Shown here: piece after piece, positions 1 through 64,000 of the stretch
How the letters are laid out: the number at the start of each line of letters is the position of its first letter
Position numbering within the stretch: position 1 is the stretch's first letter
Source of the DNA: Candidatus Gordonibacter avicola
GTDB taxonomy: Bacteria; Actinomycetota; Coriobacteriia; Coriobacteriales; Eggerthellaceae
DNA length: 64,000 nucleotides
NCBI GenBank assembly: GCA_019113915.1
Contig: DXGM01000039.1
Location: 1 to 64,000, forward strand
Reading direction: 5' to 3'
Translations under genes and position numbers: made by a program
Notes under the pieces: generated by a model
Seen by the model: the letters and a program-made list of their open reading frames with translations, nothing else
Told to the model about the DNA's origin: nothing
Database searches by the model: none

Positions 1-86
1 CGAAGGGGGCCTTGTTTGCAGTTCGGGGGAGTTGATAGGACTTCGAACCCTCCTTATTGCGAGAGGTGAAGGAGGTGGAGGATCCT

Positions 87-110
87 GAGGACTTGAGGGT
101 CCTCTTTTTT
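87..110 (+). terminator. Rho-independent terminator at the left edge
   Basis: A 6-bp stem (GAGGAC at 87-92, GTCCTC at 99-104) with a 6-nt loop is followed directly by six T. It ends a transcript that enters the window from the left. Bases 51-75 also form a CCTCCTT/AAGGAGG hairpin. I could not assign bases 1-86 to a known RNA or protein gene. Confidence 0.75.
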
Positions 111-177
111 GTGCCGTTTGCCGGGGATGGGGTCGTGTTAATTCTAAGGCTGGGAGGGGAGGGGTTACAGGCGGGGG

Positions 178-183
178 TATAAT
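178..183 (+). promoter_or_regulatory. Putative -10 box for the HEAT-like gene
   Basis: A perfect TATAAT lies 53 bases upstream of the GTG start at 236. No convincing -35 hexamer lies 16-18 bases further upstream, so this is a candidate only. Confidence 0.4.
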
Positions 184-235
184 AGAGTCGATACTATTTT
201 ACCTGCATATTCTCGTAGGGATGGAGGAACGTCTG

Positions 236-841
236 GTGAGCGACAAGGCGCAAGAGGCGGCGGATTCGGCTGAAAAGGCAATGGGAGACGAGGCCAGGCT
301 CGAAGAGCTGGTGGAGACGCTGGCGGGAGGGTCGCGCCGTGCGCGTCAAAACGCTGCTACGGCGTTGGCAATTATTGCAAAAGTGGCACCCGAGAAGCTT
401 GTTGAGAAGGGCAATGCGTTTGTTGATGCTCTTAATAGGCCTGAGGCTCAGACGCGTTGGGAATGCCTCGACGTTCTGACCATGTTGGTCGACTACGATT
501 CGCGTATGTGTGATAAGGCCATTCCAGGGGCTGAGGCTGCGCTGTTCGATGAAGAGAGCGGGCTTGTCCGCTTGGCGGCAATGCGCTTCCTCTGCAAACT
601 GGGCGGCACGACGGAGAATCGCTCCGAGCGTGTGTGGTCGCTTATCGATGAGGGTATTCAGTGCTGGCATGGCGATATGGAATTCCAAGACATGCTTATT
701 GGCGTTGTTGATTTTTCAGCAGGCAAGCTTTCGCCGCGGGTGAAGGAAGAGCTTGCCGCTCGTATGGCGTTTGACGCTTCGAACGGTCGAGGGGCACTCA
801 AGCGTCGCGCCCAGCAGATTCTCGATAATCTGAACGCCTGA
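236..841 (+). CDS. HEAT-repeat-like helical protein
   Basis: Soluble, acidic protein of 201 residues. It reads as a series of amphipathic helices with Ala/Leu spacing like HEAT or armadillo repeats, for example the RRARQNAATALAIIAKVAP and RWECLDVLTMLVDY helices, and has no signal peptide or membrane segment. Such folds usually bind protein or nucleic acid partners; no catalytic motif is visible and no specific function can be given. GTG at 236 is preferred because GGAGG (223-227) sits eight bases before it; an ATG at 221 in the same frame has no good ribosome site. It stands alone, behind a possible TATAAT box, and is followed by a G10 tract and a repeat element. Confidence 0.7.
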   Translation: MSDKAQEAADSAEKAMGDEARLEELVETLAGGSRRARQNAATALAIIAKVAPEKLVEKGNAFVDALNRPEAQTRWECLDVLTMLVDYDSRMCDKAIPGAEAALFDEESGLVRLAAMRFLCKLGGTTENRSERVWSLIDEGIQCWHGDMEFQDMLIGVVDFSAGKLSPRVKEELAARMAFDASNGRGALKRRAQQILDNLNA

Positions 842-858
842 TAAACGCACGAGTTTGT

Positions 859-868
859 GGGGGGGGGG
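859..868. repeat. Intergenic G10 homopolymer
   Basis: Ten consecutive G, 18 bases after the HEAT-like gene, followed by TCTTTAAAAGATCCCCC, which can fold back on the G tract as an imperfect hairpin. It may work as a terminator. Its length is probably unstable on replication. Confidence 0.6.
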
Positions 869-900
869 TCTTTAAAAGATCCCCCACCTGCTCGGTTGAC

Positions 901-1058
901 CGTAGGGTAAGGGCTCTGTCCTTACCGTCAACCAAGGTTGGCTGGTGGGTTTATTCTCGCTGAGCGAGACTAAAGCAAACGTCTTTTAGTTGCCGGCATG
1001 CGCTTTCCCTCGTGGGTTTCCAAAGCTGCGCGGCAAGGGTAGAACCCTTGCCCTACGG
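901..1058. repeat. Nested palindromic repeat, copy a (degenerate)
   Basis: Two arms face each other: 901-932 (CGTAGGGTAAGGG...) and 1030-1058 (...CCCTTGCCCTACGG). Each arm is itself a hairpin. The same arms recur at 16063-16167, 23139-23170, 30860-30951 and 45687-45777. The gap 842-1196 has no gene besides this element and the G10 tract. Confidence 0.7.
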
Positions 1059-1196
1059 AGTACCCGTGAAGAGGATCTCCGTTGTGCGTGATGGCAGAAC
1101 CTAAAGGGCGAGATATTCTTTCCTGACGCGGCGCTTATCATGAGTAGTGGACGGTTGGAGCGACGGGATTCTGAGATACGATTGAGGGAGAGTGTG

Positions 1197-3875
<2,679 letters not shown>

Positions 3876-3986
3876 GGGAAAGAAACATGAGTGCAGGGGT
3901 GAGCTATTACTCCTGCCAACCTCTTTATTTGTAAAGACAAGGTAACGTTGGCGCTTGGTTACGATGAGTAGCTGAGCGCTTTGCTT

Positions 3987-3992
3987 TATACT
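3987..3992 (+). promoter_or_regulatory. Putative -10 box before the membrane protein gene
   Basis: TATACT lies 38 bases upstream of the chosen GTG start (4031). There is no good -35 hexamer at standard spacing. Confidence 0.35.
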
Positions 3993-4030
3993 AGAGACTT
4001 TAGACATTCGAGAAAAAGGGAGTGGATGCC

Positions 4031-5971
4031 GTGAAGCAGACATCCGGATTTGAGGCGTTGCTTGAGGCGCTCAAGCAGTCGGGCGTGAATGTGGACGGGC
4101 GCTTTGACGCCGATCCTGCAGACGCATCGACGGGCGCCGGGGGCGAAGGGGGCGACGGACGTCCGCCGCATGTGCACGTGGAGGTGCCCTTCGCTGATCG
4201 CATGGCCGCATGGGGTAAAAAGGCGCTGATCATTGCCGCTATTGTCATTGTGATTGTGGGCTTGGCTGCCTACTGGTGGTTCCATCCGCCCATCAACATT
4301 CACAGCACGGACACGTGGATGTTTGTGGCGGTGTTTATTCTGCTGCCGCTGTTTTTGGTGTTCTGGAGCCGCTCGCACAGCTATCAGACCGGTACGGGCA
4401 AGCATGAGTTGAACCCAAGTAAAGCCAAAGCCTTCAAGTTCGCGAGCTATCTGCCGATAGCCGTGGCCGTGGTTGGTGTGCTGGGTGCGGTGCTGTCGCT
4501 GTCCATCTTCCCGGGTAATGCCGAGAAGTACGCGAACGTGCTGCAGACGACGGAAGACAACTTCGCACAGGACATCAAAGAAGTGAACTACTCGGAAATT
4601 CCCGTCATCGACCGCGATTCGGCCATTTTGCTGGGCAACCGCGAGATGGGTTCCATCCCCGAGTACGTGAGCCAGTTCGAGATTTCACCGCTGTATAGCC
4701 AGATCAACTACCAGAGCGCGCCCGTGCGCGTGAGTCCGCTGGGCTATGCCGACCTGTTCAAGTGGTTCACGAACCGCGAGGCGGGTATTCCGGCGTATGC
4801 GCTGGTGAACATGACCACACAGGATGCGGAAATTGTGCGTCTTGAGGATAGCCCCATTCACTATTCCGAGTCCGAGCCGCTCATGCGCAATATCGACCGC
4901 CATGTGCAGCTGAGCTACCCGTTCTACATGTTTGATCAGAAGTCGTTTGAGATTGACGACGAGGGACATCCCTGGTGGATTTGCCCCGTGCAGTCGCGCA
5001 CGATTGGCCTGTTCGGAGGCACGACCATCCAGCGGGTGGTTATGGTGGACGCCACGACGGGCGAGACGCAGGACCTGGCGATTGGTGATGTGCCGCAGTG
5101 GGTTGACCATGCGTACCCCACCGATTTGCTGCTGGAGCAGTACAACTGGTCCGGTAAGTACAAGGACGGTTGGCTAAACTCGGTGTTTGGCCAGAAGAAC
5201 GTCGTGCAAACCACGCCGGGCACCGACGGCAATCTGGGCTACAACTACATTGCCAAGGATGACGACGTGTGGGTGTACACAGGCGTGACCTCGGCGACGG
5301 CCGACAACTCTATCGTGGGCTTCGTGCTGATCAACCAGCGCACGGCCGAGTCGCACTTCTACTCGGTGGCGGGCGCGACGGAGGAATCGGCCATGCAGTC
5401 GGCCGAGGGCCAGGTGCAGAACCTGCGCTACCAGGCCACCTTCCCGCTGCTCATTAACGTGTCGGGCCAGCCGACGTACTTCATGGCATTGAAGGACAAC
5501 GCCGGCTTGGTGAAGCAGTTCGCCATGCTGGACATCCAGCGCTACCAGAATGTGGCCGTGGGCAATACGGTGGCCGAGTGTCAGAAGGCCTACCAGGCGC
5601 TGCTCGCCACCAACGGCGTGCTGGCCGAGGCGGGCGTGGACTCGGGCGCACTGGAGAAACAGGGCGTGATTGCTCACATGGCAACCGCCGTGGTTGAGGG
5701 TAACTCGCACTTCTACGTGAAGCTGGACGACGGTGCTACCATTTACGACTTCGCGCTGCCGGGCCTCATTGAGATTGTGGGCTACAAGGAGGGCGACACC
5801 ATTACGTTCACCTACGTGGAAGCTGAGCCGACCAGCCCGGTTGAGGAAATCATCAGCGGATCTGCGGGAGATGCAAAGGATTCTTCTTCGAAGGAGGGCA
5901 CCGCTGGCTCCGCTGAAGAGACTGCTAAGGGAGCCGACGCTACGGGCGATGCGGGCGGCAACGCTGCCTAA
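4031..5971 (+). CDS. Large membrane protein with long extracytoplasmic region, unrecognised
   Basis: About 646 residues. An acidic, Gly-rich cytoplasmic head (1-60) is followed by three hydrophobic segments (about 66-88, 97-117 and 136-160). About 400 residues outside or at the membrane come next, with blocks such as ISPLYSQINYQS, DEGHPWWICPVQ and WLNSVFGQKNVVQT. The C-terminal 40 residues are Gly/Ala/Glu/Ser-rich. I do not recognise a named family. GTG 4031 is chosen because AAGGGAG (4016-4022) lies eight bases upstream; a GTG at 4022 in frame is too close to it. The gene ends about 45 bases before the rplJ promoter and seems to be its own unit. Nothing shows an enzyme active site. Confidence 0.8.
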   Translation: MKQTSGFEALLEALKQSGVNVDGRFDADPADASTGAGGEGGDGRPPHVHVEVPFADRMAAWGKKALIIAAIVIVIVGLAAYWWFHPPINIHSTDTWMFVAVFILLPLFLVFWSRSHSYQTGTGKHELNPSKAKAFKFASYLPIAVAVVGVLGAVLSLSIFPGNAEKYANVLQTTEDNFAQDIKEVNYSEIPVIDRDSAILLGNREMGSIPEYVSQFEISPLYSQINYQSAPVRVSPLGYADLFKWFTNREAGIPAYALVNMTTQDAEIVRLEDSPIHYSESEPLMRNIDRHVQLSYPFYMFDQKSFEIDDEGHPWWICPVQSRTIGLFGGTTIQRVVMVDATTGETQDLAIGDVPQWVDHAYPTDLLLEQYNWSGKYKDGWLNSVFGQKNVVQTTPGTDGNLGYNYIAKDDDVWVYTGVTSATADNSIVGFVLINQRTAESHFYSVAGATEESAMQSAEGQVQNLRYQATFPLLINVSGQPTYFMALKDNAGLVKQFAMLDIQRYQNVAVGNTVAECQKAYQALLATNGVLAEAGVDSGALEKQGVIAHMATAVVEGNSHFYVKLDDGATIYDFALPGLIEIVGYKEGDTITFTYVEAEPTSPVEEIISGSAGDAKDSSSKEGTAGSAEETAKGADATGDAGGNAA

Positions 5972-6016
5972 GCGCCTCAGTGGTGTAAATTGGTGGTGTA
6001 ATTTCGGAAGTTGCTG

Positions 6017-6044
6017 TTGACAGGGCAGGAAACGGTACTAAACT
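6017..6044 (+). promoter_or_regulatory. Promoter of the rplJ-rplL operon
   Basis: TTGACA (6017-6022), 16-base spacer, TAAACT (6039-6044). It is a near-consensus housekeeping promoter, and the predicted start is near 6051, just before the L10 leader. Confidence 0.7.
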
Positions 6045-6050
6045 GTAAAG

Positions 6051-6206
6051 GCTGCTTCGAAGAAGTGGCACGAAGCACAGGATAGTTCCGCTGCCCAAGA
6101 CAGCAGGCACCGAAAGGTTTAATCGCGAGAGATCGCGGCCCGCCGAGGTGGTTGTATAAGTTTCGCGCTTAGACGACCCCTGCTGTCATGCGACGGCGGG
6201 GGTCGT
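6051..6206 (+). ncRNA. Ribosomal protein L10 leader with attenuator
   Basis: The leader contains the typical L10-leader blocks AAGACAGCAGGCACCGAAAGG (around 6098-6118) and CCCGCCGAGGTGG (around 6139). It then has a strong hairpin, ACGACCCC (6173-6180) with GGGGTCGT (6199-6206), followed by TTCCTTTTC. In this RNA family the L10(L12)4 complex binds the leader and represses its own operon. Whether the last hairpin acts as a terminator here is inferred from its position and T-rich tail. Confidence 0.85.
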
Positions 6207-6277
6207 TTCCTTTTCTCAGGCGACGATCCCACCCGCGAGGGGCGGAACCCGAGTTTGAGAAGAAGGAGGTGTACTGC

Positions 6278-6796
6278 ATGCCCAACGTTCAGAATCAAGA
6301 AACGCTTGTCAAGATCAAGGAAGACCTCGACGGCATCTCTGCGATGTGGGTCGTGGATTACCGCGGCCTCACCGTGAAGCAGGTTCAGCAACTGCGTAAC
6401 GACATCCGCGAAGCCGGTGGCAGCATGAAGGTGTACAAGAACACGCTCATGCACATCGCGCTGGAGGAGTCGAGCCTGCCCACGCTCGATGATTTGCTGG
6501 AGGGCCCGAGCGCATTCGTGTTCGCCGGTTCCGACGTGGCCGCTTCAGCGAAGGCTGTAAAGACGTTCGCGAAGGCCAACCAGGATCTGGAGATCAAGGG
6601 TGGTTTGATGGAAGGCGCTCAGGTGTCTGCCGCTCAGGTGGAGGCCATCGCTTCCCTGCCGTCCCGCGAGGAGCTCATGGCTCAGATCGCCGGCGCTATT
6701 TCCGGTGTTGCTCGCGGCCTCGCTGTCGCGCTCAACGGCGTGCCGAGTGGTTTGGCTCAGGTCACGAAGGCTGTGGCCGATCAAAAAGCTGCGTAG
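6278..6796 (+). CDS. rplJ: 50S ribosomal protein L10
   Basis: L10 anchors the L7/L12 dimers to the ribosomal stalk and helps recruit GTPase factors. The 172 residues are normal for the family. The N-terminal VVDYRGLTVKQVQQLRNDIREAG and KVYKNTLMHIALEE stretches are diagnostic, and the C-terminal helix (GVARGLAVALNGVPSGLAQVTKAVADQKAA) is the L12-binding arm. AAGGAGG at 6262-6268 sets the start. It is cotranscribed with rplL and has the L10 leader upstream. Neither rplK-rplA nor rpoB-rpoC flank it here, which is unlike the usual bacterial order. Confidence 0.98.
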   Translation: MPNVQNQETLVKIKEDLDGISAMWVVDYRGLTVKQVQQLRNDIREAGGSMKVYKNTLMHIALEESSLPTLDDLLEGPSAFVFAGSDVAASAKAVKTFAKANQDLEIKGGLMEGAQVSAAQVEAIASLPSREELMAQIAGAISGVARGLAVALNGVPSGLAQVTKAVADQKAA

Positions 6797-6881
6797 GCGC
6801 AGCGAGGGCGGCGTAAGATGCGCCGCTTGAACGAAGACACTGTACAGGCCGGAAAAGCCGGCCGTTTGAAAGGAAGCTATC

Positions 6882-7259
6882 ATGGCTATTACGCGTGAAG
6901 AGATTATTGAGGCCCTGAAGGAGATGTCCCTGCTTGAGGCGTCTGAGCTGGTCAAGGACATCGAGGAAGCGTTTGGCGTGTCCGCTGCCGCTCCCGTGGC
7001 CGTGGCTGCTGCTGCTCCTGCTGAGGGTGGCGCTGCCGCCGAGGAGAAGTCTGACTTCGACGTCGTGCTCGAGGGCTTCGGCGACAACAAGATCGCCGTC
7101 ATCAAGGTTGTCCGCGAGATCACCGGCCTGGGCCTGAAGGAGGCCAAGGAAGTGGTCGAGGGCGCTCCGAAGCCGATCCAGGAAGGCGTTGCCAAGGACA
7201 AGGCTGAGGAAATCAAGGCCAAGCTCGAAGAGGCTGGCGCTGCTGTCACCCTTAAGTAA
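6882..7259 (+). CDS. rplL: 50S ribosomal protein L7/L12
   Basis: Forms the flexible stalk dimers that contact elongation factors. Of the 125 residues, the N-terminal dimer and L10-binding helices span about 1-35, an Ala-rich hinge about 36-53, and the conserved globular domain follows with [39 protein letters not shown]. It lies 85 bases after rplJ in the same operon and is followed by an 11-bp perfect terminator stem. AAAGGAAG precedes the ATG. Confidence 0.98.
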
Positions 7260-7264
7260 TCTGG

Positions 7265-7290
7265 TTCCGGCGGCCTCACGGCCGCCGGAA
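7265..7290 (+). terminator. Stem-loop after rplL
   Basis: An 11-bp perfect stem, TTCCGGCGGCC (7265-7275) with GGCCGCCGGAA (7280-7290), and a 4-nt loop, starting six bases after the rplL stop. The T tail is short (TTGTT). Confidence 0.8.
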
Positions 7291-7304
7291 TTGTTCGACG
7301 CTGC

Positions 7305-7404
7305 GGGGTGCGCTGGCACCCGATCTTGCCCCTTGTGCGCTTACCCTCACGTGCGAAGCACGCTCGGGCGCGCGGCGGGGCAATCTCGGGCACCAGCGCA
7401 CCCC
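7305..7404. repeat. Imperfect 28-bp inverted repeat
   Basis: GGGGTGCGCTGGCACCCG... (7305-7332) pairs with the opposite strand of 7377-7404 with five mismatches, 44 bases apart. It lies between rplL and the next gene. It could be a palindromic repeat remnant or a large RNA fold. Confidence 0.55.
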
Positions 7405-7433
7405 TCGCTGACTCTACGAACGACCTGTTTTAC

Positions 7434-7462
7434 AAAACGCCTCCACCTGGGGGCGTTTTACT
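7434..7462 (+). terminator. Second terminator in the rplL-DUF4013 gap
   Basis: AAAACGCC (7434-7441) pairs with GGCGTTTT (7452-7459), followed by TACTTTC. The gap 7260-7707 otherwise holds the 28-bp inverted repeat and a 19-bp palindrome (7515-7533). Confidence 0.55.
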
Positions 7463-7514
7463 TTCTCGGGCATCGAGGAGCCTCGCTGTTTTACTACGCC
7501 AACCAGTGAGATAG

Positions 7515-7533
7515 TTTTCGCGCTGCGCGCGAA
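7515..7533. repeat. 19-bp palindromic repeat, copy 1
   Basis: TTTTCGCGCTGCGCGCGAA. The same 19 bases occur on the other strand at 30989-31007, and with one change at 45850-45868. All three are intergenic; the other two lie close to the larger nested repeat. Confidence 0.65.
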
Positions 7534-7707
7534 TTGGTCGGACTTGGAAATTTCAAGTTGCTCATGCATCTGTTGAATCTACGAAACGCTGACGGAATGG
7601 CAACGAAACGTATGCGCGCGGTGACGTTCGCCTATAGTGAAATTCTTGGATTGTCGTATGCTGTTGCAAGAATTTTTGCGGTGGCTTTGAAGGGGGAGAC
7701 CGTACCG

Positions 7708-8634
7708 ATGGGATATTTCAACGCGGCGTGGCAGGATATTAAAAACTCGCCTGGGTGGTTTGGCAAGTTGGTGGTGCTGGGCCTGGTTAGTCTTATACCT
7801 ATCTTTGGTTGGATTGTGGTGTACGGCTACCTCTATGGGTGGGGGCGTGATATTGCGTGGGGCGTTCATGCACCCTTGCCTGCGCATGTGTTTGGTAACG
7901 AGGATGGCCGGCTGTACAGCCGCGGGTTCTTTGTGATGGTTATTGGGCTGGTGTGTTCACTTGCACCCTGGCTTGTGGATGTGGTTGCCATGATGCTGAC
8001 GGGCAGTTCCGCGTGGGGCTGGCACTACGGCGGCCACTTCTCCTTCCCGTTTGGTATGGCCTCGGGCGTGGTGGGGCTCGTGCTCTTCGCGCTTTCGCTG
8101 GCGGCCATGCTGTTCGCCGTGCTGTTTTTCTGGGCGGGGTCCATGCGCATGAGCATTTACGGACGACTCTCGGCGGGTTTTCAGTTGGGTCGCTTGTGGA
8201 GCATGCTGAGGCGCGACTTTAACGGCATGCTGCGTATTTTGGGGATGGCGGTGCTGCTGATGTTCTTCTTGTCGGTGGCGGTGACCATTTTTATCATAGT
8301 GGTAGTGGTCGTAGGGATGCTGGTTGGCTTCATTGCAACCGGAGGCAACCTGAACATCAACGCAAACCATCCGGGTGCGGCTATTATGGGTATGATCTTC
8401 ACCATCGGCGGGGTTGCGGTTATCCTGGCGCTGCTGGCGGGCTTTGCCTCGTCGGTGATGACGGTGTTTATTACTGCTATGATCACCCGTGCGTTGGGGT
8501 ACTGGACGCGCCAGTTCGACGTGCCGGCGTGGCGTGGGCAGGATGACCCTATGCCCTTTGAGTTGGCGGGTGCCGTTGGCAGCTTTGGTGGGCCGGGGCA
8601 GCAGCCTCCGTACGGGCAGCCGCCGCTGCGCTAA
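7708..8634 (+). CDS. DUF4013-type membrane protein
   Basis: 308 residues with about five or six hydrophobic segments and a Gly/Pro/Gln-rich C-terminal tail (GGPGQQPPYGQPPLR). The arrangement, with an N-terminal YFNAAWQDIKNSPGWFGKLVVLGLVSLIPIFGWIVVYGY block and paired helices beyond it, is that of the DUF4013 family of unknown function. ATG 7708 is chosen because AGGGGGAGA lies about nine bases upstream; the open frame extends 58 codons further but with non-membrane, unlikely sequence. It is followed 38 bases later by a gene of unknown function on the same strand, probably in one transcript. No transport motif or catalytic residue is visible. Confidence 0.8.
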   Translation: MGYFNAAWQDIKNSPGWFGKLVVLGLVSLIPIFGWIVVYGYLYGWGRDIAWGVHAPLPAHVFGNEDGRLYSRGFFVMVIGLVCSLAPWLVDVVAMMLTGSSAWGWHYGGHFSFPFGMASGVVGLVLFALSLAAMLFAVLFFWAGSMRMSIYGRLSAGFQLGRLWSMLRRDFNGMLRILGMAVLLMFFLSVAVTIFIIVVVVVGMLVGFIATGGNLNINANHPGAAIMGMIFTIGGVAVILALLAGFASSVMTVFITAMITRALGYWTRQFDVPAWRGQDDPMPFELAGAVGSFGGPGQQPPYGQPPLR

Positions 8635-8672
8635 GACGCCACCGATCAGGGGAAACGGAGGGGGAAGACACC

Positions 8673-9248
8673 ATGGATTACCAAGAATTGAAGCGGCAGA
8701 TAGATGAGCTTGAGGGCGAACGCCGAGCGCAATGTCGCCAGGTGATGTCGTTGGCGGCGCTGGGCGGTAATGTGCGTCCGGAATTTCGCGCGCATCTTGA
8801 GGCCGCGAACGACTATCGCGCTTTCTTCGACGCGCTGTACGAGGACGATTCTCTGCGCTTCACGCGGGCCTGGGCTGCGTGGGCGAAGCTCGCGCGCAAG
8901 GATTGGCTAGGGCGGTTCCAGCCCGAACATGCCGTGGGGAATGTTGTTTTTGGCGGGCGTGGTCTGCCTGTGGAATTCGCTGGCGGCGGTACGCTGCTCG
9001 TGCCGACGGGCGGACGCGGCAAGACGGCGCGCGTGTACGTGTTCGACGATGGTGCGTTTAACGAAAGTGCCGCCACGTACTTCACCTCCCTGGATGGCGC
9101 TTTCACGTGTGCGCACATTGAGTTCGATGGCGTGTACGATGTCTTTGCTGGTGGCGGGGCGGTGGTGTTTGAGCGGTGGCGCTTTAACGAGAATGGCCAG
9201 CGGGCGAAGGCGGCCGATCTTGCGCGCGAGTATCGCCTCACTGGTTGA
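8673..9248 (+). CDS. Hypothetical soluble protein
   Basis: 191 residues, no signal or membrane segment. The N-terminus is a charged helix (YQELKRQIDELEGERRAQCRQ) and the second half looks beta-rich (GNVVFGGRGLPVEFAGGGTLLVPTGG, ARVYVFDDGAF, CAHIEFDGVYDVFAGGGAVVFERW). I do not recognise the family. ACGGAGGGGG precedes the ATG. It is probably cotranscribed with the DUF4013 gene and ends before a strong terminator. Confidence 0.7.
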   Translation: MDYQELKRQIDELEGERRAQCRQVMSLAALGGNVRPEFRAHLEAANDYRAFFDALYEDDSLRFTRAWAAWAKLARKDWLGRFQPEHAVGNVVFGGRGLPVEFAGGGTLLVPTGGRGKTARVYVFDDGAFNESAATYFTSLDGAFTCAHIEFDGVYDVFAGGGAVVFERWRFNENGQRAKAADLAREYRLTG

Positions 9249-9294
9249 AAGTAAGGCGCGGGGCCGGTCGGCTCCAACGGAAAGAGTTGTAGCG

Positions 9295-9328
9295 GCGTGC
9301 GGGTTCCAACGAGCCCGCACGCTTTTTT
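9295..9328 (+). terminator. Strong rho-independent terminator
   Basis: GCGTGCGGG (9295-9303) pairs with CCCGCACGC (9314-9322), followed by six T. It lies between convergent genes and ends the DUF4013 operon. Confidence 0.9.
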
Positions 9329-9356
9329 GTGGGCGCGCATCGCCGGTGCGGGCGGC

Positions 9357-10256
9357 TTACAGCCCCCGGTTCCCGCCGAAGGCATCGCCGAGGCGATACG
9401 GCAGGTAGTCGAGGAAGGTTTTAACGGCAACCGAGGCGCTTTTGCGGTCGCGCAGCGCAATGCCAATGGCACGGCGCGCCTCCACGTCAAGGCTGCGCGT
9501 AACAATACGGTAGGGCGCGCGCTTCAAGATGAGGCGCGGCAGAATGCCCACACCAAGGCCGCTTTCCACCATGGACATGATTGCGTAGTCGTCCCAGGTG
9601 GTGAAGTGGACGTTTGGTTTGACATCGTAGCGCTCCAAGAGTTCCGACACCTCGGCTTTCGTGCCGCGCTCCAGAAGCATAAAGGGCTCGGCGCAGAGTT
9701 CAGCCAAAGGGACGGTGTCGCGCGTGGATAACGGGTGGCCGAGTGGCAACACGGCTACCAACTCATCGCCACCGAGCGGCAAAACGTCCAGGTCGGCGGA
9801 GGCGGGAAGCCTCAGGAAGCCGCAGTCCACGCGCCCCTTGGCAATCCACTCTTCAATTTCAGCGTATTCACCAATGAGCAGTTCGTAGTCGATGCGCGGA
9901 TGGTCTTTCTGGAAGGCCTTCACCACGTTGGGCAACCAATGCGTAGCCACGCTGGAGAACGTGCCGATGCGGATGAGGCCTGCCTCAAGGCCATTCAGCT
10001 CGTCGACGCGGCGCTTGAGTTCGCCATGGGCAGCATACACCGCTTCGACGTGCGGAAGCAGGCGCAGTCCGTCCGAAGTGAGCCGCACGCCGCCGCGACC
10101 GCGCTCCAAAAGCGACACACCCCATTCGTGCTCGAGGTCGGCAACCATGCGGCTGATACCCGATTGCGAGTACGACAGCGCCTCAGCCGCCTTCGTGAAA
10201 CTGCCGCATTCAGCCGTTTTGACGAAGGCGGCGAGCTTCTGTATTCCTCCATCCAT
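9357..10256 (-). CDS. LysR-family transcriptional regulator
   Basis: 299 residues. The N-terminal winged helix-turn-helix (about 4-62: LAAFVKTAECGSFTKAAEAL, SYSQSGISRMVADLE) is typical, and the C-terminal part (about 90-290) is the periplasmic-binding-like effector domain with LIRIGTFSSVATHWLP at its start. The effector is unknown. It is divergent from the EamA transporter gene with about 196 bases between them, so the transporter is the likely target, with autoregulation as usual in this family. A TCATAC-N3-GTATGA dyad lies 26 bases upstream of its start. Confidence 0.93.
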   Translation of the reverse strand: MDGGIQKLAAFVKTAECGSFTKAAEALSYSQSGISRMVADLEHEWGVSLLERGRGGVRLTSDGLRLLPHVEAVYAAHGELKRRVDELNGLEAGLIRIGTFSSVATHWLPNVVKAFQKDHPRIDYELLIGEYAEIEEWIAKGRVDCGFLRLPASADLDVLPLGGDELVAVLPLGHPLSTRDTVPLAELCAEPFMLLERGTKAEVSELLERYDVKPNVHFTTWDDYAIMSMVESGLGVGILPRLILKRAPYRIVTRSLDVEARRAIGIALRDRKSASVAVKTFLDYLPYRLGDAFGGNRGL

Positions 10257-10281
10257 GGCTCCTCCTGGCAGTATTCGGATT

Positions 10282-10296
10282 ACTCATACATAGTAT
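10282..10296. promoter_or_regulatory. Candidate LysR operator
   Basis: Perfect 6-bp dyad TCATAC-ATA-GTATGA in the divergent region between the LysR gene and the EamA gene. The size and place fit a LysR-type box; binding is inferred. Confidence 0.45.
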
Positions 10297-10452
10297 GATA
10301 AATATTCGCTTTTGTAATCAACAAATCCGGCGCATACTGCTTTCTGACGCAAAATAGGAAGAAAGGCGCAGAGCAGCGATGAACGCGTACAGCGCAGAGG
10401 CGCGCAAAGCACAAGCGACATACGAAGGCGCGTGCGGCGAGGGGAGCCGGCG

Positions 10453-11385
10453 ATGAAGAGCGCCTACATTACCTATGTGGCCTCGTTGCTGCTGTTTGGT
10501 TCCAACGGCATTGTGGCAAGCCAGATTGGCCTGGCCAGCGGCCAGATTGTGCTCATGCGTACACTGATGGGTGCGCTCGCGCTGGGCACGGTTCTGCTGC
10601 TTGCTCGCCGGGGGACGTCCTTCTTACACAACCGTCGCTCCCTTGTGTGCTTGGTGGTGTCGGGTGCGGCACTCGGGGCGAGTTGGCTCTTTCTCTATGA
10701 AGCATATCGGCTGGTGGGCGTAGGGGTGGCGTCGCTTGCCTACTACTGCGGGCCGGTTATTGTGATGGCGCTTTCGCCGTTGCTGTTTGGTGAGCGCCTG
10801 ACGAAGCAGAAGGTGATGGGCTTCGCGGCGGTACTCTGTGGCGTGGCGCTGGTCAGCGGTCGTGCGCTGCAAAGCGGCGGCGACGTGCGTGGTCTCGTGT
10901 TCGGCGGCGTGGCGGCGGTGCTCTTTGCCGTCATGGTGATCTTCAACAAGAAGGCCGTGGGCATTGGCGGGCTGGAGGGCTCGGCCGTGCAAATGACGTC
11001 GGCCTTTTTAGTGAGCGCGGTGGCGTTGGGGGCTCAGGGCGGCCTCTCGTTCGCGATTGCGCCTGGCGATTGGGCACCCCTTCTCATGCTGGGGTTGGTG
11101 AACACGGCGCTCGGGTTCTACTGGTACTTCTCAGCCATGGGCAAGCTTTCGATTCAGTCGGTGGCGCTCTGCGGCTATCTGGAGCCGCTTGCGGCCGTGG
11201 TGTTGTCCGTGTTGCTGCTGGGTGAAGCGGCTGGTCCTACGCAGATGCTTGGCGCTGCGCTGGTGATAGGGGGCGCGCTCTTTGGGGAATGCGTGGGTGG
11301 CCGTCGCGCACCGCAAGCCGCACGACCCGCCTTTGCGCCGCGCAGTGTGCGGATTTCTTCAGGCTTTGGCGGTGTATCGCGCTGA
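10453..11385 (+). CDS. EamA/DMT-family transporter
   Basis: 310 residues with ten predicted hydrophobic helices arranged as two EamA halves (about 1-140 and 150-285). It belongs to the drug/metabolite exporter superfamily, inner membrane; such proteins export amino acids, nucleosides or drugs, and the substrate cannot be told from the sequence. SWLFLYEAYRLVGVGVASLAYYCGPV and VNTALGFYWYFSAMGKLSIQS are the usual second-half-of-repeat motifs. ATG 10453 is preferred over an upstream in-frame ATG at 10432 since GAGGGGAG precedes it. The Arg/Pro-rich C-terminal tail is cytoplasmic. It is divergent from, and probably controlled by, the LysR regulator. Confidence 0.88.
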   Translation: MKSAYITYVASLLLFGSNGIVASQIGLASGQIVLMRTLMGALALGTVLLLARRGTSFLHNRRSLVCLVVSGAALGASWLFLYEAYRLVGVGVASLAYYCGPVIVMALSPLLFGERLTKQKVMGFAAVLCGVALVSGRALQSGGDVRGLVFGGVAAVLFAVMVIFNKKAVGIGGLEGSAVQMTSAFLVSAVALGAQGGLSFAIAPGDWAPLLMLGLVNTALGFYWYFSAMGKLSIQSVALCGYLEPLAAVVLSVLLLGEAAGPTQMLGAALVIGGALFGECVGGRRAPQAARPAFAPRSVRISSGFGGVSR

Positions 11386-11448
11386 TCTCAGGTATCCTGA
11401 TCGTTCGCAGAAGAACCTTCGGGAGAACACGGCGGTGATACCGGCATC

Positions 11449-12507
11449 ATGAAGATTAACCACGCAATACTGCACGTTTTCGACTTCGTTTCGTGCGTGA
11501 ATGTGTACGCGCAAGAGGAACTGGACCTTTCGAGCAAAAACGCGAAGCGCTATGTGATGGGCCACGCGAAAAAGGCGCTCAACAACCTGGACAGCAAGCG
11601 CGGGTCGTTCGCCGACGATAGCCTGTTCGCCGAAGAGCTGCGTGGGTATTTCCGCGGCGAGCGCGACTTCGTGGGGTTGTCGACGCAGATTGCTGAGTTC
11701 ATTGCCGGTGAACTGGGCCGCATGGAAAAGACTCCCTCCACCGACCTTCTGGTGGTCGACTTCGAAGACGAACCCGAAACCGTCGTCACCGAGCTGACCG
11801 AAGAGGAAGCGGCCGCCGCCTACGAAGGGCGCGGCAAGCGCTACTTCGCTTTCATGTTGCTGGAAAGCCGGCAGGCGTATATGCACGAGATCGGTCAGGG
11901 CGAGAGCGGCGGCACGTGCGTTGACGTGGCCCGCCATCACGCCATTCTGCCGAATCCCTCGCAAAAGGTGCAGTCGTTTGCCGTGGTGGAGTCGCGCACG
12001 CTGGCTGTGTCGTTTTGCGACAAGGCGCGCACCATCGCCGGCGAAGAGCGCTGGCTCATTCCCGATGGCCTTTTGCAATGCTCCATGGAAGCATCGAGCA
12101 AAGAGGTGTTCGACACAGTAGCGCGCATCGTGGAAGAGGTCGCCGAAGAGTACGGCGCCAACTCGGCGGTGGCGGTGTCGAAGGCCAAGGCGTACGTGAG
12201 TGAGGCCGTGGAGGAATCCGAGGAACTGGCCCCGTGGGAGCTGGGCGAAGAGGTGTTCGACGACGGGCCCTTGCAGAAGCGCTTTGAAGAAGCGCTGGCC
12301 GAAGAGGCGCTACCCGAGCGCCTGGTGGTGGAAAAGACCGTCGCAAAGCGCGTGGCGAAGCACCACAAGATTCGCACCGATACGGGCATCGAGGTGACCT
12401 TCCCGGCTGAACTGGGCGAGAACCCCGAATTCATCGAGTTCGCCAGTGCGCCGAACGGACTGATTTCCATCCAACTGAAGAACATCGGCAGCATTGAGAA
12501 CCGCTAG
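11449..12507 (+). CDS. Nucleoid-associated protein, NdpA/YejK family
   Basis: 352 residues in the NA37 family, whose E. coli member YejK associates with the nucleoid. It begins KINHAILHVFDFVSC and has the family pattern of a mixed N-terminal domain followed by FAFMLLESRQAYMHEIGQGESGGTCVDV and HHAILPNPSQKVQSFAVV. The C-terminal third is acidic and ends in HKIRTDTGIEVTFPAELGENPEFIEF, a recognisable end domain. The role in this organism is inferred only. It lies 63 bases after the transporter gene and 114 bases before ettA. The ribosome site before ATG 11449 is weak. Confidence 0.85.
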   Translation: MKINHAILHVFDFVSCVNVYAQEELDLSSKNAKRYVMGHAKKALNNLDSKRGSFADDSLFAEELRGYFRGERDFVGLSTQIAEFIAGELGRMEKTPSTDLLVVDFEDEPETVVTELTEEEAAAAYEGRGKRYFAFMLLESRQAYMHEIGQGESGGTCVDVARHHAILPNPSQKVQSFAVVESRTLAVSFCDKARTIAGEERWLIPDGLLQCSMEASSKEVFDTVARIVEEVAEEYGANSAVAVSKAKAYVSEAVEESEELAPWELGEEVFDDGPLQKRFEEALAEEALPERLVVEKTVAKRVAKHHKIRTDTGIEVTFPAELGENPEFIEFASAPNGLISIQLKNIGSIENR

Positions 12508-12621
12508 CGGGTTCGCCTGCGCGGGAGGGCTGCCGCGCGCCGGTGCGGGCGCTTTCCCTGAGTGAACCCGTATGAGACAATAGCCGACACACGGCTTTCA
12601 AGCATAAGGAACAGGAGCACC

Positions 12622-14301
12622 ATGGCTGAGTTTATCTACCAAATGTATCAGGCGCGCAAGGCGCATGGCGACAAGGTTATTCTTGACGATGTGTCGCTGT
12701 CGTTTTATCCCGGCGCGAAGATTGGCGTGGTGGGCCCGAACGGCATGGGCAAGTCGACGCTGCTCAAACTGATGGCGGGCCTTGAGGAAGTCTCGAACGG
12801 CGAGGCGCGCCTCACGCCCGGCTACACCGTGGGCATCCTGCAGCAGGAGCCGCCGCTTGAGGAAGATAAGACGGTGCTTGAGAACATCGAGCTGGCGTTT
12901 GGCGAGCTCAAGGCCAAGATCGACCGCTTCAACGCCATCGGTGCAGAGATGGCCGAGCCCGATGCCGATTTTGACGCGCTCATGGCCGAGATGGGCGAGC
13001 TGCAAGATGCCATCGACGCCGCAAACGGGTGGGACCTCGACAGCCAGCTTTCGCAGGCTATGGACGCGCTGCAGTGTCCCGACCCCGACATGCCGGTGAA
13101 CGTGCTTTCCGGTGGCGAGCGCCGTCGCGTGGCGTTGTGCCGCCTGCTGCTGGAGGCACCCGACCTGCTGCTGCTCGACGAGCCAACGAACCACCTGGAT
13201 GCGGAAAGCGTGCTCTGGCTTGAGCAGTTCCTGCGCCGCTACCCGGGCGCCGTGCTGGCCGTCACGCACGACCGTTACTTCCTGGACAACGTGGCCGAGT
13301 GGATTTGCGAGGTGGACCGCGGGCACCTCTACCCCTACAAGGGCAATTACTCCACCTACCTGGAGACGAAGGCCGCGCGTCTGGAGGGCCAAGGTCAGCG
13401 CGAAGAGAAGCTGGCGAAGCGCCTGCGTTCGGAGTTGGAGTGGGTGCGTTCGAGCCCGAAGGCGCGCCAGGCCAAGAGCAAGGCCCGCCTCGAGCGCTTC
13501 GAACAGATGGCGGCCGAGGCGCGCTCCTTCGAGAAGACGAGCGTATCCGACATTCAGATTCCCGTGCCGCCGCGCTTGGGCGCGAAGGTGATTGAGGCCT
13601 CGCATTTGCGCAAGTGCTTCGGTGACCGCGTGCTGATTGATGACTTGTCCTTCACGCTGCCGCAGGGTGGCATTGTGGGCGTGATCGGCCCGAACGGCGT
13701 GGGCAAGTCCACGTTGTTCAAGGCTATTGTGGGGCTTGAGCCACTCACGGGCGGCGAGCTTTCCATCGGCGAGACCGTGCAGATTTCCTACGTTGATCAG
13801 AACCGTTCAGGCATTGATCCGGACAAAAACGTGTGGGAAGTGGTGTCGGATGGCCTGGACTACATGAAGGTGGGGGAGAGCGAAATCCCCAGCCGCGCCT
13901 ACGTGGCCAGCTTCGGCTTCAAGGGCCCCGACCAGCAGAAACCTGCTGGCGTGCTGTCGGGCGGCGAGCGCAACCGCCTGAATTTGGCGCTCACGCTCAA
14001 GCAGGGTGGCAACCTGCTGTTGCTTGACGAGCCCACGAACGACCTCGACGTGGAAACGCTGGAAAGCTTGGAAGAGGCCCTGATGGCGTTCCCGGGCTGC
14101 GTGGTGGTGACCAGCCACGACCGCTGGTTCCTCGACCGCATTGCCACGCACATCCTGGCGTGGGAAGGTACTGACGAGAACCCGGGCAACTGGTACTGGT
14201 TCGAGGGCAACTTCGACGACTACCAGAAGAACCGCATCGAACGCCTGGGCGAAGAAGCCGCCAAACCCCACCGCGTCCACCGCAAACTCACCCGCGACTA
14301 G
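12622..14301 (+). CDS. ettA: Energy-dependent translational throttle protein EttA (ABC-F)
   Basis: Cytoplasmic ABC-F ATPase that binds the ribosomal E site and gates the first elongation steps according to ATP/ADP ratio (family knowledge). The 559 residues comprise two nucleotide-binding domains without membrane parts. Walker A motifs are GPNGMGKST and GPNGVGKST; the signatures are LSGGERRRVALCR and LSGGERNRLNLA; the Walker B regions are LLLLDEPTNHLD and LLLLDEPTNDLD. The inserted arm (ETKAARLEGQGQREEKLAKRLRSELEW) and linker identify the EttA branch. ATG 12622 follows AACAGGAG. A strong terminator follows. Confidence 0.95.
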   Translation: MAEFIYQMYQARKAHGDKVILDDVSLSFYPGAKIGVVGPNGMGKSTLLKLMAGLEEVSNGEARLTPGYTVGILQQEPPLEEDKTVLENIELAFGELKAKIDRFNAIGAEMAEPDADFDALMAEMGELQDAIDAANGWDLDSQLSQAMDALQCPDPDMPVNVLSGGERRRVALCRLLLEAPDLLLLDEPTNHLDAESVLWLEQFLRRYPGAVLAVTHDRYFLDNVAEWICEVDRGHLYPYKGNYSTYLETKAARLEGQGQREEKLAKRLRSELEWVRSSPKARQAKSKARLERFEQMAAEARSFEKTSVSDIQIPVPPRLGAKVIEASHLRKCFGDRVLIDDLSFTLPQGGIVGVIGPNGVGKSTLFKAIVGLEPLTGGELSIGETVQISYVDQNRSGIDPDKNVWEVVSDGLDYMKVGESEIPSRAYVASFGFKGPDQQKPAGVLSGGERNRLNLALTLKQGGNLLLLDEPTNDLDVETLESLEEALMAFPGCVVVTSHDRWFLDRIATHILAWEGTDENPGNWYWFEGNFDDYQKNRIERLGEEAAKPHRVHRKLTRD

Positions 14302-14308
14302 AACTAAC

Positions 14309-14349
14309 AGGGCCCCGCACAAACCAACGCGCGGGGCCCTTGTTTTTTT
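14309..14349 (+). terminator. Terminator after ettA
   Basis: AGGGCCCCGC (14309-14318) pairs with GCGGGGCCCT (14331-14340) and is followed by TGTTTTTTT. Confidence 0.9.
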
Positions 14350-14370
14350 CAGGCGGATTCTTTCGCGCAG

Positions 14371-14817
14371 CTATTTCCAGCGTTTGAGGGTGGGAAGGAC
14401 AGCTCCCATGAAGGAGACGGCTTCGTCGGTGGTAATGTGGCAGGTTTCGGCCATGCCGGGGGCGCAGCGCTCGATGAGTTCCTCGAGCGATTCGTCTTCA
14501 ATAAATGCGCCGTCGTTGTAGCACCAGGAGCAAAATTCTTCGGACCGTGCGCCGTCAGCCTCGGTGCCGTGATCTTCCTGCTTGAAAAATGGCATGCCGC
14601 AGCTTTGGCAGTAGGGCGCGTCCGGCATTTCCAAAAGTTCGACAACGGGAACGTCGCAGGTGGCAGCAATGAGCTTGCACATGTCGATGCTCGGCGAGGT
14701 TTCGCCGTTTTCCCAGCGTGATACGGCCTGGCGAGTGACGAACAGCTTGCGCGCGAGGTCGTCTTGCGTGAGGCCCTGCTCCTTGCGGATGCGGACGAGC
14801 ACGTCTCCAACACTCAT
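14371..14817 (-). CDS. Xre-family regulator fused to a zinc ribbon
   Basis: 148 residues. The N-terminal helix-turn-helix (about 4-58: IRKEQGLTQDDLARKLFVTR, AVSRWENGETSP) is of the Xre/Cro type. It is followed by a putative zinc ribbon, CQSCGMPF (about 70) and CSWCYNDG (about 95), and a C-terminal helical part. The second half matches the putative zinc ribbon family often annotated next to HTH domains. Target genes are unknown. ATG at 14817 is preferred because AAAGGA precedes it by six bases; an in-frame ATG at 14832 has no ribosome site. It is convergent with ettA and divergent from thrH. Confidence 0.85.
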   Translation of the reverse strand: MSVGDVLVRIRKEQGLTQDDLARKLFVTRQAVSRWENGETSPSIDMCKLIAATCDVPVVELLEMPDAPYCQSCGMPFFKQEDHGTEADGARSEEFCSWCYNDGAFIEDESLEELIERCAPGMAETCHITTDEAVSFMGAVLPTLKRWK

Positions 14818-14985
14818 GGTGAATCCTTTCATCGGCGGGCGGACGCTGCCATTGAACCATGCGGCTGCGCCTGCCGTAAAGAAACAAAACGTTGCGACGG
14901 GCGCGGCTCGTTGATTCCAGGTATTATATGCGGGAATGCGGCCAGTTCGCAGAAGGCGCGGCTAACGCTTGAAGGGAGAGGGTTG

Positions 14986-15588
14986 ATGTATGTAGCGTGT
15001 TTGGATTTGGAGGGTGTACTGGTTCCGGAGATTTGGATTGCGTTTGCTGAGGCGAGCGGGATTCCGGAGCTGACGCGGACGACGCGCGACGAGCCTGATT
15101 ACGGCAAGCTCATGGACTGGCGCTTGAACGTGCTGCGCGAGCATGGGCTGGGGCTTGCGGAAATTCAGCGCACTATTGCCACCATCGACCCCTTGCCCGG
15201 GGCGCGTGAGTTCTTAGACGAACTGCGCGCCACGACTCAAACCATCATCATTAGCGATACGTTTACCCAGTTCGCGAAGCCTTTGATGGAGAAGCTGGGG
15301 TGGCCGACGCTGTTCTGCAACGAACTTGAGGTGGCTGAGGATGGTGCCATTATCGGCTTTCGCATGCGCTGCCCCGAGTCGAAGCTGACGACGGTACGCG
15401 CGTTGCAGTCATGCGGGTTTGACACCATCGCGGCGGGGGATAGCCACAACGACCTGGGCATGATCCGCGCGAGCAAGGCGGGCTTTTTGTTCCGCAGCCC
15501 CGATTCCATTAAGGCTGAAAACCCTGACTTGTCGGCGTTTGAAAGCTACGATGACCTGCTAGCGGCCATCAAAAGGGAGCTGGCGTAG
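14986..15588 (+). CDS. thrH: Phosphoserine phosphatase / phosphoserine:homoserine phosphotransferase (ThrH)
   Basis: HAD-superfamily enzyme that dephosphorylates phosphoserine and, in Pseudomonas ThrH, can pass the phosphate to homoserine. The 200 residues match ThrH length. Motif I is DLEGVLVPE with Glu at the second position as in ThrH, motif II is ISDTF, Lys lies in ESKLTTVRAL, and motif IV is AAGDSHNDLGM. The start ATG 14986 follows GAAGGGAGAGG. It probably serves serine or threonine metabolism. The next gene, 30 bases on, is an alkyltransferase in the same direction. Confidence 0.92.
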   Translation: MYVACLDLEGVLVPEIWIAFAEASGIPELTRTTRDEPDYGKLMDWRLNVLREHGLGLAEIQRTIATIDPLPGAREFLDELRATTQTIIISDTFTQFAKPLMEKLGWPTLFCNELEVAEDGAIIGFRMRCPESKLTTVRALQSCGFDTIAAGDSHNDLGMIRASKAGFLFRSPDSIKAENPDLSAFESYDDLLAAIKRELA

Positions 15589-15618
15589 CGGAGCCGCGTG
15601 AAGTGACGGAGGCGTGTG

Positions 15619-16002
15619 ATGGAAGAGCGTGAGCGTGTTGGCGCGGGCCTCATTGAAATGGACGAAGTGTTCTTCGAGTGCGTGTATGACCAGGTGAAAA
15701 ATGTTCCCGCTGGCTCGGTGTGCACCTATGGAACCATTGCCGAGTTGGCGGGGTATCCCAAGGCCGCGCGCGAAGTGGGCCTGGCGATGAGTCGCGTACA
15801 GCGCGCGTGGAACCTGCCGTGTCATCGCATTGTGAACGCGCAGGGTACCTTGGCACCGACCTATGCGTTTGGCGGCAAGGACAAACAACGGGCGCTCTTG
15901 GAAGCAGAGGGTGTCGCATTCTTGGAGGATGGGGCCATTGACCTGGCCCACCATCGGTGGCCTCCCACTGGTGAACCCGAGCAGTTGGCGCTGCCTTTGT
16001 AG
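15619..16002 (+). CDS. Methylated-DNA cysteine S-methyltransferase-like protein
   Basis: 127 residues covering only the C-terminal catalytic domain of the Ogt/MGMT family. Family motifs are PAGSVCTYGTIAELAGYPKAAREVG and the active motif PCHRIV with the acceptor Cys present, so it is not an alkyltransferase-like (ATL) protein, in which Trp replaces Cys. It would remove alkyl groups from O6-alkylguanine in a one-time reaction. The N-terminal domain of full-length Ogt is missing, as in many short forms. ATG 15619 follows ACGGAGGC; a GTG at 15616 is also possible. It follows thrH closely and may be cotranscribed. Confidence 0.88.
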   Translation: MEERERVGAGLIEMDEVFFECVYDQVKNVPAGSVCTYGTIAELAGYPKAAREVGLAMSRVQRAWNLPCHRIVNAQGTLAPTYAFGGKDKQRALLEAEGVAFLEDGAIDLAHHRWPPTGEPEQLALPL

Positions 16003-16036
16003 CGGAGCCTTCGCGGCCGGTGGTGCGCACGAAGGG

Positions 16037-16194
16037 TCTGTAACAAAGTTCGGCTCTTTGTGGGTTTTCCGTAGGGCAAGGGTTCTACCCTTGCCGCTCA
16101 ACATTGATAAACCTGCAGGTTAGACGTGGTTGACGGCAAGGGCAGAGCCCTTGCCCTACGGAAAACCTGGTTGGTAGGGCACTTTTATTACAGC
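16037..16194. repeat. Nested palindromic repeat, copy b (most complete)
   Basis: Arms 16063-16096 and 16134-16167 are inverted copies with two mismatches in 34 bases, and each arm is itself a hairpin (CAAGGG-TTCTA-CCCTTG and its equivalent). Outer ends, CTGTAACAAAGTT at about 16038 and ACTTTTATTACAGC at 16181-16194, are again inverted. The element fills most of the gap between the alkyltransferase and helicase genes. Confidence 0.8.
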
Positions 16195-16273
16195 ATCGTG
16201 CCGTTCCTGGTGATTCGACGAGGGGCCGTGTTGGCACTGGCGCCCGGCGGCCCCATCCCCTAGACTGGTGGTC

Positions 16274-18880
16274 ATGGAACATGATGACGAAATTCCCGCG
16301 GACGCTTCTGCGGAAGGGGCTTTTGAGCCCGGATCACTCGGCCGGCTTTCGCCCACGTGGTGGGAGCCTGAAGACGACGACGCACCCGAACCCGAGCCGT
16401 GGCTTGATGCCGAGGCGGCGCTCGACCGCTTCCTCGAATGGACGGCGGCGCGCGGCATAGAATTGTGGCCTCACCAGGAGGAAGCGCTCATGGCGCTCAT
16501 GATGGGCGACCACGTAATTTTGGGTACGCCCACCGGCTCCGGCAAGTCTATGGTGGCACTCGGCCTCTGCTTCATGGCAATGGCCACCGGGCAGCGCTCC
16601 TACTACACGGCGCCCATCAAGGCGCTGGTGAGCGAAAAGTTCTTTGACCTGGTGGACGTGCTGGGGCGTGAGAACGTGGGCATGGTGACGGGCGACGCGC
16701 ACATCAACGCGGGCGCACCCGTGGTGTGCTGCACGGCCGAGATTCTCGCGAACCAGGCGCTGCGCGAGGGCGAGCACGCCGACGTGGGGTGCGTGGCCAT
16801 GGACGAATTCCACTACTACGGCGACTACGACCGCGGCTGGGCGTGGCAGGTGCCGCTGCTCACGCTGCCGAAGACGCAGTTTCTGCTGATGAGCGCCACG
16901 CTTGGTGACGTGTCGAACATTGCGGCCTCGCTCAGTGAGCGCACGGGCCGCGATGTGGACGTGATTGCCGACGCGCCGCGCCCGGTGCCGCTTGCCTACG
17001 AGTACGTGGAAATGCCGCTTGAAGGCACGGTGGAGCTGGCGCTGCGCAAGGGCGAGGCGCCGCTCTACCTGGTGCACTTCTCGCAGGATGCAGCGCTGGC
17101 TACGGCGCAGTCGCTCTCAAGTTTTGGCGTGGCGTCGAAGGAGCAGCGCGAGGAAATCAAGGAATATGTAAAGGGCACGCGCTTCACCACGGCGTTCGGC
17201 AAAACGCTTAAGCGCCTGTTGCTGAGCGGTGTGGGCGTGCACCATGCGGGCATGCTGCCGCGCTATCGGCTGTTGGTGGAAAAGCTTGCTCAGCAGGGGC
17301 TTCTGCCGGTGATTTGCGGTACCGACACGCTGGGCGTGGGTATCAATGTGCCCATCCACACGGTGGTGCTGACCGCGCTTACGAAGTTCGACGGACGCAA
17401 GATGCGGCGTTTGCGCGCCCGCGAGTTTCACCAGATTGTCGGGCGGGCAGGACGAAGTGGCTTCGACACCGAGGGTATGGTGATGGCCCTCGCGCCCGAG
17501 CACGACATCGAGAACGCGAAACTCATTGCGAAGGCGGGCGACGACCCCAAGAAGCTGCGCAAAATCAAGAAGAAGCAGCCGCCCGAGGGCTTCGTCACCT
17601 GGAACAAGCAGACCTTCGAGCGCCTGATTGAAGCCGTGCCTGAAACGCTGAAGCCGCGCATGCGCATCACGCATTCGATGGTGCTTTCTGAAGTGGTGCA
17701 GGGTGGCGACGCGTACACGCGCGTGCGTACGCTCATAGCCGACTCGGCGCAGACTGACGAAGAGAAGGCGGCGCTTTACCTGCGCGCCGACGAGATATTC
17801 CAGACGCTCATTGACGCGGATGTGGTGGAGCGGTTGGAAGCCGAGGACGGCACCGTGGAGTACGTGACCACGGTGGACTTGCCTGAGGACTTCGCGCTTG
17901 ACCAGCCGCTTTCGCCATTTTTACTGGCGGCGTTGGAGCTGCTTGACCCCGAGGACGAAGACTACGCGCTCGATGTCATCTCCATGGCGGAGGCCACACT
18001 GGAGGACCCGCGCCAGGTGCTGCGCGCGCAGGAGCGCATCGCGCGCGACAAGGCGATGGCCGAGATGAAGGCCGACGATGTGGAGTACGACGAGCGGATT
18101 GAGCGTCTGGCCGAGATCACGTACCCGCGCCCCCTGGAGGACCTGCTGCAGGCGGCGTTTGAGCGGTACTGCCAGGAGGTACCGTGGGCGCGCGACTTCG
18201 AGCTGGCGCCCAAGTCGGTGGTGCGCGATATGGTGGAGACCGCGTCGGACTTCAAGACGTACGTGGGTCGTTACAAAATTGCGCGCTCAGAGGGCACGCT
18301 GCTGCGCTACCTGGCCGATGCCTACCGCGTGCTCGACCGCACGGTGCCGGCCGAACGGCGCGACGAGCGGCTGCAAGACATTGTGTCGTGGCTGGGCTTC
18401 CTCGTGCGCTCGGTAGATTCAAGCCTGGTGGACGAGTGGGAGAATGCAGGCTCGATGTTCGACGCCGCGCCACCTGCGGCTGGCGACGAGGTGGTGGCCG
18501 ACCGCCGCGGCCTCACGGTGCTCGTGCGGAATGCCCTGTTCGCGCGCGTGCGACTGGCTTCGCAAGGTCGCGTGGATGAGTTGGGTCGCCTTGATGCCGA
18601 CTGGGGCTGCGGTGAGCCGCGCTGGCAGCGGGCGCTCGACGCGTACTACGAGGCGCACGAAAACATTGCCATTGATGCCGACGCGCGCTCGATGGCGTAC
18701 CTGTCCATCGACGAGTCCGACGAGCGCACCGACCACGTGTGGCATGTTCGCCAAATCTTCAGCGACCCCGAAGCCGACCACGACTTTGCCATCGTCGCCG
18801 ACGTGGACCTTGACGCCACCCAAGAAGAAGGTGAAGCCGTATTCATAAACTACCGCGTAGGCTTCTTCGAAGAGTTGTAG
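16274..18880 (+). CDS. Ski2-like DEAD/DEAH helicase with DUF3516
   Basis: 868 residues. Helicase motifs in order: GTPTGSGKS (motif I, about 87), YYTAPIKALVSEKF (Ia), DEFHYYGD (motif II, about 180), LMSATLGD (III), DTLGVGINVPIHTVV (V) and HQIVGRAGRSGFDTEG (VI). The C-terminal half (about 440-865) matches the DUF3516 extension known from actinobacterial helicases of this type. It is likely an ATP-dependent RNA helicase acting in RNA turnover (inference from Ski2/Mtr4 relatives). The N-terminal 45 residues are acidic. ATG 16274 is used; a GTG six bases earlier is possible. It is a single gene. Confidence 0.92.
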   Translation: MEHDDEIPADASAEGAFEPGSLGRLSPTWWEPEDDDAPEPEPWLDAEAALDRFLEWTAARGIELWPHQEEALMALMMGDHVILGTPTGSGKSMVALGLCFMAMATGQRSYYTAPIKALVSEKFFDLVDVLGRENVGMVTGDAHINAGAPVVCCTAEILANQALREGEHADVGCVAMDEFHYYGDYDRGWAWQVPLLTLPKTQFLLMSATLGDVSNIAASLSERTGRDVDVIADAPRPVPLAYEYVEMPLEGTVELALRKGEAPLYLVHFSQDAALATAQSLSSFGVASKEQREEIKEYVKGTRFTTAFGKTLKRLLLSGVGVHHAGMLPRYRLLVEKLAQQGLLPVICGTDTLGVGINVPIHTVVLTALTKFDGRKMRRLRAREFHQIVGRAGRSGFDTEGMVMALAPEHDIENAKLIAKAGDDPKKLRKIKKKQPPEGFVTWNKQTFERLIEAVPETLKPRMRITHSMVLSEVVQGGDAYTRVRTLIADSAQTDEEKAALYLRADEIFQTLIDADVVERLEAEDGTVEYVTTVDLPEDFALDQPLSPFLLAALELLDPEDEDYALDVISMAEATLEDPRQVLRAQERIARDKAMAEMKADDVEYDERIERLAEITYPRPLEDLLQAAFERYCQEVPWARDFELAPKSVVRDMVETASDFKTYVGRYKIARSEGTLLRYLADAYRVLDRTVPAERRDERLQDIVSWLGFLVRSVDSSLVDEWENAGSMFDAAPPAAGDEVVADRRGLTVLVRNALFARVRLASQGRVDELGRLDADWGCGEPRWQRALDAYYEAHENIAIDADARSMAYLSIDESDERTDHVWHVRQIFSDPEADHDFAIVADVDLDATQEEGEAVFINYRVGFFEEL

Positions 18881-19109
18881 AGGCCTATTGATTGAAGAGA
18901 GTCGGAACGTTGAGGATTAACCGGGGTAACGCCCGGCTGCGTCCACTGTCCGCTCGTTGCCCTTGCTGTCAACCGGTCAATTATCGATTGAACCTGGTGG
19001 GTGTCGGGGGCTTCGGTCTTTTCGTTTGCCATACTTTTCCTTTTGAGGGCGTGCGCCTTGTAGTGGTGTGCGCTCGTTTGAGGGCGTGACGTCGAAGAGG
19101 AGAAGACGG

Positions 19110-19949
19110 ATGGCAAAGGCACGGTGGGGAAGGCGTGCGGTGTGGGCGCTTGCGGCGGTGGCGCTGACCTGCGCGCTGGCGGCGCTTGCGGGGTGCGCAG
19201 GCGGCAGCGGTGCGCCCGCAGCGTCTGGCGAGGGCACTTTGCGCGTGGGTGTGCGCAGTGACGTGGTGGGCTTCGGCTACCTGAACAAGGACACCAACAA
19301 GCACTACGGTCTTGAGATTGACCTGGCCGAAGAGCTGGCGCGCCGCCTTGGTTACGCCGACGTGGAGTTCGTGGACGTGCTGCCCGAAACGCGCAAGGAT
19401 ATGCTTCTGAACGGCGAGGTGGATTGCCTCGTGGCGTGCTACTCCGTGTCCGAATCGCGCCAGAAGAACTTCGACTTCTCCCCGGTCTATTACGAGGACC
19501 GCTCCGTCATCATGGTGGAGGACAGCTCGCTCATCACCAGCCTTGATGGGTTGAAAGGCCGCACCTTCGGCACTATGTCTGGCTCGAATACGGCGCCGCA
19601 GCTGGTTATCAAACTCACAGAGGCGGGCTTCACGAACGGTGAGGCGCTTGAGGCCAACGCGGACAACTCCGACGTGCGCTTCGACACGTTCCATCTGGTG
19701 CAGGTGCCCTCTTACCAGGAGCTGAGCGACCGCTTGGAGGAAGGCTCCATCGATGCGGCATGCATGGACGCAAGCCTTGCGAACACGTTCAACGACTTCG
19801 ACCGCAGCCTGCTTGACTTCCAGATTGATACCCAGAGTTACGCCGTTGCCACGCAGAAGGGCTCGGCCTTGAGCCAGCCGGTGGCCGAGGCCGTGCAGGT
19901 CATGCTGGACGACGGCACGGTGGCGCGCCTCATTGACAAGTGGAACTAG
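19110..19949 (+). CDS. Amino-acid-type extracellular substrate-binding lipoprotein (SBP family 3)
   Basis: 279 residues with an N-terminal signal and lipobox (LAALAGC, Cys near residue 30), so it is lipid-anchored outside the membrane. The rest is a bacterial family 3 binding protein: GTLRVGVRSDVVGFGYLNKDT at the start, YGLEIDLAEELARRLGY, and VDCLVACYSVSESRQKNFDFSPVYYEDRSVIM. Its ligand is probably an amino acid or similar small molecule. No ABC permease or ATPase follows. Instead, ten bases on, a giant MscS-type channel with two sensor domains begins, so the protein may feed a ligand signal to that channel (inference). GAGGAGAAG precedes the ATG. Confidence 0.9.
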   Translation: MAKARWGRRAVWALAAVALTCALAALAGCAGGSGAPAASGEGTLRVGVRSDVVGFGYLNKDTNKHYGLEIDLAEELARRLGYADVEFVDVLPETRKDMLLNGEVDCLVACYSVSESRQKNFDFSPVYYEDRSVIMVEDSSLITSLDGLKGRTFGTMSGSNTAPQLVIKLTEAGFTNGEALEANADNSDVRFDTFHLVQVPSYQELSDRLEEGSIDAACMDASLANTFNDFDRSLLDFQIDTQSYAVATQKGSALSQPVAEAVQVMLDDGTVARLIDKWN

Positions 19950-19959
19950 AGGGGGACGG

Positions 19960-22900
19960 ATGTCGACGAAACTCAAAATCAAGATAGCCGTCCTGGTGGC
20001 AGTGGCGGCCGCAAGCATGGCCTGCATGGCGGGGCTGTTGTTCACGCTGCAAAGCAACCTGTCCATTGACAGTTACACGCAGGAGATGCGCCAGGAAGCC
20101 GCGGCGCTGCCCGACCTTCTGGCGACGGCCGACGAAAGCGCCACGCAGAACACCGAAACCCATGACGCCATCTTCCAGTCGAAAGCCGCAAGTGTGGCGT
20201 TCATGGCGAACAACAATGCCGGCTTTGAGGCCGCCGACGCGAAGATGGTGGAGTATAAAGATCTGCTCGGCGTGGACAACGTGCTGGTGGTAAGCCGCGA
20301 TGGCGCGGTGGTGGCGAAGGCGCAGGACACGAAGGCGAACTTTACGTACTCGCGCTTCAACGAGCTGCGCACCGTGTTTGATGGCGGCGCGGCGTCGCTT
20401 CCTGTGGAGGTGGAACTGCCTGAGCAAGACTGGCTCATGCGCTACTACGCCGCGCGCATCGACGACAACACGATGGTAGTTATTGAGCAGCACCCCGCTG
20501 AACTGCGCGAACTCATTGCGGAAACGGGCTCAACCGCAAGCGCACTCAAGCACATTACCATCGGCGAGCAAGGCTTCATGTTCGCCGTGTCGGCCAAGGA
20601 CTACCTCATTGAATACCACCCCGACACCCGCCTCGTGGGTGCCGACGCGCTTGAGGCCGGCATCGACGTGGCGGCCCTCGAAGACGGCGCGTTCTCCGAG
20701 ATAACGCTGAGTGGCGAGCGGCTCTACGCTGGCGTGACCAAGATCGACGACACCTACTACGTAGCCGCCGTGCCCGAAGGCGACTTGGCTGCTACGCGCA
20801 ACATCACCGTGGGCGTGATCCTGTTCATCTTCTTCGCGGTGATGACCGTGGTTATTATGTACGGCATCTTCGTCATGCGCGAGGACGAGCGGCGCGGCCA
20901 CGACCCGGCGGACTTCCGCGCCGTGGGGCCCTTGCGTTATAACAAAACCATCGGCCGCAAGGCGGCGGTGTTCTCGTTTGTGGGCTTCATCGCCATTTTG
21001 GGTGTGTCGTTCTACATGCAGACGCTGTTTGCGCTGTCGTCTGAGTCGGTGGCGAACGACGAGCGCGCCGCAGAGGTGGAAGAAACCATCCAGCGCGCGA
21101 CCGACCGCATGGACGCGCTTACGAACCAGTACAGCGAGCGCTACCTGAGCAAGGCGCGCGTGGCCGGCTACGTGCTTGACCACAATCCGGGGCTGGCGAA
21201 CCGCGAAGACTTGCAGCGCCTCGCTGACGTGCTGCAAATCCAGTACGTGTACGTGCTGGACGCTACCGGTGCGCTGACGGCAACGAATTCCTCGTATGCG
21301 AACTTCACGCTGAGTGAAGACCCTGCCGACCAGTCGTTCGAGTTCAGGAAGCTGCTGCAGGGGGTCGACTCGGTGGTGCAGAAGCCGCAGACCGACGAGA
21401 TTTCCGGCGAGCTGCGCCAGTATATTGGTGTGTCGCTGCACGACGACAAGGGCACTGTGAACGGCCTCGTGCAGATTGGCATCCGCCCGACGCGCCTTGA
21501 AAGTATGCTTGAAAGCGTGCAGATAGGAAGCGTGCTCGACGGCGTGAAGGCGGGCGCGGATGGCTTCGCCTTCGCGGTGAACAAGGCCGACAAAACGTTC
21601 GCATACTTCCCCGATGAGCGCCTGGCGGGCAAGCCGGTTTTGGAGCACGGCATGACGGAAGGCCAGTTGAAGGATGGGTACTGTGACTACCTGACCATCG
21701 ACGGCGCAACCTACTACGCCTCGGCGGTGGAAACGGGCGACTACTACCTGTTCGTGGCGGGCACCGAAGGCGAGCTCATGGCTGAGCGCGTGCCGCTTAC
21801 GTTGGCTACGGGTGGCGTAGCGGCGGTGTGCCTCGTGGTGATTTTCTTCCTATTGGCGTTTGACGTGCGCAAACGCGAGGGCGCGACGGCTGCGGCTGCA
21901 GCTGCGGTGGACGCGGGCGTGGCGAGCGCGGACGCGAGCGCGAGCACGGACGCGGCGAGCGCAGGCGCCAGCGGCGAAGAGGAAGACTCGCGCATGTTCG
22001 ACGTCACCATGCCGAGCGGACGCACCGCCAAGACCGAGTCGGCGGCCAGCCGTTGGATTGCGAAGTCGTTCAAGTGGCACGAGAAGACCGCCGAGCAAAA
22101 GACCGCAACCATCGTGAAGTGGCTGGTAGCTGTTTCGGTGGTGGCCGTGTGCGTGGCCGTGGTGTTCCAAGACCGCATCTTCGGCAGCTCGTCCATCTTC
22201 TCCTACATCCTGGGCGGCGAATGGGAGCGCGGCCTGAACGTGTTCGCCATTACGGCGTGCATCATGTTTATTTGCGTGGCGCTGACGGCTGTTGCGGTGC
22301 TGCGCAAGGTGTTGGGCCTGCTGGCGAGCGTGCTGGGCGCGCGCGGCGAAACGGTGTGCCGCCTCTTGGGCAGCTTCATCAAATACGCCACCATCATCGG
22401 CATGGTGTACTACTGCCTCATGCTGGTGGGCGTGGACACCACCACGCTTCTGGCCAGCGCCGGCATTCTGTCCATCGCGATCAGCTTCGGCGCGAAAGAG
22501 CTGGTGGCGGACATACTGTCTGGCCTGTTCATCATCTTTGAGGGCGAGTTCCGCGTGGGCGACATCATCATGGTGGGCGATTGGCGCGGCACTGTGGTGG
22601 AAATTGGCGTGCGCACCACGAAGGTGGAGGACGGCGCGCAGAACATCAAGGTCATTCGCAACAGTGACATCAGCAACGTCATCAACATGACAAAGGAAAC
22701 GTCGTACGCGTTCTGCGACGTGGGCATCGAGTACGGCGAATCGCTCGAGCGCGTGGAGAACATCCTGGCCGAAGAGCTGCCGAACATCCGCAAGCGTCTG
22801 CCTGCCATTATCGATGGCCCGTTCTACAAGGGTGTGGTGGCACTTGGCGACAACAGTGTGAGCATCCGCATTTTGGTGCAATGCTCCGAGAAGGATCGCA

Positions 22901-23115
22901 TCCAGCTTGAGCGCGACCTGAAGCGCGAGATGAAGCTGCTGTTCGACAAACACGACATCAGCATTCCGTTCCCGCAGGTGGTTATCAACGAGCCGACCGA
23001 GTTCAAGAAGGCGACCTACGCCGAGAAGCTGAGCGCCGACCGCTTCAACGAGGAACAAAAGGCCGCGGCGAAAAAGCTTGGCAACGAGGACGAAGACGAA
23101 GAGGGGAAGCGCTAG
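19960..23115 (+). CDS. MscS-type mechanosensitive channel fused to two extracellular Cache-like sensor domains
   Basis: 1,051 residues. Order seen: membrane helix (8-28), a first extracytoplasmic domain (about 30-280), helix (about 282-305), cytoplasmic loop, helix (about 333-355), a second extracytoplasmic domain (about 358-610), helix (about 612-636), an Ala/Ser-rich linker, then the MscS core with further helices (from about 710). The pore and beta domain read LLASAGILSIAISFGAKELV and GDIIMVGDWRGTVVEIGVRTTKV. Both sensor domains share Cache-like phrases (GEQGFMFAVSAKDYLIEYHPD and GADGFAFAVNKADKTFAYFPD), showing internal duplication. MscS channels normally release solutes on hypo-osmotic shock; here gating may also depend on a ligand. 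Probably one operon with the binding protein upstream. Confidence 0.9.
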   Translation: MSTKLKIKIAVLVAVAAASMACMAGLLFTLQSNLSIDSYTQEMRQEAAALPDLLATADESATQNTETHDAIFQSKAASVAFMANNNAGFEAADAKMVEYKDLLGVDNVLVVSRDGAVVAKAQDTKANFTYSRFNELRTVFDGGAASLPVEVELPEQDWLMRYYAARIDDNTMVVIEQHPAELRELIAETGSTASALKHITIGEQGFMFAVSAKDYLIEYHPDTRLVGADALEAGIDVAALEDGAFSEITLSGERLYAGVTKIDDTYYVAAVPEGDLAATRNITVGVILFIFFAVMTVVIMYGIFVMREDERRGHDPADFRAVGPLRYNKTIGRKAAVFSFVGFIAILGVSFYMQTLFALSSESVANDERAAEVEETIQRATDRMDALTNQYSERYLSKARVAGYVLDHNPGLANREDLQRLADVLQIQYVYVLDATGALTATNSSYANFTLSEDPADQSFEFRKLLQGVDSVVQKPQTDEISGELRQYIGVSLHDDKGTVNGLVQIGIRPTRLESMLESVQIGSVLDGVKAGADGFAFAVNKADKTFAYFPDERLAGKPVLEHGMTEGQLKDGYCDYLTIDGATYYASAVETGDYYLFVAGTEGELMAERVPLTLATGGVAAVCLVVIFFLLAFDVRKREGATAAAAAAVDAGVASADASASTDAASAGASGEEEDSRMFDVTMPSGRTAKTESAASRWIAKSFKWHEKTAEQKTATIVKWLVAVSVVAVCVAVVFQDRIFGSSSIFSYILGGEWERGLNVFAITACIMFICVALTAVAVLRKVLGLLASVLGARGETVCRLLGSFIKYATIIGMVYYCLMLVGVDTTTLLASAGILSIAISFGAKELVADILSGLFIIFEGEFRVGDIIMVGDWRGTVVEIGVRTTKVEDGAQNIKVIRNSDISNVINMTKETSYAFCDVGIEYGESLERVENILAEELPNIRKRLPAIIDGPFYKGVVALGDNSVSIRILVQCSEKDRIQLERDLKREMKLLFDKHDISIPFPQVVINEPTEFKKATYAEKLSADRFNEEQKAAAKKLGNEDEDEEGKR

Positions 23116-23138
23116 CGCGCGTAATGTGTGGGTTGTGG

Positions 23139-23170
23139 CCGTAGGGCAAGAGCAGAACCCTTGCCCTACG
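23139..23170. repeat. Nested palindromic repeat, copy c (single arm)
   Basis: CCGTAGGGCAAG-AGCAGAACC-CTTGCCCTACG: one palindromic arm of the repeat family, without the second arm, 24 bases after the MscS-type gene. It could serve as a terminator-like hairpin. Confidence 0.65.
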
Positions 23171-23233
23171 TCCGTCGGGCGCGCTTGACGACTGTGGCAT
23201 AATCGGGGGCGAGCAAGAAGAAAGGAACCCCGC

Positions 23234-25021
23234 ATGTCACGTTCAGCTCGCGCGTCCACCACGCGTCGCACGCTTCATTACTTTTGGCTGGTTACGCGCC
23301 GGCATTTGGGGCTGTTTGTGGCCCTGATGGCGTCCACGTTCTTCTTCGTGGCGCTGCTGTCGTATGGCAACCCCTATGTGATGAGCCTCGTGGTGGACCG
23401 CGTGAGCGCGGGGTCGGTGGCGCCCGATGAGGTGTTTACGGTGTTCGGGCCCTACATTGCGGCGCTCATTGGCATCAACGTGGCTGGTCAGGCGGCCAGC
23501 AAGCTGCAGGACTACACGATGTATCGGCTCCAGATTGCGGCATCCTACGACTTGGCTACCATGTCGTTCGATGCGCTGTCGAACCAGTCGATGTCGTTTC
23601 ACTCCAACCGTTTCGGCGGCACGCTGGTGAGCCAAACCACCAAGTTCATGAGCGCGTATCAGCTGCTGCTGGAAACCATCACGTTCCCGTTTCTGCCGGT
23701 CATTTGCTCGGTGGTGTTCACGTGCGCCATCCTGGCGCCCCGCGTGCCGGTGTACGTGGCCATCCTCATGGTGCTGCTGGCAGTGTACGCGGGCGTCTCC
23801 TACTATATGTACAAGCGCATTTTGCACCTGAATGAGCAGGCGGCGAGCGCGCAGAACCAGCTGTCTGGCGAACTGTCCGATTCGGTGGCGAACATTCTGG
23901 CCGTGAAAACCTACGGTCGCGAAGACTACGAGCGCAGCCTGTTTGACCAGGCCAACCGCGAGGTGGTGGCGCGCGACTCGAAGCGCATGTGGGCGTCGCT
24001 CACGCGCGGAATTGTGACGGCGTGCATCACCATTGCCATCATGAGTGTGGTGGCCGTGTTTATTGCAGGCGGCAACGCGTGGTACGGCATCACGCCGGGT
24101 ACGCTGGTGGTGATGTTCACCTACACCTACACGGTGACGAACCAGTTCAACTTCATCAACAACGGCTTGCAACGCTTCAACCGCGCATTCGGCGACGCAA
24201 GTGGCATGACGGTGATTTTGGATGAACCGCGCCTGGTGGACGACAAGCCGGGCGCACCCGATCTTGAGGTGCATGAGGGCGCTATCGACTTCGAGGACAT
24301 TGGGTTTTGGTACACCGACGGCGACACGCGCACGCGGGTGTTCGACGACTTGAATCTGCACATCCCCGCTGGTCAGCGCGTGGGTATTGTGGGCGCGAGT
24401 GGCGCGGGGAAGACCACGCTCACGAAGTTGTTGCTGCGTTTGTCCGACATTCAAGAAGGGCGCATCCTCGTTGACGGACAGAATATCGCGGACACTACGC
24501 AGCAGTCGCTGCGTCGCCAGATTGCCTACGTGCCGCAGGAGGCGCTGCTGTTCCACCGCTCCATCGCGGAGAACATTGCCTACGGGCGGCCCGATGCCAC
24601 GATGGAGCAGATCCGCGAAGCGGCGCGGCAGGCGAACGCGCTTGAGTTCATCGAGCGGCTGCCGCAGGGCTTCGACACGGTCACGGGCGAGCGTGGCGTG
24701 AAGCTGTCCGGCGGCCAGCGCCAGCGCATTGCCATTGCGCGAGCGCTCTTGGCCGACTGTCCGGTGCTCGTGTTGGACGAGGCCACGAGCGCGCTCGACT
24801 CCGAGAGCGAGCAGCTGGTGCAAGACGCGCTCGCCACCCTCATGCGCGGCCGCACCGCTCTTGTGGTGGCTCACCGCCTCAGCACGGTGGCCAGCCTCGA
24901 TCGCATCGTCGTCCTCGACGGCGGCAAAGTGGTAGAAGACGGCCCCCACGCCGACCTCATAGAAGCCGGCGGCACTTACGCCAACCTGTGGAGCCGCCAA
25001 ACCGGCGCGTACTTGGAGTAG
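23234..25021 (+). CDS. ABC exporter, fused permease and ATPase
   Basis: 595 residues: a six-helix type IV exporter membrane domain (about 15-320), then a nucleotide-binding domain (about 345-590). It shows VGASGAGKTTLTKLLLRL (Walker A), YVPQEALLFHRSIAENIAYG (Q loop), LSGGQRQRIAIARALL (signature), CPVLVLDEATSALD (Walker B) and VVAHRLSTV (H loop). It must work as a homodimer or with another half; no partner lies beside it. The substrate is unknown (lipid, drug or peptide). AAAGGAA precedes the ATG. It is convergent with the nucleotidyltransferase-like gene. Confidence 0.92.
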   Translation: MSRSARASTTRRTLHYFWLVTRRHLGLFVALMASTFFFVALLSYGNPYVMSLVVDRVSAGSVAPDEVFTVFGPYIAALIGINVAGQAASKLQDYTMYRLQIAASYDLATMSFDALSNQSMSFHSNRFGGTLVSQTTKFMSAYQLLLETITFPFLPVICSVVFTCAILAPRVPVYVAILMVLLAVYAGVSYYMYKRILHLNEQAASAQNQLSGELSDSVANILAVKTYGREDYERSLFDQANREVVARDSKRMWASLTRGIVTACITIAIMSVVAVFIAGGNAWYGITPGTLVVMFTYTYTVTNQFNFINNGLQRFNRAFGDASGMTVILDEPRLVDDKPGAPDLEVHEGAIDFEDIGFWYTDGDTRTRVFDDLNLHIPAGQRVGIVGASGAGKTTLTKLLLRLSDIQEGRILVDGQNIADTTQQSLRRQIAYVPQEALLFHRSIAENIAYGRPDATMEQIREAARQANALEFIERLPQGFDTVTGERGVKLSGGQRQRIAIARALLADCPVLVLDEATSALDSESEQLVQDALATLMRGRTALVVAHRLSTVASLDRIVVLDGGKVVEDGPHADLIEAGGTYANLWSRQTGAYLE

Positions 25022-25080
25022 ATCACCTGCCCCGGCACGCCGCGCCGGCTGATCTACTCGCTATGGGCGGGGCAGGTGAT
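25019..25080. terminator. Overlapping inverted repeats between convergent genes
   Basis: Two exclusive folds are possible: GTAGATCA (25019-25026) with TGATCTAC (25050-25057), or ATCACCTGCCCCG (25022-25034) with CGGGGCAGGTGAT (25068-25080), a perfect 13-bp stem. The region spans the stop codons of both convergent genes and probably ends both transcripts; there is no T tract. Confidence 0.45.
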
Positions 25081-25719
25081 GGTCATGGTGGCGAAGGCTT
25101 GTGCGACGCGTTCCATGCGCTTTTCGTCGTAACCGAGGCGGTCGAGCTCGGCAATGTCGGCAAGATCCTTGGGGCGGTCGCTCGCGGCTTTCGCGGCGCG
25201 ACAGGCTTCCAGCGTGGCAAAGCCAGCGCGTGTGCCGTCGGGGAGCTCGCGCGTTTCCACGAAGTCTGCCTCGTCGAGAGAGGGAATGGTGGCTTCGAGC
25301 AACGCGTCGTAGCCGGCGAAGGCCGCCTGCTCGGCGTTTCGCTGCACGAGTGTGCCGTCGCGGAAGAAGAACGGGCAGAAGCTTGCGAGGACGCCGTCGA
25401 TGTAGGCATGGATGCCGTATTCTTCGCCGCCGGTATTGCAGGGTATGCGGCACGAGTCGAGGCTGGGGTCGTACAGAGCTTCGTGCTTGAGCCATGTGCG
25501 TACAGTTGGCATATCCTCAAGTCGCACCGAAAAGTCAATGTCACCGTGCAGGCGGCCTGAATCCTTGCCGCTGAGAACCCAAGGCACCAGCCCGCCTTCG
25601 AGGAACACTTTGCTCACAAGCTCCGGCGCGCACATCACGCGCAGCGCAGCCGCTTTCGCCTGCGCACAAGAGACACCCGTCGCAATTTCTTCGCTGGTTT
25701 CCATCCCAAACTCGTCCAT
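25054..25719 (-). CDS. Nucleotidyltransferase-fold protein
   Basis: 221 residues. The stretch FLEGGLVPWVLSGKDSGRLHGDIDFSVRLEDM has the Gly-Gly, Arg-x-His and Asp-x-Asp arrangement of the polymerase-beta-like nucleotidyltransferase fold, as in lincosamide-type and AbiEii-type enzymes. The third acidic residue is not identified with certainty. It might add nucleotides to a small molecule or protein, or act in a toxin or resistance role; nothing in the sequence decides. Codon use resembles the core genome, unlike the AT-rich pair next door. ATG 25719 follows AAAGGA by six bases on this strand. Confidence 0.65.
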   Translation of the reverse strand: MDEFGMETSEEIATGVSCAQAKAAALRVMCAPELVSKVFLEGGLVPWVLSGKDSGRLHGDIDFSVRLEDMPTVRTWLKHEALYDPSLDSCRIPCNTGGEEYGIHAYIDGVLASFCPFFFRDGTLVQRNAEQAAFAGYDALLEATIPSLDEADFVETRELPDGTRAGFATLEACRAAKAASDRPKDLADIAELDRLGYDEKRMERVAQAFATMTITCPAHSE

Positions 25720-25934
25720 GTTGTTCCTTTCGACGGTGTCTGTACGTTTCGAATGGGGCTTTTAATAGTTTAGACTTGCTAGTGGCGAAAAGCGAGCAGC
25801 GGCAATGATCGTGTGGAGCGAGTTCTGTTGTAAGAAAATTCTGTAAACTATCGTTGTAATGTAAAAAAGTAACAAATAGGCTTGTTTAACAGAAAATTTG
25901 TTAGCATGTTCCTACACGAAAAGGAGGACATGTT

Positions 25935-27131
25935 ATGTCATCGCTTCTGTCACTCACAATTGATAATTACCGCTCGTTCTATTCGCCTCAAACATTGACT
26001 TTTGGCGAGCGTGATATGCGCGCCGTAACGGGCATATATGGACCCAATGCTGGCGGTAAATCAAATATCGCAAAAGCATTAGAACTTATACGGTTTTGCC
26101 TCTACAATTCGGCTGATGCAAACTGGAAACTGCCCTACGAACCGTTTCTATTGCGCGAAAGTGCTGCAAGGCAGCCGAGCCGCTTCGCGGTACGATTCGA
26201 GCAGGATGGGCGGATTTTTCAATATGCGCTTGCTTTTGATGACGCTCATATTGTCTTTGAGGAGCTCAAAGAAAAGTCGGAACATACCGACAAGATGAAA
26301 ACAGTGTTTCGTCGCGAAGCAAATAAAGAAATGAGTCCCTCTTCGGACAAATTTGGTTTTGGCAAGAGGCTTCTTGCGAAAACAAGAGATGAAACGCTTC
26401 TTGTAACAAAAGGCCGCGAAGATAACAATTCTTATGCAAATGTAGTATTTGACTTCTTTTACAATGTCGCCGTCGATTTAGATGACTTGACAGATCGCGG
26501 TGCTTTGTTTGTAGAGTTGCTTAAAGATAATGAGAGTTTACGAGAGAAAACGCTCGAACTGCTTCGCAAATGCGATTTTGCGATTAGGGATATTAAAATT
26601 GAAAGCGTTCCTTTGCCCGAGGAATTGCTGGCTTCTTTGCCGATTCCCGATGAAGTAAAACGCGGAATGGAGCTCAAGGGAGGAACTTCGTTTAAGACGG
26701 TACATGCGATTCGTGACGATGAAAAATCTATCATAGGCATGCGAGAGCTTGATTTTTGGAATCAAGAATCAGCCGGAACGCAACGATTCTTCAAGACGGT
26801 TGTGCCGATTATCGCAGCTCTTGAACAAGGTGGAATTATCTACCTTGATGAATTTGGCACCTCGATGCATCCGAAGTTGATTGAAACTCTTGTTGGTTTG
26901 TTTCTTGATGAAAAGTCTGAAAACGGAGCGCATCTCATCTTCAATAGCCATGATACCAGCATCATGCGTACCTCTCTTGGAAGAGATAATATTATTCTGG
27001 TTGAAAAAAATAGCCGTGAGGAATCTGTCGTGACGCCTCTTGCTAAGCGAGGGGTTCGCGAAGGAGAAGCAATCGAGAAACGCTATAGAGAAGGTTTGTA
27101 CGGCGGCATCCCTCTCGTTCGTGAAGGGTAG
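25935..27131 (+). CDS. RloA-like AAA15-family ATPase
   Basis: 398 residues. The N-terminus TIDNYRSFYSPQTLTF and Walker A GPNAGGKSNIAKAL are those of the AAA15/RloA/OLD-like ABC ATPases. Further on are IIYLDEFGTSMHPKLIETLV (Walker B) and HLIFNSHDTSIM (switch His). No TOPRIM domain is fused. The RloB-like gene follows nine bases on, so the pair resembles RloA-RloB and abortive-infection modules such as AbiL in which the ATPase senses a phage and the partner acts (family-level inference). The gene and its upstream region are clearly richer in A+T than the neighbours, a sign of horizontal transfer. AAGGAGG precedes ATG 25935. Confidence 0.85.
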   Translation: MSSLLSLTIDNYRSFYSPQTLTFGERDMRAVTGIYGPNAGGKSNIAKALELIRFCLYNSADANWKLPYEPFLLRESAARQPSRFAVRFEQDGRIFQYALAFDDAHIVFEELKEKSEHTDKMKTVFRREANKEMSPSSDKFGFGKRLLAKTRDETLLVTKGREDNNSYANVVFDFFYNVAVDLDDLTDRGALFVELLKDNESLREKTLELLRKCDFAIRDIKIESVPLPEELLASLPIPDEVKRGMELKGGTSFKTVHAIRDDEKSIIGMRELDFWNQESAGTQRFFKTVVPIIAALEQGGIIYLDEFGTSMHPKLIETLVGLFLDEKSENGAHLIFNSHDTSIMRTSLGRDNIILVEKNSREESVVTPLAKRGVREGEAIEKRYREGLYGGIPLVREG

Positions 27132-27139
27132 GAGGGTGT

Positions 27140-27724
27140 ATGGGTCGTGTAATCCTCATCTGTTGCGAAGGAAAAACTGAAAAGGAGTATTTTGAAATAC
27201 TGAGGCGTTCGTATCGTATTCCTGGCTATGTTGGCATCCATATCTTAGGAGAGAAGGGACAGCATAAGGCTCTTATTGATCGAACGCTTGAAGAGCGAGA
27301 TATATTGGTGCAAGAGCTTGGAATTAACGCGGATGATATCGAATGCTGGAGCGTATGCGACGATGATAGGATGACGTGCTCCTATGCTGAACTTCTTAAT
27401 TATGCAGAATCACATAAGGTAAAGCTGGCTTTTACGAGGCCTCAGTTTGAAGCATTTCTTGTTCAACACTTTGAGCAAACGGGTATCTGGAAGAAAGAGG
27501 ATCTGTATTCAAAACTTGCTGCATATCGAAAAGAGATGGGATTTGATGCCGTTTACGATGATAGTGCGAAATCTGACTTGCGTTGGATGGAGAAGGCTAT
27601 TGACGAAAAACCAAAAAGGGTGGATACCGCGGTTGTAAATGCAAACCTGAGACTCAAGCAATCAGATCGGTGCTTTATGACTGTGCAACAGCTTGTGGAG
27701 CGATTGCGCGATTTGGGAATTTAG
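27140..27724 (+). CDS. RloB-like protein
   Basis: 194 residues. It starts RVILICCEGKTEKEYFEILRR, the EGxTE motif of the RloB family, whose fold resembles TOPRIM nucleases; a second acidic patch, SVCDDDR, lies near residue 72, and LAFTRPQFEAFLVQHFEQ follows, also family-typical. It is thought to be the effector of RloAB-type defence modules; nuclease action is inferred, not seen. It sits nine bases after the ATPase gene in the same AT-rich island, with GGAGGG as ribosome site, and forms a two-gene operon with it. Confidence 0.85.
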   Translation: MGRVILICCEGKTEKEYFEILRRSYRIPGYVGIHILGEKGQHKALIDRTLEERDILVQELGINADDIECWSVCDDDRMTCSYAELLNYAESHKVKLAFTRPQFEAFLVQHFEQTGIWKKEDLYSKLAAYRKEMGFDAVYDDSAKSDLRWMEKAIDEKPKRVDTAVVNANLRLKQSDRCFMTVQQLVERLRDLGI

Positions 27725-27841
27725 CACTTTTGCTTCAGGTTGCGGCGCTTTCGTTAAGGTGTGGTTAACAGGCGGCGGGGAAGTCGGGTGCTGGGGTATT
27801 ATGGGTGGGACGCAGGTTCACGCATGACACGGAGGATGCCC

Positions 27842-29044
27842 ATGACGAAGATCGCAATGACCACGCCGCTGGTGGAGATGGACGGCGACGAGATGACGCG
27901 CATTATTTGGCAGATGATTAAAGATGAATTGATCTGCCCGTATGTCGACCTCAAGACCGAGTACTATGACCTGGGGCTTGAGCATCGCAACGCCACCGAC
28001 GACCAGGTGACCGTGGATTCCGCCGAGGCCACCAAGCGCCTGGGCGTGGCCGTGAAGTGCGCCACCATCACGCCGAATGCGGCGCGCATGGACGAGTACG
28101 ACCTCAAGCAAATGTGGAAGAGCCCGAACGGCACCATCCGCGCGCTGCTCGACGGCACCGTGTTCCGCACGCCTATTACCGTGAAGGGCATCGAGCCGTG
28201 CGTGCGCAACTGGGTGAAACCCATCACCATCGCGCGTCACGCGTACGGCGACGTGTACAAGAACACCGAGCTGCGCGTGCCCGGCCCCGGCAAGGTGGAG
28301 CTGGTGTACACCGCGGCTGACGGCACTGAGACGCGCGAACTGGTGCAGGAGTTCGACGGCCCCGGTATTGCGCAGGGCATGCATAACCTGGACGCCTCCA
28401 TTGAAAGCTTCGCGCGCAGCTGCTTTGAGTACGCGCTTGACCTGGGGCAGGACATCTGGTTCGCCACGAAGGACACCATCTCCAAGAAGTACGACCACCG
28501 CTTCAAGGACATCTTCCAGGAGATTTACGACGCCGAATACGCTGAGCGTTTTGAGGCGGCGGGCATCGAGTACTTCTACACGCTCATCGATGACGCAGTG
28601 GCGCGTGTGATGAAGGCCGACGGCGGCTTCATCTGGGCCTGCAAGAACTACGATGGCGACGTGATGAGCGACATGGTGTCGAGCGCGTTTGGTTCGCTGG
28701 CCATGATGACGTCGGTGCTGGTGTCGCCACAGGGTTACTATGAGTACGAGGCGGCGCACGGCACCGTGCAGCGCCACTACTACAAGCACCTGGAGGGCAA
28801 GGAAACGTCCACGAACTCGGTGGCCACCATCTTCGCGTGGACGGGCGCGCTGCGCAAGCGCGGTGAGCTGGACGGACTGGATGACCTCGTGGCGTTCGCC
28901 GACCGCTTGGAGAAGGCCACGCTTGACACCATCGAGGCGGGCGAGATGACGGGCGACCTCGCGCGCATCACCACGCTGCCGAACCCGACGACGCTTTCGA
29001 CCCGCGACTTTATTCTAGCTATCGCGAAGCGGCTGGAGGCGTAA
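27842..29044 (+). CDS. icd: NADP-dependent isocitrate dehydrogenase, eukaryote-like type
   Basis: Oxidises isocitrate to 2-oxoglutarate and CO2. The 400 residues match the homodimeric NADP-IDH class found in eukaryotes and some bacteria rather than the E. coli Icd class: [13 protein letters not shown] near the start, [20 protein letters not shown] (isocitrate phosphate loop), [37 protein letters not shown] (metal Asp) and [12 protein letters not shown] (NADP loop). ATG 27842 is chosen since GGAGG (27831-27835) is six bases before it; in-frame ATGs at 27824 and 27836 are worse. It works with aconitase to make 2-oxoglutarate. A terminator follows. Confidence 0.96.
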
Positions 29045-29069
29045 TTTTAGCTTTCATACTTCTTGTGAA

Positions 29070-29097
29070 GAAGCCGTCCGAAAGGGCGGTTTCTTTT
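29070..29097 (+). terminator. Terminator after icd
   Basis: GAAGCCGTCC (29070-29079), GAAA loop, GGGCGGTTTC (29084-29093) with two G-T pairs, then TTTTT. Confidence 0.85.
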
Positions 29098-29142
29098 TGC
29101 GATTGTCGCGGAAACACGCTATACTAATGCGAACAAATGTTC
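29097..29142 (+). promoter_or_regulatory. SOS-controlled promoter of the Y-family polymerase operon
   Basis: TTGCGA (29097-29102), 17-base spacer, TATACT (29120-29125), followed by GAAC-AAAT-GTTC (29131-29142), which matches the Gram-positive/actinobacterial LexA box core GAAC-N4-GTTC. The box covers the predicted transcription start, so bound LexA would block it; DNA damage would relieve this. Confidence 0.75.
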
Positions 29143-29171
29143 AGCTAATAAGTTGGCGAAGGGAGGGTATC

Positions 29172-30509
29172 GTGGCTGATGAGCGTACGTATTTGTGCAT
29201 CGACCTGAAAAGTTTTTATGCAAGCGTTGAGTGCGCCGACCGCGGGCTCGATCCCTTCACGACGAACCTTGTGGTGGCTGACCCTGATCGCACGGAGAAA
29301 ACCATCTGCTTGGCGGTGTCTCCGGCGCTCAAGGCGCTTGGGTTGCCGGGGCGCTGCCGAGTGTTTGAGATCCCGCCTGGCATCGACTACATTAAGGCGC
29401 GGCCGCGCATGCAGCGCTATATGGATGTATCGGCCGACATTTATTCAATCTATTTACGTTACGTGTCGCCCGAGGATATTCATCCGTACTCCATCGACGA
29501 GTGCTTTATCGACGCGACGCCCTACCTGGCGCTCTACCACGTGGATGCGCGTGCGTTCGCCCAGATGCTCATGGACGCGGTGCTGGCCGAGACGGGGGTG
29601 TGCGCCACGGCGGGCATCGGGTCAAACCTGTTTCTGGCGAAGGTGGCGCTTGATATTACGGCAAAGCACGCCGACGATCACATTGGTGTGCTTGATCGTG
29701 CCACGTTTGAGCAGACTATCCAAACGCACCGACCCATCACCGATATTTGGAACATCGGCCCTGGCATTGCGAAGCGCCTGGCGAAGCACGGCGTGCACGA
29801 CCTGCGCGGCGTGTGTGAGCTGGACGAGAGCACGCTCTACTGCGAGTTTGGCGTGAATGCGGAATACCTCATCGACCACGCCCACGGGGTGGAGCCGTGT
29901 ACGATTGCCGATATTCGCGCCTACGAGCCAGGCGCTCATTCCCTGATGAACGGCCAAGTGCTGCCGTGTGACTATACGTTTGACGAAGCGCGCGATGTGG
30001 TGAAGGAGATGGTTGATCAGCTGGTATTGGACTTGGTGGACAAGCACCTGGTGGCCTCGTCGCTCTCGCTGTATGTGGGCTACGCGAAGGGGGAGGGCGA
30101 CCGCGCACGCGAGGCGGCGGAAGGTTGGTTCGATGGCGGACACGGACGACGGCCGGTGAGTGGCCGCCGCGGGTTTCCCCATACGGGCGGCACGCGGCGA
30201 CAGTCCGATCGCACGAATTCGCTTGCAAAGCTGTTGCCGCGCTTTTTGGATTTGTATGACGAAACGACGCGCAGGGACGTGGCGGTGCGGCGCATTCACG
30301 TGGGCTTTGGCGATGTGGTGCCCGAAGAGCTGGCTACGTTCGATCTCTTCACCGACGTGGCGACCGAGGCGGAAGAACGCAAGCTGCAAGAGGCCGTGCT
30401 GGCAGTCAAGGGGAAGTTCGGCAAGAATGCGCTTTTGCGGGGCACCAGCTTGAAGGAAAAGGCGACGGCGCGCGAACGCAACCAGCAGATTGGGGGTCAC
30501 CATGCCTGA
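29172..30509 (+). CDS. Y-family DNA polymerase (Pol IV/UvrX-like)
   Basis: Error-prone translesion polymerase, 445 residues. Motifs: YLCIDLKSFYASVEC with the first metal Asp and steric-gate region, YSIDECFIDATPY with the catalytic Asp-Glu, and AGIGSNLFLAKVALDITAK. A helix-hairpin-helix stretch ITDIWNIGPGIAKRLAKHGV follows, then the little finger domain. The final part resembles the UvrX/UmuC-like group that pairs with YolD rather than classical DinB. It has no beta-clamp motif that I can name with confidence. GTG 29172 follows GGGAGGG. The LexA box upstream points to SOS induction. Its stop overlaps the start of the YolD-like gene by eight bases. Confidence 0.92.
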   Translation: MADERTYLCIDLKSFYASVECADRGLDPFTTNLVVADPDRTEKTICLAVSPALKALGLPGRCRVFEIPPGIDYIKARPRMQRYMDVSADIYSIYLRYVSPEDIHPYSIDECFIDATPYLALYHVDARAFAQMLMDAVLAETGVCATAGIGSNLFLAKVALDITAKHADDHIGVLDRATFEQTIQTHRPITDIWNIGPGIAKRLAKHGVHDLRGVCELDESTLYCEFGVNAEYLIDHAHGVEPCTIADIRAYEPGAHSLMNGQVLPCDYTFDEARDVVKEMVDQLVLDLVDKHLVASSLSLYVGYAKGEGDRAREAAEGWFDGGHGRRPVSGRRGFPHTGGTRRQSDRTNSLAKLLPRFLDLYDETTRRDVAVRRIHVGFGDVVPEELATFDLFTDVATEAEERKLQEAVLAVKGKFGKNALLRGTSLKEKATARERNQQIGGHHA

Positions 30510-30840
30510 GTGGAAGGTGCGCGCCGACGGCGGGCAACGCGCCAACCGCGCGCAGCAGTTCATGCCCTTTGCGGCGCTGCGGGGCTATTACGACCTCATC
30601 CGCGAACGCGAGCGCGTGGTGGAGCCGAAGCGCGACCTCACCGAGGAAGAATCACTTGCGCTGTCACATGCGTTTTCGCAGGTGGAACGCCGAAAGATGG
30701 CGGAGGTGAGCTATTACGACGGCGAGGGTTACGTCACCTTGCGTGGCATGGTGACCGACATCGACGAGGCGGGGCGCGTTCTTACCATCGTGCGCACCCG
30801 TATCCCCTTCGACGATATTCTCATGCTGCATCAAGCGTGA
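30502..30840 (+). CDS. YolD-like protein
   Basis: 112 residues. NRAQQFMPFAALRGYYDLIRERERVVEPKRDLTEEE is the signature block of the YolD-like family, which in firmicutes is encoded after UvrX/UmuC-type polymerases and is thought to act with them like a UmuD analogue. The start overlaps the polymerase stop by eight bases, so translation is coupled and control is by the same SOS promoter. Confidence 0.9.
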   Translation: MPEWKVRADGGQRANRAQQFMPFAALRGYYDLIRERERVVEPKRDLTEEESLALSHAFSQVERRKMAEVSYYDGEGYVTLRGMVTDIDEAGRVLTIVRTRIPFDDILMLHQA

Positions 30841-30858
30841 GTTGCCTTTGCGGGTATT

Positions 30859-30985
30859 GCGTAGGGCAAGGGCTCTGCCCTTGCTGCTCAACATCAGTAA
30901 ACAGGTAGATCAGGCGTAGTTGTCGGCAAGGGCAGAGCCCTTGCCCTACGGCCAACCTGACAGGTAGGGGGCTTTTGTCACAGCC
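30859..30985. repeat. Nested palindromic repeat, copy d
   Basis: Arms CGTAGGGCAAGGGCTCTGCC... (30860-30885) and CGGCAAGGGCAGAGCCC... (30924-30951) are inverted to each other and each is a hairpin. Right end GCTTTTGTCACAGCC matches the ends of copies b and e. The gap 30841-31194 contains this and the next 19-bp palindrome, and no gene. Confidence 0.8.
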
Positions 30986-30988
30986 CTG

Positions 30989-31007
30989 TTCGCGCGCAGC
31001 GCGAAAA
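30989..31007. repeat. 19-bp palindromic repeat, copy 2 (reverse)
   Basis: TTCGCGCGCAGCGCGAAAA is the exact reverse complement of 7515-7533. It lies four bases beyond repeat copy d. Confidence 0.65.
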
Positions 31008-31194
31008 TGTGGCCCAGGCTGTGTGTTTCGCCTGGCGGTGAGGTGGGTGGATTGGGGATTGCCTCAACTGGCAACCTCATCGGTCGGGCAACCTTCCGGC
31101 AAGCGACGGTTGACGGTTCACACGGCGAAGCGCCCTGCGGTGGTGCCGCCCGGTATCGTCTGGCAGAAATGCAGACGGACGAAAGGGGCTGGCC

Positions 31195-32508
31195 ATGACA
31201 TCCGTATGGACGGCGTACTCCGAGCGCACCGGTGAACCATCGAAGGTTCTCGATCGCGCGCTTACAACCGACGTGTTGGTGATAGGTGGCGGCATGGCGG
31301 GCGTACTCACGGCTTTCTTGCTGACCCAGGCTGGGCGCGACTGCGTGCTATTGGAGGGACGGCGCGTGGGCTCGGGCACCACGCAGGGTACCACCGCCAA
31401 AGTGACGGCGCAGCATGGCCTCATCTACGACCGCCTGCTTAAAGAGCGCGGCGAAGACGTGGCCCGTCGCTACTTTGTGGCGAATCAAAACGCAGTCGAA
31501 GGCTTCCGTTGCCTTTCGCAGGCGGTACCCTGCGACTTCGAGGAACGCACGGCCTATCTCTACGCCGAGGGTTCAACCAAACCCCTCGAGCAGGAACTGG
31601 CTGCATACGAGCAACTGGGTATTCCGCATAAGGTGCTTAATAAGGCACCGCTGCCGCTGAAGAATAACGGCGCGTTGGGTATGCAGCAGCAGGCGCAGTT
31701 CAACCCGCTGAAATTACTTTACGGCTTGCTGCCATTCATCAACGTGTACGAGGATACGTTCGTGAGCGACGTGAAGGGCGACACAGCACACACGCCGCAG
31801 GGGTCGGTCACCGCGCGCCACATTGTGTTTGCGACGCGCTATCCGCTGGTCAACATACCAGGGCTCTACTTCATGAAGCTGCACCAGGAGCGCTCGTACT
31901 CCCTGGCACTTGAGGGCGCGCTGCAACCCGACGGCATGTTCATCGGCGTGGACGATGGTTTCTCCTTCCGTACGTACGGCGAGTATCTGTTAGTGGGCGG
32001 CGGTGGCCATCGCACGGGCGAAGGGCCTGGTCCCAAGCAAGGCTATCGCAAGATTCGCGGCTTTACGAGGCGCGCCTACCCGCAAGCGGTCGAGCGCTAC
32101 GCATGGGCTGCGCAGGATTGCATGAGTTTGGATCACGTGCCCTATGTGGGCATCCATCGCCGCGAGGACCCGAACTGGTATGTGGCCACCGGGTTCAGCA
32201 AATGGGGCATGACCGGCTCACTCGTGGCGGCCGAACTTCTGGCGGACCTCATTGTGGAAGGCGGCAGCGATGCCGCGGACGTGTTTTCGCCACAGCGTTC
32301 GATGCTTCATGCAAGCCTCGCCTCCAACTTGGGTACCTCGACAGTGAACCTGGTGAAGCCCGGAAAGCGCTGCTCGCATATGGGATGCACGCTTGCTCAC
32401 AACAACCTGGAAGACACCTGGGATTGTCCCTGTCACGGCTCGCGTTTCTCTTCGGAAGGTGCCGTGGTAGAGGGACCAGCCACGAAAGGTATCGACGTGG
32501 GGAAGTGA
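31195..32508 (+). CDS. FAD-dependent oxidoreductase with C-terminal Rieske domain
   Basis: 437 residues. The N-terminus has the dinucleotide-binding motif VLVIGGGMAGVLTAFLL (about 28-45) followed by LEGRRVGSGTTQGTTAKVTAQHG, as in DAO-type flavoenzymes. The last 50 residues hold a Rieske [2Fe-2S] site, CSHMGC (about 393) and CPCHGSRF (about 413), giving the two Cys and two His ligands. Electrons could pass from a substrate through FAD to the cluster; the substrate is unknown. This FAD-Rieske fusion is a known family of bacterial proteins. The Rieske part is short and ends 20 residues after its second motif. It stands as a single gene with AAAGGGG before the ATG. Confidence 0.9.
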   Translation: MTSVWTAYSERTGEPSKVLDRALTTDVLVIGGGMAGVLTAFLLTQAGRDCVLLEGRRVGSGTTQGTTAKVTAQHGLIYDRLLKERGEDVARRYFVANQNAVEGFRCLSQAVPCDFEERTAYLYAEGSTKPLEQELAAYEQLGIPHKVLNKAPLPLKNNGALGMQQQAQFNPLKLLYGLLPFINVYEDTFVSDVKGDTAHTPQGSVTARHIVFATRYPLVNIPGLYFMKLHQERSYSLALEGALQPDGMFIGVDDGFSFRTYGEYLLVGGGGHRTGEGPGPKQGYRKIRGFTRRAYPQAVERYAWAAQDCMSLDHVPYVGIHRREDPNWYVATGFSKWGMTGSLVAAELLADLIVEGGSDAADVFSPQRSMLHASLASNLGTSTVNLVKPGKRCSHMGCTLAHNNLEDTWDCPCHGSRFSSEGAVVEGPATKGIDVGK

Positions 32509-32633
32509 GGGACGGCATGCTCTGTTGACGTACTGCCGAGAAGCGTCAAAACTCGCCTGACACTCCGTCAAAAGTGAGGTATCATGCCCTTCGTTGAGGG
32601 CAAAGGTGACGGAGAAGGGAAGCGACTGGGGTA

Positions 32634-35228
32634 ATGGGAAACGTGCTGCGGGTGTTCAAGCGCGACATCTTGCGTCTGCTCAAGGTGCCGGCTGCGCTCG
32701 TGGTGGTGGTCGCCCTGCTCGTGCTGCCCTCCCTCTACACGTGGTACAACGTCGTGGGTTTCTGGAACCCCTACGACAACACGGGCAACCTGCGTGTGTA
32801 TGTGGTGAACGAGGACGCCGGCGCATCGAGCGAACTCACGGGCGAGCTGCACGTGGGCGACTTGATTGTGGAGAAGCTGCAGGAAAACGAGCAGCTGGAC
32901 TGGACGTTCGCCGATCGCGACGAGGCGCTTGAGCGCCTGCGCACCGGCGAGGCCTACGCTACCTTCATCATCCCGAAAGATTTTACCGAGCGGCTGCTGA
33001 CGCTTACCACGGGTGATTTCCAGCAGCCTTCCATCGAATATCATGTGAATGAGAAGAACGGCCCCGTAGCCCCGAAGATTACCGACACGGGTGCCTCAAC
33101 GCTGGAAGGCACCGTCAACTCAACATTCGTATCGACGGTGAGCGATGTGGCCGCCGACGCTATTGACCAGGCCATAGACGCTTCGCGTGTCTCGGTTGAC
33201 GAGTCGCGCACGCGGGCTCTTTCCGAGGTGGCGGGGGCGGTAGACGCGGTGGGTGAGGCGCGAGATGCCCTTGCAAACGCGTCGGCCGCCGCCGACAGGG
33301 CACTAGAGAAGGCTGACGGATCGAAGGGCTCGCTTGAGCACGCCCGCACGGTCATTGCTGACGCGAACGATGCGCTCCAGACCGTGTCCGGCCTGACGGC
33401 GCAGATGCAAGAGAGCCTGGCGAACCTTTCGGCTGTCGCGGCGCCGGCGGTAAGTCAGAGCATCCTTGCGGTGTCGCAGGCCTCGACGAAGGCGCACGCT
33501 GCTGTAGGCGACGCGGTGGCCGCCGCTGGTGAGGCGCGTGCCGACATCGACGCGTCGATTGCGCATGCACGCATCATCGTGGACGAGAACCGCCAGCTCG
33601 CGGGCTATCTGCGCGACTTGGCAGCCACGATGCCCGACGACGACCCGTCCAAGGCGCAGCTGGTGACTCTTGCCGATGCCGTGGACGCGCGCGCCGATGA
33701 GGCGCAGAAGACACTCGACGGCCTGACCTCCCTTGGCGCCGAGGCGCAGGGCTTTTCGGAGGCTGTCGCGCAGGCGTCCGACGCGTTTGATGCTGCCGTG
33801 CAGCAAGCGGCCGACGATGCAAGCGTGTACTCGAACGGCCTGTTCGGTACCACGGTGCCTGCGGTGAATAAAAGCCTGGGTGAACTCTCCGCTGCCGCAG
33901 CCGCCCTCGGCACCGCAGTGTCGAACCAGAATTTGCTCGTCGACCAGGCCTCGCTCGTGCTTGACCAGCTGTTATCCACGCTTTCCACTTCCAAGGAGGC
34001 GCTTGGACAAACCGATGGGCTGCTGGCCGAGCTCGAGCAAAGCCTCGACACGGCGCGCTCCGACGTACTGGCCCTGGGCGGATCCGATGCCTTTGCGAAG
34101 CTCTTCGGCGAGAACGGTTTGGACGCCGCGAAGGTTGCCGACTTCATGGGCTCGCCCACGCGGCTTGTCACCGAGCAGCTCTACGAACTGAACGCATACG
34201 GCTCGGCCATGGCGCCCCTGTTCATGAACCTCACGTTTTGGATCGGTGCGTTCATGTTGCTGGTCATCATGCGCCAGGAGGTAGACTCCGAGGGCATCCG
34301 CAATCTCACCGTGGCGCAGCGCTACCTGGGGCGTTTCCTGTTGCTCGCGTGCTTCGCGGTGATTCAGGCTCTCGTGTGCTGCGCAGGCGTGCTGGCCCTT
34401 GGCGTGCAGGCCGCCAGTGTGCCGGCCCTGTTTTTCGCTGCGGCTGTGGCGTCGCTCGCCTACCTCAGCATCATCTACGCGCTTTCCGTCACGCTGCAGC
34501 ACATCGGCAAGGGCCTCTGCATCGTGTTAGTGTTTGCGCAGATCCCGGGCGCAACGGGCCTCTATCCCATCGAGATGACGGCCGGATTCTTCCAAGCCGT
34601 CTACCCGTATTTGCCTTTCACGTACGGCATTGCCGCCATGCGCGAGGCCATCTGCGGCTTCTATGGTTCGCAGTACGCGAATGCGCTTTGGATGCTTGCA
34701 CTGTTCTTTGTTGGATTCATGGCGTTTGGCCTGATTGTGCGGCCACTCATGGCCAACGTGAACCGTATGGTGGCCGGACAGGTGCGCGAGAGCGGCCTGT
34801 TCAACGGCGAGGACGTGGAAATTCCCGCGCGGCCCTACCGTTTCTCGCAACTGTTCCGCGCGCTTGCCGGCAAGGATGAGTACCGTGAGGAAATCACGCA
34901 GCGCTACGAGCGGTTCTCGCGTTGGTACCCGCGTCTCATCCGCGGTTCGGTGGCGCTGGGTCTATCGGTGCCGGTCGCGCTCACCATCTTCTTCGCACTC
35001 ACCCCCACGGAAAAGGTGTGGCTGCTCACCGCGTGGCTTGTGTGGATGGTAGCGGTGTTCGTGTTCCTGGTTGTGGTGGAGAGCCTGCGCGCCAGCTTCG
35101 AGCGGCAGCTGGTTTTGGATGACCTCACCAATGAGGGGCTGCTGGAGTTGGGAATTGCGCGCAACGAAATGGAGCGCGCCGCTGACGGGGAGCCTGCCGT
35201 CGCGAAGGGGGGCGAGGGCCGTGGGTAA
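32634..35228 (+). CDS. YhgE/Pip-family membrane protein (first of pair)
   Basis: 864 residues. Family start: membrane helix about 18-40 with VLPSLYTWYNVVGFWNPYDNTGNL, then a long extracytoplasmic region (about 45-535) with YHVNEKNGPVAPKITDTGAS and extended Ala-rich, probably coiled-coil helices (about 180-480). A cluster of membrane helices follows (about 535-710) with YPIEMTAGFFQAVYPYLPFTYGIAAMREAI. The C-terminus has an extra cytoplasmic segment and two further helices (about 770-835). The family includes phage-infection protein Pip and ESX-linked proteins, and is related to ABC-2 permeases; a transport or secretion role is inferred. The next YhgE gene overlaps it by eight bases. Confidence 0.9.
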   Translation: MGNVLRVFKRDILRLLKVPAALVVVVALLVLPSLYTWYNVVGFWNPYDNTGNLRVYVVNEDAGASSELTGELHVGDLIVEKLQENEQLDWTFADRDEALERLRTGEAYATFIIPKDFTERLLTLTTGDFQQPSIEYHVNEKNGPVAPKITDTGASTLEGTVNSTFVSTVSDVAADAIDQAIDASRVSVDESRTRALSEVAGAVDAVGEARDALANASAAADRALEKADGSKGSLEHARTVIADANDALQTVSGLTAQMQESLANLSAVAAPAVSQSILAVSQASTKAHAAVGDAVAAAGEARADIDASIAHARIIVDENRQLAGYLRDLAATMPDDDPSKAQLVTLADAVDARADEAQKTLDGLTSLGAEAQGFSEAVAQASDAFDAAVQQAADDASVYSNGLFGTTVPAVNKSLGELSAAAAALGTAVSNQNLLVDQASLVLDQLLSTLSTSKEALGQTDGLLAELEQSLDTARSDVLALGGSDAFAKLFGENGLDAAKVADFMGSPTRLVTEQLYELNAYGSAMAPLFMNLTFWIGAFMLLVIMRQEVDSEGIRNLTVAQRYLGRFLLLACFAVIQALVCCAGVLALGVQAASVPALFFAAAVASLAYLSIIYALSVTLQHIGKGLCIVLVFAQIPGATGLYPIEMTAGFFQAVYPYLPFTYGIAAMREAICGFYGSQYANALWMLALFFVGFMAFGLIVRPLMANVNRMVAGQVRESGLFNGEDVEIPARPYRFSQLFRALAGKDEYREEITQRYERFSRWYPRLIRGSVALGLSVPVALTIFFALTPTEKVWLLTAWLVWMVAVFVFLVVVESLRASFERQLVLDDLTNEGLLELGIARNEMERAADGEPAVAKGGEGRG

Positions 35229-37407
35229 CATCCTGCGCATCGCTCACAGCGACGTGAAGAGCCTGTTTGCGAACGCGATGAGCATTATCATTGCTGTGGG
35301 GCTTGTGGTGATGCCGTCCATTTTCGCTTGGTATAACGTTATTGCTTGCTGGAACGTGTTTGACAACACGGGCAATCTTACCGTGGCTGTGGCCAGCGTG
35401 GATGAGGGCTACGAGAGCGACCTGGTGCCTTTGCGCGTGAACGTGGGCGAACAGGTGGTGTCGGCGTTGCGCGCAAACGAGCAGATAGACTGGACGTTCA
35501 CCGACGAGGCCGACGCCATCGACGGCGCACGGTCGGGGCGCTACTACGCGGCCGTGGTCATTCCCCAGGAGTTCAGCCGCGACATGCTGACGTTCTACTC
35601 CGACGACGTGGAGCACGCGAAGATTGTCTACTACGCCAACGAGAAGAAGAGCGCCATCGCCCCCAAAATCACTGATCAGGGCGCCGACTCCGTGTCGCGC
35701 GAAGTGAACAAAGTGTTTGCCGAAGAGCTTTCGGCGGTGGCGTTGGGACTGGCTCAATCGCTGTCGCGCTACGCCGACGAGGCAGACGCGGACGGGCGTA
35801 TCGGCAAGCTTGCGGAGCATGTGCGCACTATGGCTGAAGGTGCCGATCGCACGGCGGCGGTGCTTGATCAGTACGCGCTTCTGGCCACATCGGCTCGGAC
35901 GCTCGCGGGCGATTCGGCGAAGTTGGTGGCATCGGCACAGGCCGCCATCGACGACGTATCGGCGCGCGCTTCGGAGGGTTCGTCGGCCGCTGGCGGCATT
36001 CTTGATGCGCTCGGACAGTCGGTGGATGATCTGTCGCGTGCGCTTGAGAGCACGGGCGCAGGCTTCGGAGCGGTGTCGGACTCGGTGGACGGCCTGTTCG
36101 CCGCTGCGGACTCGGGGTCGAAGGAATGTGCGGCGCAGATACGTGTACAGGCGGGTGTGGTGGATGGTCGGGCTGTAGGCTATCGCAACGCAGCGGCCGA
36201 GCTGGCCGCCCTGCGCGACCAGGTGCCCGAAGAGTACCGGGTCGCCTTGGATAGCGCGGTGGCGCAGATGAACGCGCAGGCGGATCTCATGGTGGGCATC
36301 CGTGACAACCTGCTGAGGGCCGCCGACAAGCTGGAGGCCGGCAACGCCGACGCACAAGCCGAGCGCGAAGCGGTGAAGGCACTCGCCGATCAGGCGCAGC
36401 AGAACGCCGATGCACTTGCTGCCGAGTTCGACGCGAAGGTGCGTCCAGGCCTCGAGCGTCTTGCCGTCGACGCGGCATCGCTTGCGGAACAGGTGGACTC
36501 AGGGCTGGGTGATTTGCGCGCGGCGGGTGCGGGCTTGGCCGACTCTGCTAGGTCGGCCGGCGAGGTGTTGGGGGCTGCTGCGGGCAAGATTGGCGACGCG
36601 GCCGCTGAGTTGCGCGATTCAGGCGTTCAGCTGCGCGAACTTGCCGACGGCGTGGACGAGGCGCTGGCCACGGGTGATGCGGACATGCTGCGCCGAGTGT
36701 TGGGGTCGGACACGCAGCTGCTGTCGCGAGCGCTTGCCGCGCCAGTGGGGCTTGAGCGCACGGCGGTGTTTCCGGTGGAGAACTTCGGCTCGGCTATGGC
36801 GCCGTTCTACACCACGCTCGCGCTGTTCATTGGGTCGCTGCTCATCTTGGTGGCAGTGAAGCCCGCCGTACCCGCGCGCGTGCGCACGACGCTTGTTAAC
36901 CCGAAACCGCGCGAGCTGTTCCTCGGCCGCTTTGCGGTGATGGGGCTGCTTTCGCTCGCGCAGACTACCGTTATGGGTCTGGGTAACTGGCTGTTCTTGC
37001 AGGTGCAGGTGGCGGAGCCGCTGCTATTTATGTTGTGCTTCTGGGTGGCGGGGCTTGTGTTCACGTTCTTCATCTACGCGCTGGTGGCGGCGTTCGCAAA
37101 CCTGGGCAAGGCGGTGGCGGTGCTTCTGCTTATTGTGCAGGTGACCGGGTGCGGTGGCTCGTTCCCGTTGCAGCTGTTGCCGCCGTTCATTCAGGGGATC
37201 AGCCCGTGGCTGCCTGCTACGCATGTGGTGAACGCCATGCGCGCCGCCATGTTTGGCGTGTGCGGCAATGACTTCTGCATAGAGATGGGCCTGCTTCTGC
37301 TGTTCCTGATTCCGGCCGCACTTATCGGCCTCGTCCTGCGCAAACCGCTGTCGCACTTCATGACCTGGTACGTTGAGCAGGTGGAATCGTCCAAACTCAT
37401 TGGATAG
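35221..37407 (+). CDS. YhgE/Pip-family membrane protein (second of pair)
   Basis: 728 residues. It starts at GTG 35221, inside the end of the first YhgE gene, with GGGGGCGAGGG as ribosome site. The layout matches its partner: helix about 18-38, SIFAWYNVIACWNVFDNTGNLTVAV, YYANEKKSAIAPKITDQGADSV, a long Ala-rich helical domain (about 150-510), then helices from about 525 to 715 with FPLQLLPPFIQGISPWLPATHVVNAMRAA. It lacks the C-terminal extension of the first protein. Overlapping genes for two different subunits suggest a heteromeric membrane complex (inference). It is convergent with the UvrA-like gene, only 19 bases away. Confidence 0.9.
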   Translation: MGNILRIAHSDVKSLFANAMSIIIAVGLVVMPSIFAWYNVIACWNVFDNTGNLTVAVASVDEGYESDLVPLRVNVGEQVVSALRANEQIDWTFTDEADAIDGARSGRYYAAVVIPQEFSRDMLTFYSDDVEHAKIVYYANEKKSAIAPKITDQGADSVSREVNKVFAEELSAVALGLAQSLSRYADEADADGRIGKLAEHVRTMAEGADRTAAVLDQYALLATSARTLAGDSAKLVASAQAAIDDVSARASEGSSAAGGILDALGQSVDDLSRALESTGAGFGAVSDSVDGLFAAADSGSKECAAQIRVQAGVVDGRAVGYRNAAAELAALRDQVPEEYRVALDSAVAQMNAQADLMVGIRDNLLRAADKLEAGNADAQAEREAVKALADQAQQNADALAAEFDAKVRPGLERLAVDAASLAEQVDSGLGDLRAAGAGLADSARSAGEVLGAAAGKIGDAAAELRDSGVQLRELADGVDEALATGDADMLRRVLGSDTQLLSRALAAPVGLERTAVFPVENFGSAMAPFYTTLALFIGSLLILVAVKPAVPARVRTTLVNPKPRELFLGRFAVMGLLSLAQTTVMGLGNWLFLQVQVAEPLLFMLCFWVAGLVFTFFIYALVAAFANLGKAVAVLLLIVQVTGCGGSFPLQLLPPFIQGISPWLPATHVVNAMRAAMFGVCGNDFCIEMGLLLLFLIPAALIGLVLRKPLSHFMTWYVEQVESSKLIG

Positions 37408-37426
37408 GCGGAAAAGACGCCCCCTT

Positions 37427-39958
37427 TCAGTCCTTCTCAAGGTAGTGGCCGGTGATGCTGGCGGGGTTGACGGCAACCTCTTCGGGGGTGCCGGTGGCCA
37501 CGATGCGACCGCCAGCTTCGCCACCGCCGGGGCCGAGGTCAATCACGTAGTCGGCGTTGGCGATGACGTCAAGGTCGTGCTCAATCACCACCACGGTAGC
37601 CCCCTGCGCGACAAGGCGCTGGAACACTTCCAATAGCGTGCGCACATCAAGCGGATGCAGGCCGATGGTGGGTTCGTCGAAGACGAATACTGCGTCGTCT
37701 TGCGTGCGCCCCATCTCGCTGGCCAGCTTGAGGCGTTGGGCCTCGCCGCCGGAGAGCGCCGGGGTGGCTTCGCCGAGTGTGAGGTAACCCAGCCCCAGGT
37801 CATGGAGCGTTTGCAGGCGTTCGTGCACCTTCTTGAGGTCGTCGGTGTGGGCGAGGGCTTCGTCCACGCTCTGTGCCATGAGTTCGGGAAGCGAGTAGCT
37901 GGCGGTGCCGTCGTGCGCGTCGAGGCGGCGAATGTGCTCGGCCTCGTTGCCGTAGCGCGAGCCGTGGCAGGCCGGACACGTGATGTCCACGTCGGGCAAA
38001 AACTGCACGTCAAGGCTGATGGAGCCCGTGCCATCGCACACGGGGCAGCGCAGCTTGCCGGTATTGTAGGAGAAGTCGCCCGCTTTAAGGCCTGCGACCT
38101 TCGCGTCGGCCGTTCGTGCGAAGGCGCGACGCAGCTCGTCGTGGACACCCGAGTAGGTGGCCACGGTGGAGCGCACGTTGATACCGATGGGCGAGGCGTC
38201 GATGAGATTCGCGCGTGCGATGCCAGCGGCGTCAATGCGGCGCACGTGGTCAGGGAGCGGCGCGCCGGTGGCCTGCGCGGCCAGGGCGGGCACGAGGCTT
38301 TCCAGCACGAGCGTGGTTTTGCCCGAACCGGACACGCCCGTGACGGCCGTCAGGCGGCCGCGCGGCACGTCAACGGAAAGCGGCTTTACGGTGTGCAGCG
38401 CGTCGGTTTCCAGGTGGATGCGGCCCTCGTCAAACAGGTGATCAGGTGCGATGGATTCGCGCACGCGCACCTGTTCAGCCCCCGAAAGAAAGCCGCCGAT
38501 GCGCGAGGCGGGGTTGGCTTCCACCTGCGCCACCGTTCCCTCTGCGATGACGTGCCCGCCGCCGGCGCCCGCGACCGGGCCCAGCTCCACGATGTGGTCA
38601 GCGTGACGGAGAATGTGGGTGTCGTGATCCACCATGACCACCGAGTTGCCGTCAGCCAAGAGGTCGCGCATGACCTCCAGCAGGCCGTCGATGTTGGAGG
38701 GGTGCAGGCCGATGGATGGCTCGTCAAGCACGTAGAGCACGCCGGTGGTACGGTTGCGCACCGCCCGCGCCAACTGCACGCGCTGGCGCTCGCCGGTGGA
38801 TAAAGTGGCGCTCGCGCGGTCGAGTGAAAGGTAAGAAAGCCCCAGATCAACCAGCCGCCGCGCCGTGTGCTGAAACGACTCGCAAATGCTTACCGCCATG
38901 GGGCGCATCTCAGGTGCGAGCCCGTCCGACACGGCCGCCACCCATTCCACAAGCTCGCCCAGCGTTTTCTCCGTTGCTAAGGCCAGGTTGATATTCGCCA
39001 CTTCAGGCTTACGGGCTGCATCCGACAGGCGCGTGCCGTGGCACGTGGGGCAGGGGCCCTCTTTCAGGAACCGCGCCACGCGCTTAAGCCCCTTCTCGTC
39101 CTTCACTTTTGACAGCGCGTTCTCTACGGTGTGGATGGCATTGTAATACGTAAAGTCCAGCTCAGCGAAGGTGTCGGTTTTCTTCGCCTTGTACAAGATG
39201 TGCTTTTTCTCGGCGGGGCCGTGAAACACGATGTCGCGCTCCTTGGGCGTGAGCTGGTTGAACGGCACGTCGGTGCGCACGCCCATCTCGCGGGCGACCT
39301 GCTTCATGAGGTCCCACATGAGCGTGCCCCAAGGCGCGACTGCACCCTCGTCGATGGTGAGCGTTTCGTCGGGCACGAGCGCCGCTTCGTTCACGGTGCG
39401 CACCACGCCGGTGCCGTCGCAGGTGGGGCACGCGCCGTCGCTGTTGAAAGCGAGTTCCTCCGCGCCGGGGCCGTAGAATTCCACGCCGCAGGTGGGACAC
39501 GTGATGGGCCGCTCCGCCGCCACGTTGAGCGTGGGCGGCACGCGGTGTCCATTCGGGCACACATGGCTGCCGACGCGCGAGAACAGCAGGCGCAGGCTGT
39601 TCAGCAGCTCGGTGGACGTGCCGAACGTGCTGCGCACGCCGCCTGCGGCAGGCCGCTGGTGCAGCGCTAAGGCGGCGGGCACGTGCAACACCTCGTCCAC
39701 GTCGGCGCGCCCCGCCTGCGACAGGCGGCGCCGCGTGTAGGTGGACAGCGCCTCCAGGTAGCGCCGCGACCCTTCGGCGTAGAGCACCCCCAGCGCCAAC
39801 GACGACTTCCCTGACCCCGACACCCCCGCAATACCCACCAACCGGTTAAGAGGAATGTCCACATCAACATCCTTCAAATTATGCACCCGAGCCCCCCGCA
39901 CCTGTATGCGATCAGGAGTGGGGTCACACGGCTGGATGGTCTGTTCCGGCTCCGCCAT
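37427..39958 (-). CDS. UvrA-like ABC ATPase (short excinuclease A paralogue)
   Basis: 843 residues, about 100 shorter than housekeeping UvrA. Two ABC modules: GIAGVSGSGKSSLALG with LSTGERQRVQLARA and LYVLDEPSIGLHP, and AVTGVSGSGKTTLVLE with LSGGEAQRLKLASEMG and FVFDEPTIGLHP. Zinc-binding pairs are CPTCGVEF, CPTCDGTG, CPTCHGTR, CPVCDGTG and CPACHGSR. Short UvrA paralogues of this kind (class II/III, some called DrrC-like) often help with antibiotic or DNA-adduct resistance and may not bind UvrB; which applies here is not visible. Start at 39958 because AAAGGA precedes it on this strand; an upstream in-frame ATG gives an unlikely N-terminus. Confidence 0.9.
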   Translation of the reverse strand: MAEPEQTIQPCDPTPDRIQVRGARVHNLKDVDVDIPLNRLVGIAGVSGSGKSSLALGVLYAEGSRRYLEALSTYTRRRLSQAGRADVDEVLHVPAALALHQRPAAGGVRSTFGTSTELLNSLRLLFSRVGSHVCPNGHRVPPTLNVAAERPITCPTCGVEFYGPGAEELAFNSDGACPTCDGTGVVRTVNEAALVPDETLTIDEGAVAPWGTLMWDLMKQVAREMGVRTDVPFNQLTPKERDIVFHGPAEKKHILYKAKKTDTFAELDFTYYNAIHTVENALSKVKDEKGLKRVARFLKEGPCPTCHGTRLSDAARKPEVANINLALATEKTLGELVEWVAAVSDGLAPEMRPMAVSICESFQHTARRLVDLGLSYLSLDRASATLSTGERQRVQLARAVRNRTTGVLYVLDEPSIGLHPSNIDGLLEVMRDLLADGNSVVMVDHDTHILRHADHIVELGPVAGAGGGHVIAEGTVAQVEANPASRIGGFLSGAEQVRVRESIAPDHLFDEGRIHLETDALHTVKPLSVDVPRGRLTAVTGVSGSGKTTLVLESLVPALAAQATGAPLPDHVRRIDAAGIARANLIDASPIGINVRSTVATYSGVHDELRRAFARTADAKVAGLKAGDFSYNTGKLRCPVCDGTGSISLDVQFLPDVDITCPACHGSRYGNEAEHIRRLDAHDGTASYSLPELMAQSVDEALAHTDDLKKVHERLQTLHDLGLGYLTLGEATPALSGGEAQRLKLASEMGRTQDDAVFVFDEPTIGLHPLDVRTLLEVFQRLVAQGATVVVIEHDLDVIANADYVIDLGPGGGEAGGRIVATGTPEEVAVNPASITGHYLEKD

Positions 39959-40128
39959 TGATGCGTTCCTTTCGACGTATGAACGGGTGCATTTTGCTCG
40001 CCCCGTATCGTATCGCATCACAAGGTGGGGGTGGCGATGTGGCGCGTTCTTGTACGATTATGCAACGAATACGCTTTCGTTGCAGATTCGTTTGCAACGA
40101 AAAAGCGAGGGGTGCGGGTTGCGGCCTG

Positions 40129-42291
40129 CTACTCCTTGCCTTTTACCATGGTGAGGGAGATTTTGCCGCGATCTTTGTCTACGCTGGTGACCCAGACGGT
40201 GACGGTGTCGCCGACGCTGACGACTTCGCTGGGGTGGCGGACGAAGCGGTCGGCCAGTTTCGAGATGTGGACGAGGCCGTCTTGCTTCACGCCGATGTCG
40301 ACGAAGGCGCCGAAGTCCACCACGTTGCGCACAGTACCCGTGAGTTCCATGCCGGGGGTGAGGTCGTCGAAGTCACGCACGCTGCGGCTGAATACCACAG
40401 GCGGCGCGTCGTCGCGGGGGTCGCGGCCGGGTTTCTCCAGTTCAGCAACAATATCGCGCAGCGTAGGCAGACCCGCGCCCAGCTCTTGTGCGAGCGCGGG
40501 GAGGTCGCCCACGCGCTGGGCGATGTCGGGGATGCCGCCGTGGGCGAGCGCCTCAGGTTTCACGCCAGCGCGCTTAAGCACTTCGCGCGCAACAGGATAG
40601 CTCTCGGGGTGGACGCTCGTGGCGTCGAGTGGGTTTGCGCCGCCTTCGATGCGCAGGAAGCCGGCGCAGTTTTGGAACGCCTTCGCGCCCAGCTTCGACA
40701 CCTTCTTGAGTTCGCGACGGTCGGTGAACGCGCCGTGTTCTTCCCGGTAGGCCACGATATTTTTCGCCACGGCGGCGCTCACGCCGGACACGTAGGCAAG
40801 TAGGCTGGGGCTGGCCGTGTTGAGGTTCACGCCCACGCGGTTTACGACGTTTTCCACCACGCCGGTGAGCGCGCGGCCGAGGGCGGCCTGGTTGAGGTCG
40901 TGTTGGTACTGACCCACGCCGATGGACTGCGGCGGGATTTTCACCAGCTCGGCCAGCGGGTCTTGCAGGCGGCGGCCCAGGCTCATGGCGCCGCGCGTGG
41001 TGACGTCGAGGTCGGGGTATTCCTCGCTGGCCAGCTTCGAGGCGGAATACACTGACGCGCCCGCCTCGTTCACAATGGTGTACTGAAGGTGCGCGCCCGC
41101 GTCGGTCTCGGCGATAAAGTCGGCCACCACTTCCTCGGTTTCGCGGCTGCCGGTGCCGTTGCCGATGACGATGACGTTTGTCTGGTGGCGCCGCACGAGG
41201 TCGGCCAGCGTGCGTTTTGTCTGCTCGATCTCGCGGCGCGGCGGGGTGGGGAAGACGGTGCCGTGGTCGAGCAGCTTGCCGTACTCGTCGAGCACTGCCA
41301 CCTTACAGCCGGTGCGGTAGCCGGGGTCAAGCGCGATCACGCGCGCGCCGCGCACGGGGCGCTGCGACAGGAGGCTTTCGGTGTTCTTGGCGAACACGCG
41401 GATGGCATCGGTTTGCGCGCGCTCGGTGAGTTCGGTGCGCAGTTCGCGCTCAAGCGCGGGGGCGACGAGGCGCTTGTAGGCGTCGGATACGGCATTGCGC
41501 AGCGCGCTGGTGAACACGCTGTTCGCGCGTCTGACCACGCGTTTTTCGAGCGTTGCCACGGCCACGTCGGCGTCGGTGCGCACGCGCACCTTCAGCTTGC
41601 CCTCCTTCTCGCCGCGGTTGATGGCGAGGATGCGGTGGTTGGGAATGCGGGAAAGTGGCTCGGCGAAATCGTAGTAGGACTCGTAGACGGTTTTCTCGGT
41701 CGCGTCGGCCGCTTCGACGGCCAGCGCTCCCTGGCGGCGCGTGAGTGTGCGCAGCGTTGCGACGTGTTCCGCGTCGTCAGCGATGGTTTCCGCCACAATG
41801 TCCTGGGCACCTTGGAGGGCGGCCTCGGGGGTGTCGTATCCCGCGGCGGCGTTTACGTAGGGCGCGGCGAGGGCCAGCGGGTCGCCCTGGGTGGTGGCTT
41901 GCCCCATCATGAGCACCGCGAGCGGCTCAAGCCCGGCTTCGCGCGCCTTCGATGCGCGGGTGGCGCGCTTCTTCTTGAACGGCTTGTAGAGGTCTTCCAC
42001 GCGCTGCATGACCGTGGCGGCATCAATCTTTTCGCGCAGGTCAGCGGTAAGTTTCCCCTGCTCTTCGATGGCGCTCAGCACTTCGGCTTTGCGCGCTTCG
42101 AGCGCGCGCAGGTATGCCAGCCGCTCGTCGAGGTCGCGCAGCGTGACGTCGTCGAGGCCGCCGGTGGCCTCCTTGCGGTAGCGCGCGATGAAGGGGATGG
42201 TGTTCCCCTCGTCGATAAACGCCACCACGGCGGTCACTTGCGCGGGCGAAATTCCCAGTTCCTGGGCGATAAGATGTTCAATGGTGGGCAT
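40129..42291 (-). CDS. tex: Tex-family S1 RNA-binding transcription accessory protein
   Basis: 720 residues, normal for Tex. Features: N-terminal helical domain (IAQELGISPAQVTAVVAFIDEGNTIPFIARYRKEATGGLDD), a YqgF/RNase H-like domain (VIALDPGYRTGCKVAVLDEYGKLL, VIGNGTGSRET), helix-hairpin-helix repeats (VGVNLNTASPSLLAYVSGVSAAVAKNIVAYR), and a C-terminal S1 domain (about 640-715: GMELTGTVRNVVDFGAFVDIGVKQDGLVHISKLADRFV). Tex binds nucleic acid and affects transcription and stress tolerance in other bacteria. ATG 42291 begins the conserved MPTIEHL; the frame further upstream overlaps the promoter region of the divergent gene. Confidence 0.96.
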   Translation of the reverse strand: MPTIEHLIAQELGISPAQVTAVVAFIDEGNTIPFIARYRKEATGGLDDVTLRDLDERLAYLRALEARKAEVLSAIEEQGKLTADLREKIDAATVMQRVEDLYKPFKKKRATRASKAREAGLEPLAVLMMGQATTQGDPLALAAPYVNAAAGYDTPEAALQGAQDIVAETIADDAEHVATLRTLTRRQGALAVEAADATEKTVYESYYDFAEPLSRIPNHRILAINRGEKEGKLKVRVRTDADVAVATLEKRVVRRANSVFTSALRNAVSDAYKRLVAPALERELRTELTERAQTDAIRVFAKNTESLLSQRPVRGARVIALDPGYRTGCKVAVLDEYGKLLDHGTVFPTPPRREIEQTKRTLADLVRRHQTNVIVIGNGTGSRETEEVVADFIAETDAGAHLQYTIVNEAGASVYSASKLASEEYPDLDVTTRGAMSLGRRLQDPLAELVKIPPQSIGVGQYQHDLNQAALGRALTGVVENVVNRVGVNLNTASPSLLAYVSGVSAAVAKNIVAYREEHGAFTDRRELKKVSKLGAKAFQNCAGFLRIEGGANPLDATSVHPESYPVAREVLKRAGVKPEALAHGGIPDIAQRVGDLPALAQELGAGLPTLRDIVAELEKPGRDPRDDAPPVVFSRSVRDFDDLTPGMELTGTVRNVVDFGAFVDIGVKQDGLVHISKLADRFVRHPSEVVSVGDTVTVWVTSVDKDRGKISLTMVKGKE

Positions 42292-42370
42292 GGGTGCTCT
42301 CTCGCAATCGGTGGTGAATGGTGTAAAGTTCGTAGTCATTATAGACGAGCGGCAAGGAGGGCGAAGGGCC

Positions 42371-42712
42371 GTGAACATTCAAGTATTCGGCACCAAGAAA
42401 AGTTTCGACACGAAAAAGGCGCAGCGGTATTTCAAGGAGCGGCGCGTGAAGTTCCAGTTCATTGACCTAAAAGAGAAGGGGATGAGCAAGGGCGAGCTGG
42501 AATCGGTCGCCCGCGCGGTGGGCGGCATTGACGCGCTCATCGACCCCAAGGCGAAGGACCAGGACCTCGTTGCGCTGCTTGCGTACCTCTCGCCCGACCA
42601 AAAGTTCGACAAGCTGCTAGAGAACCAACAAGTATTGGCCGAGCCCGTCGTCCGCAACGGCAAACAAGCCACCATAGGTTACGCCCCGGATGTGTGGAAG
42701 GGTTGGGAATAG
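42371..42712 (+). CDS. ArsC/Spx-family (thioredoxin-fold) protein without the usual Cys
   Basis: 113 residues. NIQVFGTKKSFDTKKAQRYFKERRVKFQFIDLKEKG is the start of an ArsC/Spx/YffB fold, and PVVRNGKQATIGYAPDVWKGW the usual end with the cis-Pro region (AEPVVRNGK). At the place where arsenate reductases and Spx have Cys (family CxxC or CxT) this protein has Ser in GTKKSFDT, and no Cys occurs anywhere in it, so it cannot act by the usual thiol chemistry. Its role is unknown. GTG 42371 follows GGAGGGCGAAGG. It is divergent from tex, with about 80 bases between. Confidence 0.85.
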   Translation: MNIQVFGTKKSFDTKKAQRYFKERRVKFQFIDLKEKGMSKGELESVARAVGGIDALIDPKAKDQDLVALLAYLSPDQKFDKLLENQQVLAEPVVRNGKQATIGYAPDVWKGWE

Positions 42713-42901
42713 CGCCTGGGAGCTGGCTTGTTTTGCGCCGCGCGTCACACTTTTGGGACAGCCGCGTACTACACTCGCCCGCGGCCCCCCCGTTCTCTGT
42801 CGATTATTCGTGCCGCTTGGTTTCAGGTTGTTCAAGGGGCGTCGCCTGCGGGTATCATGGAAGCAACTGCGCCGGACCAACCAACCAAGGAGGCCTCGCT
42901 C

Positions 42902-44857
42902 ATGGATGCAACGGACAAGCGGTACCTGGAGCTTCTTTCCCGATCGTTTCCCACCGCCGCGAAGGCGTCGGCAGAAATCATCAACCTCAGCGCCATTCTG
43001 AACCTGCCCAAGGGCACCGAGTTCTTCGCCTCGGACATCCACGGCGAATACGAGGCGTTCTCCCACATCCTGCGCAACGGCTCCGGCTCCATCCGCATGA
43101 AAATCGACGAGGTATTCGGCGACTCCCTCAGCCCCGAAGAAAAGCGCTCGCTGGCTACCCTCATCTACTACCCGCGCGAGAAAATGGAACTCGTGCTGTC
43201 GCAGACCGACGACGCGCAGGCCTGGTACGAAACCATGCTGCCGCGCCTCGTGGCCGTGTGCAAGCGCGCCGCGCAGAAGTACACGCGCTCCCGTGTGCGC
43301 AAGGCGCTGCCACGCGACTTCGCGTACATCATTGAGGAGCTGATGACCGAGAATAGCCAGGGCGCCGACAAACAAGCCTACTACGCCGCCATCATTGACG
43401 CCGTCATCCGCACCGACCGCGTGGGCGCGCTCATTGAGGCGTTGTGCCTGCTCATACAGCGCCTGGCCATCGACCACCTGCACATTATCGGCGACATCTA
43501 CGACCGCGGGCCGTACCCCGATGTCATCATGGAAACGCTCATGGACTACCACTCGCTCGACATCCAGTGGGGCAACCACGACATCGTGTGGATGGGCGCG
43601 GCGCTCGGCCAGCGCGGCTGCATCGCGCACGTGGTACGCAACTGCGCGCGCTACGGCAACCTGTCCATCCTGGAAGACGCCTACGGCATCAACATTCTGC
43701 CGCTCGCGTCGTTCGCGATGGACGCGTACGAGGGCGACCCGTGCGTGGCGTTCGGCCTCAAAGGCAACCCGGATTTGCCGCCGCAGGAACTGGAAATGAA
43801 CGTCAAGATACAGAAGGCCATGGCCATCATCCAGTTCAAGGTGGAAGCGCAGCTTATTGACGAGAACCCCGGTTTCGGCTTGCAGGATCGCAAGCTGCTC
43901 GACAAGATTGACTTCGAGCGTGGCACCGTCATGCTGGACGGCACGGAATACGCGCTCACCGACACCGTGTTCCCCACGGTAGACCCGGCCGACCCCTACC
44001 GTCTCACACCCGAAGAGGAAGAAGTCATGCAGCGCCTTGAGCAGGCGTTCACCGGCTGCGAGAAGCTGCAGCGCCACATGCACTTCTTCCTGGAAGCGGG
44101 CAGCCTGTACAAAATACACAACGGCAACCTGCTGTTCCACGCCTGCGTGCCGCTGAACGCCGACGGCTCGCTTAGGGAAACGGACGTGTTCGGCCAGAAG
44201 TACAAGGGCCGCGCGCTGTATGACGTCATGGAGCGCTACGTGCGCGCGGCGTTCTACGACCCCGACCCCGACATGCGCAAACGCGGCCGCGACCTCTTGT
44301 GGTACCTGTGGCTCGGTGAGGGCTCGCCGCTGTTCGCCAAGAGCAAGATGGCCACGTTCGAGCTGTACCTCATCGCCGAGAAGGAGGCGCGCAAGGAGGT
44401 CAAGAACCCGTTCTACACCTATTTGGACGACGAGCGCGTCATGGCCGGCGTGTTTGAGGACTTCGGCATGGATCCCGAGACGTCGCGCATCGTGTGCGGC
44501 CACATTCCCGTGAAGGTGAAGGACGGCGAGGACCCGGTGAAGTGCGGCGGCAAGGTGCTCACCATCGACGGCGGCTTCTCGAAAGCCTACCAGCCCACCA
44601 CCGGCATTGCGGGCTACACGCTCATCTCGAACTCGTACGGTTTTGTTCTGGCCGCACATGAGCCTCTGGAGTCCGCGCAGGCGGCGGTGGAAAACGAGTT
44701 GGACATCCATTCGTCGCGCAGCGTGGTGGAGCGCGTTGACGGGCGCACCCTGGTGGCCGACACCGACACGGGGGCGGTGCTCAAGCAGCAGATTGCCGAT
44801 CTGGAGCACCTGCTGGCCGCCTATCGTCGTGGCGAAATTGCCGAACGGGAGAAGTAG
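42902..44857 (+). CDS. fbp: Fructose-1,6-bisphosphatase class III
   Basis: Hydrolyses fructose-1,6-bisphosphate to fructose-6-phosphate for gluconeogenesis. The 651 residues fit the class III (Fbp of Bacillus type) family. The metallophosphatase motifs are ASDIHGEYEAF, IGDIYDRGPYPDVI and WGNHDIVWMGAALG, with later family blocks (RYGNLSILEDAYGINILPLASFAMDAY, VCGHIPVKVKDGEDPVKCGGKVLTIDGGFSKAYQ). ATG 42902 is chosen since AAGGAGG (42887-42893) is eight bases before it; an in-frame ATG at 42857 is less likely. It is followed closely by tag. Confidence 0.97.
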   Translation: MDATDKRYLELLSRSFPTAAKASAEIINLSAILNLPKGTEFFASDIHGEYEAFSHILRNGSGSIRMKIDEVFGDSLSPEEKRSLATLIYYPREKMELVLSQTDDAQAWYETMLPRLVAVCKRAAQKYTRSRVRKALPRDFAYIIEELMTENSQGADKQAYYAAIIDAVIRTDRVGALIEALCLLIQRLAIDHLHIIGDIYDRGPYPDVIMETLMDYHSLDIQWGNHDIVWMGAALGQRGCIAHVVRNCARYGNLSILEDAYGINILPLASFAMDAYEGDPCVAFGLKGNPDLPPQELEMNVKIQKAMAIIQFKVEAQLIDENPGFGLQDRKLLDKIDFERGTVMLDGTEYALTDTVFPTVDPADPYRLTPEEEEVMQRLEQAFTGCEKLQRHMHFFLEAGSLYKIHNGNLLFHACVPLNADGSLRETDVFGQKYKGRALYDVMERYVRAAFYDPDPDMRKRGRDLLWYLWLGEGSPLFAKSKMATFELYLIAEKEARKEVKNPFYTYLDDERVMAGVFEDFGMDPETSRIVCGHIPVKVKDGEDPVKCGGKVLTIDGGFSKAYQPTTGIAGYTLISNSYGFVLAAHEPLESAQAAVENELDIHSSRSVVERVDGRTLVADTDTGAVLKQQIADLEHLLAAYRRGEIAEREK

Positions 44858-44916
44858 GGCTGAGGGTGGTCATGCAGGAAGCTGACATACAGGGCGACGT
44901 TTCAGGAGGAGGCGCA

Positions 44917-45516
44917 ATGGGGGAGAAGTGCAGGTGCTCGTGGCCGGGCGACATTCCGATATACGTGGACTACCACGACAATGAGTGGGGAAGGCCCACC
45001 CACGACGACCGCGAGTTGTTTGAGTTACTGGTGCTGGAGGGCGCGCAAGCAGGCCTTTCGTGGCTGACTATCCTCAAGAAGCGCGAGGCGTATCGCGCTG
45101 CATTCGACAACTTCGACCCCGCTACGGTGGCGCGCTACGATGAGGCGAAGATCGAAGAACTCATGGCGAATGCGGCCATCGTGCGCAACCGACGCAAGAT
45201 TGACGCTGCCATTACCAACGCGAAGCTGTTTTTGGAGGTGGTCGAAGAGTACGGAAGCTTCGATGCGTTCATCTGGGGATACGTAAATGGCACTCCCATC
45301 GTGAACGAGTGGCGCACCCAAGAAGACATCCCGGCAACCACGCCCCTTTCGGACAAAATTAGCAAAGACCTCAAAAAGCGCGGCTTCAAATTCGTCGGCT
45401 CCACCATCATGTACGCCTACATGCAATCCATAGGCATGGTAAACGACCACGTAGTCGATTGCTTCGTATACCGGGAACTGGCTGAAGAGGGGCGCTCCCC
45501 TTTGTCATCATCCTAA
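44917..45516 (+). CDS. tag: DNA-3-methyladenine glycosylase I
   Basis: Base-excision enzyme that removes 3-methyladenine from DNA. The 199 residues match the Tag family: a zinc-binding N-terminus (KCRCSWPGDIPIYVDYHDNEWGRPTHDDRELFELLVLEGAQAGLSW) and helix-hairpin-helix-type body with NRRKIDAAITNAKLFLEVVEEYGSF; near the end KFVGSTIMYAYMQSIGMVNDHVVDCF supplies the zinc ligands His and Cys. ATG 44917 follows AGGAGG by six bases; the reading frame is open upstream but lacks a ribosome site. It lies 59 bases after fbp and may be cotranscribed. Confidence 0.95.
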   Translation: MGEKCRCSWPGDIPIYVDYHDNEWGRPTHDDRELFELLVLEGAQAGLSWLTILKKREAYRAAFDNFDPATVARYDEAKIEELMANAAIVRNRRKIDAAITNAKLFLEVVEEYGSFDAFIWGYVNGTPIVNEWRTQEDIPATTPLSDKISKDLKKRGFKFVGSTIMYAYMQSIGMVNDHVVDCFVYRELAEEGRSPLSSS

Positions 45517-45653
45517 AGCGCTCCGCTTCGCGAAAAAGTGCGACGCGCTTATGCGCTACTGATTACGCCATAAGGTAATGCGCGCTTCTATCATTATGAC
45601 GGGGGCATGTTCTCCTTTGGTTAACGTACTTGTTCGGCAACCCTCGTAGGGGG

Positions 45654-45810
45654 ATGTAACAAAAGCCTCTAACCTGCCAGGTTAGCCGTAGGGCAAGGGC
45701 TCTGCCCTTGCCGTCAACTTCGTTTGACCTGCGGGTTTATTCCTGCCCATCGGCAAGGGCAGAGCCCTTGCCCTACGAAAAAACTTACAAAGGGAACTTT
45801 TGTTACAGCC
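45654..45810. repeat. Nested palindromic repeat, copy e
   Basis: Outer ends ATGTAACAAAAGCC (45654) and AACTTTTGTTACAGC (to 45809) are inverted. Inner arms 45687-45713 (CGTAGGGCAAGGGCTCTGCC...) and 45751-45777 (CGGCAAGGGCAGAGCCC...) are inverted and individually palindromic, as in copies b and d. Confidence 0.8.
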
Positions 45811-45849
45811 CCGCTCCGCCGCAGGCGGAGAACGCAACCTTGACCTGCG

Positions 45850-45868
45850 TTTTCGCGCTTCGCGCGAA
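45850..45868. repeat. 19-bp palindromic repeat, copy 3
   Basis: TTTTCGCGCTTCGCGCGAA differs from copy 1 (7515-7533) at one base. A separate CTCCGCC-GCA-GGCGGAG hairpin lies at 45814-45830. Confidence 0.55.
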
Positions 45869-46068
45869 CGGCGCACTGGAGTACGCCGCTACGGGGGTTG
45901 TGCCAATCGTAAGTCAACGCCTACCACCCATTCGCCCGCGCCATAAGGTAAGGGACAAGAGAAAACTCATGGCGTAATAGCCAGCGCGATAGCGCGTCAC
46001 ACTTTAAAGGACGGTGGCATGTCCGTCATCACGAGCACATTCGGCCTCCTACTCAGGATAGACATGCC

Positions 46069-46971
46069 CTATTTGCTCGATTGTTCCAGTTGCAGCATAC
46101 GTTGGGCGAGGGAATCTTCTAGGCGGTGGGCTACGAGGTTGACCATTGTTGAGCCGTCGCGCCCCTCGGTGTCGCGGGCGAAGGTGTCGATGGCGTGGTA
46201 GTACGCAGCGATGCCCGACTCGTCGGCTTTGAGGCTGATGGGTGGGTATCCGGCGCGCATCAACATGAAGTTCAGCAGCACGCGTCCGGTGCGGCCGTTG
46301 CCGTCTTGGAAGGGGTGAATGTCCTCGAACACCAGATGAAAGAGGGCGGCGGTTTCTATGGGCGAGCCGTCCGCACCTTCAGCCCAGGTCAAAAGCTCAT
46401 TCATAAGCTGCGGCACGCGTGCGGGAGGCGGCGGCAGGATGGACGACGACGTGATATAGCGCTGGTCCCAGCGATATTCGCCAGCGTCGCAATCGTCAAG
46501 ATGTGCCGACGCCGTGCGGTGCAGCGTAAGAACCACCTCGCTGGAAAGACCCCGTCCTTCGCGCACGAAAGCCGTCATCTGGTTAAACGCCGCCGCGATA
46601 TCAACTATTTCCAAGTGCTCGCTCAAAGGCTTGCCGGGAATGGTGGCGTTTTCTTCAAGCACCAACCCCGTCTCTTTCAGCGACAGCGTGTTGCCCTCGA
46701 TGCGTGCCGTGGTGTGCACAAAATCAACTTTGACGGCTTCGAAAATATGATCTTCCTTGGTAGGGTCAAAGCCGTGACGTTCGAGAATGGCCTGTTGATC
46801 AGCGAGGCGATGCAAAAGCTCGCGGTCGCACGTGGGCGCTGCGGGCGGCGTGGCGAATCGGCGGAGTTGCTGCTGCAAACGAAGCAGGTACGCATAGCGC
46901 TCGTCGGTTACGCCGTACATTTTTTCGTAACCGGTTGCGTATTCCAGACCGCTCATGTCCTGTTCCGCCAT
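46069..46971 (-). CDS. Fic-domain protein (AMPylator type)
   Basis: 300 residues. The Fic core carries the full active motif HPFQDGNGRTGR (about 215), so it should transfer a nucleotide, usually AMP, to a protein hydroxyl. FVHTTARIEGNTLSLKETGLVLEE is the preceding block with an inhibitory-type (S/T)xxxE(G/N) sequence, TARIEGN, upstream of the core, suggesting self-inhibition as in class II/III Fic proteins. The target is unknown. ATG 46971 follows GGAAGG by about seven bases on this strand; other ATGs further upstream are possible. Confidence 0.9.
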   Translation of the reverse strand: MAEQDMSGLEYATGYEKMYGVTDERYAYLLRLQQQLRRFATPPAAPTCDRELLHRLADQQAILERHGFDPTKEDHIFEAVKVDFVHTTARIEGNTLSLKETGLVLEENATIPGKPLSEHLEIVDIAAAFNQMTAFVREGRGLSSEVVLTLHRTASAHLDDCDAGEYRWDQRYITSSSILPPPPARVPQLMNELLTWAEGADGSPIETAALFHLVFEDIHPFQDGNGRTGRVLLNFMLMRAGYPPISLKADESGIAAYYHAIDTFARDTEGRDGSTMVNLVAHRLEDSLAQRMLQLEQSSK

Positions 46972-47130
46972 ACCGCGCCTTCCGCTGTCCTGTTGTGCGC
47001 GCATCCGCGACGAGATGATTCTACCACGTCGCTCCACCGGGCCTGCCGCGCGTTGCTTGCGGGGTGGTGCCTGTTGGGGGTGGTTGGTGATAGTATGTGT
47101 TTGTTGGAAATCTATCGCAAAGGAGGCGCT

Positions 47131-47490
47131 ATGGAGAAGGAATTGTTCGATTTCGTTGCTGAGCGCGCTGATGTCCTTGCTGCTTCGGAGGCCAGCAAGC
47201 AGGAGACGAAAGACGCTGCGCTTGCGTGGAAGAGCGCGGTCGAAGGCGCAGATGACGAAGCTATTGAAGCTGCCACGACGAAGTTCATCGACTTCCTTGA
47301 AGGAAGGCCGAACACCGTTGACGGTGTTATCGCCTTTGCACAGGGCCCTGCCGTTGAGTTGTTTGGCAAAGAAACCGCTGATCAGATTCTTGCCACGCAG
47401 ACGGCGCGCAAGGAGCAAGGCGAGAAATACTGCGACTGCGACGCTTGCACCGCCGCAGTGGAGCTGCTCACGAAGTTTGAGCGCATCTAG
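47131..47490 (+). CDS. Small acidic protein with CDCDAC motif
   Basis: 119 residues, rich in Ala and Glu, predicted largely helical, cytoplasmic. The only striking feature is KYCDCDACTAAVELL near the C-terminus, whose three Cys could bind a metal or form a disulfide. I do not assign a function. AAAGGAGG precedes ATG 47131 and a TAGTAT -10-like sequence is at 47091-47096. The gene is followed by a long perfect hairpin. Confidence 0.75.
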   Translation: MEKELFDFVAERADVLAASEASKQETKDAALAWKSAVEGADDEAIEAATTKFIDFLEGRPNTVDGVIAFAQGPAVELFGKETADQILATQTARKEQGEKYCDCDACTAAVELLTKFERI

Positions 47491-47504
47491 CCTTTCTTTG
47501 TGTG

Positions 47505-47586
47505 CATCGGCGCGGCGCGGGACTTCGACCTCGCCGCGCCGATGAGACAACTATTCGTTTACGGGCCTGAGTTCTGGCCCGTTTTT
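47505..47586 (+). terminator. Two hairpins ending the small acidic gene
   Basis: First a perfect 13-bp stem, CATCGGCGCGGCG (47505-47517) with CGCCGCGCCGATG (47532-47544). Then ACGGGCC (47561-47567) with GGCCCGT (47576-47582) followed by TTTT. The second overlaps the 3' end of the convergent gene (stop at 47551-47553), so it is both coding and a likely terminator. Confidence 0.65.
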
Positions 47587-48792
47587 ATTTCCGCTGCGTG
47601 GAATAAACAGGGAAGCGCCCAGAGTTGCAGCCCCAACAATGCCAAACCACACAAGCGTTGCCGCAGCGGAGTTCGCGGCGGTGGCACCGGTGTAGAAGAT
47701 TTGGCGGATACCGTCGCTTATGAAATGCTGCGGAACCCAAGGATAGAGCCAGTCCTGATAGAACGTTGGCAAAAGCTCGTAGGGCAGGTTGCCGCACGCC
47801 ATACCGCCCGCGAAACAAATGAGGATGACCACTGCGCCAAGCGGTACTGCAACATCAAAGCAGCCGACGAACAACAGCATGAGGCAGAAACTCGCAAGCC
47901 ACAAGAACAAGCCGGTATCCAAGCTCGGGATGGAAAGGCCGCTCGTCTCAAGAATGGCCGTGGTGCCAAACCCGACCAGCCATGATAGACACACCGCAAG
48001 CACGAACTGGATGCCGACGGTTTTCCAGCGTTCGCTACGTGAAGCGGTTTTGGGCGCGCGCGTGAGCGCATAGAGTGCTACCGAACAGATCATGGTCATG
48101 ATGAAAGTGGGAATAACGGTGAACTGCAGGGCCATGTTGAGCGTGCCGCCGCCAATGCTTGCCTCGCGGGCACGCTCGACGGTGTAGGGAAGGCCTTGTT
48201 GGGCGAGCATGGTGGTGAGCATCGTCTCTACGGTGGAGGCGGCCATCGGGTGTTTGCCCTCGTCAACAATCACGGAGAGGGGGGCAATTGGGGGAGTGTC
48301 GGTTGCTGTTTGCTCGATCTGCGGAAGTGTCGACGGGGCTTCTTGCGGGTTCGAGGGGTTCGCCGTGTTTGCTACCGCAGCTTGAGCTGCTGCGATTTGG
48401 GCCGCTTGCTCTGCTAATGCTTGCGCTTCGGCCGCCTTCGCCTGAACGTTCGATGCGGAGAAGTCGGCGGGGATGACGACGGCCGCGTACAATTCCTCGT
48501 TCGCAATGGCTTCGTCGAGGGCTTCCTGTGAATCGTAGGCAGTCCATGCAACGGCTTGCGTTCCGGATTCATCGTCAGCTTCCGCTTCCGTGACCTGCGC
48601 CACGATGGCTTCGCCTGCATTTAGGTGGCCTTGAGGGGTTTCGGCTCCCGCATCGAGCGAGAGAATGCCAAGCGGCAAGTTCATCGGCTCGGCCGCCACC
48701 ATGGGATACACCACCATCGACATGACACATGCAACCACCAAGAACACAACGAACGGCAGCGCATACCGCTTCTTTCCCAGATGCTCCAACAT
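47551..48792 (-). CDS. ABC-2/YhgE-like membrane protein
   Basis: 413 residues. One N-terminal helix (about 12-34), an extracytoplasmic part (about 35-220) with AVVIPADFSASNVQAKAAEAQALAEQAAQ, and then five or six helices (about 225-400). These include ALYALTRAPKTASRSERW, DVAVPLGAVVILICFAGGMACGNLPYELLPTFYQDWLYPWVPQHFISDGIRQIFYTG. The layout is that of the ABC-2/YhgE-related DUF3533 proteins, shorter than the pair at 32-37 kb. Divergent from a TetR regulator with a palindrome between, so it probably is the regulated efflux or envelope gene (inference). The ribosome site is GAGGGAAC. Confidence 0.8.
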   Translation of the reverse strand: MLEHLGKKRYALPFVVFLVVACVMSMVVYPMVAAEPMNLPLGILSLDAGAETPQGHLNAGEAIVAQVTEAEADDESGTQAVAWTAYDSQEALDEAIANEELYAAVVIPADFSASNVQAKAAEAQALAEQAAQIAAAQAAVANTANPSNPQEAPSTLPQIEQTATDTPPIAPLSVIVDEGKHPMAASTVETMLTTMLAQQGLPYTVERAREASIGGGTLNMALQFTVIPTFIMTMICSVALYALTRAPKTASRSERWKTVGIQFVLAVCLSWLVGFGTTAILETSGLSIPSLDTGLFLWLASFCLMLLFVGCFDVAVPLGAVVILICFAGGMACGNLPYELLPTFYQDWLYPWVPQHFISDGIRQIFYTGATAANSAAATLVWFGIVGAATLGASLFIPRSGNKNGPELRPVNE

Positions 48793-48832
48793 GTTGTTCC
48801 CTCCTGCTTCTCTTTTCCTCTGTTAAAAACTA

Positions 48833-48842
48833 GACAGCTGTC
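48833..48842. promoter_or_regulatory. Candidate TetR operator
   Basis: The palindrome GACAGCTGTC lies between the divergent TetR and ABC-2-like genes, 41 bases from the start of the latter. Position and symmetry fit a TetR-family site. Confidence 0.5.
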
Positions 48843-48912
48843 GTAATATGACTATAGGCGGCGCAAGCGGGGAAGAAAACAGGCAATCACAGTCCGAATG
48901 ATGGGAACGAGC

Positions 48913-49494
48913 ATGGCAAGACCGCGAAAAGACCAGCTGGGAGACCCAGTGCAGGAGCGCATCAAGGCGACGTTTTGGCAGCTGCTGCGCGAGCGAAGCG
49001 TCAACCACATCACGGTGAGCGAAATCGTGCGTGCGGTCGGCTGCAACCGCAACACGTTCTACTACCATTTCGACAGCGTGGAGAATCTCACGGCACGCGT
49101 CATTGCCGAAGCGATCCCGGTCGAGATCCCCGCCCTCGCCGAGGCATACTTCGCCGGCACGCTTGCCGATGTACCGCTTGACCAGGACGCACGCCGGTCA
49201 ATCGAGCGTTTGTGCTTGCTGGTGGGAAGGGGAGGCTCGCCCGCCGCTGTACAACAGGTGAAAGAGGCGCTCAAAGCGGCATGGACCGAGCGGTTCAACA
49301 TGGACAACACCCAAGAGGATGTCGCATGTGTCCTTGAGTTCATGGCGAGCGGCATCATAGGCATGCTTGGTTTCTGGGCCTCTCGCAACGGCGAAGTACC
49401 CCTCGACCGCTGCTTCCAAGCCGTTTCGTCCGTCTTCTCCAAACCCGCCATCGCCTTCGCGCAAGAACGGACAAGAAATGCCGCAGCTGAATAA
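48913..49494 (+). CDS. TetR-family transcriptional regulator
   Basis: 193 residues. The N-terminal helix-turn-helix (about 12-58: RIKATFWQLLRERSVNHITVSEIVRAVGCNRNTFYYHFDSVENL) is typical of the family. The C-terminal ligand domain is all-helical and its ligand unknown. Starts are possible at ATG 48898, 48901 or 48913; 48913 begins MARPRKDQ, a usual TetR start. It is divergent from the ABC-2-like membrane gene, which it probably represses. Confidence 0.9.
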   Translation: MARPRKDQLGDPVQERIKATFWQLLRERSVNHITVSEIVRAVGCNRNTFYYHFDSVENLTARVIAEAIPVEIPALAEAYFAGTLADVPLDQDARRSIERLCLLVGRGGSPAAVQQVKEALKAAWTERFNMDNTQEDVACVLEFMASGIIGMLGFWASRNGEVPLDRCFQAVSSVFSKPAIAFAQERTRNAAAE

Positions 49495-49670
49495 AGGTGG
49501 TAAGCTCATTTTCGGCAAGTCGCTGATTCGAGATGACCTCGCGCTTTCGGCTCTCCGCGCGGGCGCAGGGAGGGGGACGAGCACCGGCCGCAACTTACAA
49601 TATGACTACCCTCCTAAGCAGTGGAGGAGTACGACATCGCGTCCGAAGGTCGGGTCTCCTGTTTCATATC

Positions 49671-51089
49671 CTACAGGCTTTCGAACAAGTTGCGTGTCGA
49701 GACGAACATGAGATCGTCGCGGCTTCGCATCTTTTTCGCAGTTGCTGCTGTGACGGGTTCTTTTGTGAAGAGTGCGAGGTATCGTTTGTCGTATCCCTTC
49801 ACCAGCGCTGCTCTTGCTTCAAGTTTTTCCAACGCCTCAGTTTCATTGAATGAGCTACGCCATTTGCATTCGCCAAGAAGTATCTTCCCCGATCGCTTAT
49901 CGGCTGCGATAACATCGATATCCGCCTGCTCACGAACTGCAGGATCGGTTCCCCACCAGCGTCCAAACGAGGAGGCGAGGAAGGGGAGCCTGGCTGCCCG
50001 ATTTTGTCGAGCGAGCCATTGTAGGCATATGTCCTCGAACCGTTTTCCTACATAGGTTGAAAAAACATCGCCGAAAGCCGTCGCTTGCGCTGCCGCCTGC
50101 CCGGCTCCATTTTCTATGGCACCCACGTTAGGACTCACGAATCGGTACCAATACGCGAAGAAAGGATCCCGAACGACATAAAGCGCTTTTCGGGACTTTT
50201 CGGGGTTCTCCCCGAACGGCACGATGCGCTCAATGAAGCTGAGTCCCTCTAATGTTTTCAGGTACTTACCCACGGACGCTTGCTCAATGCCTGCGGTTTC
50301 GGCGATGCGCTTGGGGGCGGTGGCTCCGCTCGCGATGGCGCTCAGCACGGAGTTGTAACTCGCGGGTTCGCGCAGCTCTTGGCGCAGAAGCATCATGGGC
50401 TCTTCGTAGAGCAGGCCGGCTTTGTTGAAGAACAGGTACTCAACGTTTTTTTCAAACGATGCGTCTTCGTCGATTTGCGCGAGGTAGTAGGGGGTGCCCC
50501 CGAACGCGGCGTAATATTCAATGCGCTGCACTTCGGTCGCCGAAGGGATCATGCGCGCTGCGTCCAGGTAATCGAAGGGTTGCAGCTTAATCTGCGCGGT
50601 ACGCCGTCCGTACGGCGGGCTTTTTGCGCCCAGGACTTTGCTTTCCATGAAGCCTTCGTTGCTGCCGCTGAGGATAATCCGCGTATTCGTGCTTTTGAAT
50701 TCGTGGTCGATGGCTATCTGCAAAGCGGAGGGCAGTGACGGCTCAGATTCGGCGGCATAGGGGAACTCGTCGAAAACGAAGAGCAGGGGGTTGTCCATGT
50801 TCTTCGAGCTATTCGCAATGAACGAAAAAGCGTCTGACCAGGTGGCGAACGACCCGGTTGACACGGGCAGATCAAAGAAGCGGTAGATGGCCTGCGAGAA
50901 TGATCGCAGGTTCATTGCGCTGCTCTGCACTTGTGCCGTGAAGTAGAGAGCCGGTTTGCCTTTCGAGAATTCATCGAGAAGCGTGGTCTTGCCAACACGA
51001 CGTCGCCCGTAGAGAACGACCATTTGGAAGCCCTTCTTCCGATAAAGCCGCTCAAGCGAATCAAGCTCTTCTTCACGCCCAACAAACAT
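49671..51089 (-). CDS. AAA ATPase with DUF234 (archaeal-type ATPase family)
   Basis: 472 residues. It begins MFVGREEELDSLERLY, with Walker A VLYGRRRVGKTTLLDEF (about 30) and Walker B PLLFVFDEFPYA. It continues with the STAND-like sensor IILSGSNEGFMES, a winged-helix part (about 255-320) and a C-terminal DUF234 domain whose ADIDVIAADKRSGKILLGECKW block has the D-x(n)-ExK pattern of a restriction-nuclease-like fold. Family members are common in archaea and anaerobes and their role is not established; a defence or mobile-element link has been proposed. ATG 51089 follows GGAGGGCGTC. A large palindrome lies directly upstream. Confidence 0.88.
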   Translation of the reverse strand: MFVGREEELDSLERLYRKKGFQMVVLYGRRRVGKTTLLDEFSKGKPALYFTAQVQSSAMNLRSFSQAIYRFFDLPVSTGSFATWSDAFSFIANSSKNMDNPLLFVFDEFPYAAESEPSLPSALQIAIDHEFKSTNTRIILSGSNEGFMESKVLGAKSPPYGRRTAQIKLQPFDYLDAARMIPSATEVQRIEYYAAFGGTPYYLAQIDEDASFEKNVEYLFFNKAGLLYEEPMMLLRQELREPASYNSVLSAIASGATAPKRIAETAGIEQASVGKYLKTLEGLSFIERIVPFGENPEKSRKALYVVRDPFFAYWYRFVSPNVGAIENGAGQAAAQATAFGDVFSTYVGKRFEDICLQWLARQNRAARLPFLASSFGRWWGTDPAVREQADIDVIAADKRSGKILLGECKWRSSFNETEALEKLEARAALVKGYDKRYLALFTKEPVTAATAKKMRSRDDLMFVSTRNLFESL

Positions 51090-51104
51090 GACGCCCTCCT
51101 GCAA

Positions 51105-51149
51105 CAAATAGCTGACTTACAAGTATCTTACTCGTAAGTCAGCTATTTG
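51105..51149. promoter_or_regulatory. 16-bp perfect inverted repeat upstream of the DUF234 ATPase
   Basis: CAAATAGCTGACTTAC (51105-51120) and its exact inverse (51134-51149) are separated by 13 bases. It begins 15 bases upstream of the ATPase start, in the promoter region. It suits an operator, perhaps for autoregulation. The short spacer and full symmetry also allow a cruciform. Confidence 0.55.
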
Positions 51150-51292
51150 GCAAACGAGATAAGGAGATGGAGCCCGATTGTCTTTTTGGTGAAGGGTAAG
51201 GTACGTGCTTACTTGCGGAAACAAAAATGCCCGCCGAAAGTAATCGACGAGCATTCTTTTTTGTATGGTGTGCAGGCGAAACGCAGTGAGCC

Positions 51293-52276
51293 TTATTCCC
51301 ACTCGATGGTTCCGATGGGTTTGGGGGTTAGGTCGTAGACTACTCGGCAGATGCCGGGGACTTCGTTCAAGATTCTTGCGGTGATCTTCTTGAGGAGGGT
51401 CCAATCAAGCTCCGGCACTTCGGCGGTCATGGCGTCGACGGTGTTGACGGCGCGGATGATGGCGGGCCACTCGAAGGCCCTTACGCCGTCGCGGACGCCG
51501 GTGGCGCGGAAGTCGGGGACGCTTACGAAGTATTGCCACACCTTGCCTTCAAGGCCGGCCGCCGCAAATTCCTCGCGCAGGATGGCGTCGGCTTCGCGCA
51601 GCGCCTCCAGGCGGTCGCGTGTGATGGCGCCGAGGCAGCGAACGCCCAGGCCAGGGCCGGGGAAGGGCTGGCGCTCTACCATGCTCTCAGGCAGACCAAG
51701 TTCGCGGCCGATGACGCGCACCTCGTCCTTGTACAGCAGCTTCACGGGCTCGCAGAGCTCGAACTGCAGGTCGTCCGGCAGGCCGCCCACGTTGTGGTGC
51801 GCCTTCACGCCGTCGGATTCAAGGATGTCGGGGTAGATGGTACCCTGCGCGAGGAAGCTCACCTCGTCGCCCACCTTGCGAGCCTCTTCCTCGAACACGC
51901 GGATGAACTCGGCGCCGATGATCTTGCGCTTGGCCTCGGGCTCGGCCACGCCGTCGAGCAGATCCAGGAAGCGGTCGGTCGCGTCCACGTACACAAGGTT
52001 CGCGTCGAGCTGGTTCTGGAACACGTCCACCACCTGCTCGCTTTCACCCTTGCGCATGAGGCCGTGGTTCACGTGCACGCAGATGAGCTGCTTGCCGATG
52101 GCCTTAATCAGCAGCGCCGCTACCACGGACGAATCCACGCCGCCGGAAAGCGCCAGCAGCACCTTCTGGTCGCCGATCTGGGCGCGAATCGCTTCCACCT
52201 GCTCGTCGATGAACGCCTGCGCTAGCTCGGGCGTGGTGATGCGCTGCATGTCGTCGGGACGCTTGTTCGGATCCAT
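51293..52276 (-). CDS. guaA: GMP synthase, ATP-pyrophosphatase subunit only (no amidotransferase domain)
   Basis: Converts XMP to GMP. The 327 residues cover only the ATP-pyrophosphatase and dimerisation parts of GuaA: VLLALSGGVDSSVVAALL (P loop), VDATDRFLDLLDGV, FLAQGTIYPDILESDG, HHNVGGLPDDLQFELCEPVKLLYKDEVR, RQPFPGPGLGVRCLG and the C-terminal DLTPKPIGTIEWE. The N-terminal glutamine amidotransferase domain (about 190 residues) of ordinary bacterial GuaA is absent, and no such gene is adjacent. The enzyme must use a separate glutaminase subunit, as in archaea, or free ammonia. GAGGAGG precedes ATG 52276 on this strand. Confidence 0.93.
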   Translation of the reverse strand: MDPNKRPDDMQRITTPELAQAFIDEQVEAIRAQIGDQKVLLALSGGVDSSVVAALLIKAIGKQLICVHVNHGLMRKGESEQVVDVFQNQLDANLVYVDATDRFLDLLDGVAEPEAKRKIIGAEFIRVFEEEARKVGDEVSFLAQGTIYPDILESDGVKAHHNVGGLPDDLQFELCEPVKLLYKDEVRVIGRELGLPESMVERQPFPGPGLGVRCLGAITRDRLEALREADAILREEFAAAGLEGKVWQYFVSVPDFRATGVRDGVRAFEWPAIIRAVNTVDAMTAEVPELDWTLLKKITARILNEVPGICRVVYDLTPKPIGTIEWE

Positions 52277-52355
52277 GGGGCCTCCTCGTGTTCGGTGATG
52301 TTCTGCGGAAATTATACGGGAAACCTCGCGCACGAACAGGCAGGCCACCTTCTTT

Positions 52356-52694
52356 TCACGCGAGAATCTTGACCGCGACGATATCCTTCAGCGGCAACAC
52401 CCAACGCGTCCCCGCAGGCGCGCCGAGCGAAGTGTACACGCACTCCGCCAGAATGCAGTAATCGTCCACGTCAAGAATGCGTACGGTGTCTCGGCTGTGG
52501 GTAGAAAATTCCAGTTCCACGCATTGCCCGATCAGGCGACGCATGCTCTCGGGGTCCCGGTGGCTGCTTGCATTCGCTTGGCCGGTGAACGCCGCTTCAA
52601 CGGTGCGCGCCAGGCGCTTCACCTTGCCATTGGTCAAGAGAAGCAACCCGAAAATCAGCAGGAGTAAGAAGCTAATCCATCCGTTCGCTTCCAT
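52356..52694 (-). CDS. Small membrane-anchored protein
   Basis: 112 residues: one N-terminal membrane helix (about 5-24: ISFLLLLIFGLLLLT) and a soluble cytoplasmic part with a beta-like C-terminal domain (ILDVDDYCILAECVYTSLGAPAGTRWVLPLKDIVAVKIL). That part shows similarity in layout to the last part of the regulator encoded just upstream (VEVLEVDTDWARVTYKRAFKGQVTELVDMKSVVGFMI), so both may carry the same small barrel-like domain (my observation). No function is assigned. It overlaps the regulator gene by 23 bases, so the two are translationally coupled. Confidence 0.75.
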   Translation of the reverse strand: MEANGWISFLLLLIFGLLLLTNGKVKRLARTVEAAFTGQANASSHRDPESMRRLIGQCVELEFSTHSRDTVRILDVDDYCILAECVYTSLGAPAGTRWVLPLKDIVAVKILA

Positions 52695-53196
52695 TGCACT
52701 CAACCTCCTTCTGCGAGTTTTCATCCCTGTTTGCAGGTGAAACTATCATGAATCCCACAACCGACTTCATATCAACCAGCTCGGTCACCTGCCCCTTGAA
52801 CGCGCGTTTGTAGGTTACGCGCGCCCAATCGGTGTCGACTTCCAGCACTTCGACATCCCCTTGGTGGGTTGGTAGGAGCACGCCTGGCGTCACGGCGATA
52901 CGGCACGTGGCGCCTGCGAGCGACTCCAGCACGTGGAGGTCGGGCGCGCCTCCTGTGCTGCCGGCATCGCGACGTTCGTCTTCCTCCGCCACCGTAACAG
53001 TAACCTCATCACTCACCAAATCATCCAAGCTAATGTGGTAGAGCGCCGCAAGATCCTTCGCTTTGCTGATGTCGGGCGCGCTCGCGTCACTCTCCCAGTT
53101 CGAAATTGTCTGCCGCGACACGGAAAGCGCGCTCGCCACGTCCTGCTGGCTCATCCCGCTTTTCCGGCGCAGCTTCATGAGCTTTTGACCCAGCAT
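52672..53196 (-). CDS. Xre-family regulator with C-terminal barrel-like domain
   Basis: 174 residues. The helix-turn-helix at about 5-60 (KLRRKSGMSQQDVASALSVSRQTISNWESDASAPDISKAKDLAALYHISLDDL) is of the Xre type. After an acidic linker comes a beta-rich domain (about 85-155). Targets are unknown; its own operon, with the small membrane protein, is the best guess. ATG 53196 follows AGGAG on this strand. Confidence 0.88.
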   Translation of the reverse strand: MLGQKLMKLRRKSGMSQQDVASALSVSRQTISNWESDASAPDISKAKDLAALYHISLDDLVSDEVTVTVAEEDERRDAGSTGGAPDLHVLESLAGATCRIAVTPGVLLPTHQGDVEVLEVDTDWARVTYKRAFKGQVTELVDMKSVVGFMIVSPANRDENSQKEVECNGSERMD

Positions 53197-53504
53197 AGGG
53201 CTCCTTTCTCGCCGTCTTCGCGTCCCATTATTCCAAATGACTTGGCGGCGGGAAGGCAAATATCGTTGGAATCTTGTCCAATTTGCTTGCGCATACCCGC
53301 CGGTTGGGTGAATGCGGGGGAAGGGGTCGTAAATGCGCGATGGGAACTCGGATGCCAGCGCCCGTTTCGCGCTCTCGTGCAGGAAGTGTCCAGTCTCCCG
53401 GCGCGCCCGCCCGCCGCCAGTCGCCGCGCGGGTTCCTCTTTCCTACTCTCTCGTACCGCGCCGCTGCGAGTTGTGGCATCATTACAACGATTGCGCGCGT
53501 GGGT

Positions 53505-53523
53505 GCAGAGCGAGGGGCTCTGC
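53505..53523 (+). other. Hairpin in the leader of the permease gene
   Basis: GCAGAG (53505-53510) pairs with CTCTGC (53518-53523), just upstream of the ribosome site of the permease gene. It might affect expression. The gap 53197-53550 otherwise shows nothing I can name; no purine or pyrimidine riboswitch is recognisable. Confidence 0.3.
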
Positions 53524-53550
53524 GGGCGAAGCGCGGGGAAGGGGCAGGCC

Positions 53551-54951
53551 ATGGCCAGAGAGAACGACCGTCTGACACCGACAATGGGAGCTAAGGATAG
53601 CCCGGACGCGGTATACGACGCGCGCCCGCTTGGCGTGCCGAAGATGACGGTGTTTGGCCTGCAGCATATGTTTGCTATGTTCGGTGCTACAGTGCTGGTA
53701 CCGGCGCTCACGGGATTGTCCGTGTCGGCGACGCTCCTGTTCGCAGGCTTGGGCACGTTGCTATTTCACCTGTTAGCAAAAGGGAAAGTGCCCGCGTTCC
53801 TGGGCTCGTCGTTCGCATTCATCGCGGGTTATGCGGCCATCGCGCCCAACGGCGAAGCGAACCTGCTGCCGTATGCGTGCCTTGGTGTGGCGTGCGCAGG
53901 TCTTTTGTATTTAGTGCTGTCGGCACTGTTTCGTATATTCGGCCCGGGGCGCGTCATGCGCTTCTTCCCGCCGGTGGTTACGGGCCCCATCGTTATTTGC
54001 ATCGGCCTCATTCTGGCCAGTTCCGCCATCACGAATGCTTCGACGAACTGGCTCATCGCTATTATTGCGGTGGCGGTTATTGTGGTGTGCAACATCTGGG
54101 GCAAAGGCATGGTGAAAATTGTGCCCATCCTGTTGGGCGTGGTGGTGTCCTACGCCATTGCTGCGTTTGCGGGCGAAGTTGACTTCTCCACCGTGGCGGC
54201 CGCTCCGTGGATCGGGCTGCCGGTGCTCTGGGATGATACGGTGTTTGCCCTGTTCGGCGCTAATTTCGACACGGGGTTGGCCATTACAGCCATTATCACC
54301 ATCATGCCGCTAGCGTTTGCTTCTATGATTGAGCACATCGGCGATATGTCGGCCATCAGCTCCACGTGCAACCGCAACTACATCGCCGAGCCGGGGCTGC
54401 ATCGCACGCTGCTGGGCGACGGCCTGGCCACCATTGTGGCATCGCTGTTCGGCGCGCCGGCGAACACCACGTACGGCGAGAACACCGGCGTGCTGGCGCT
54501 CACCCGCGTGTTCGACCCGCGCGTCATTCGCATTGCGGCGTGCTTCGCCATCGCGTTTTCGTTCTCGCCGAAGTTCGCAGCGGTAGTGGCAGCCATGCCG
54601 GCGTGTGTCATCGGTGGTGTGTCGCTGGTGCTGTACGGCATGATTTCGGCCGTGGGTATTCGTAACTTGGTGGAGAACCACGTGGACTTCATGAAGAGCC
54701 GCAACGTTCTTATCACGGCGCTCATTTTGGTGTTGTCGCTGGGCATTGCCTACAGCGCGGCCGGTGCTATCATTCTGCCCGTGGGCGGTGTGACCATCTC
54801 GCTGTCAGGCTTGGCCGTAGGCTCCATCGTGGGTATTGTGATGAACGTTATTTTGCCTGGTCACAAGGCGGCCGTCGGCACTCCGCGCGAACCCGAGGAA
54901 ATGCCTGAGATGCCTATGCCCCTAGAGGACATCCGCCTCGCAAGCGACTAA
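53551..54951 (+). CDS. Uracil/xanthine permease (NCS2 family)
   Basis: 466 residues with about 14 hydrophobic segments, inner membrane. Family motifs: GVPKMTVFGLQHMFAMFGATVLVPALTGLS at the start, AFLGSSFAFIAGYAAIAP, PPVVTGPIVICIGLILA, FASMIEHIGDMSAISSTCNRN (the substrate-binding Glu lies in MIEHIGD), and FGAPANTTYGENTGVLALTRVFDPRVIRIAA. Length and motifs fit UraA-type uracil or a xanthine symporter; which base is carried is not decided. ATG 53551 follows GGGGAAGGGG. A stem-loop follows the gene. Confidence 0.93.
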   Translation: MARENDRLTPTMGAKDSPDAVYDARPLGVPKMTVFGLQHMFAMFGATVLVPALTGLSVSATLLFAGLGTLLFHLLAKGKVPAFLGSSFAFIAGYAAIAPNGEANLLPYACLGVACAGLLYLVLSALFRIFGPGRVMRFFPPVVTGPIVICIGLILASSAITNASTNWLIAIIAVAVIVVCNIWGKGMVKIVPILLGVVVSYAIAAFAGEVDFSTVAAAPWIGLPVLWDDTVFALFGANFDTGLAITAIITIMPLAFASMIEHIGDMSAISSTCNRNYIAEPGLHRTLLGDGLATIVASLFGAPANTTYGENTGVLALTRVFDPRVIRIAACFAIAFSFSPKFAAVVAAMPACVIGGVSLVLYGMISAVGIRNLVENHVDFMKSRNVLITALILVLSLGIAYSAAGAIILPVGGVTISLSGLAVGSIVGIVMNVILPGHKAAVGTPREPEEMPEMPMPLEDIRLASD

Positions 54952-54959
54952 CGTCGGAT

Positions 54960-54991
54960 GTTGGGCCGCATGCCGAGGCGTGCGGCCCAAC
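54960..54991 (+). terminator. Stem-loop after the permease gene
   Basis: GTTGGGCCGCA (54960-54970) pairs perfectly with TGCGGCCCAAC (54981-54991), eight bases after the stop. There is no T tract. Confidence 0.55.
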
Positions 54992-55011
54992 GAACCTGCG
55001 GCGTACAAAGA

Positions 55012-55066
55012 GATAACATACTATCCATTTCACCCTAAAACCACCACAAATAGATAGTATACTATC
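55012..55066. promoter_or_regulatory. hipBA operators and leaderless promoter
   Basis: GATAGTATACTATC (55053-55066) is a perfect 14-base palindrome, and GATAACATACTATC (55012-55025) is a second copy with two changes, 41 bases away (about four helical turns). The -10 box TATACT (55058-55063) lies inside the first palindrome. The ATG at 55070 is seven bases after it, so the transcript should be leaderless and HipB should repress it by covering the -10 box. Confidence 0.7.
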
Positions 55067-55069
55067 CCT

Positions 55070-55363
55070 ATGAATATTCTTGCCGACATCAAAACACCCA
55101 CCGATATCACCCAAGATCTCATGACGCGCGTGCGTGCGCGGCGCAAGGTTCTTGGGCTCACGCAACGCGAACTCGCCGAAACATCCGGTGTGAGTTACGG
55201 CTCCATAAAGCGCTTCGAAACAATGGGTGAAATATCCCTCGCGTCCCTCATCAAAATCGCCTTCGCCCTCAAGTGCGAATCCGACTTTGACGCTCTCTTC
55301 GCCCAGCAAGGCTACGCCACCATAGATGAGGTCATCAATGCCCGCAAAAACGCCCGCCGGTAG
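55070..55363 (+). CDS. hipB: HipB-like antitoxin (Xre family)
   Basis: 97 residues with one helix-turn-helix (about 22-75: RARRKVLGLTQRELAETSGVSYGSIKRFETMGEISLASLIKIAFAL). It should bind HipA and the operators upstream, and silence both. No ribosome site precedes the ATG and the -10 box lies seven bases away, so a leaderless mRNA is likely. The hipA gene overlaps its end by 26 bases. Confidence 0.88.
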   Translation: MNILADIKTPTDITQDLMTRVRARRKVLGLTQRELAETSGVSYGSIKRFETMGEISLASLIKIAFALKCESDFDALFAQQGYATIDEVINARKNARR

Positions 55364-56498
55364 ACACCAGTTCGACGAAGTTTCGCTGACGGTTGGTCTG
55401 GAAGGCCGACAGGTGGGAACGCTTGCACTCACACCCGATGGGCTCGCTGCGTTTGCCTATGACGAAGCCTGGCTCGCTGAGGGTTTCAGCATCAGCCCGT
55501 TTAGCTTGCCACTCGAACGGCGCGTATTCGTCCCTAAACTTCACCCGTTCGATGGGTTGTTTGGCGTGTTCGCGGATAGCTTGCCTGACGGGTGGGGGCG
55601 GCTTCTCGTTGACCGACTCATTGCCCAGCAAGGTGCCGACCCCTATGAGGTCGACCAGCTCAATCGCCTGGCCATCGTGGGTTCTTCGGGTATGGGCGCG
55701 CTCACGTACGAGCCGCAGACGGAGTTCGCGCGGCCTGAACAGCTTGAAGATTTGGACGCCATTGCGCAGGAATGTGCCGCCTTGCTGGAAACGGGAAAAA
55801 CGGATGACCTGGACGAACTCTTCGCACTGGGCGGCTCTTCCGGTGGTGCTCGACCAAAGGCGCTGGTGAAGATTGAGGGGGAGGACTGGATTGTCAAGTT
55901 TCCCTCGTCCTACGATGCGCCAAACATTGGAGAAGTTGAGTATCGGTACTCGCTGGCGGCGGGGGAGTGCGGCATTGTTATGCCTGAAACGCGCCTCTTT
56001 CCGTCCAAGCGGTGTGCAGGATACTTTGGCGTTAAGCGTTTTGATCGCATGAAGGGCGGAAAGGGTGAAGCGCCTCTTCGCGTACATATGGTTTCGGCAG
56101 GTGCGCTGCTGGAAGCGTCGCATCGTGTACCAAGTCTCGATTACCGTCATCTTATGAAGCTGACTCTTTCACTCACCAAAAGTATGACCGAAGTCGAGCG
56201 CCTTTACCGTCTCATGTGTTTCAACGTGTTCTTCGGTAATCGAGATGATCACGCCAAGAATTTCTCGTACCTGTACGCCGTGGCAAAGGATCGGTGGCTC
56301 TTATCGCCTGCCTACGACCTCACGCCGAGTGCTGGCATGAACGGAGAGCATGCAACAACGGTTGATGGCAAGGGCCGCTCCATCGAAGAAGCCGACCTGG
56401 TGGCGGTGGGTGTAGCTGCCGGCTTACCCCAATCTCGATGTGTCGCAATAGCTCGCACTATCCGTGAGGTGGCGGGGGATGCGGGAGTCAAAAGGTAA
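55338..56498 (+). CDS. hipA: HipA-family Ser/Thr kinase toxin
   Basis: 386 residues. The fold follows HipA: an N-terminal subdomain (LEGRQVGTLALTPDGLAAFAYDEAWL...PLERRVF), the glycine-rich loop GGSSGGARPKALV (about 162), VKF with the ATP-binding Lys, the catalytic NRDDHAKNFSY (about 300), and the metal-binding AYDLTPSAGM (about 328). All kinase residues seem present, so it should be active; E. coli HipA phosphorylates glutamyl-tRNA synthetase and induces persistence. ATG 55338 is preferred because GAGG lies six bases upstream, within hipB. It directly precedes the DGR target gene but is not known to belong to such systems. Confidence 0.93.
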   Translation: MPAKTPAGRHQFDEVSLTVGLEGRQVGTLALTPDGLAAFAYDEAWLAEGFSISPFSLPLERRVFVPKLHPFDGLFGVFADSLPDGWGRLLVDRLIAQQGADPYEVDQLNRLAIVGSSGMGALTYEPQTEFARPEQLEDLDAIAQECAALLETGKTDDLDELFALGGSSGGARPKALVKIEGEDWIVKFPSSYDAPNIGEVEYRYSLAAGECGIVMPETRLFPSKRCAGYFGVKRFDRMKGGKGEAPLRVHMVSAGALLEASHRVPSLDYRHLMKLTLSLTKSMTEVERLYRLMCFNVFFGNRDDHAKNFSYLYAVAKDRWLLSPAYDLTPSAGMNGEHATTVDGKGRSIEEADLVAVGVAAGLPQSRCVAIARTIREVAGDAGVKR

Positions 56499-56544
56499 GC
56501 TTCAAAATATTAGCAAACTGCTTGTATATTTTTCAAAATTCACC

Positions 56545-56574
56545 TTTACATGAAACGCGAGCAATGGCTATACT
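56545..56574 (+). promoter_or_regulatory. Promoter of the DGR target gene
   Basis: TTTACA (56545-56550), 18-base spacer, TATACT (56569-56574). The predicted start near 56581 gives a leader of about 58 bases before ATG 56639. GAGGAAGAGAAG before the ATG is the ribosome site. Confidence 0.7.
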
Positions 56575-56638
56575 GTCGAGCATGTCATTTTGTCGATTAT
56601 ATTCGACACGCATGCAACCAAGTGAGGAAGAGAAGACG

Positions 56639-59600
56639 ATGCGGCAAAGCAGCTATCGGAATAAGAGCCAGAGCGTCGCTGCGGCGGGGCTGTCGGTTCT
56701 TCTTGCAGCAAGCCTAACGCTGGCTTCTGTAGGGTCGGCCTTTGCGGTCGACAACGAAAACCTCGCGGGGGGGGGGCTCTAAGCCTTTAACCTCCGCAGG
56801 TCAAGACGCAGAATCGGAAAAAAATGCGTCGGGTGTTACCCAAATTCTCCCGTCCGGTCAAACGGTCGGTTCCCTCCCTCTCTCGCAGGGAGAATCCAAA
56901 GCTTCTATCGGTTCCCTCCACTATGATGGCCTCGTGTATGAGGTGTGCTCCGACGGCGTTTCGGTTGCACTTGTTGGATGGTATGGAACCGCTCCCACGG
57001 GCACCATCACGGTTCCGGCCCAGGTCATAAGTGGGGCCGACTCTTACACCGTCACCTCCGTAAAAAGTTTCGCAACGGAAGGCTCACCCGCTGACCTTTC
57101 TGCTGAATCTCTTGCGCTTCCCGATACTATCAGTGATATCGCAGACGGGGCTTTCAACAGCTGCCCGTCGCTTGCGCGCATCACCATCAATTCCCAAAAC
57201 GAGAACCTCATGTCGTTTGACGGCATGGTGTTCACGAAAGATATGGCTCAACTCCTGTCCATTCCCGAGGGCAAGGAGGGCGTTGCCCACATCCCCGACC
57301 CAACATCTCTTGTCCCGGCTTCCGCATTTTCCCGGTGTGTGAGGCTTTCCCGCATTGAGGTTGGGGAGGGCAACGCCAATTTCACCTCGTGGAACGGTGT
57401 TCTCTATAGCAAAGATAAGAAAACGCTGATTGCGTATCCACCAGGCGTGGGTACCTCAGCGGTCATCCCGGCCGATGTTGAGGCGCTTGGCCCCGATGCG
57501 TTTGCTGGGTGCGAAGCACTTGCCTCAATTGCCGCACTTGGTTTTGTGCGCGACATTGACAGCAAGGCTTTTCCGGAAGAGGTAAAGGCTTCTGCTGTCG
57601 TGGCGCTTCCCTCGGGTGAGGACTACGACGCCCGCAAGGCCGTGTGGGAGAAGGCCGGTTTTGGGAACTTCTCCGCGTCGGCCAAGCCCGGCGATACGGT
57701 GCACCCTGGCGCAGATTCTTCTGACGGACAGAACAAAGACGATGAAAAGGCGGCAAGCGGGTTCGCTTACACGCTGCTTGATGATTACACCCTCTCCGTT
57801 TCCTGGGAGGGTTCCGAAGACCCTGCTGCTGAACTGGAAATTCCCGCAACAGCTGAGGTGAACGGAGCCTCCTATCGCGTGTCTTCGGTTGCTGCGAATG
57901 GGTTTTCCAACCGCGCCTCAATCACGAGCGTGAAACTTCCTGACGGTGTGACCTCCATCGATGAGGGCGCGTTTGCGGGGTGCACTTCGCTTGCAAGCGT
58001 CACATTCCCCGAGGGGTTGCGCGACATTGGCGCACGAGCCTTTGAAGCCACAGCGCTCACCGACGTGTGGCTTCCCGCAAGTGTGACCTCGGTTGACTCG
58101 CGCGCTTTTGCGGCCTGCGGGTCGCTCACGCGTGTTGTAGCTCTGGCCACCCCGGCGGTGGCGGAAGATGTGCTTGCCGGCTGCACCGGCGTATCGGTGT
58201 ACTGCCCCTATAACGCAGAAGGTTCTTATCCCTGGATTGTGGGCCTTCCGTCGGCGGGCAATCACCTTTTGCCTTACGGGGTGGAACTGGCGGCTGACCC
58301 ACTATCCCTTGAGACGGGCCAGGAAGCAGATCTGCTCGAAGGTGGCCTTTTGGAAGTCCCCGAGCCCGTGGAAACTTCCTACTCCTACGCCGCCTCTCCC
58401 TTATCAGTTGATGCTGGCACCGTTTCGGCAAAAAAGGCGGGCGCAACCGACGTGACCGCCGTGCTCTCATTGGATGGCGAAGAACTCGCCCGCTCAAGCC
58501 GGACGGTGGAAGTGGCTGCCGGCCCTGACGACGATGAGGATCTCTCCGGTTCAGACATCCCCATGATAAACAAGACGGAGTCGCTCATCCCCGGAATCTA
58601 CCTTGCCGAAGCTCGCGCCTCGGCTGTCAACGTGACGGCCCCTATCGCGGTTACGTTCGGGGGTGCGGGCTACGACGTGTCGAAAGCGCAGTCAAGCCTG
58701 ACTGCTTCCGCAACGTTCCAGAACAATACTGACACTTCCGTTACCATGACGAAGATCGATTGTAACAATCAAGGTGCCGCGACCTTGCTGGAGGCGACGT
58801 CGGGAACGCTGGATTCGCAGAAGCTGTTCAGCCTGTATCCAGGAAGCGACACCGCCAAGGCGGTCAGTTTCGGCTACGGCACTGGCGTGAACAGCGCTAC
58901 TCCAGCGTCCGGTGCGTTCGATATCGCGGCGAGCGATATGCTCGACTGCACATTCCGCCTGAACCTCAGCAGCGCGAAGGTCAAGGCGTCAGCCGCGGAC
59001 GGCGGTGCGACGGTACAGTCGCTCGCGAACGTGTCCTATACGTTCGAGGCGAACGAATCGTTCTACCTCCTCGATAAGGCGTCAGGTACGAAGTACGACC
59101 TGACCACCGTGAAGGCCCATGCAGCCGATATCTCATCGAAGGGAACGGGCTCGTCGTACTACTCGAAGTACAACGCCTACATCGCCGACGACAGCAAGTA
59201 CGAATGCTGGACGAAGTGGGGTGGCGTCCTTTATGAGGTGCGTATCATTGGCATTTATCATGATGAAAAGACTTCCGGGGGCAAGGCAGGCTTGACGTTC
59301 CAGTTCAAGAACCTGCTGAATACGACGTATCGCATGAATTCCACGAACACGAATACGGGCGGTTGGGGAGCGAGCGAGCTTCGGGCACGGATGAACCCCG
59401 GCACGGACTCGGTTGCCAATGGCACCGACGACAACGCCATCTGGAACCAAGTGCCGAGTGATTTGCAGAACGCCATCGCTCCAGTCAAAAAATATTATGG
59501 TCCAACGTATAGTTCAACTGCTTCAACGGTCAGCACGTCCAACGACAGCCTCTTCCTCGCCAGCTATCGTGAGCATTCGAACACGATCTACAGCGGTGGG

Positions 59601-59861
59601 AACTACGCAGGTAAAGGGTGGATATCGGCAGAAGGGTCTCAATACGAGTATTGGCAGGGCAAAGTGCCCAATAACTACGCTGCCAATGCGAGTTTGGTGA
59701 AGGGTCTCCAGGCGACTCCGTCGACGGCTGTCAGTTGGTGGGAGCGTTCTGTGAGTCCGAACGACGACACGATTTTCCTTCGTGTGAACACGAACGGCGA
59801 CCCGACCGACCACATCGACGCGAGCAATGCCTATGGCGTGTGCCCCTGCTTCTGCCTCTAA
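56639..59861 (+). CDS. DGR target: secreted BspA-LRR / C-type-lectin-like (DUF6273) protein, out of frame at a G10 tract
   Basis: ATG 56639 opens a Sec signal peptide (MRQSSYRNKSQSVAAAGLSV..., cleavage near SAFA/VDN), but this frame stops at 56780-56782, after a G10 tract (56767-56776). The rest of the protein (over 1,020 residues) continues one frame over, to TAA at 59861. One G fewer would join both into one protein of about 1,070 residues. The body has two BspA-like leucine-rich blocks (LPDTISDIADGAFNSCPSL; LPDGVTSIDEGAFAGCTSL), an Ig-like part, and a C-terminal C-type-lectin-like DUF6273 domain (GWGASELRARMN, IWNQVPSDLQNAI). That domain ends in the variable repeat (WWERSVSPNDDTIFLRV...ASNAYGVCPCFCL). 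No LPXTG or lipobox, so it is secreted or held non-covalently. It can be a phase-off copy, a true frameshift, or a sequencing error. Confidence 0.85.
56767..56776 (+). repeat. G10 tract, candidate phase-variation switch
   Basis: Ten G exactly at the join of signal peptide and mature protein. G10 leads to GGGL-stop; G9 (or G12) reads GGGSKPLTSAGQDAE and continues to 59861. Such tracts change length by slipped-strand mispairing. Confidence 0.75.
59711..59853 (+). repeat. DGR variable repeat (VR)
   Basis: 143 bases at the 3' end of the target gene, aligned without gaps to the TR 2,810 bases downstream (62521-62663). They differ at 59711, 59734, 59755, 59763, 59773, 59781, 59782, 59808, 59811, 59815, 59817 and 59849. 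At each of these the TR has A. Nine Asn (AAY) codons of the TR have become Ser, Ser, Asp, Ile, Arg, Asp, His, Ile and Asp. The shared GC-rich 3' end (CTATGGCGTGTGCCCCTG) is the likely initiation-of-mutagenic-homing site. Confidence 0.97.
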
Positions 59862-59876
59862 TCCAACATCTTGAAT

Positions 59877-59900
59877 CTGCCGGGGCTGTGTCCCCGGCAG
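59877..59900 (+). other. Hairpin/cruciform downstream of VR
   Basis: CTGCCGGGG (59877-59885), loop CTGTGT, CCCCGGCAG (59892-59900): a perfect 9-bp stem 23 bases after the VR and 15 bases after the stop. There is no T tract. In phage BPP-1 and other DGRs a similar short hairpin just after VR is needed for efficient target recognition. It may alternatively end transcription. Confidence 0.6.
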
Positions 59901-60002
59901 AGGTTACGAATAAGGCTCGGCCACCGGTTGAACAAAACGGGGTCTCGGGCATGCGAAACCCGCCATGTGGCGTTGAACCTCGAAAGGAACGTGCGATAAG
60001 CC

Positions 60003-61751
60003 ATGCCGACAAGGAAGAGAGAACCGAAAATCCGCGTGCTCGTCCGCGTTGTGATGGCGTGCATGGTTGCAGCCGTGCTGGTGGTGCCGGTTGGCCTTGT
60101 GTCGGCTTTCGCCGACACGTCGCTCGGAATCCGCATCGTCGATTCGACGAAGACTCCAGGGGCGGGCGACGGCTCTACCGTGCTCGGCATTCGCGTGACG
60201 GCTCCCACGTATACGATCACATGGAAAGCGAACGGCGGAAACTGGTCCGGTTCGGCCGCCGACAAGACCACGTCTGTCGTTTACGGGGCTGCCACGTCCG
60301 CGCCCGCGAATCCCGTGCGCACCGGCTACACGTTCAAAGGCTGGTCGACAACGGCTGGCGGCTCCGCAACGACGCTGCCCTCCGCAACGACCGCCGCCGC
60401 AACGTGGTATGCGGTATGGGCGGCTGACTCCTACAGCATCACCTACGACCTGCAGGGGGGCACCGCCACGGGAAACAACCCCACCTCCTACACCGTGGAA
60501 ACGGCTAACTTCACCCTGTCGAACCCCACGCGTGACGGTTACACGTTCGCCGGTTGGACGGGCTCGAACGGTACGACGCCCCAGACCACCGTCACCGTGC
60601 CCAAGAACTCCACAGGGGTCAGGTCGTACAAGGCGAACTGGACGGCCATTTCCTACAGCATCACCTACGACCTGCAGGGGGGCACCGCTACCGGCAACAA
60701 TCCCACCTCCTACACCGTGGAAACAGCCAGCTTCACCCTGTCGAACCCCACGCGCGACGGCTACACGTTCGCCGGTTGGACAGGCGCGAACGGTACGACG
60801 CCCCAGACCACCGTCACCGTGCCCAAGAACTCCACGGGGGTCAGGTCGTACAAGGCAAACTGGACGGCCAACTCCTACACCGTCACGTTGGACCGCGGCG
60901 CGGGTACGGGCGGCTCGACGACAGCAAACGCGACGTACGACTCTGCCTTGCCCGCCATCCAGACGCCTTCGAGGGCGGGCTACTCCTTCATGGGCTACTA
61001 CGACGCCGTGGATGGCGGCACGCAGTACTACACCTCGTCCGGTGCGAGCGCCGCGAAATGGAACAAGACCTCAAACGCCACGCTGTACGCGCGCTGGCAG
61101 GCGAACAAGTACGTGGTGTCGTTCGACGCCAACGGCGGGTCGGGCGGCCAGACCGCCTCGGTGGACGCCACTTACGATGCCGCCATGCCGGCAATCTCCG
61201 CGACGCCTCCCGAGCGGCCGGGCTACACGTTCGCCGGTTGGTACGACGCGAAGACGGGCGGCAACCAGTACTACACCGCGGCCGGTGGTAGCGCCGCGAG
61301 CTGGAACAAGACCGAAGCCGCAACGCTCTATGCGCAGTGGACGTTGCAGGTGGTTTGCAGCGTGCCCTCGGCCGCGCTCGTCACGGTGGACGCCGCGGGC
61401 AACGTGTCCGGACAGAACCAGACGTTCTCGTCCTCCACAGTGGAGGATATCAAGGTGACGGCGGTGAAAAGCGGGAGTCTCGACGGGGCGTCCTCAGTGT
61501 TTGCGGATGAGGCTACCAGGACAGGCGTGCGGGTGACGCTTACTCCGCCGGTAGGGGCGGGGACGGCGGTGGAGGTTCCGCTTGTTACGACAGGCAACGG
61601 CGTGGTGACCGATTTCACTATTGGTAGCCAGGGCACGCTCGTGGTGGCATTCGGTTTGAAGCTTCCCGACGGCGCCCGATTAACGTACGAGCCCGACGTG
61701 TCGCGCGATATCGCCAGCCTCACCTATGTGGTGGCCGCTGCCAGGCCTTAG
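60003..61751 (+). CDS. Secreted protein with InlB B-repeats, inside the DGR cassette
   Basis: 582 residues. An N-terminal Sec signal (about 10-38: VVMACMVAAVLVVPVGLVSAFA) is followed by five Listeria-Bacteroides/InlB B-type repeats (motif GYTFAGWTG, GYSFMGYYDA, YTFAGWYDAKTGGNQYY). Two of these, encoded by 60432-60653 and 60654-60875, are nearly identical 74-residue units. The C-terminal domain (about 460-582) is beta-rich and unassigned; there is no LPXTG, lipobox or membrane anchor. Such repeats occur in adhesins. It carries no VR copy. It starts 141 bases after the target stop and 210 bases before avd, and may be the target's binding or surface partner (inference). AAAGGA lies rather far (about 16 bases) from the ATG. 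Confidence 0.88.
   Translation: MPTRKREPKIRVLVRVVMACMVAAVLVVPVGLVSAFADTSLGIRIVDSTKTPGAGDGSTVLGIRVTAPTYTITWKANGGNWSGSAADKTTSVVYGAATSAPANPVRTGYTFKGWSTTAGGSATTLPSATTAAATWYAVWAADSYSITYDLQGGTATGNNPTSYTVETANFTLSNPTRDGYTFAGWTGSNGTTPQTTVTVPKNSTGVRSYKANWTAISYSITYDLQGGTATGNNPTSYTVETASFTLSNPTRDGYTFAGWTGANGTTPQTTVTVPKNSTGVRSYKANWTANSYTVTLDRGAGTGGSTTANATYDSALPAIQTPSRAGYSFMGYYDAVDGGTQYYTSSGASAAKWNKTSNATLYARWQANKYVVSFDANGGSGGQTASVDATYDAAMPAISATPPERPGYTFAGWYDAKTGGNQYYTAAGGSAASWNKTEAATLYAQWTLQVVCSVPSAALVTVDAAGNVSGQNQTFSSSTVEDIKVTAVKSGSLDGASSVFADEATRTGVRVTLTPPVGAGTAVEVPLVTTGNGVVTDFTIGSQGTLVVAFGLKLPDGARLTYEPDVSRDIASLTYVVAAARP
60432..60875 (+). repeat. Two tandem 222-bp repeats
   Basis: Units 60432-60653 and 60654-60875 differ at only a handful of bases (for example GGGAAACAACCCC against CGGCAACAATCCC). 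They lie in frame within the InlB-repeat gene, so recombination could change the repeat number without breaking the frame. Confidence 0.85.
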
Positions 61752-61893
61752 GCGCGACACCGATGGCAGAGGGACGAGGCTTGTACCGCGTCTGGCACCA
61801 ACCCCGAAGTGGTGCGAAAGGCTCGTGCAGCAACGAGCGAAATACAATGTAACAGACCGCTTTCCGACACGAATGCTTTATTGCCAAGTGTGG

Positions 61894-61930
61894 AATATAG
61901 CGCGCATGCTACAATGGCCCGCGCTATATT
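61894..61930. promoter_or_regulatory. 11-bp inverted repeat around a -10-like box upstream of avd
   Basis: AATATAGCGCG (61894-61904) and CGCGCTATATT (61920-61930) are exact inverse copies 15 bases apart. Between them lies GCTACAATGG, whose TACAAT resembles a -10 box, 46 bases before avd. It fits an operator controlling avd-TR-rt, or a stem-loop ending the upstream gene. Confidence 0.5.
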
Positions 61931-61961
61931 CGCCTGCATCTTCGCGAAAGGCCTTCGTTGT

Positions 61962-62483
61962 ATGAGCGTACCCAAGTACAAACGGGACACCGCGCCCGCC
62001 GAGTTTGTGAGAACCGCCGCCCAGCTTGAGGCTTTTACGGGGAAGATGTGTGCTCGCCTGCCCAAACGATGGGCCTTTACGCGTACCCGTTACATCACCG
62101 ATTGTGCCAATGATATTCTCAATCATGCGGTACGGGCGAATGCCATTTGGGTCACCACTCCAGAAGAAGTGGCTCAGCGCATGGCGCATCTGATGGAAGC
62201 TCATGCCGCCTGCTACACGCTACTGCGCAAAATTGACATAATCGAAGAGGAAATGCCGGTGCGTATAGTGGATAACGTGAACCCTGATGGCACGATAGTA
62301 AAAAGGGAAAAGCCCTGCCTGAGCGCCGGACTACTTCGCGAGTGGACGGTTTTGGCGACCAAAGAGATAAAGCTTATTAAAGGAGTTATTAACTCCGATC
62401 GCAAGCGCTTTTCGACGAAGCGCCATCCCCTTGCGCAAAAGAAAGGCACTGCGTATAGTAGAAAATGCTCACGAAGCGTATAA
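61962..62483 (+). CDS. avd: Avd-like accessory variability determinant of the DGR
   Basis: 173 residues, basic, predicted almost wholly helical with blocks such as TRYITDCANDILNHAVRANAIW, VAQRMAHLMEAHAACYTLLRKIDIIEEEM and SAGLLREWTVLATKEIKLIKGVINSD. These are typical of the four-helix-bundle Avd/bAvd family that binds the DGR reverse transcriptase and TR RNA. It is longer than BPP-1 Avd, mainly from a basic C-terminal tail (SDRKRFSTKRHPLAQKKG). Its place directly before TR and rt is the usual one. ATG 61962 is used; the frame is open upstream but covers the palindrome. The 3' end contains a likely promoter for the TR RNA. Confidence 0.88.
   Translation: MSVPKYKRDTAPAEFVRTAAQLEAFTGKMCARLPKRWAFTRTRYITDCANDILNHAVRANAIWVTTPEEVAQRMAHLMEAHAACYTLLRKIDIIEEEMPVRIVDNVNPDGTIVKREKPCLSAGLLREWTVLATKEIKLIKGVINSDRKRFSTKRHPLAQKKGTAYSRKCSRSV
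62431..62459 (+). promoter_or_regulatory. Candidate promoter for TR RNA and reverse transcriptase
   Basis: TTGCGC (62431-62436), 17-base spacer, TATAGT (62454-62459), inside the 3' end of avd. The predicted start near 62466 is about 55 bases before the TR. Confidence 0.45.
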
Positions 62484-62520
62484 GTGTTTCGAGGGCGAGA
62501 GGGAAGGGCGGCATCTGATA

Positions 62521-62663
62521 AGCGACTCCGTCGACGGCTGTCAATTGGTGGGAGCGTTCTGTGAATCCGAACAACGACACGAATTTCCTTAATGTGAACA
62601 CGAACGGCGACCCGACCAACAACAACAACGCGAGCAATGCCTATGGCGTGTGCCCCTGATTCT
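62521..62663 (+). repeat. DGR template repeat (TR)
   Basis: Non-coding donor of the VR. It contains 38 A among 143 bases; 12 of these differ in the VR, while none of the 105 other bases do. It is rich in AAY codons in the VR frame, including four adjacent Asn codons in CCAACAACAACAACGCG. In that frame it ends in TGA at 62657-62659, where the VR has TGC. After 62663 similarity stops. It starts 37 bases after avd and ends 282 bases before the reverse transcriptase. Confidence 0.97.
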
Positions 62664-62945
62664 CATCGCGGAAGAGACCAAGTAGCGCAACTGAATGCGT
62701 GAAAGCATAGAGGATGAGAAGGAGATGCTGTCCTGGCGGCCGTCAACCGCCGAACTTGTAAGAGCCGCGTGAAACCACCTCTGCGGCCGCTGCGGACTCG
62801 CTGCCAGAAGGCGGCGTCTGGCCTGTGCGTACTCTTTCGAGTGGCAGGGTTTCAGGCAGCGGAGCACCCGAGAGGCCTTTTCAGGCGCGCGGCTCATTGT
62901 TTTGCCCCAAACTGATGAACGCCAGCGGGAAAGGGTCTTCGGTTT
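62664..62945 (+). other. TR-rt spacer, probably the 3' part of the DGR RNA
   Basis: 282 bases without a gene. In known DGRs the RNA beyond TR is structured and needed for cDNA priming by the reverse transcriptase. Here GCCAGA (62803-62808) and TCTGGC (62817-62822) can pair, within a GC-rich stretch. The role is inferred from position. Confidence 0.5.
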
Positions 62946-64000
62946 ATGAATGCTGCTCAGCGCAAACGGCGCCGGGAACGCCGTGAAGCACGGCGCCTGC
63001 TCAAAGCGCGCTTGGACTTGCAGAGCTGCCTCGACTTCGACCACATGAGCGATCCGGCTGTTCTTTCCACCTCGGCGCTCGCTTGCGAAAAAGACGTGCG
63101 GTGGAAGCGAAGCGTGCAAACGTTCATGCTAACGCGCATGAAAAACTGCATCGAATTGTCGGATGAGCTGCGCAGTGGTCGGTATCACAAACGGCCCGCC
63201 AATCATTTTGTGTTGCACGAACGCGGACATGCGCGTTGGATATCGGCGGTGCACTTTCGCGACCGCGTGGTGCAAAAAGCGTACTGTGACCAGTTCCTTA
63301 TCCCAGTGCTTCATCGCGCGGTTGTCTACGACAACACTGCCTCGCAGGTGGGCAAGGGGACCGATTTCGCTCGCGACCGCTTTGCCCTGCATATGGAACA
63401 GGCGCTGCGTCATTTTGGGCCGAAAGCATGGCTGGTCAGCTACGACTTCAAAAGCTATTTCGCCTCCATTGACCCTGGTCGTGCAATGGAAATGATTGCC
63501 TCGGCCACCGCGCCGCTCGTTGCCTGCCAACGTGACCGCGACAATGCCACCAAAATGCTGGAACTGGGTCGTACGTTCATTTGCGAAGAAGAGGGCTTGG
63601 GTCTGGGGAATCAAACAAGTCAGGTGGTGGCCATCGCGTATGCGAGTCCTATCGACCATGCCGTGCGGGAAGTGTGTAGGTGCGGGCTGTCGGGGCGCTA
63701 CATGGATGACAGCTACGCCTTTTGCCGAACGAAGGATGATGCCTATGCGGTGCTTGCCGTGGCGCAAGAGCACGCGCGGCGCTTGGGGTTGGTGCTGCAT
63801 CCTCGAAAGACCCAGGTGGCTCCAGCGGCGCGGCGCCACGTTTATTTGAAAACGGTGTTCTGCCCGCAGCCTGATGGGTCCATTCGCCGTGACATTGCAC
63901 GTGACACCATCAGGCGTTATAAGCGTCACTACAAGGCACTTGTGGGTTTGGTAGCCGCAGGACGCATCCCGGCCGAGGTGCTTGCCGTGAGCGAAGGCTC
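62946..64000 (+). CDS. DGR-type reverse transcriptase (runs off the window)
   Basis: At least 351 residues; no stop before the window end. It copies TR RNA into adenine-mutated cDNA that replaces the VR. Visible RT motifs: HARWISAVHFRDRVVQKAY (early finger blocks), SYDFKSYFASID (motif A, catalytic Asp near 167), GLGLGNQTSQVVA (motif B; the SQ in place of the retroviral SP and the GNxxSQ form are DGR hallmarks), and GRYMDDSYAF (motif C, YMDD, near 252), then HPRKTQ. The Arg-rich N-terminus (QRKRRRERREARR) is probably RNA-binding. There is no maturase or endonuclease domain so far. ATG 62946 is used; a second in-frame possibility was not seen. Confidence 0.96.
   Translation, partial: MNAAQRKRRRERREARRLLKARLDLQSCLDFDHMSDPAVLSTSALACEKDVRWKRSVQTFMLTRMKNCIELSDELRSGRYHKRPANHFVLHERGHARWISAVHFRDRVVQKAYCDQFLIPVLHRAVVYDNTASQVGKGTDFARDRFALHMEQALRHFGPKAWLVSYDFKSYFASIDPGRAMEMIASATAPLVACQRDRDNATKMLELGRTFICEEEGLGLGNQTSQVVAIAYASPIDHAVREVCRCGLSGRYMDDSYAFCRTKDDAYAVLAVAQEHARRLGLVLHPRKTQVAPAARRHVYLKTVFCPQPDGSIRRDIARDTIRRYKRHYKALVGLVAAGRIPAEVLAVSEG

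Follow-up and report, generated by a model that had tools for sequence, protein, structure and literature searches.

The 64,000-nucleotide stretch analysed here (the window) belongs to Candidatus Gordonibacter avicola, a member of the family Eggerthellaceae in the class Coriobacteriia, and contains a diversity-generating retroelement (DGR) with all of its parts on the plus strand (Table 1). These are a gene for a secreted protein with VR at its 3' end (the target), a hairpin just past this gene, a second secreted gene with InlB repeats, an avd-like gene, TR and the RT gene. The RT of 387 aa spans 62946–64109, and because its end lies past the window, the window cuts this gene. The upstream of the cassette contains a GMP-synthase-like gene, a permease and then hipBA, and carotenoid-type genes including a phytoene-desaturase-like one are found downstream; hipBA was assigned by Pfam and the others were read from ORFs. 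The surroundings of the DGR are chromosomal. No known RNA family was found inside the cassette. The first-pass annotation had described a complete DGR of a Coriobacteriia-type bacterium with a secreted, LRR-bearing target of lectin-like fold, an avd-like gene and an RT with GNQTSQ and YMDD, and each of these parts has been upheld. It had missed the frame switch in the target and the paralog family of the latter.

Table 1. Positions of the DGR features and of the associated elements in the window.
Feature	Coordinates	Strand	Basis or remarks
Promoter-like site upstream of target, TTTACA-18-TATACT	56545..56574	+	Weak; 3 sites found versus 2.0 expected in shuffles
Target 5' part in signal-peptide frame (MRQSSYRNKSQSVAAAGLSVLLAASLTLASVGSAFA...), stop just past G10 run	56639..56782	+	ORF reading
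Target gene body, BspA-type LRR (LRR_5) and C-terminal DUF6273, 1039 aa	56742..59861	+	Domain search, ORF
G10 run directly after signal peptide, putative slipped-strand ON/OFF switch	56767..56776	+	Frame simulation
C-terminal lectin-like domain, contains VR	59196..59858	+	Domain match, fold model
VR	59712..59853	+	Direct repeat pairing with TR, adenine-site differences
Post-VR hairpin	59876..59901	+	10-bp stem TCTGCCGGGG, loop CTGTGT, no T tail
Secreted InlB-repeat (List_Bact_rpt) partner gene, second gene of target operon	60003..61751	+	Domain match, paralog operons
avd-like accessory gene	61962..62483	+	PHROG match, Adlercreutzia positional counterparts
TR	62522..62663	+	Direct repeat pairing with VR
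DGR RT	62946..64000 (continues to 64109 on contig)	+	LGNQTSQ, YMDD

The retroelement and its template and variable repeats

The RT carries LGNQTSQ and YMDD, the first of which is GSEPNQ instead in most of its relatives in the alignment of family RTs, and no other RVT_1 match was present in the genome. The RT as a single query found no relatives in the genome contigs, and the alignment of this RT with its family relatives was used as the query, which yielded 80 named RT loci. The TR/VR scan of these related loci served both as a positive control and as a test of RT membership, and an adenine-specific TR/VR pair was present beside 69 of the 80 (70 of 81 when the window was included). The best PDB match of the RT profile was 8ub7 (1.3e-40), which we take to be the BPP-1 DGR RT, and the next family followed at 2.6e-15. 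The TR/VR pairs of its relatives and the match to 8ub7 support the proposed position of this RT in the DGR clade. The avd-like gene had no Pfam match and no meaningful match in PDB. It matched weakly to the PHROG “Avd protein of DGR” (phrog_3206, 2.1e-5) and was 38% identical to the gene lying between VR and TR in the DGRs of Adlercreutzia mucosicola and Adlercreutzia muris, which together bear out its assignment.

VR and TR are direct repeats of 142 bp with 92% identity. When the repeat was extended to 144 bp, the TR/VR scan gave 12 mismatches, all 12 at TR adenines and 10 of them within 59734–59817; the differences are thus confined to TR adenines in the one assembly. A shifted frame of 144 positions contains 38 A and shows 12 A-site mismatches along with one non-A mismatch at the edge, and the probability of 13 of 13 mismatches being placed on A in the 144-position frame of VR versus TR was 5e-9. 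Nine Asn codons of TR correspond, in frame, to Ser, Ser, Asp, Ile, Arg, Asp, His, Ile and Asp of VR. The most 3' difference, at 59849, is an A to C change (TGATT/TGCTT), and a last difference of the same A-to-C kind is common to 46 of 62 high-scoring DGR pairs. As judged from this comparison, the 59849 change is a constant marker that tells TR from VR in this DGR clade and is not evidence of diversification; because it marks TR versus VR, it should be left out of the diversification count.

A stem of at least 7 bp was found after VR in 56 of 70 DGRs, as against 1.9% of shuffles. In BPP-1, the hairpin following VR is needed for efficient retrohoming (Guo et al., PMC3240598), and the loop of BPP-1-type hairpins is a 4-nt GRNA, whereas the loop is CTGTGT here (PMC3240598). 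The hairpin was not called as an intrinsic terminator, being without a T tail. Two operon genes flank it, and a role in expression is conceivable. The element resembles BPP-1 in its RT, Avd, TR, a VR located 3' in a C-type-lectin gene, the post-VR hairpin and adenine-specific differences, and differs from this phage-tail system in having a bacterial secreted target, a partner gene between VR and avd and the putative G10 switch. The DGRs of A. muris and A. mucosicola (L109 and L133), from the same family, are similar in an RT 37% identical with LGNQTSQ, a DUF6273 target, the avd gene (38% identical) and a related TR peptide (NWWERS.NPNN.). Their target, in contrast, is shorter (about 378 aa), begins with a zinc-ribbon-like part, shows neither LRR nor signal peptide and has no G run in its frame, and their VR–TR distance is about 735; a G9/G10 run is found between hairpin and avd in these DGRs.

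The known DGRs of E. lenta sit in prophages (PMC8778435). This precedent, and the resemblance by eye of several related targets to phage proteins, would agree with the cassette being the dead remnant of a prophage DGR. The RT, avd, TR, VR, the 3' mark and the hairpin are all intact and the neighbouring genes are chromosomal, and we regard such an origin as quite improbable.

The target protein, its operon partner and the G10 run

The C-terminal 221 residues of the target gave a structure model with pTM of 0.80 and pLDDT of 75, in which parts of the segment from residue 131 to 172 are weak. The best fold match of this model was the N-terminal part of the IgA peptidase of Thomasclavelia ramosa (9qa6, Z 15.0 over 179 residues), and further matches of middling score (Z 5–6.5) included many C-type lectins and the variable protein 1 of Treponema denticola. 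The T. ramosa domain is named DUF6273 (PMC12402451). DGR targets of phages have been reported to include DUF6273 with a C-type-lectin-like fold (PMC10743442; also PMC11792537), and phages nd4/nd12 and Faecalibacterium prophages likewise have VR in a DUF6273 of this fold; these targets differ in being phage proteins, and LRR, operon family and G run find no mention in the passages concerned. The C-type-lectin-like fold of the variable DUF6273 domain is supported by the model and by PMC10743442. The alignment of the target domain against viral contigs found no relative, and a viral origin of the target gains no support. The target has a signal peptide and BspA-type LRR, and would probably be displayed on the surface and bind a ligand.

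The InlB-repeat gene inside the cassette had been considered unusual, which did not prove to be the case. The genome contains 15 paralogs of the DUF6273 target gene, and 15 of 15 are followed by a related secreted gene, whose C-terminal domain is conserved and whose InlB repeats number from none to several, which rules out a chance insertion of the InlB gene. Three copies in G055, a genome of another genus, are likewise followed by a partner gene. Because the 15 paralogs and the three G055 copies all show such a partner, the InlB gene is the normal partner of the target, and its intervening position accounts for the VR–TR distance of 2810 as against roughly 620–1000 in most of the relatives.

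The target as assembled does not form one open frame from 56639. The signal peptide (ATG at 56639) and the 1039-aa body were found in different frames which meet at the G10 run. In simulations of the run length, no lengths other than 9, 12 and 15 G gave a protein of 1082–1084 aa, and the assembly has 10 G, so the target as assembled is OFF; this is a draft of 49 contigs and the one assembly of the species, in which the length of a G run may be wrong by one base. The homopolymer therefore sets the reading frame of the target, and the same layout recurs in the paralogs and in another genus. Runs of G10–G13 were present in 12 of the 15 paralogs, located either immediately past the signal peptide or about 310 nt beyond that point, and in some cases at both sites. 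Two of the three paralogs without a seen run are cut by contig ends, and L059 has none. The reading states are mixed. L053 is in frame at both runs, and in L003, L054, L061 and L064 the apparent signal peptide and the rest of the protein are in different frames, less clearly so in the last three owing to alternative starts. About ten more large secreted proteins of this genome have G runs near the same place, and an LRR-DUF6273 gene of G055 (L217) contains G11 and G10 runs after the signal peptide.

Of 138 genomes in the family, 110 contain runs of at least 10 G, and the device is therefore not confined to this species. The remarkable point is the G run inside a DGR target; in 69 other DGR targets scanned, about ten of which are cut at the 5' end, none had a G run in the reading frame, and one (L177) has G9 just upstream of the frame. 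Poly-G tracts in phase-variable surface genes of Neisseria, Campylobacter and Helicobacter set the reading frame in the same way, as a homopolymer within it, and in none of the papers found are they combined with a DGR. An ordinary DGR with a target that is always expressed, in which the frame break at G10 is an assembly error or chance, would be in keeping with a draft of which several contigs end at G runs, with the single base that separates 10 from 9 G and with the commonness of poly-G runs in the host family. This account is made unlikely by the recurrence of G10–G13 at these two sites, seen in many paralogs as well as in further large secreted proteins with LRR, and by the runs in the LRR-DUF6273 gene of another genus. 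We favour a switching of the target, which would occur by slippage at this run.

The paralog family

The 15 DUF6273 target paralogs are accompanied by one RT and one TR, and no other TR was found in the genome (target protein at E ≤ 1 and TR DNA at E ≤ 10). In a scored block with 83 non-A sites, the cis VR agrees with TR at every such site, whereas the other 14 paralogs differ at 17–38 of the 83, and the best match of TR to any paralog other than the cis VR was 76% over 106 bases. Thus, this TR did not write the 14 paralogs recently. In T. denticola, up to seven targets are served by one TR and, as far as the available part of the report goes (PMC4891356), the TvpA DGR is similar in being bacterial and in having targets that are exported and of lectin fold, with several of the target genes at remote loci; its remote VRs match TR, whereas here only the cis VR does, and no poly-G switch is mentioned in that part. 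That precedent, the AAY-templated codons of the paralogs and a hairpin that is perfect or compensated in five copies of the 15-copy family, the target included, could argue for a single DGR diversifying many of the 15 paralogs in trans today. A multi-target trans DGR has remote VRs that match TR outside the adenines; the non-A differences of the 14 paralogs, against none in the cis target, and the 76% best match leave this account very improbable.

An origin of the paralogs from DGR targets appears more in line with their codons. At the 13 columns where TR has AAY, the paralog codons are NNY (C or T last) in 163 of 182 cases. The other variable columns show such codons in 88 of 154 cases, and the remainder of the genes in 65%. 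The bias could partly reflect residue selection; when conditioned on the residue, NNY was found in 82 of 95 cases versus 68.5 expected (P 0.0007). The post-VR hairpin recurs in perfect form in five copies, the target among them, once with a compensated pair (L056) and once with a reversed loop (L054), it is decayed in about seven paralogs, and L052, L059 and L064 are without it. The comparison of paralogs showed the hairpin arms to be more conserved than the silent sites of VR, and the G055 operons contain no hairpin between the two genes.

L059, the copy without hairpin or G run, grouped in the tree with one G055 copy (G055b, support 99/99). The VR part of L059 and G055b is identical at 39 of 42 positions versus 144 of 228 elsewhere, and their last 43 codons contain 19 silent and 4 amino-acid changes, whereas most other pairs with overall identity of 0.57–0.67 have VR identity of 0.40–0.57. 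Thus, positions that one fixed copy conserves are highly variable in the remaining copies. The tree gave no support to a single origin of the paralogs with a hairpin. These copies do not form one clade and NNY is high in L059 also, both of which weaken the case for descent from DGR targets.

It could be argued that the paralogs were never DGR targets, and that selection on exposed lectin loops explains their variability and the hairpin, lying between two operon genes, serves the operon; L064, which is without the NNY signature (7 of 13), would fit such selection. The third-base bias that persists for a given residue, the other-genus operons without an intergenic hairpin and the greater conservation of the hairpin arms than of silent VR sites all go against it, and we consider selection alone a serious though rather unlikely alternative. 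Descent of the variable paralogs from DGR targets is the simplest account that these comparisons suggest.

A model for diversification and switching

The observations together make it probable that a chromosomal bacterial DGR is combined here with a lectin target switched by G10 and with a repertoire of operons of former DGR targets. According to this model, RT and Avd would produce from the TR RNA a cDNA with errors at adenines, which would replace VR at the 3' end of the LRR-DUF6273 surface-protein gene, guided in retrohoming by the 3' identity to TR and by the hairpin just past the gene. About a dozen residues of the lectin-like domain would be rewritten as an outcome, and replication slippage at G10 would turn the protein on at 9, 12 or 15 G and off at other lengths. 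Together with the InlB-repeat gene, the target makes up one of 15 two-gene operons, 12 of them with G10–G13 runs. The paralogs would be former DGR targets, dispersed through the genome and now a repertoire that can be switched, of which the copy adjoining RT alone still matches TR. Retrohoming at present, like the origin of the paralogs from DGR targets, is presumed.

The DGR itself is of a known kind in a new setting, and of what is new here, the G run of the target and the surrounding operon family carry the most weight. We found no paper describing a DGR whose target is switched by poly-G or by slipped strands; most subscription papers lay outside this search, so the novelty is unproven. 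As a tentative proposal, about which we are somewhat more doubtful than confident, two devices may be stacked, with the DGR rewriting the binding face and the G run hiding or revealing the protein so that variants accumulate unselected while it is OFF, and with the spread operon copies serving as a switchable archive of fixed specificities.

With regard to the purpose of bacterial, as opposed to phage, DGRs, the setting here is a secreted LRR-lectin of a gut commensal with a probable second, on/off switch and a gene family that looks like a record of past diversification. The closest fold match of the model, the DUF6273 domain of a gut-bacterial IgA peptidase, might point to host or microbial proteins as ligands, as a lead only. 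If the model holds true, how the production of variants and their exposure are kept apart in a commensal, and how DGR products become fixed genes, would become testable.

Neighbourhood of the target operon and related DGR loci

A toxin–antitoxin pair of hipB/hipA type was found directly upstream of the target operon. At paralog L054 of the same genome, the hairpin lying directly 3' of the target stop codon carries the loop ACACAG, which is reversed with respect to CTGTGT, as if the whole hairpin had been inverted in place. In the DGRs of Adlercreutzia mucosicola and A. muris, a G run is located between the post-VR hairpin and avd, with ten residues in the former versus nine in the latter, and this run could affect avd expression in these DGRs. 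In addition, the frame directly ahead of the RT in another family member (G116) codes for an N-rich, TR-like stretch, GNLNNNNANNGN.

Coordinates of the features
Feature	Locus	Positions
hipB/hipA-type pair	window	55070-56498
G10 run, A. mucosicola DGR	L133	8943-8952
G9 run, A. muris DGR	L109	8943-8951
Frame with N-rich stretch, G116	L101	1183-1500
Regulatory gene with G run	L090	4969-5997
Regulatory gene with G run	L073	5214-6074
Regulatory gene with G run	L085	2043-2426
Regulatory gene with G run	L091	1492-4068

G runs in secreted proteins, at contig ends and in regulatory genes

Runs of G9–G13 behind the signal peptide were also observed in large secreted proteins of LRR, InlB-repeat, SLH and SpaA-fold types (loci L070, L071, L075, L076, L078, L088, L089, L072 and L067), which are separate from the DUF6273 paralogs. 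Several contigs of the window's assembly (L081, L051, L055, L056, L069 and L073) have G runs at, or a few bases from, their ends; repeat copies, or a sequenced population with runs of mixed length, may account for this. Furthermore, G runs of at least 10 residues are present at the start of, or inside, genes for a GHKL histidine kinase, two LuxR-type regulators and a GGDEF-EAL protein, which suggests that these regulators are switchable.

Follow-up and report, generated by a model that had tools for sequence, protein, structure and literature searches.

A probable poly-G contingency tract at the signal peptide of a diversity-generating retroelement target in Candidatus Gordonibacter avicola

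Introduction

In the draft genome of Candidatus Gordonibacter avicola, an uninterrupted run of ten G residues stands between a signal-peptide frame and a long body frame, the 3' end of which carries the variable repeat (VR) of a diversity-generating retroelement (DGR). This arrangement raises the question of whether slipped-strand phase variation and DGR mutagenesis act on the same protein, so that one device decides whether the protein is displayed and the other which variant. Such an on/off switch on top of diversification was proposed from the sequence of this locus alone, with an assembly error in the homopolymer as the main alternative. Here, we describe a computational analysis of the locus, of its paralogous family in the same genome, and of related genomes.

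Results

Organization of the locus

The window, that is, the whole stretch of 64,000 nucleotides that was analysed, belongs to contig 28 of a 49-contig draft genome of 3.08 Mb. Its features are as follows.

56545..56574, + strand: promoter-like site TTTACA-18-TATACT, sigma-70-like, 10/12, consensus match only
56639..56782, + strand: signal-peptide frame, a 36-residue signal followed by VDNENLA-GGG-L-stop
56767..56776, + strand: G10 tract, proposed slipped-strand switch, out of frame in the sequenced state
56778..59861, + strand: body frame of the DGR target, BspA-type LRR_5 with C-terminal DUF6273
57888..58139, + strand: best stretch of LRR_5 (BspA-type), E 4.9e-31
59331..59858, + strand: DUF6273 with a C-type-lectin-like fold predicted by structure model and fold comparison, E 1.5e-10
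59712..59853, + strand: VR, 131/142 identical to the template repeat (TR), each of the 11 mismatches being at a TR adenine
60003..61751, + strand: protein located between target and DGR core, containing Listeria-Bacteroides repeats behind a signal-like N-terminus
61962..62483, + strand: Avd-like accessory gene, 5' of the TR, PHROG 3206 'Avd protein of DGR', E 2.1e-5 (weak)
62522..62663, + strand: TR, forming a pair with the VR
62946..64000, continuing to 64109 past the window end, + strand: DGR-type reverse transcriptase (RT), 3' of the TR, RVT_1 E 5.6e-12

The sequence GTGAGGAAGAG lies before the ATG at 56639. The promoter evidence is weak taken alone, with three sigma-70-like sites found against 1.3 +/- 1.2 in shuffled sequence. 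The G10 tract at 56767-56776 does lie, as originally predicted, behind a promoter-like site, a ribosome site and a signal peptide, in a frame that ends at 56782, and removal of a single G does join signal and body. When tract lengths of 7 to 14 were tested by frame counting, the two frames were connected at lengths 9 and 12 only; every remaining length led to a stop after 46-51 codons. On the 3' side of the tract the body frame is open for 1027 codons. The tract thus has the features of a contingency locus in that it is a homopolymer far above chance, lies within a frame, and is followed by early stops in the other frames. A second G10 run in the window, at 859-868, is flanked on neither side by a long open frame.

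The body frame encodes a DGR target

The assignment of this gene as a DGR target, also part of the original prediction, is upheld by the VR/TR pair and by the RT and Avd-like genes close by. Over 142 bp, the VR (59712-59853) and the TR (62522-62663) differ at 11 positions, all of them TR adenines (six A>G, three A>C and two A>T changes), in a TR of which 37 of the 142 bases are A (Fisher p = 1e-7 for the restriction of mismatches to A). The locus meets the further features of DGR membership, namely an RT near the TR, an Avd-like protein, although this match is weak, and a C-type-lectin fold at the VR. Both the RT and the Avd-like frames are intact, and YMDD and GxxxSQ motifs, which we take to be RT signatures, are visible in the RT translation. 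The activity of the DGR, mutagenic homing, is inferred. A search of 100 relatives, including the source genome, identified 12 RT loci in 11 genomes, a single one of them in the source genome, and a pattern search of the latter found one exact TR signature, the sole further site having one mismatch. As a separate observation, poly-G runs of 11, 8, 10 and 8 are present at the 3' end of apparent DGR reverse transcriptases (L189 and L190, both Collinsella, L088 at 10436, and L091 at 9498, respectively); these may be a switch or an RNA element and are unexplained.

A structure model was built for the C-terminal domain only, from an alignment of 15 paralogues (pLDDT 83.6, pTM 0.85). The best fold match was the IgA peptidase 9qa6 (Z 14.7, 178 aligned, rmsd 2.9), and the DGR protein TvpA (2y3c) was matched at Z 5.9 (135 aligned, rmsd 4.5), with C-type lectins at Z 4-5.5 and the DGR protein TaqVP also at lower Z. 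Matches with Z below 8 would be weak if alone. As modelled, the C-terminal domain has a C-type-lectin-like fold.

G-tracts occupy two fixed sites in a paralogous family

The source genome contains 44 G-runs of 10 or more in stretches read with their context (39 when counted as preceded by a non-G), against an expectation for 3.08 Mb of 0.36, extrapolated from window runs of 3-6, to 4.1 under a first-order Markov model. Twenty-seven of the 44 belong to a single paralogous family, in which they keep to two fixed sites: 16 follow (S)ENL, or a close variant of this motif, at the junction, and the other 11 precede FTDS/FTEY about 100 codons further on. At these tracts the other frames run into stops within a few codons. 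Six tracts at contig edges (three junction, three internal) were excluded from the phase counts. The 13 remaining junction tracts have lengths of 10 (one tract), 11 (four), 12 (four) and 13 (four), with 4/13 in frame, and the eight internal tracts have lengths of 11 (five) and 12 (three), with 5/8 in frame; one third would be expected in frame if lengths were random. All of the other 12 resolved junction tracts are longer than the G10 of the DGR target. At another of the 13 (C2:26782), G13 stands where its relatives read C + G12, so that its in-frame length is a different one. Both tracts are in frame in one gene and both are out of frame in three.

Bodies behind out-of-frame tracts are open for 924-2911 codons, and short segments, of 102-139 codons, terminate at a second tract or at a contig end. 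A VCPCFCL-type (DGR-type) C-terminus is common to 15 genes, 12 of which carry at least one tract. Two others are truncated by contig ends short of the tract sites, and the last, at C44:63442, possesses a signal-like N-terminus and a body without a tract. Among the 15, only the DGR target at 56778..59861 has a close match to the TR. Further tract genes share the N-terminal half and have longer bodies, which in those scanned consist of LRR and Listeria-Bacteroides repeats without DUF6273. Among the 15 members, the 14 most similar pairs give dN/dS values of 0.19-0.25. The DGR target is in none of these pairs; its synonymous sites are near saturation, and it is too distant from the other members for a dN/dS of its own. 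Taken with the open out-of-frame bodies, the dN/dS values of the family indicate that such genes are under selection. Tracts at the same codons throughout a family, far above chance and followed by open bodies, argue for a family of contingency loci rather than a single sequencing error. The proposed on/off switch over DGR diversification therefore stands as an inference from tract, frames and family; what did not hold is that it would be peculiar to the DGR target, which is instead one of a genome-wide set of surface proteins inferred to be phase variable.

Long G-runs also occur at other kinds of genes in this genome. Runs of G10-G14 are present at or in the genes for a GHKL histidine kinase, two LuxR-type regulators and a GGDEF/EAL protein (C49:35998, L071; C45:75229, L066; the end of C24, L074; and C49:90068, L072), and these regulators may be phase variable too. 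In two S-layer-homology proteins (C23:14209, L052, and C49:33934, L071) a G12 stands beside the signal peptide or within it; the tract is out of frame in one and in frame in the other.

Tracts in related genomes

At least one G-run of 10 or more is present in 45 of 60 related genomes, and the junction DNA pattern was detected in 5 of 138 family genomes. Three genes of a genome from another genus (G020) carry the internal-site tract, as G10 in frame and as G9 and G11 out of frame, and a second genome outside the genus (G174) encodes a signal peptide followed by AENL-M-GGG, with G10 in frame and 2147 codons. Several lengths and both phases thus occur among equivalent loci, the comparison being between paralogues and with other genera, not between strains at one locus. 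Most of 30 G-run loci in same-genus genomes could not be assigned to a clear switch; a long G-run is not always a switch. In G177, from another genus, three loci (L165, L166 and L167) have G10, G13 and G10 before the hydrophobic part of the signal peptide, all out of frame with the nearby ATG when read by hand; the one that was scanned encodes choline-binding repeats. The closest homologue outside the source genome, that of G031 (53% over residues 19-585), is free of runs of 9 or more.

A second strain was sought among viral contigs (eight chance matches in one search, none in another) and was not found there; among genome contigs, 25 records yielded only Gordonibacter sp. Marseille-P2775 as a near relative, and the first scan confirmed none. 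Ten of the 11 other RT loci were examined, and nine of these have a TR/VR pair. None of the nine showed seven or more consecutive G or C in the VR-holding frame or in the 60 bases before it (in at least one of them, L087, the longest frame is probably not the real gene), which indicates that DGRs of this order do not in general combine with such a tract.

Has the DGR rewritten other family members?

Comparison of the TR with the loci examined gave a single close VR, that of the DGR target (92%); the seven other alignments, to paralogous ends, were weaker (60-76%). Six of the seven were compared with the TR base by base, and the seventh, of only 45 bases, was not included. Departures from the TR at A versus non-A sites were 19/37 v 22/102, 16/38 v 28/105 and 17/36 v 24/100 in the first three (Fisher p = 0.0009, 0.06 and 0.009) and 19/33 v 15/86, 13/33 v 31/86 and 25/37 v 31/102 in the other three (3e-5, 0.45 and 9e-5). 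Across the 15 C-termini, the 21 A-bearing TR codon columns have a mean entropy of 2.54 bits, compared with 0.66 bits for the 17 others (p 4e-7). We did not take this A-site excess as proof that the paralogous ends are targets of the source-genome DGR, since gene-to-gene variation in DUF6273 ends is likewise seen in genomes that gave no RT match, and since a TR would be selected for A at tolerant sites. DUF6273-type ends of the same kind are present on contig C33 of G020 (L171), a genome in which no relative of the source-genome RT was found.

Alternative explanations for the tract

Several readings of the G10 tract do without a heritable switch. G-runs of such length can slip at the level of RNA or the ribosome, and slippage by RNA polymerase or ribosomes could give constant low expression, with the tract setting the level; this would account for the retention of out-of-frame bodies. 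We regard it as unlikely on the ground that paralogue tracts differ by single bases and occupy all three phases, evidence that DNA slippage happens over evolutionary time.

The assembly error named at the outset, with a true tract in frame and a gene that is always on, needs only a one-base mistake in a 49-contig draft of which at least 9 of 98 contig ends lie no more than 4 bases from a G/C run of 12 or more. Contigs C3, C10, C13, C17, C24, C27, C28, C29 and C45 end at G/C runs of 12-14. Contig breaks at long G/C runs show that the assembly was troubled by the tracts, and single lengths are possibly off by one. An error in one homopolymer nevertheless fails to account for family tracts at the same two places, in several lengths and both phases: 9/13 junction and 3/8 internal tracts would have to be wrongly out of frame, and the runs are far above chance at fixed places of one family. 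Even with a wrong length, the locus would still resemble a contingency tract, caught in the on state. We consider this explanation improbable.

More improbable still is a permanent frameshift, with the target surviving only as a pseudogene and the DGR as a relic. Decay does occur in the family, where a CT-rich stretch of the paralogue C29:24862 holds another frame change; against such a fate for the DGR target are its 1027 open codons past the tract, a VR differing from the TR at A sites only, intact RT and Avd-like frames, and a family dN/dS of about 0.2. In that paralogue (L061, C29:24862-27680) the change lies about 70 codons past the internal tract and may be decay or a dinucleotide repeat. 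Finally, although the in-frame state gives three or four glycines, a mere glycine linker coded by GGG can be set aside, for GGG accounts for only 16 of the 92 glycine codons of the body (GGA 10, GGC 40, GGT 26) and yet the tracts are unbroken G in every gene, and tract-free homologues exist (the C44 paralogue and that of G031), the latter indicating that the fold does not need the glycines.

Discussion

The tract, the frames, the VR/TR pattern, the family-wide placement in both phases and the intact bodies are observed directly. They make it very likely, in our judgement, that the gene encodes a secreted LRR protein whose lectin-like face is rewritten by a DGR and whose translation is gated by a poly-G contingency tract, although switching itself has not been seen. 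That tract length changes in living populations, and that translation tracks phase, are inferred; without length polymorphism at one locus between strains, and without reads or expression data, the contingency locus is an inference and not demonstrated switching. In the mechanism that we propose, replication slippage at the tract would bring signal peptide and body into a common frame or separate them again, the sequenced length of 10 being off and 9 or 12 being on. The DGR would supply new binding faces to the target at 56778..59861, and, with most members of the dispersed family gated by one or two tracts, a cell would display a shifting subset of them. We know of no requirement for translation of the target in retrohoming; this, together with the distance of about 3 kb between tract and VR, means that both devices can act independently.

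Each component has precedents, the cited sources having been available to us only in part. The DGRs of Treponema denticola have core and remote target genes (PMC4891356) and resemble the present system in being chromosomal, with a lectin-like target and dispersed related target genes, TvpA being among our fold matches; in the source genome, by contrast, only one gene has a close TR match. The available text of that paper does not contain the terms phase variation, homopolymer or frameshift. DUF6273 is a DGR target with a C-type-lectin fold in gut phages (PMC10743442, PMC11792537), and there too the VR lies in DUF6273; those are phage proteins, however, and the portions available say nothing of an LRR body, a signal-peptide switch or a tract. 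Bacteroides DGRs acting on pilus tips, as cited in the accessible part of PMC12632263, likewise have a surface protein of a gut commensal as target. The poly-G contingency loci of Neisseria and Campylobacter, as far as the available portions describe them (PMC3786947, PMC8355987), share with those described here a poly-G tract in a reading frame, reversible frame change, surface functions and many loci per genome. What sets the present tract apart is its position where the signal peptide meets the body, and many paralogues carry a second one about 100 codons further along. To our knowledge, no retroelement acts on the same gene at the Neisseria and Campylobacter loci, and no tract is known in the Bacteroides pilus-tip DGR gene.

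In the passages available from DGR papers (PMC8778435, PMC10053308, PMC12135933, PMC12632263, PMC10743442, PMC11792537, PMC4891356), phase variation, where the term is used, refers to host changes or, loosely, to the DGR itself, and not to a tract in a DGR target; a word search of the available text of PMC8144416 gave no match. Among the matches listed in our literature searches, from which subscription papers were mostly absent, none describes both mechanisms in one protein, and among those listed for homopolymer phase variation in Eggerthellaceae there was none. The combination is new; both mechanisms, DUF6273 DGR targets and dispersed DGR targets are already known. Our findings point to a large poly-G phasome in the Eggerthellaceae.

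A further possibility, which we put forward only tentatively and think rather doubtful, is a two-layer display: as retrohoming acts at the level of DNA and is not known to depend on translation, off-phase cells would gather unseen VR variants until a one-base slip revealed a new face. At least 15 lectin-ended proteins, most of them tract-gated, would form the repertoire, more than one of which would at times have been rewritten by the single DGR, with its present TR or with earlier versions of it. The hiding of new VR variants in the off phase is an idea and not a result. In the gating that we infer for the DGR target, the contingency tract would decide if the protein is shown and the DGR which version. 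With both devices in one gene, hypermutation hidden in off phases becomes a testable proposition, including its benefit to a gut commensal facing phages or antibodies.
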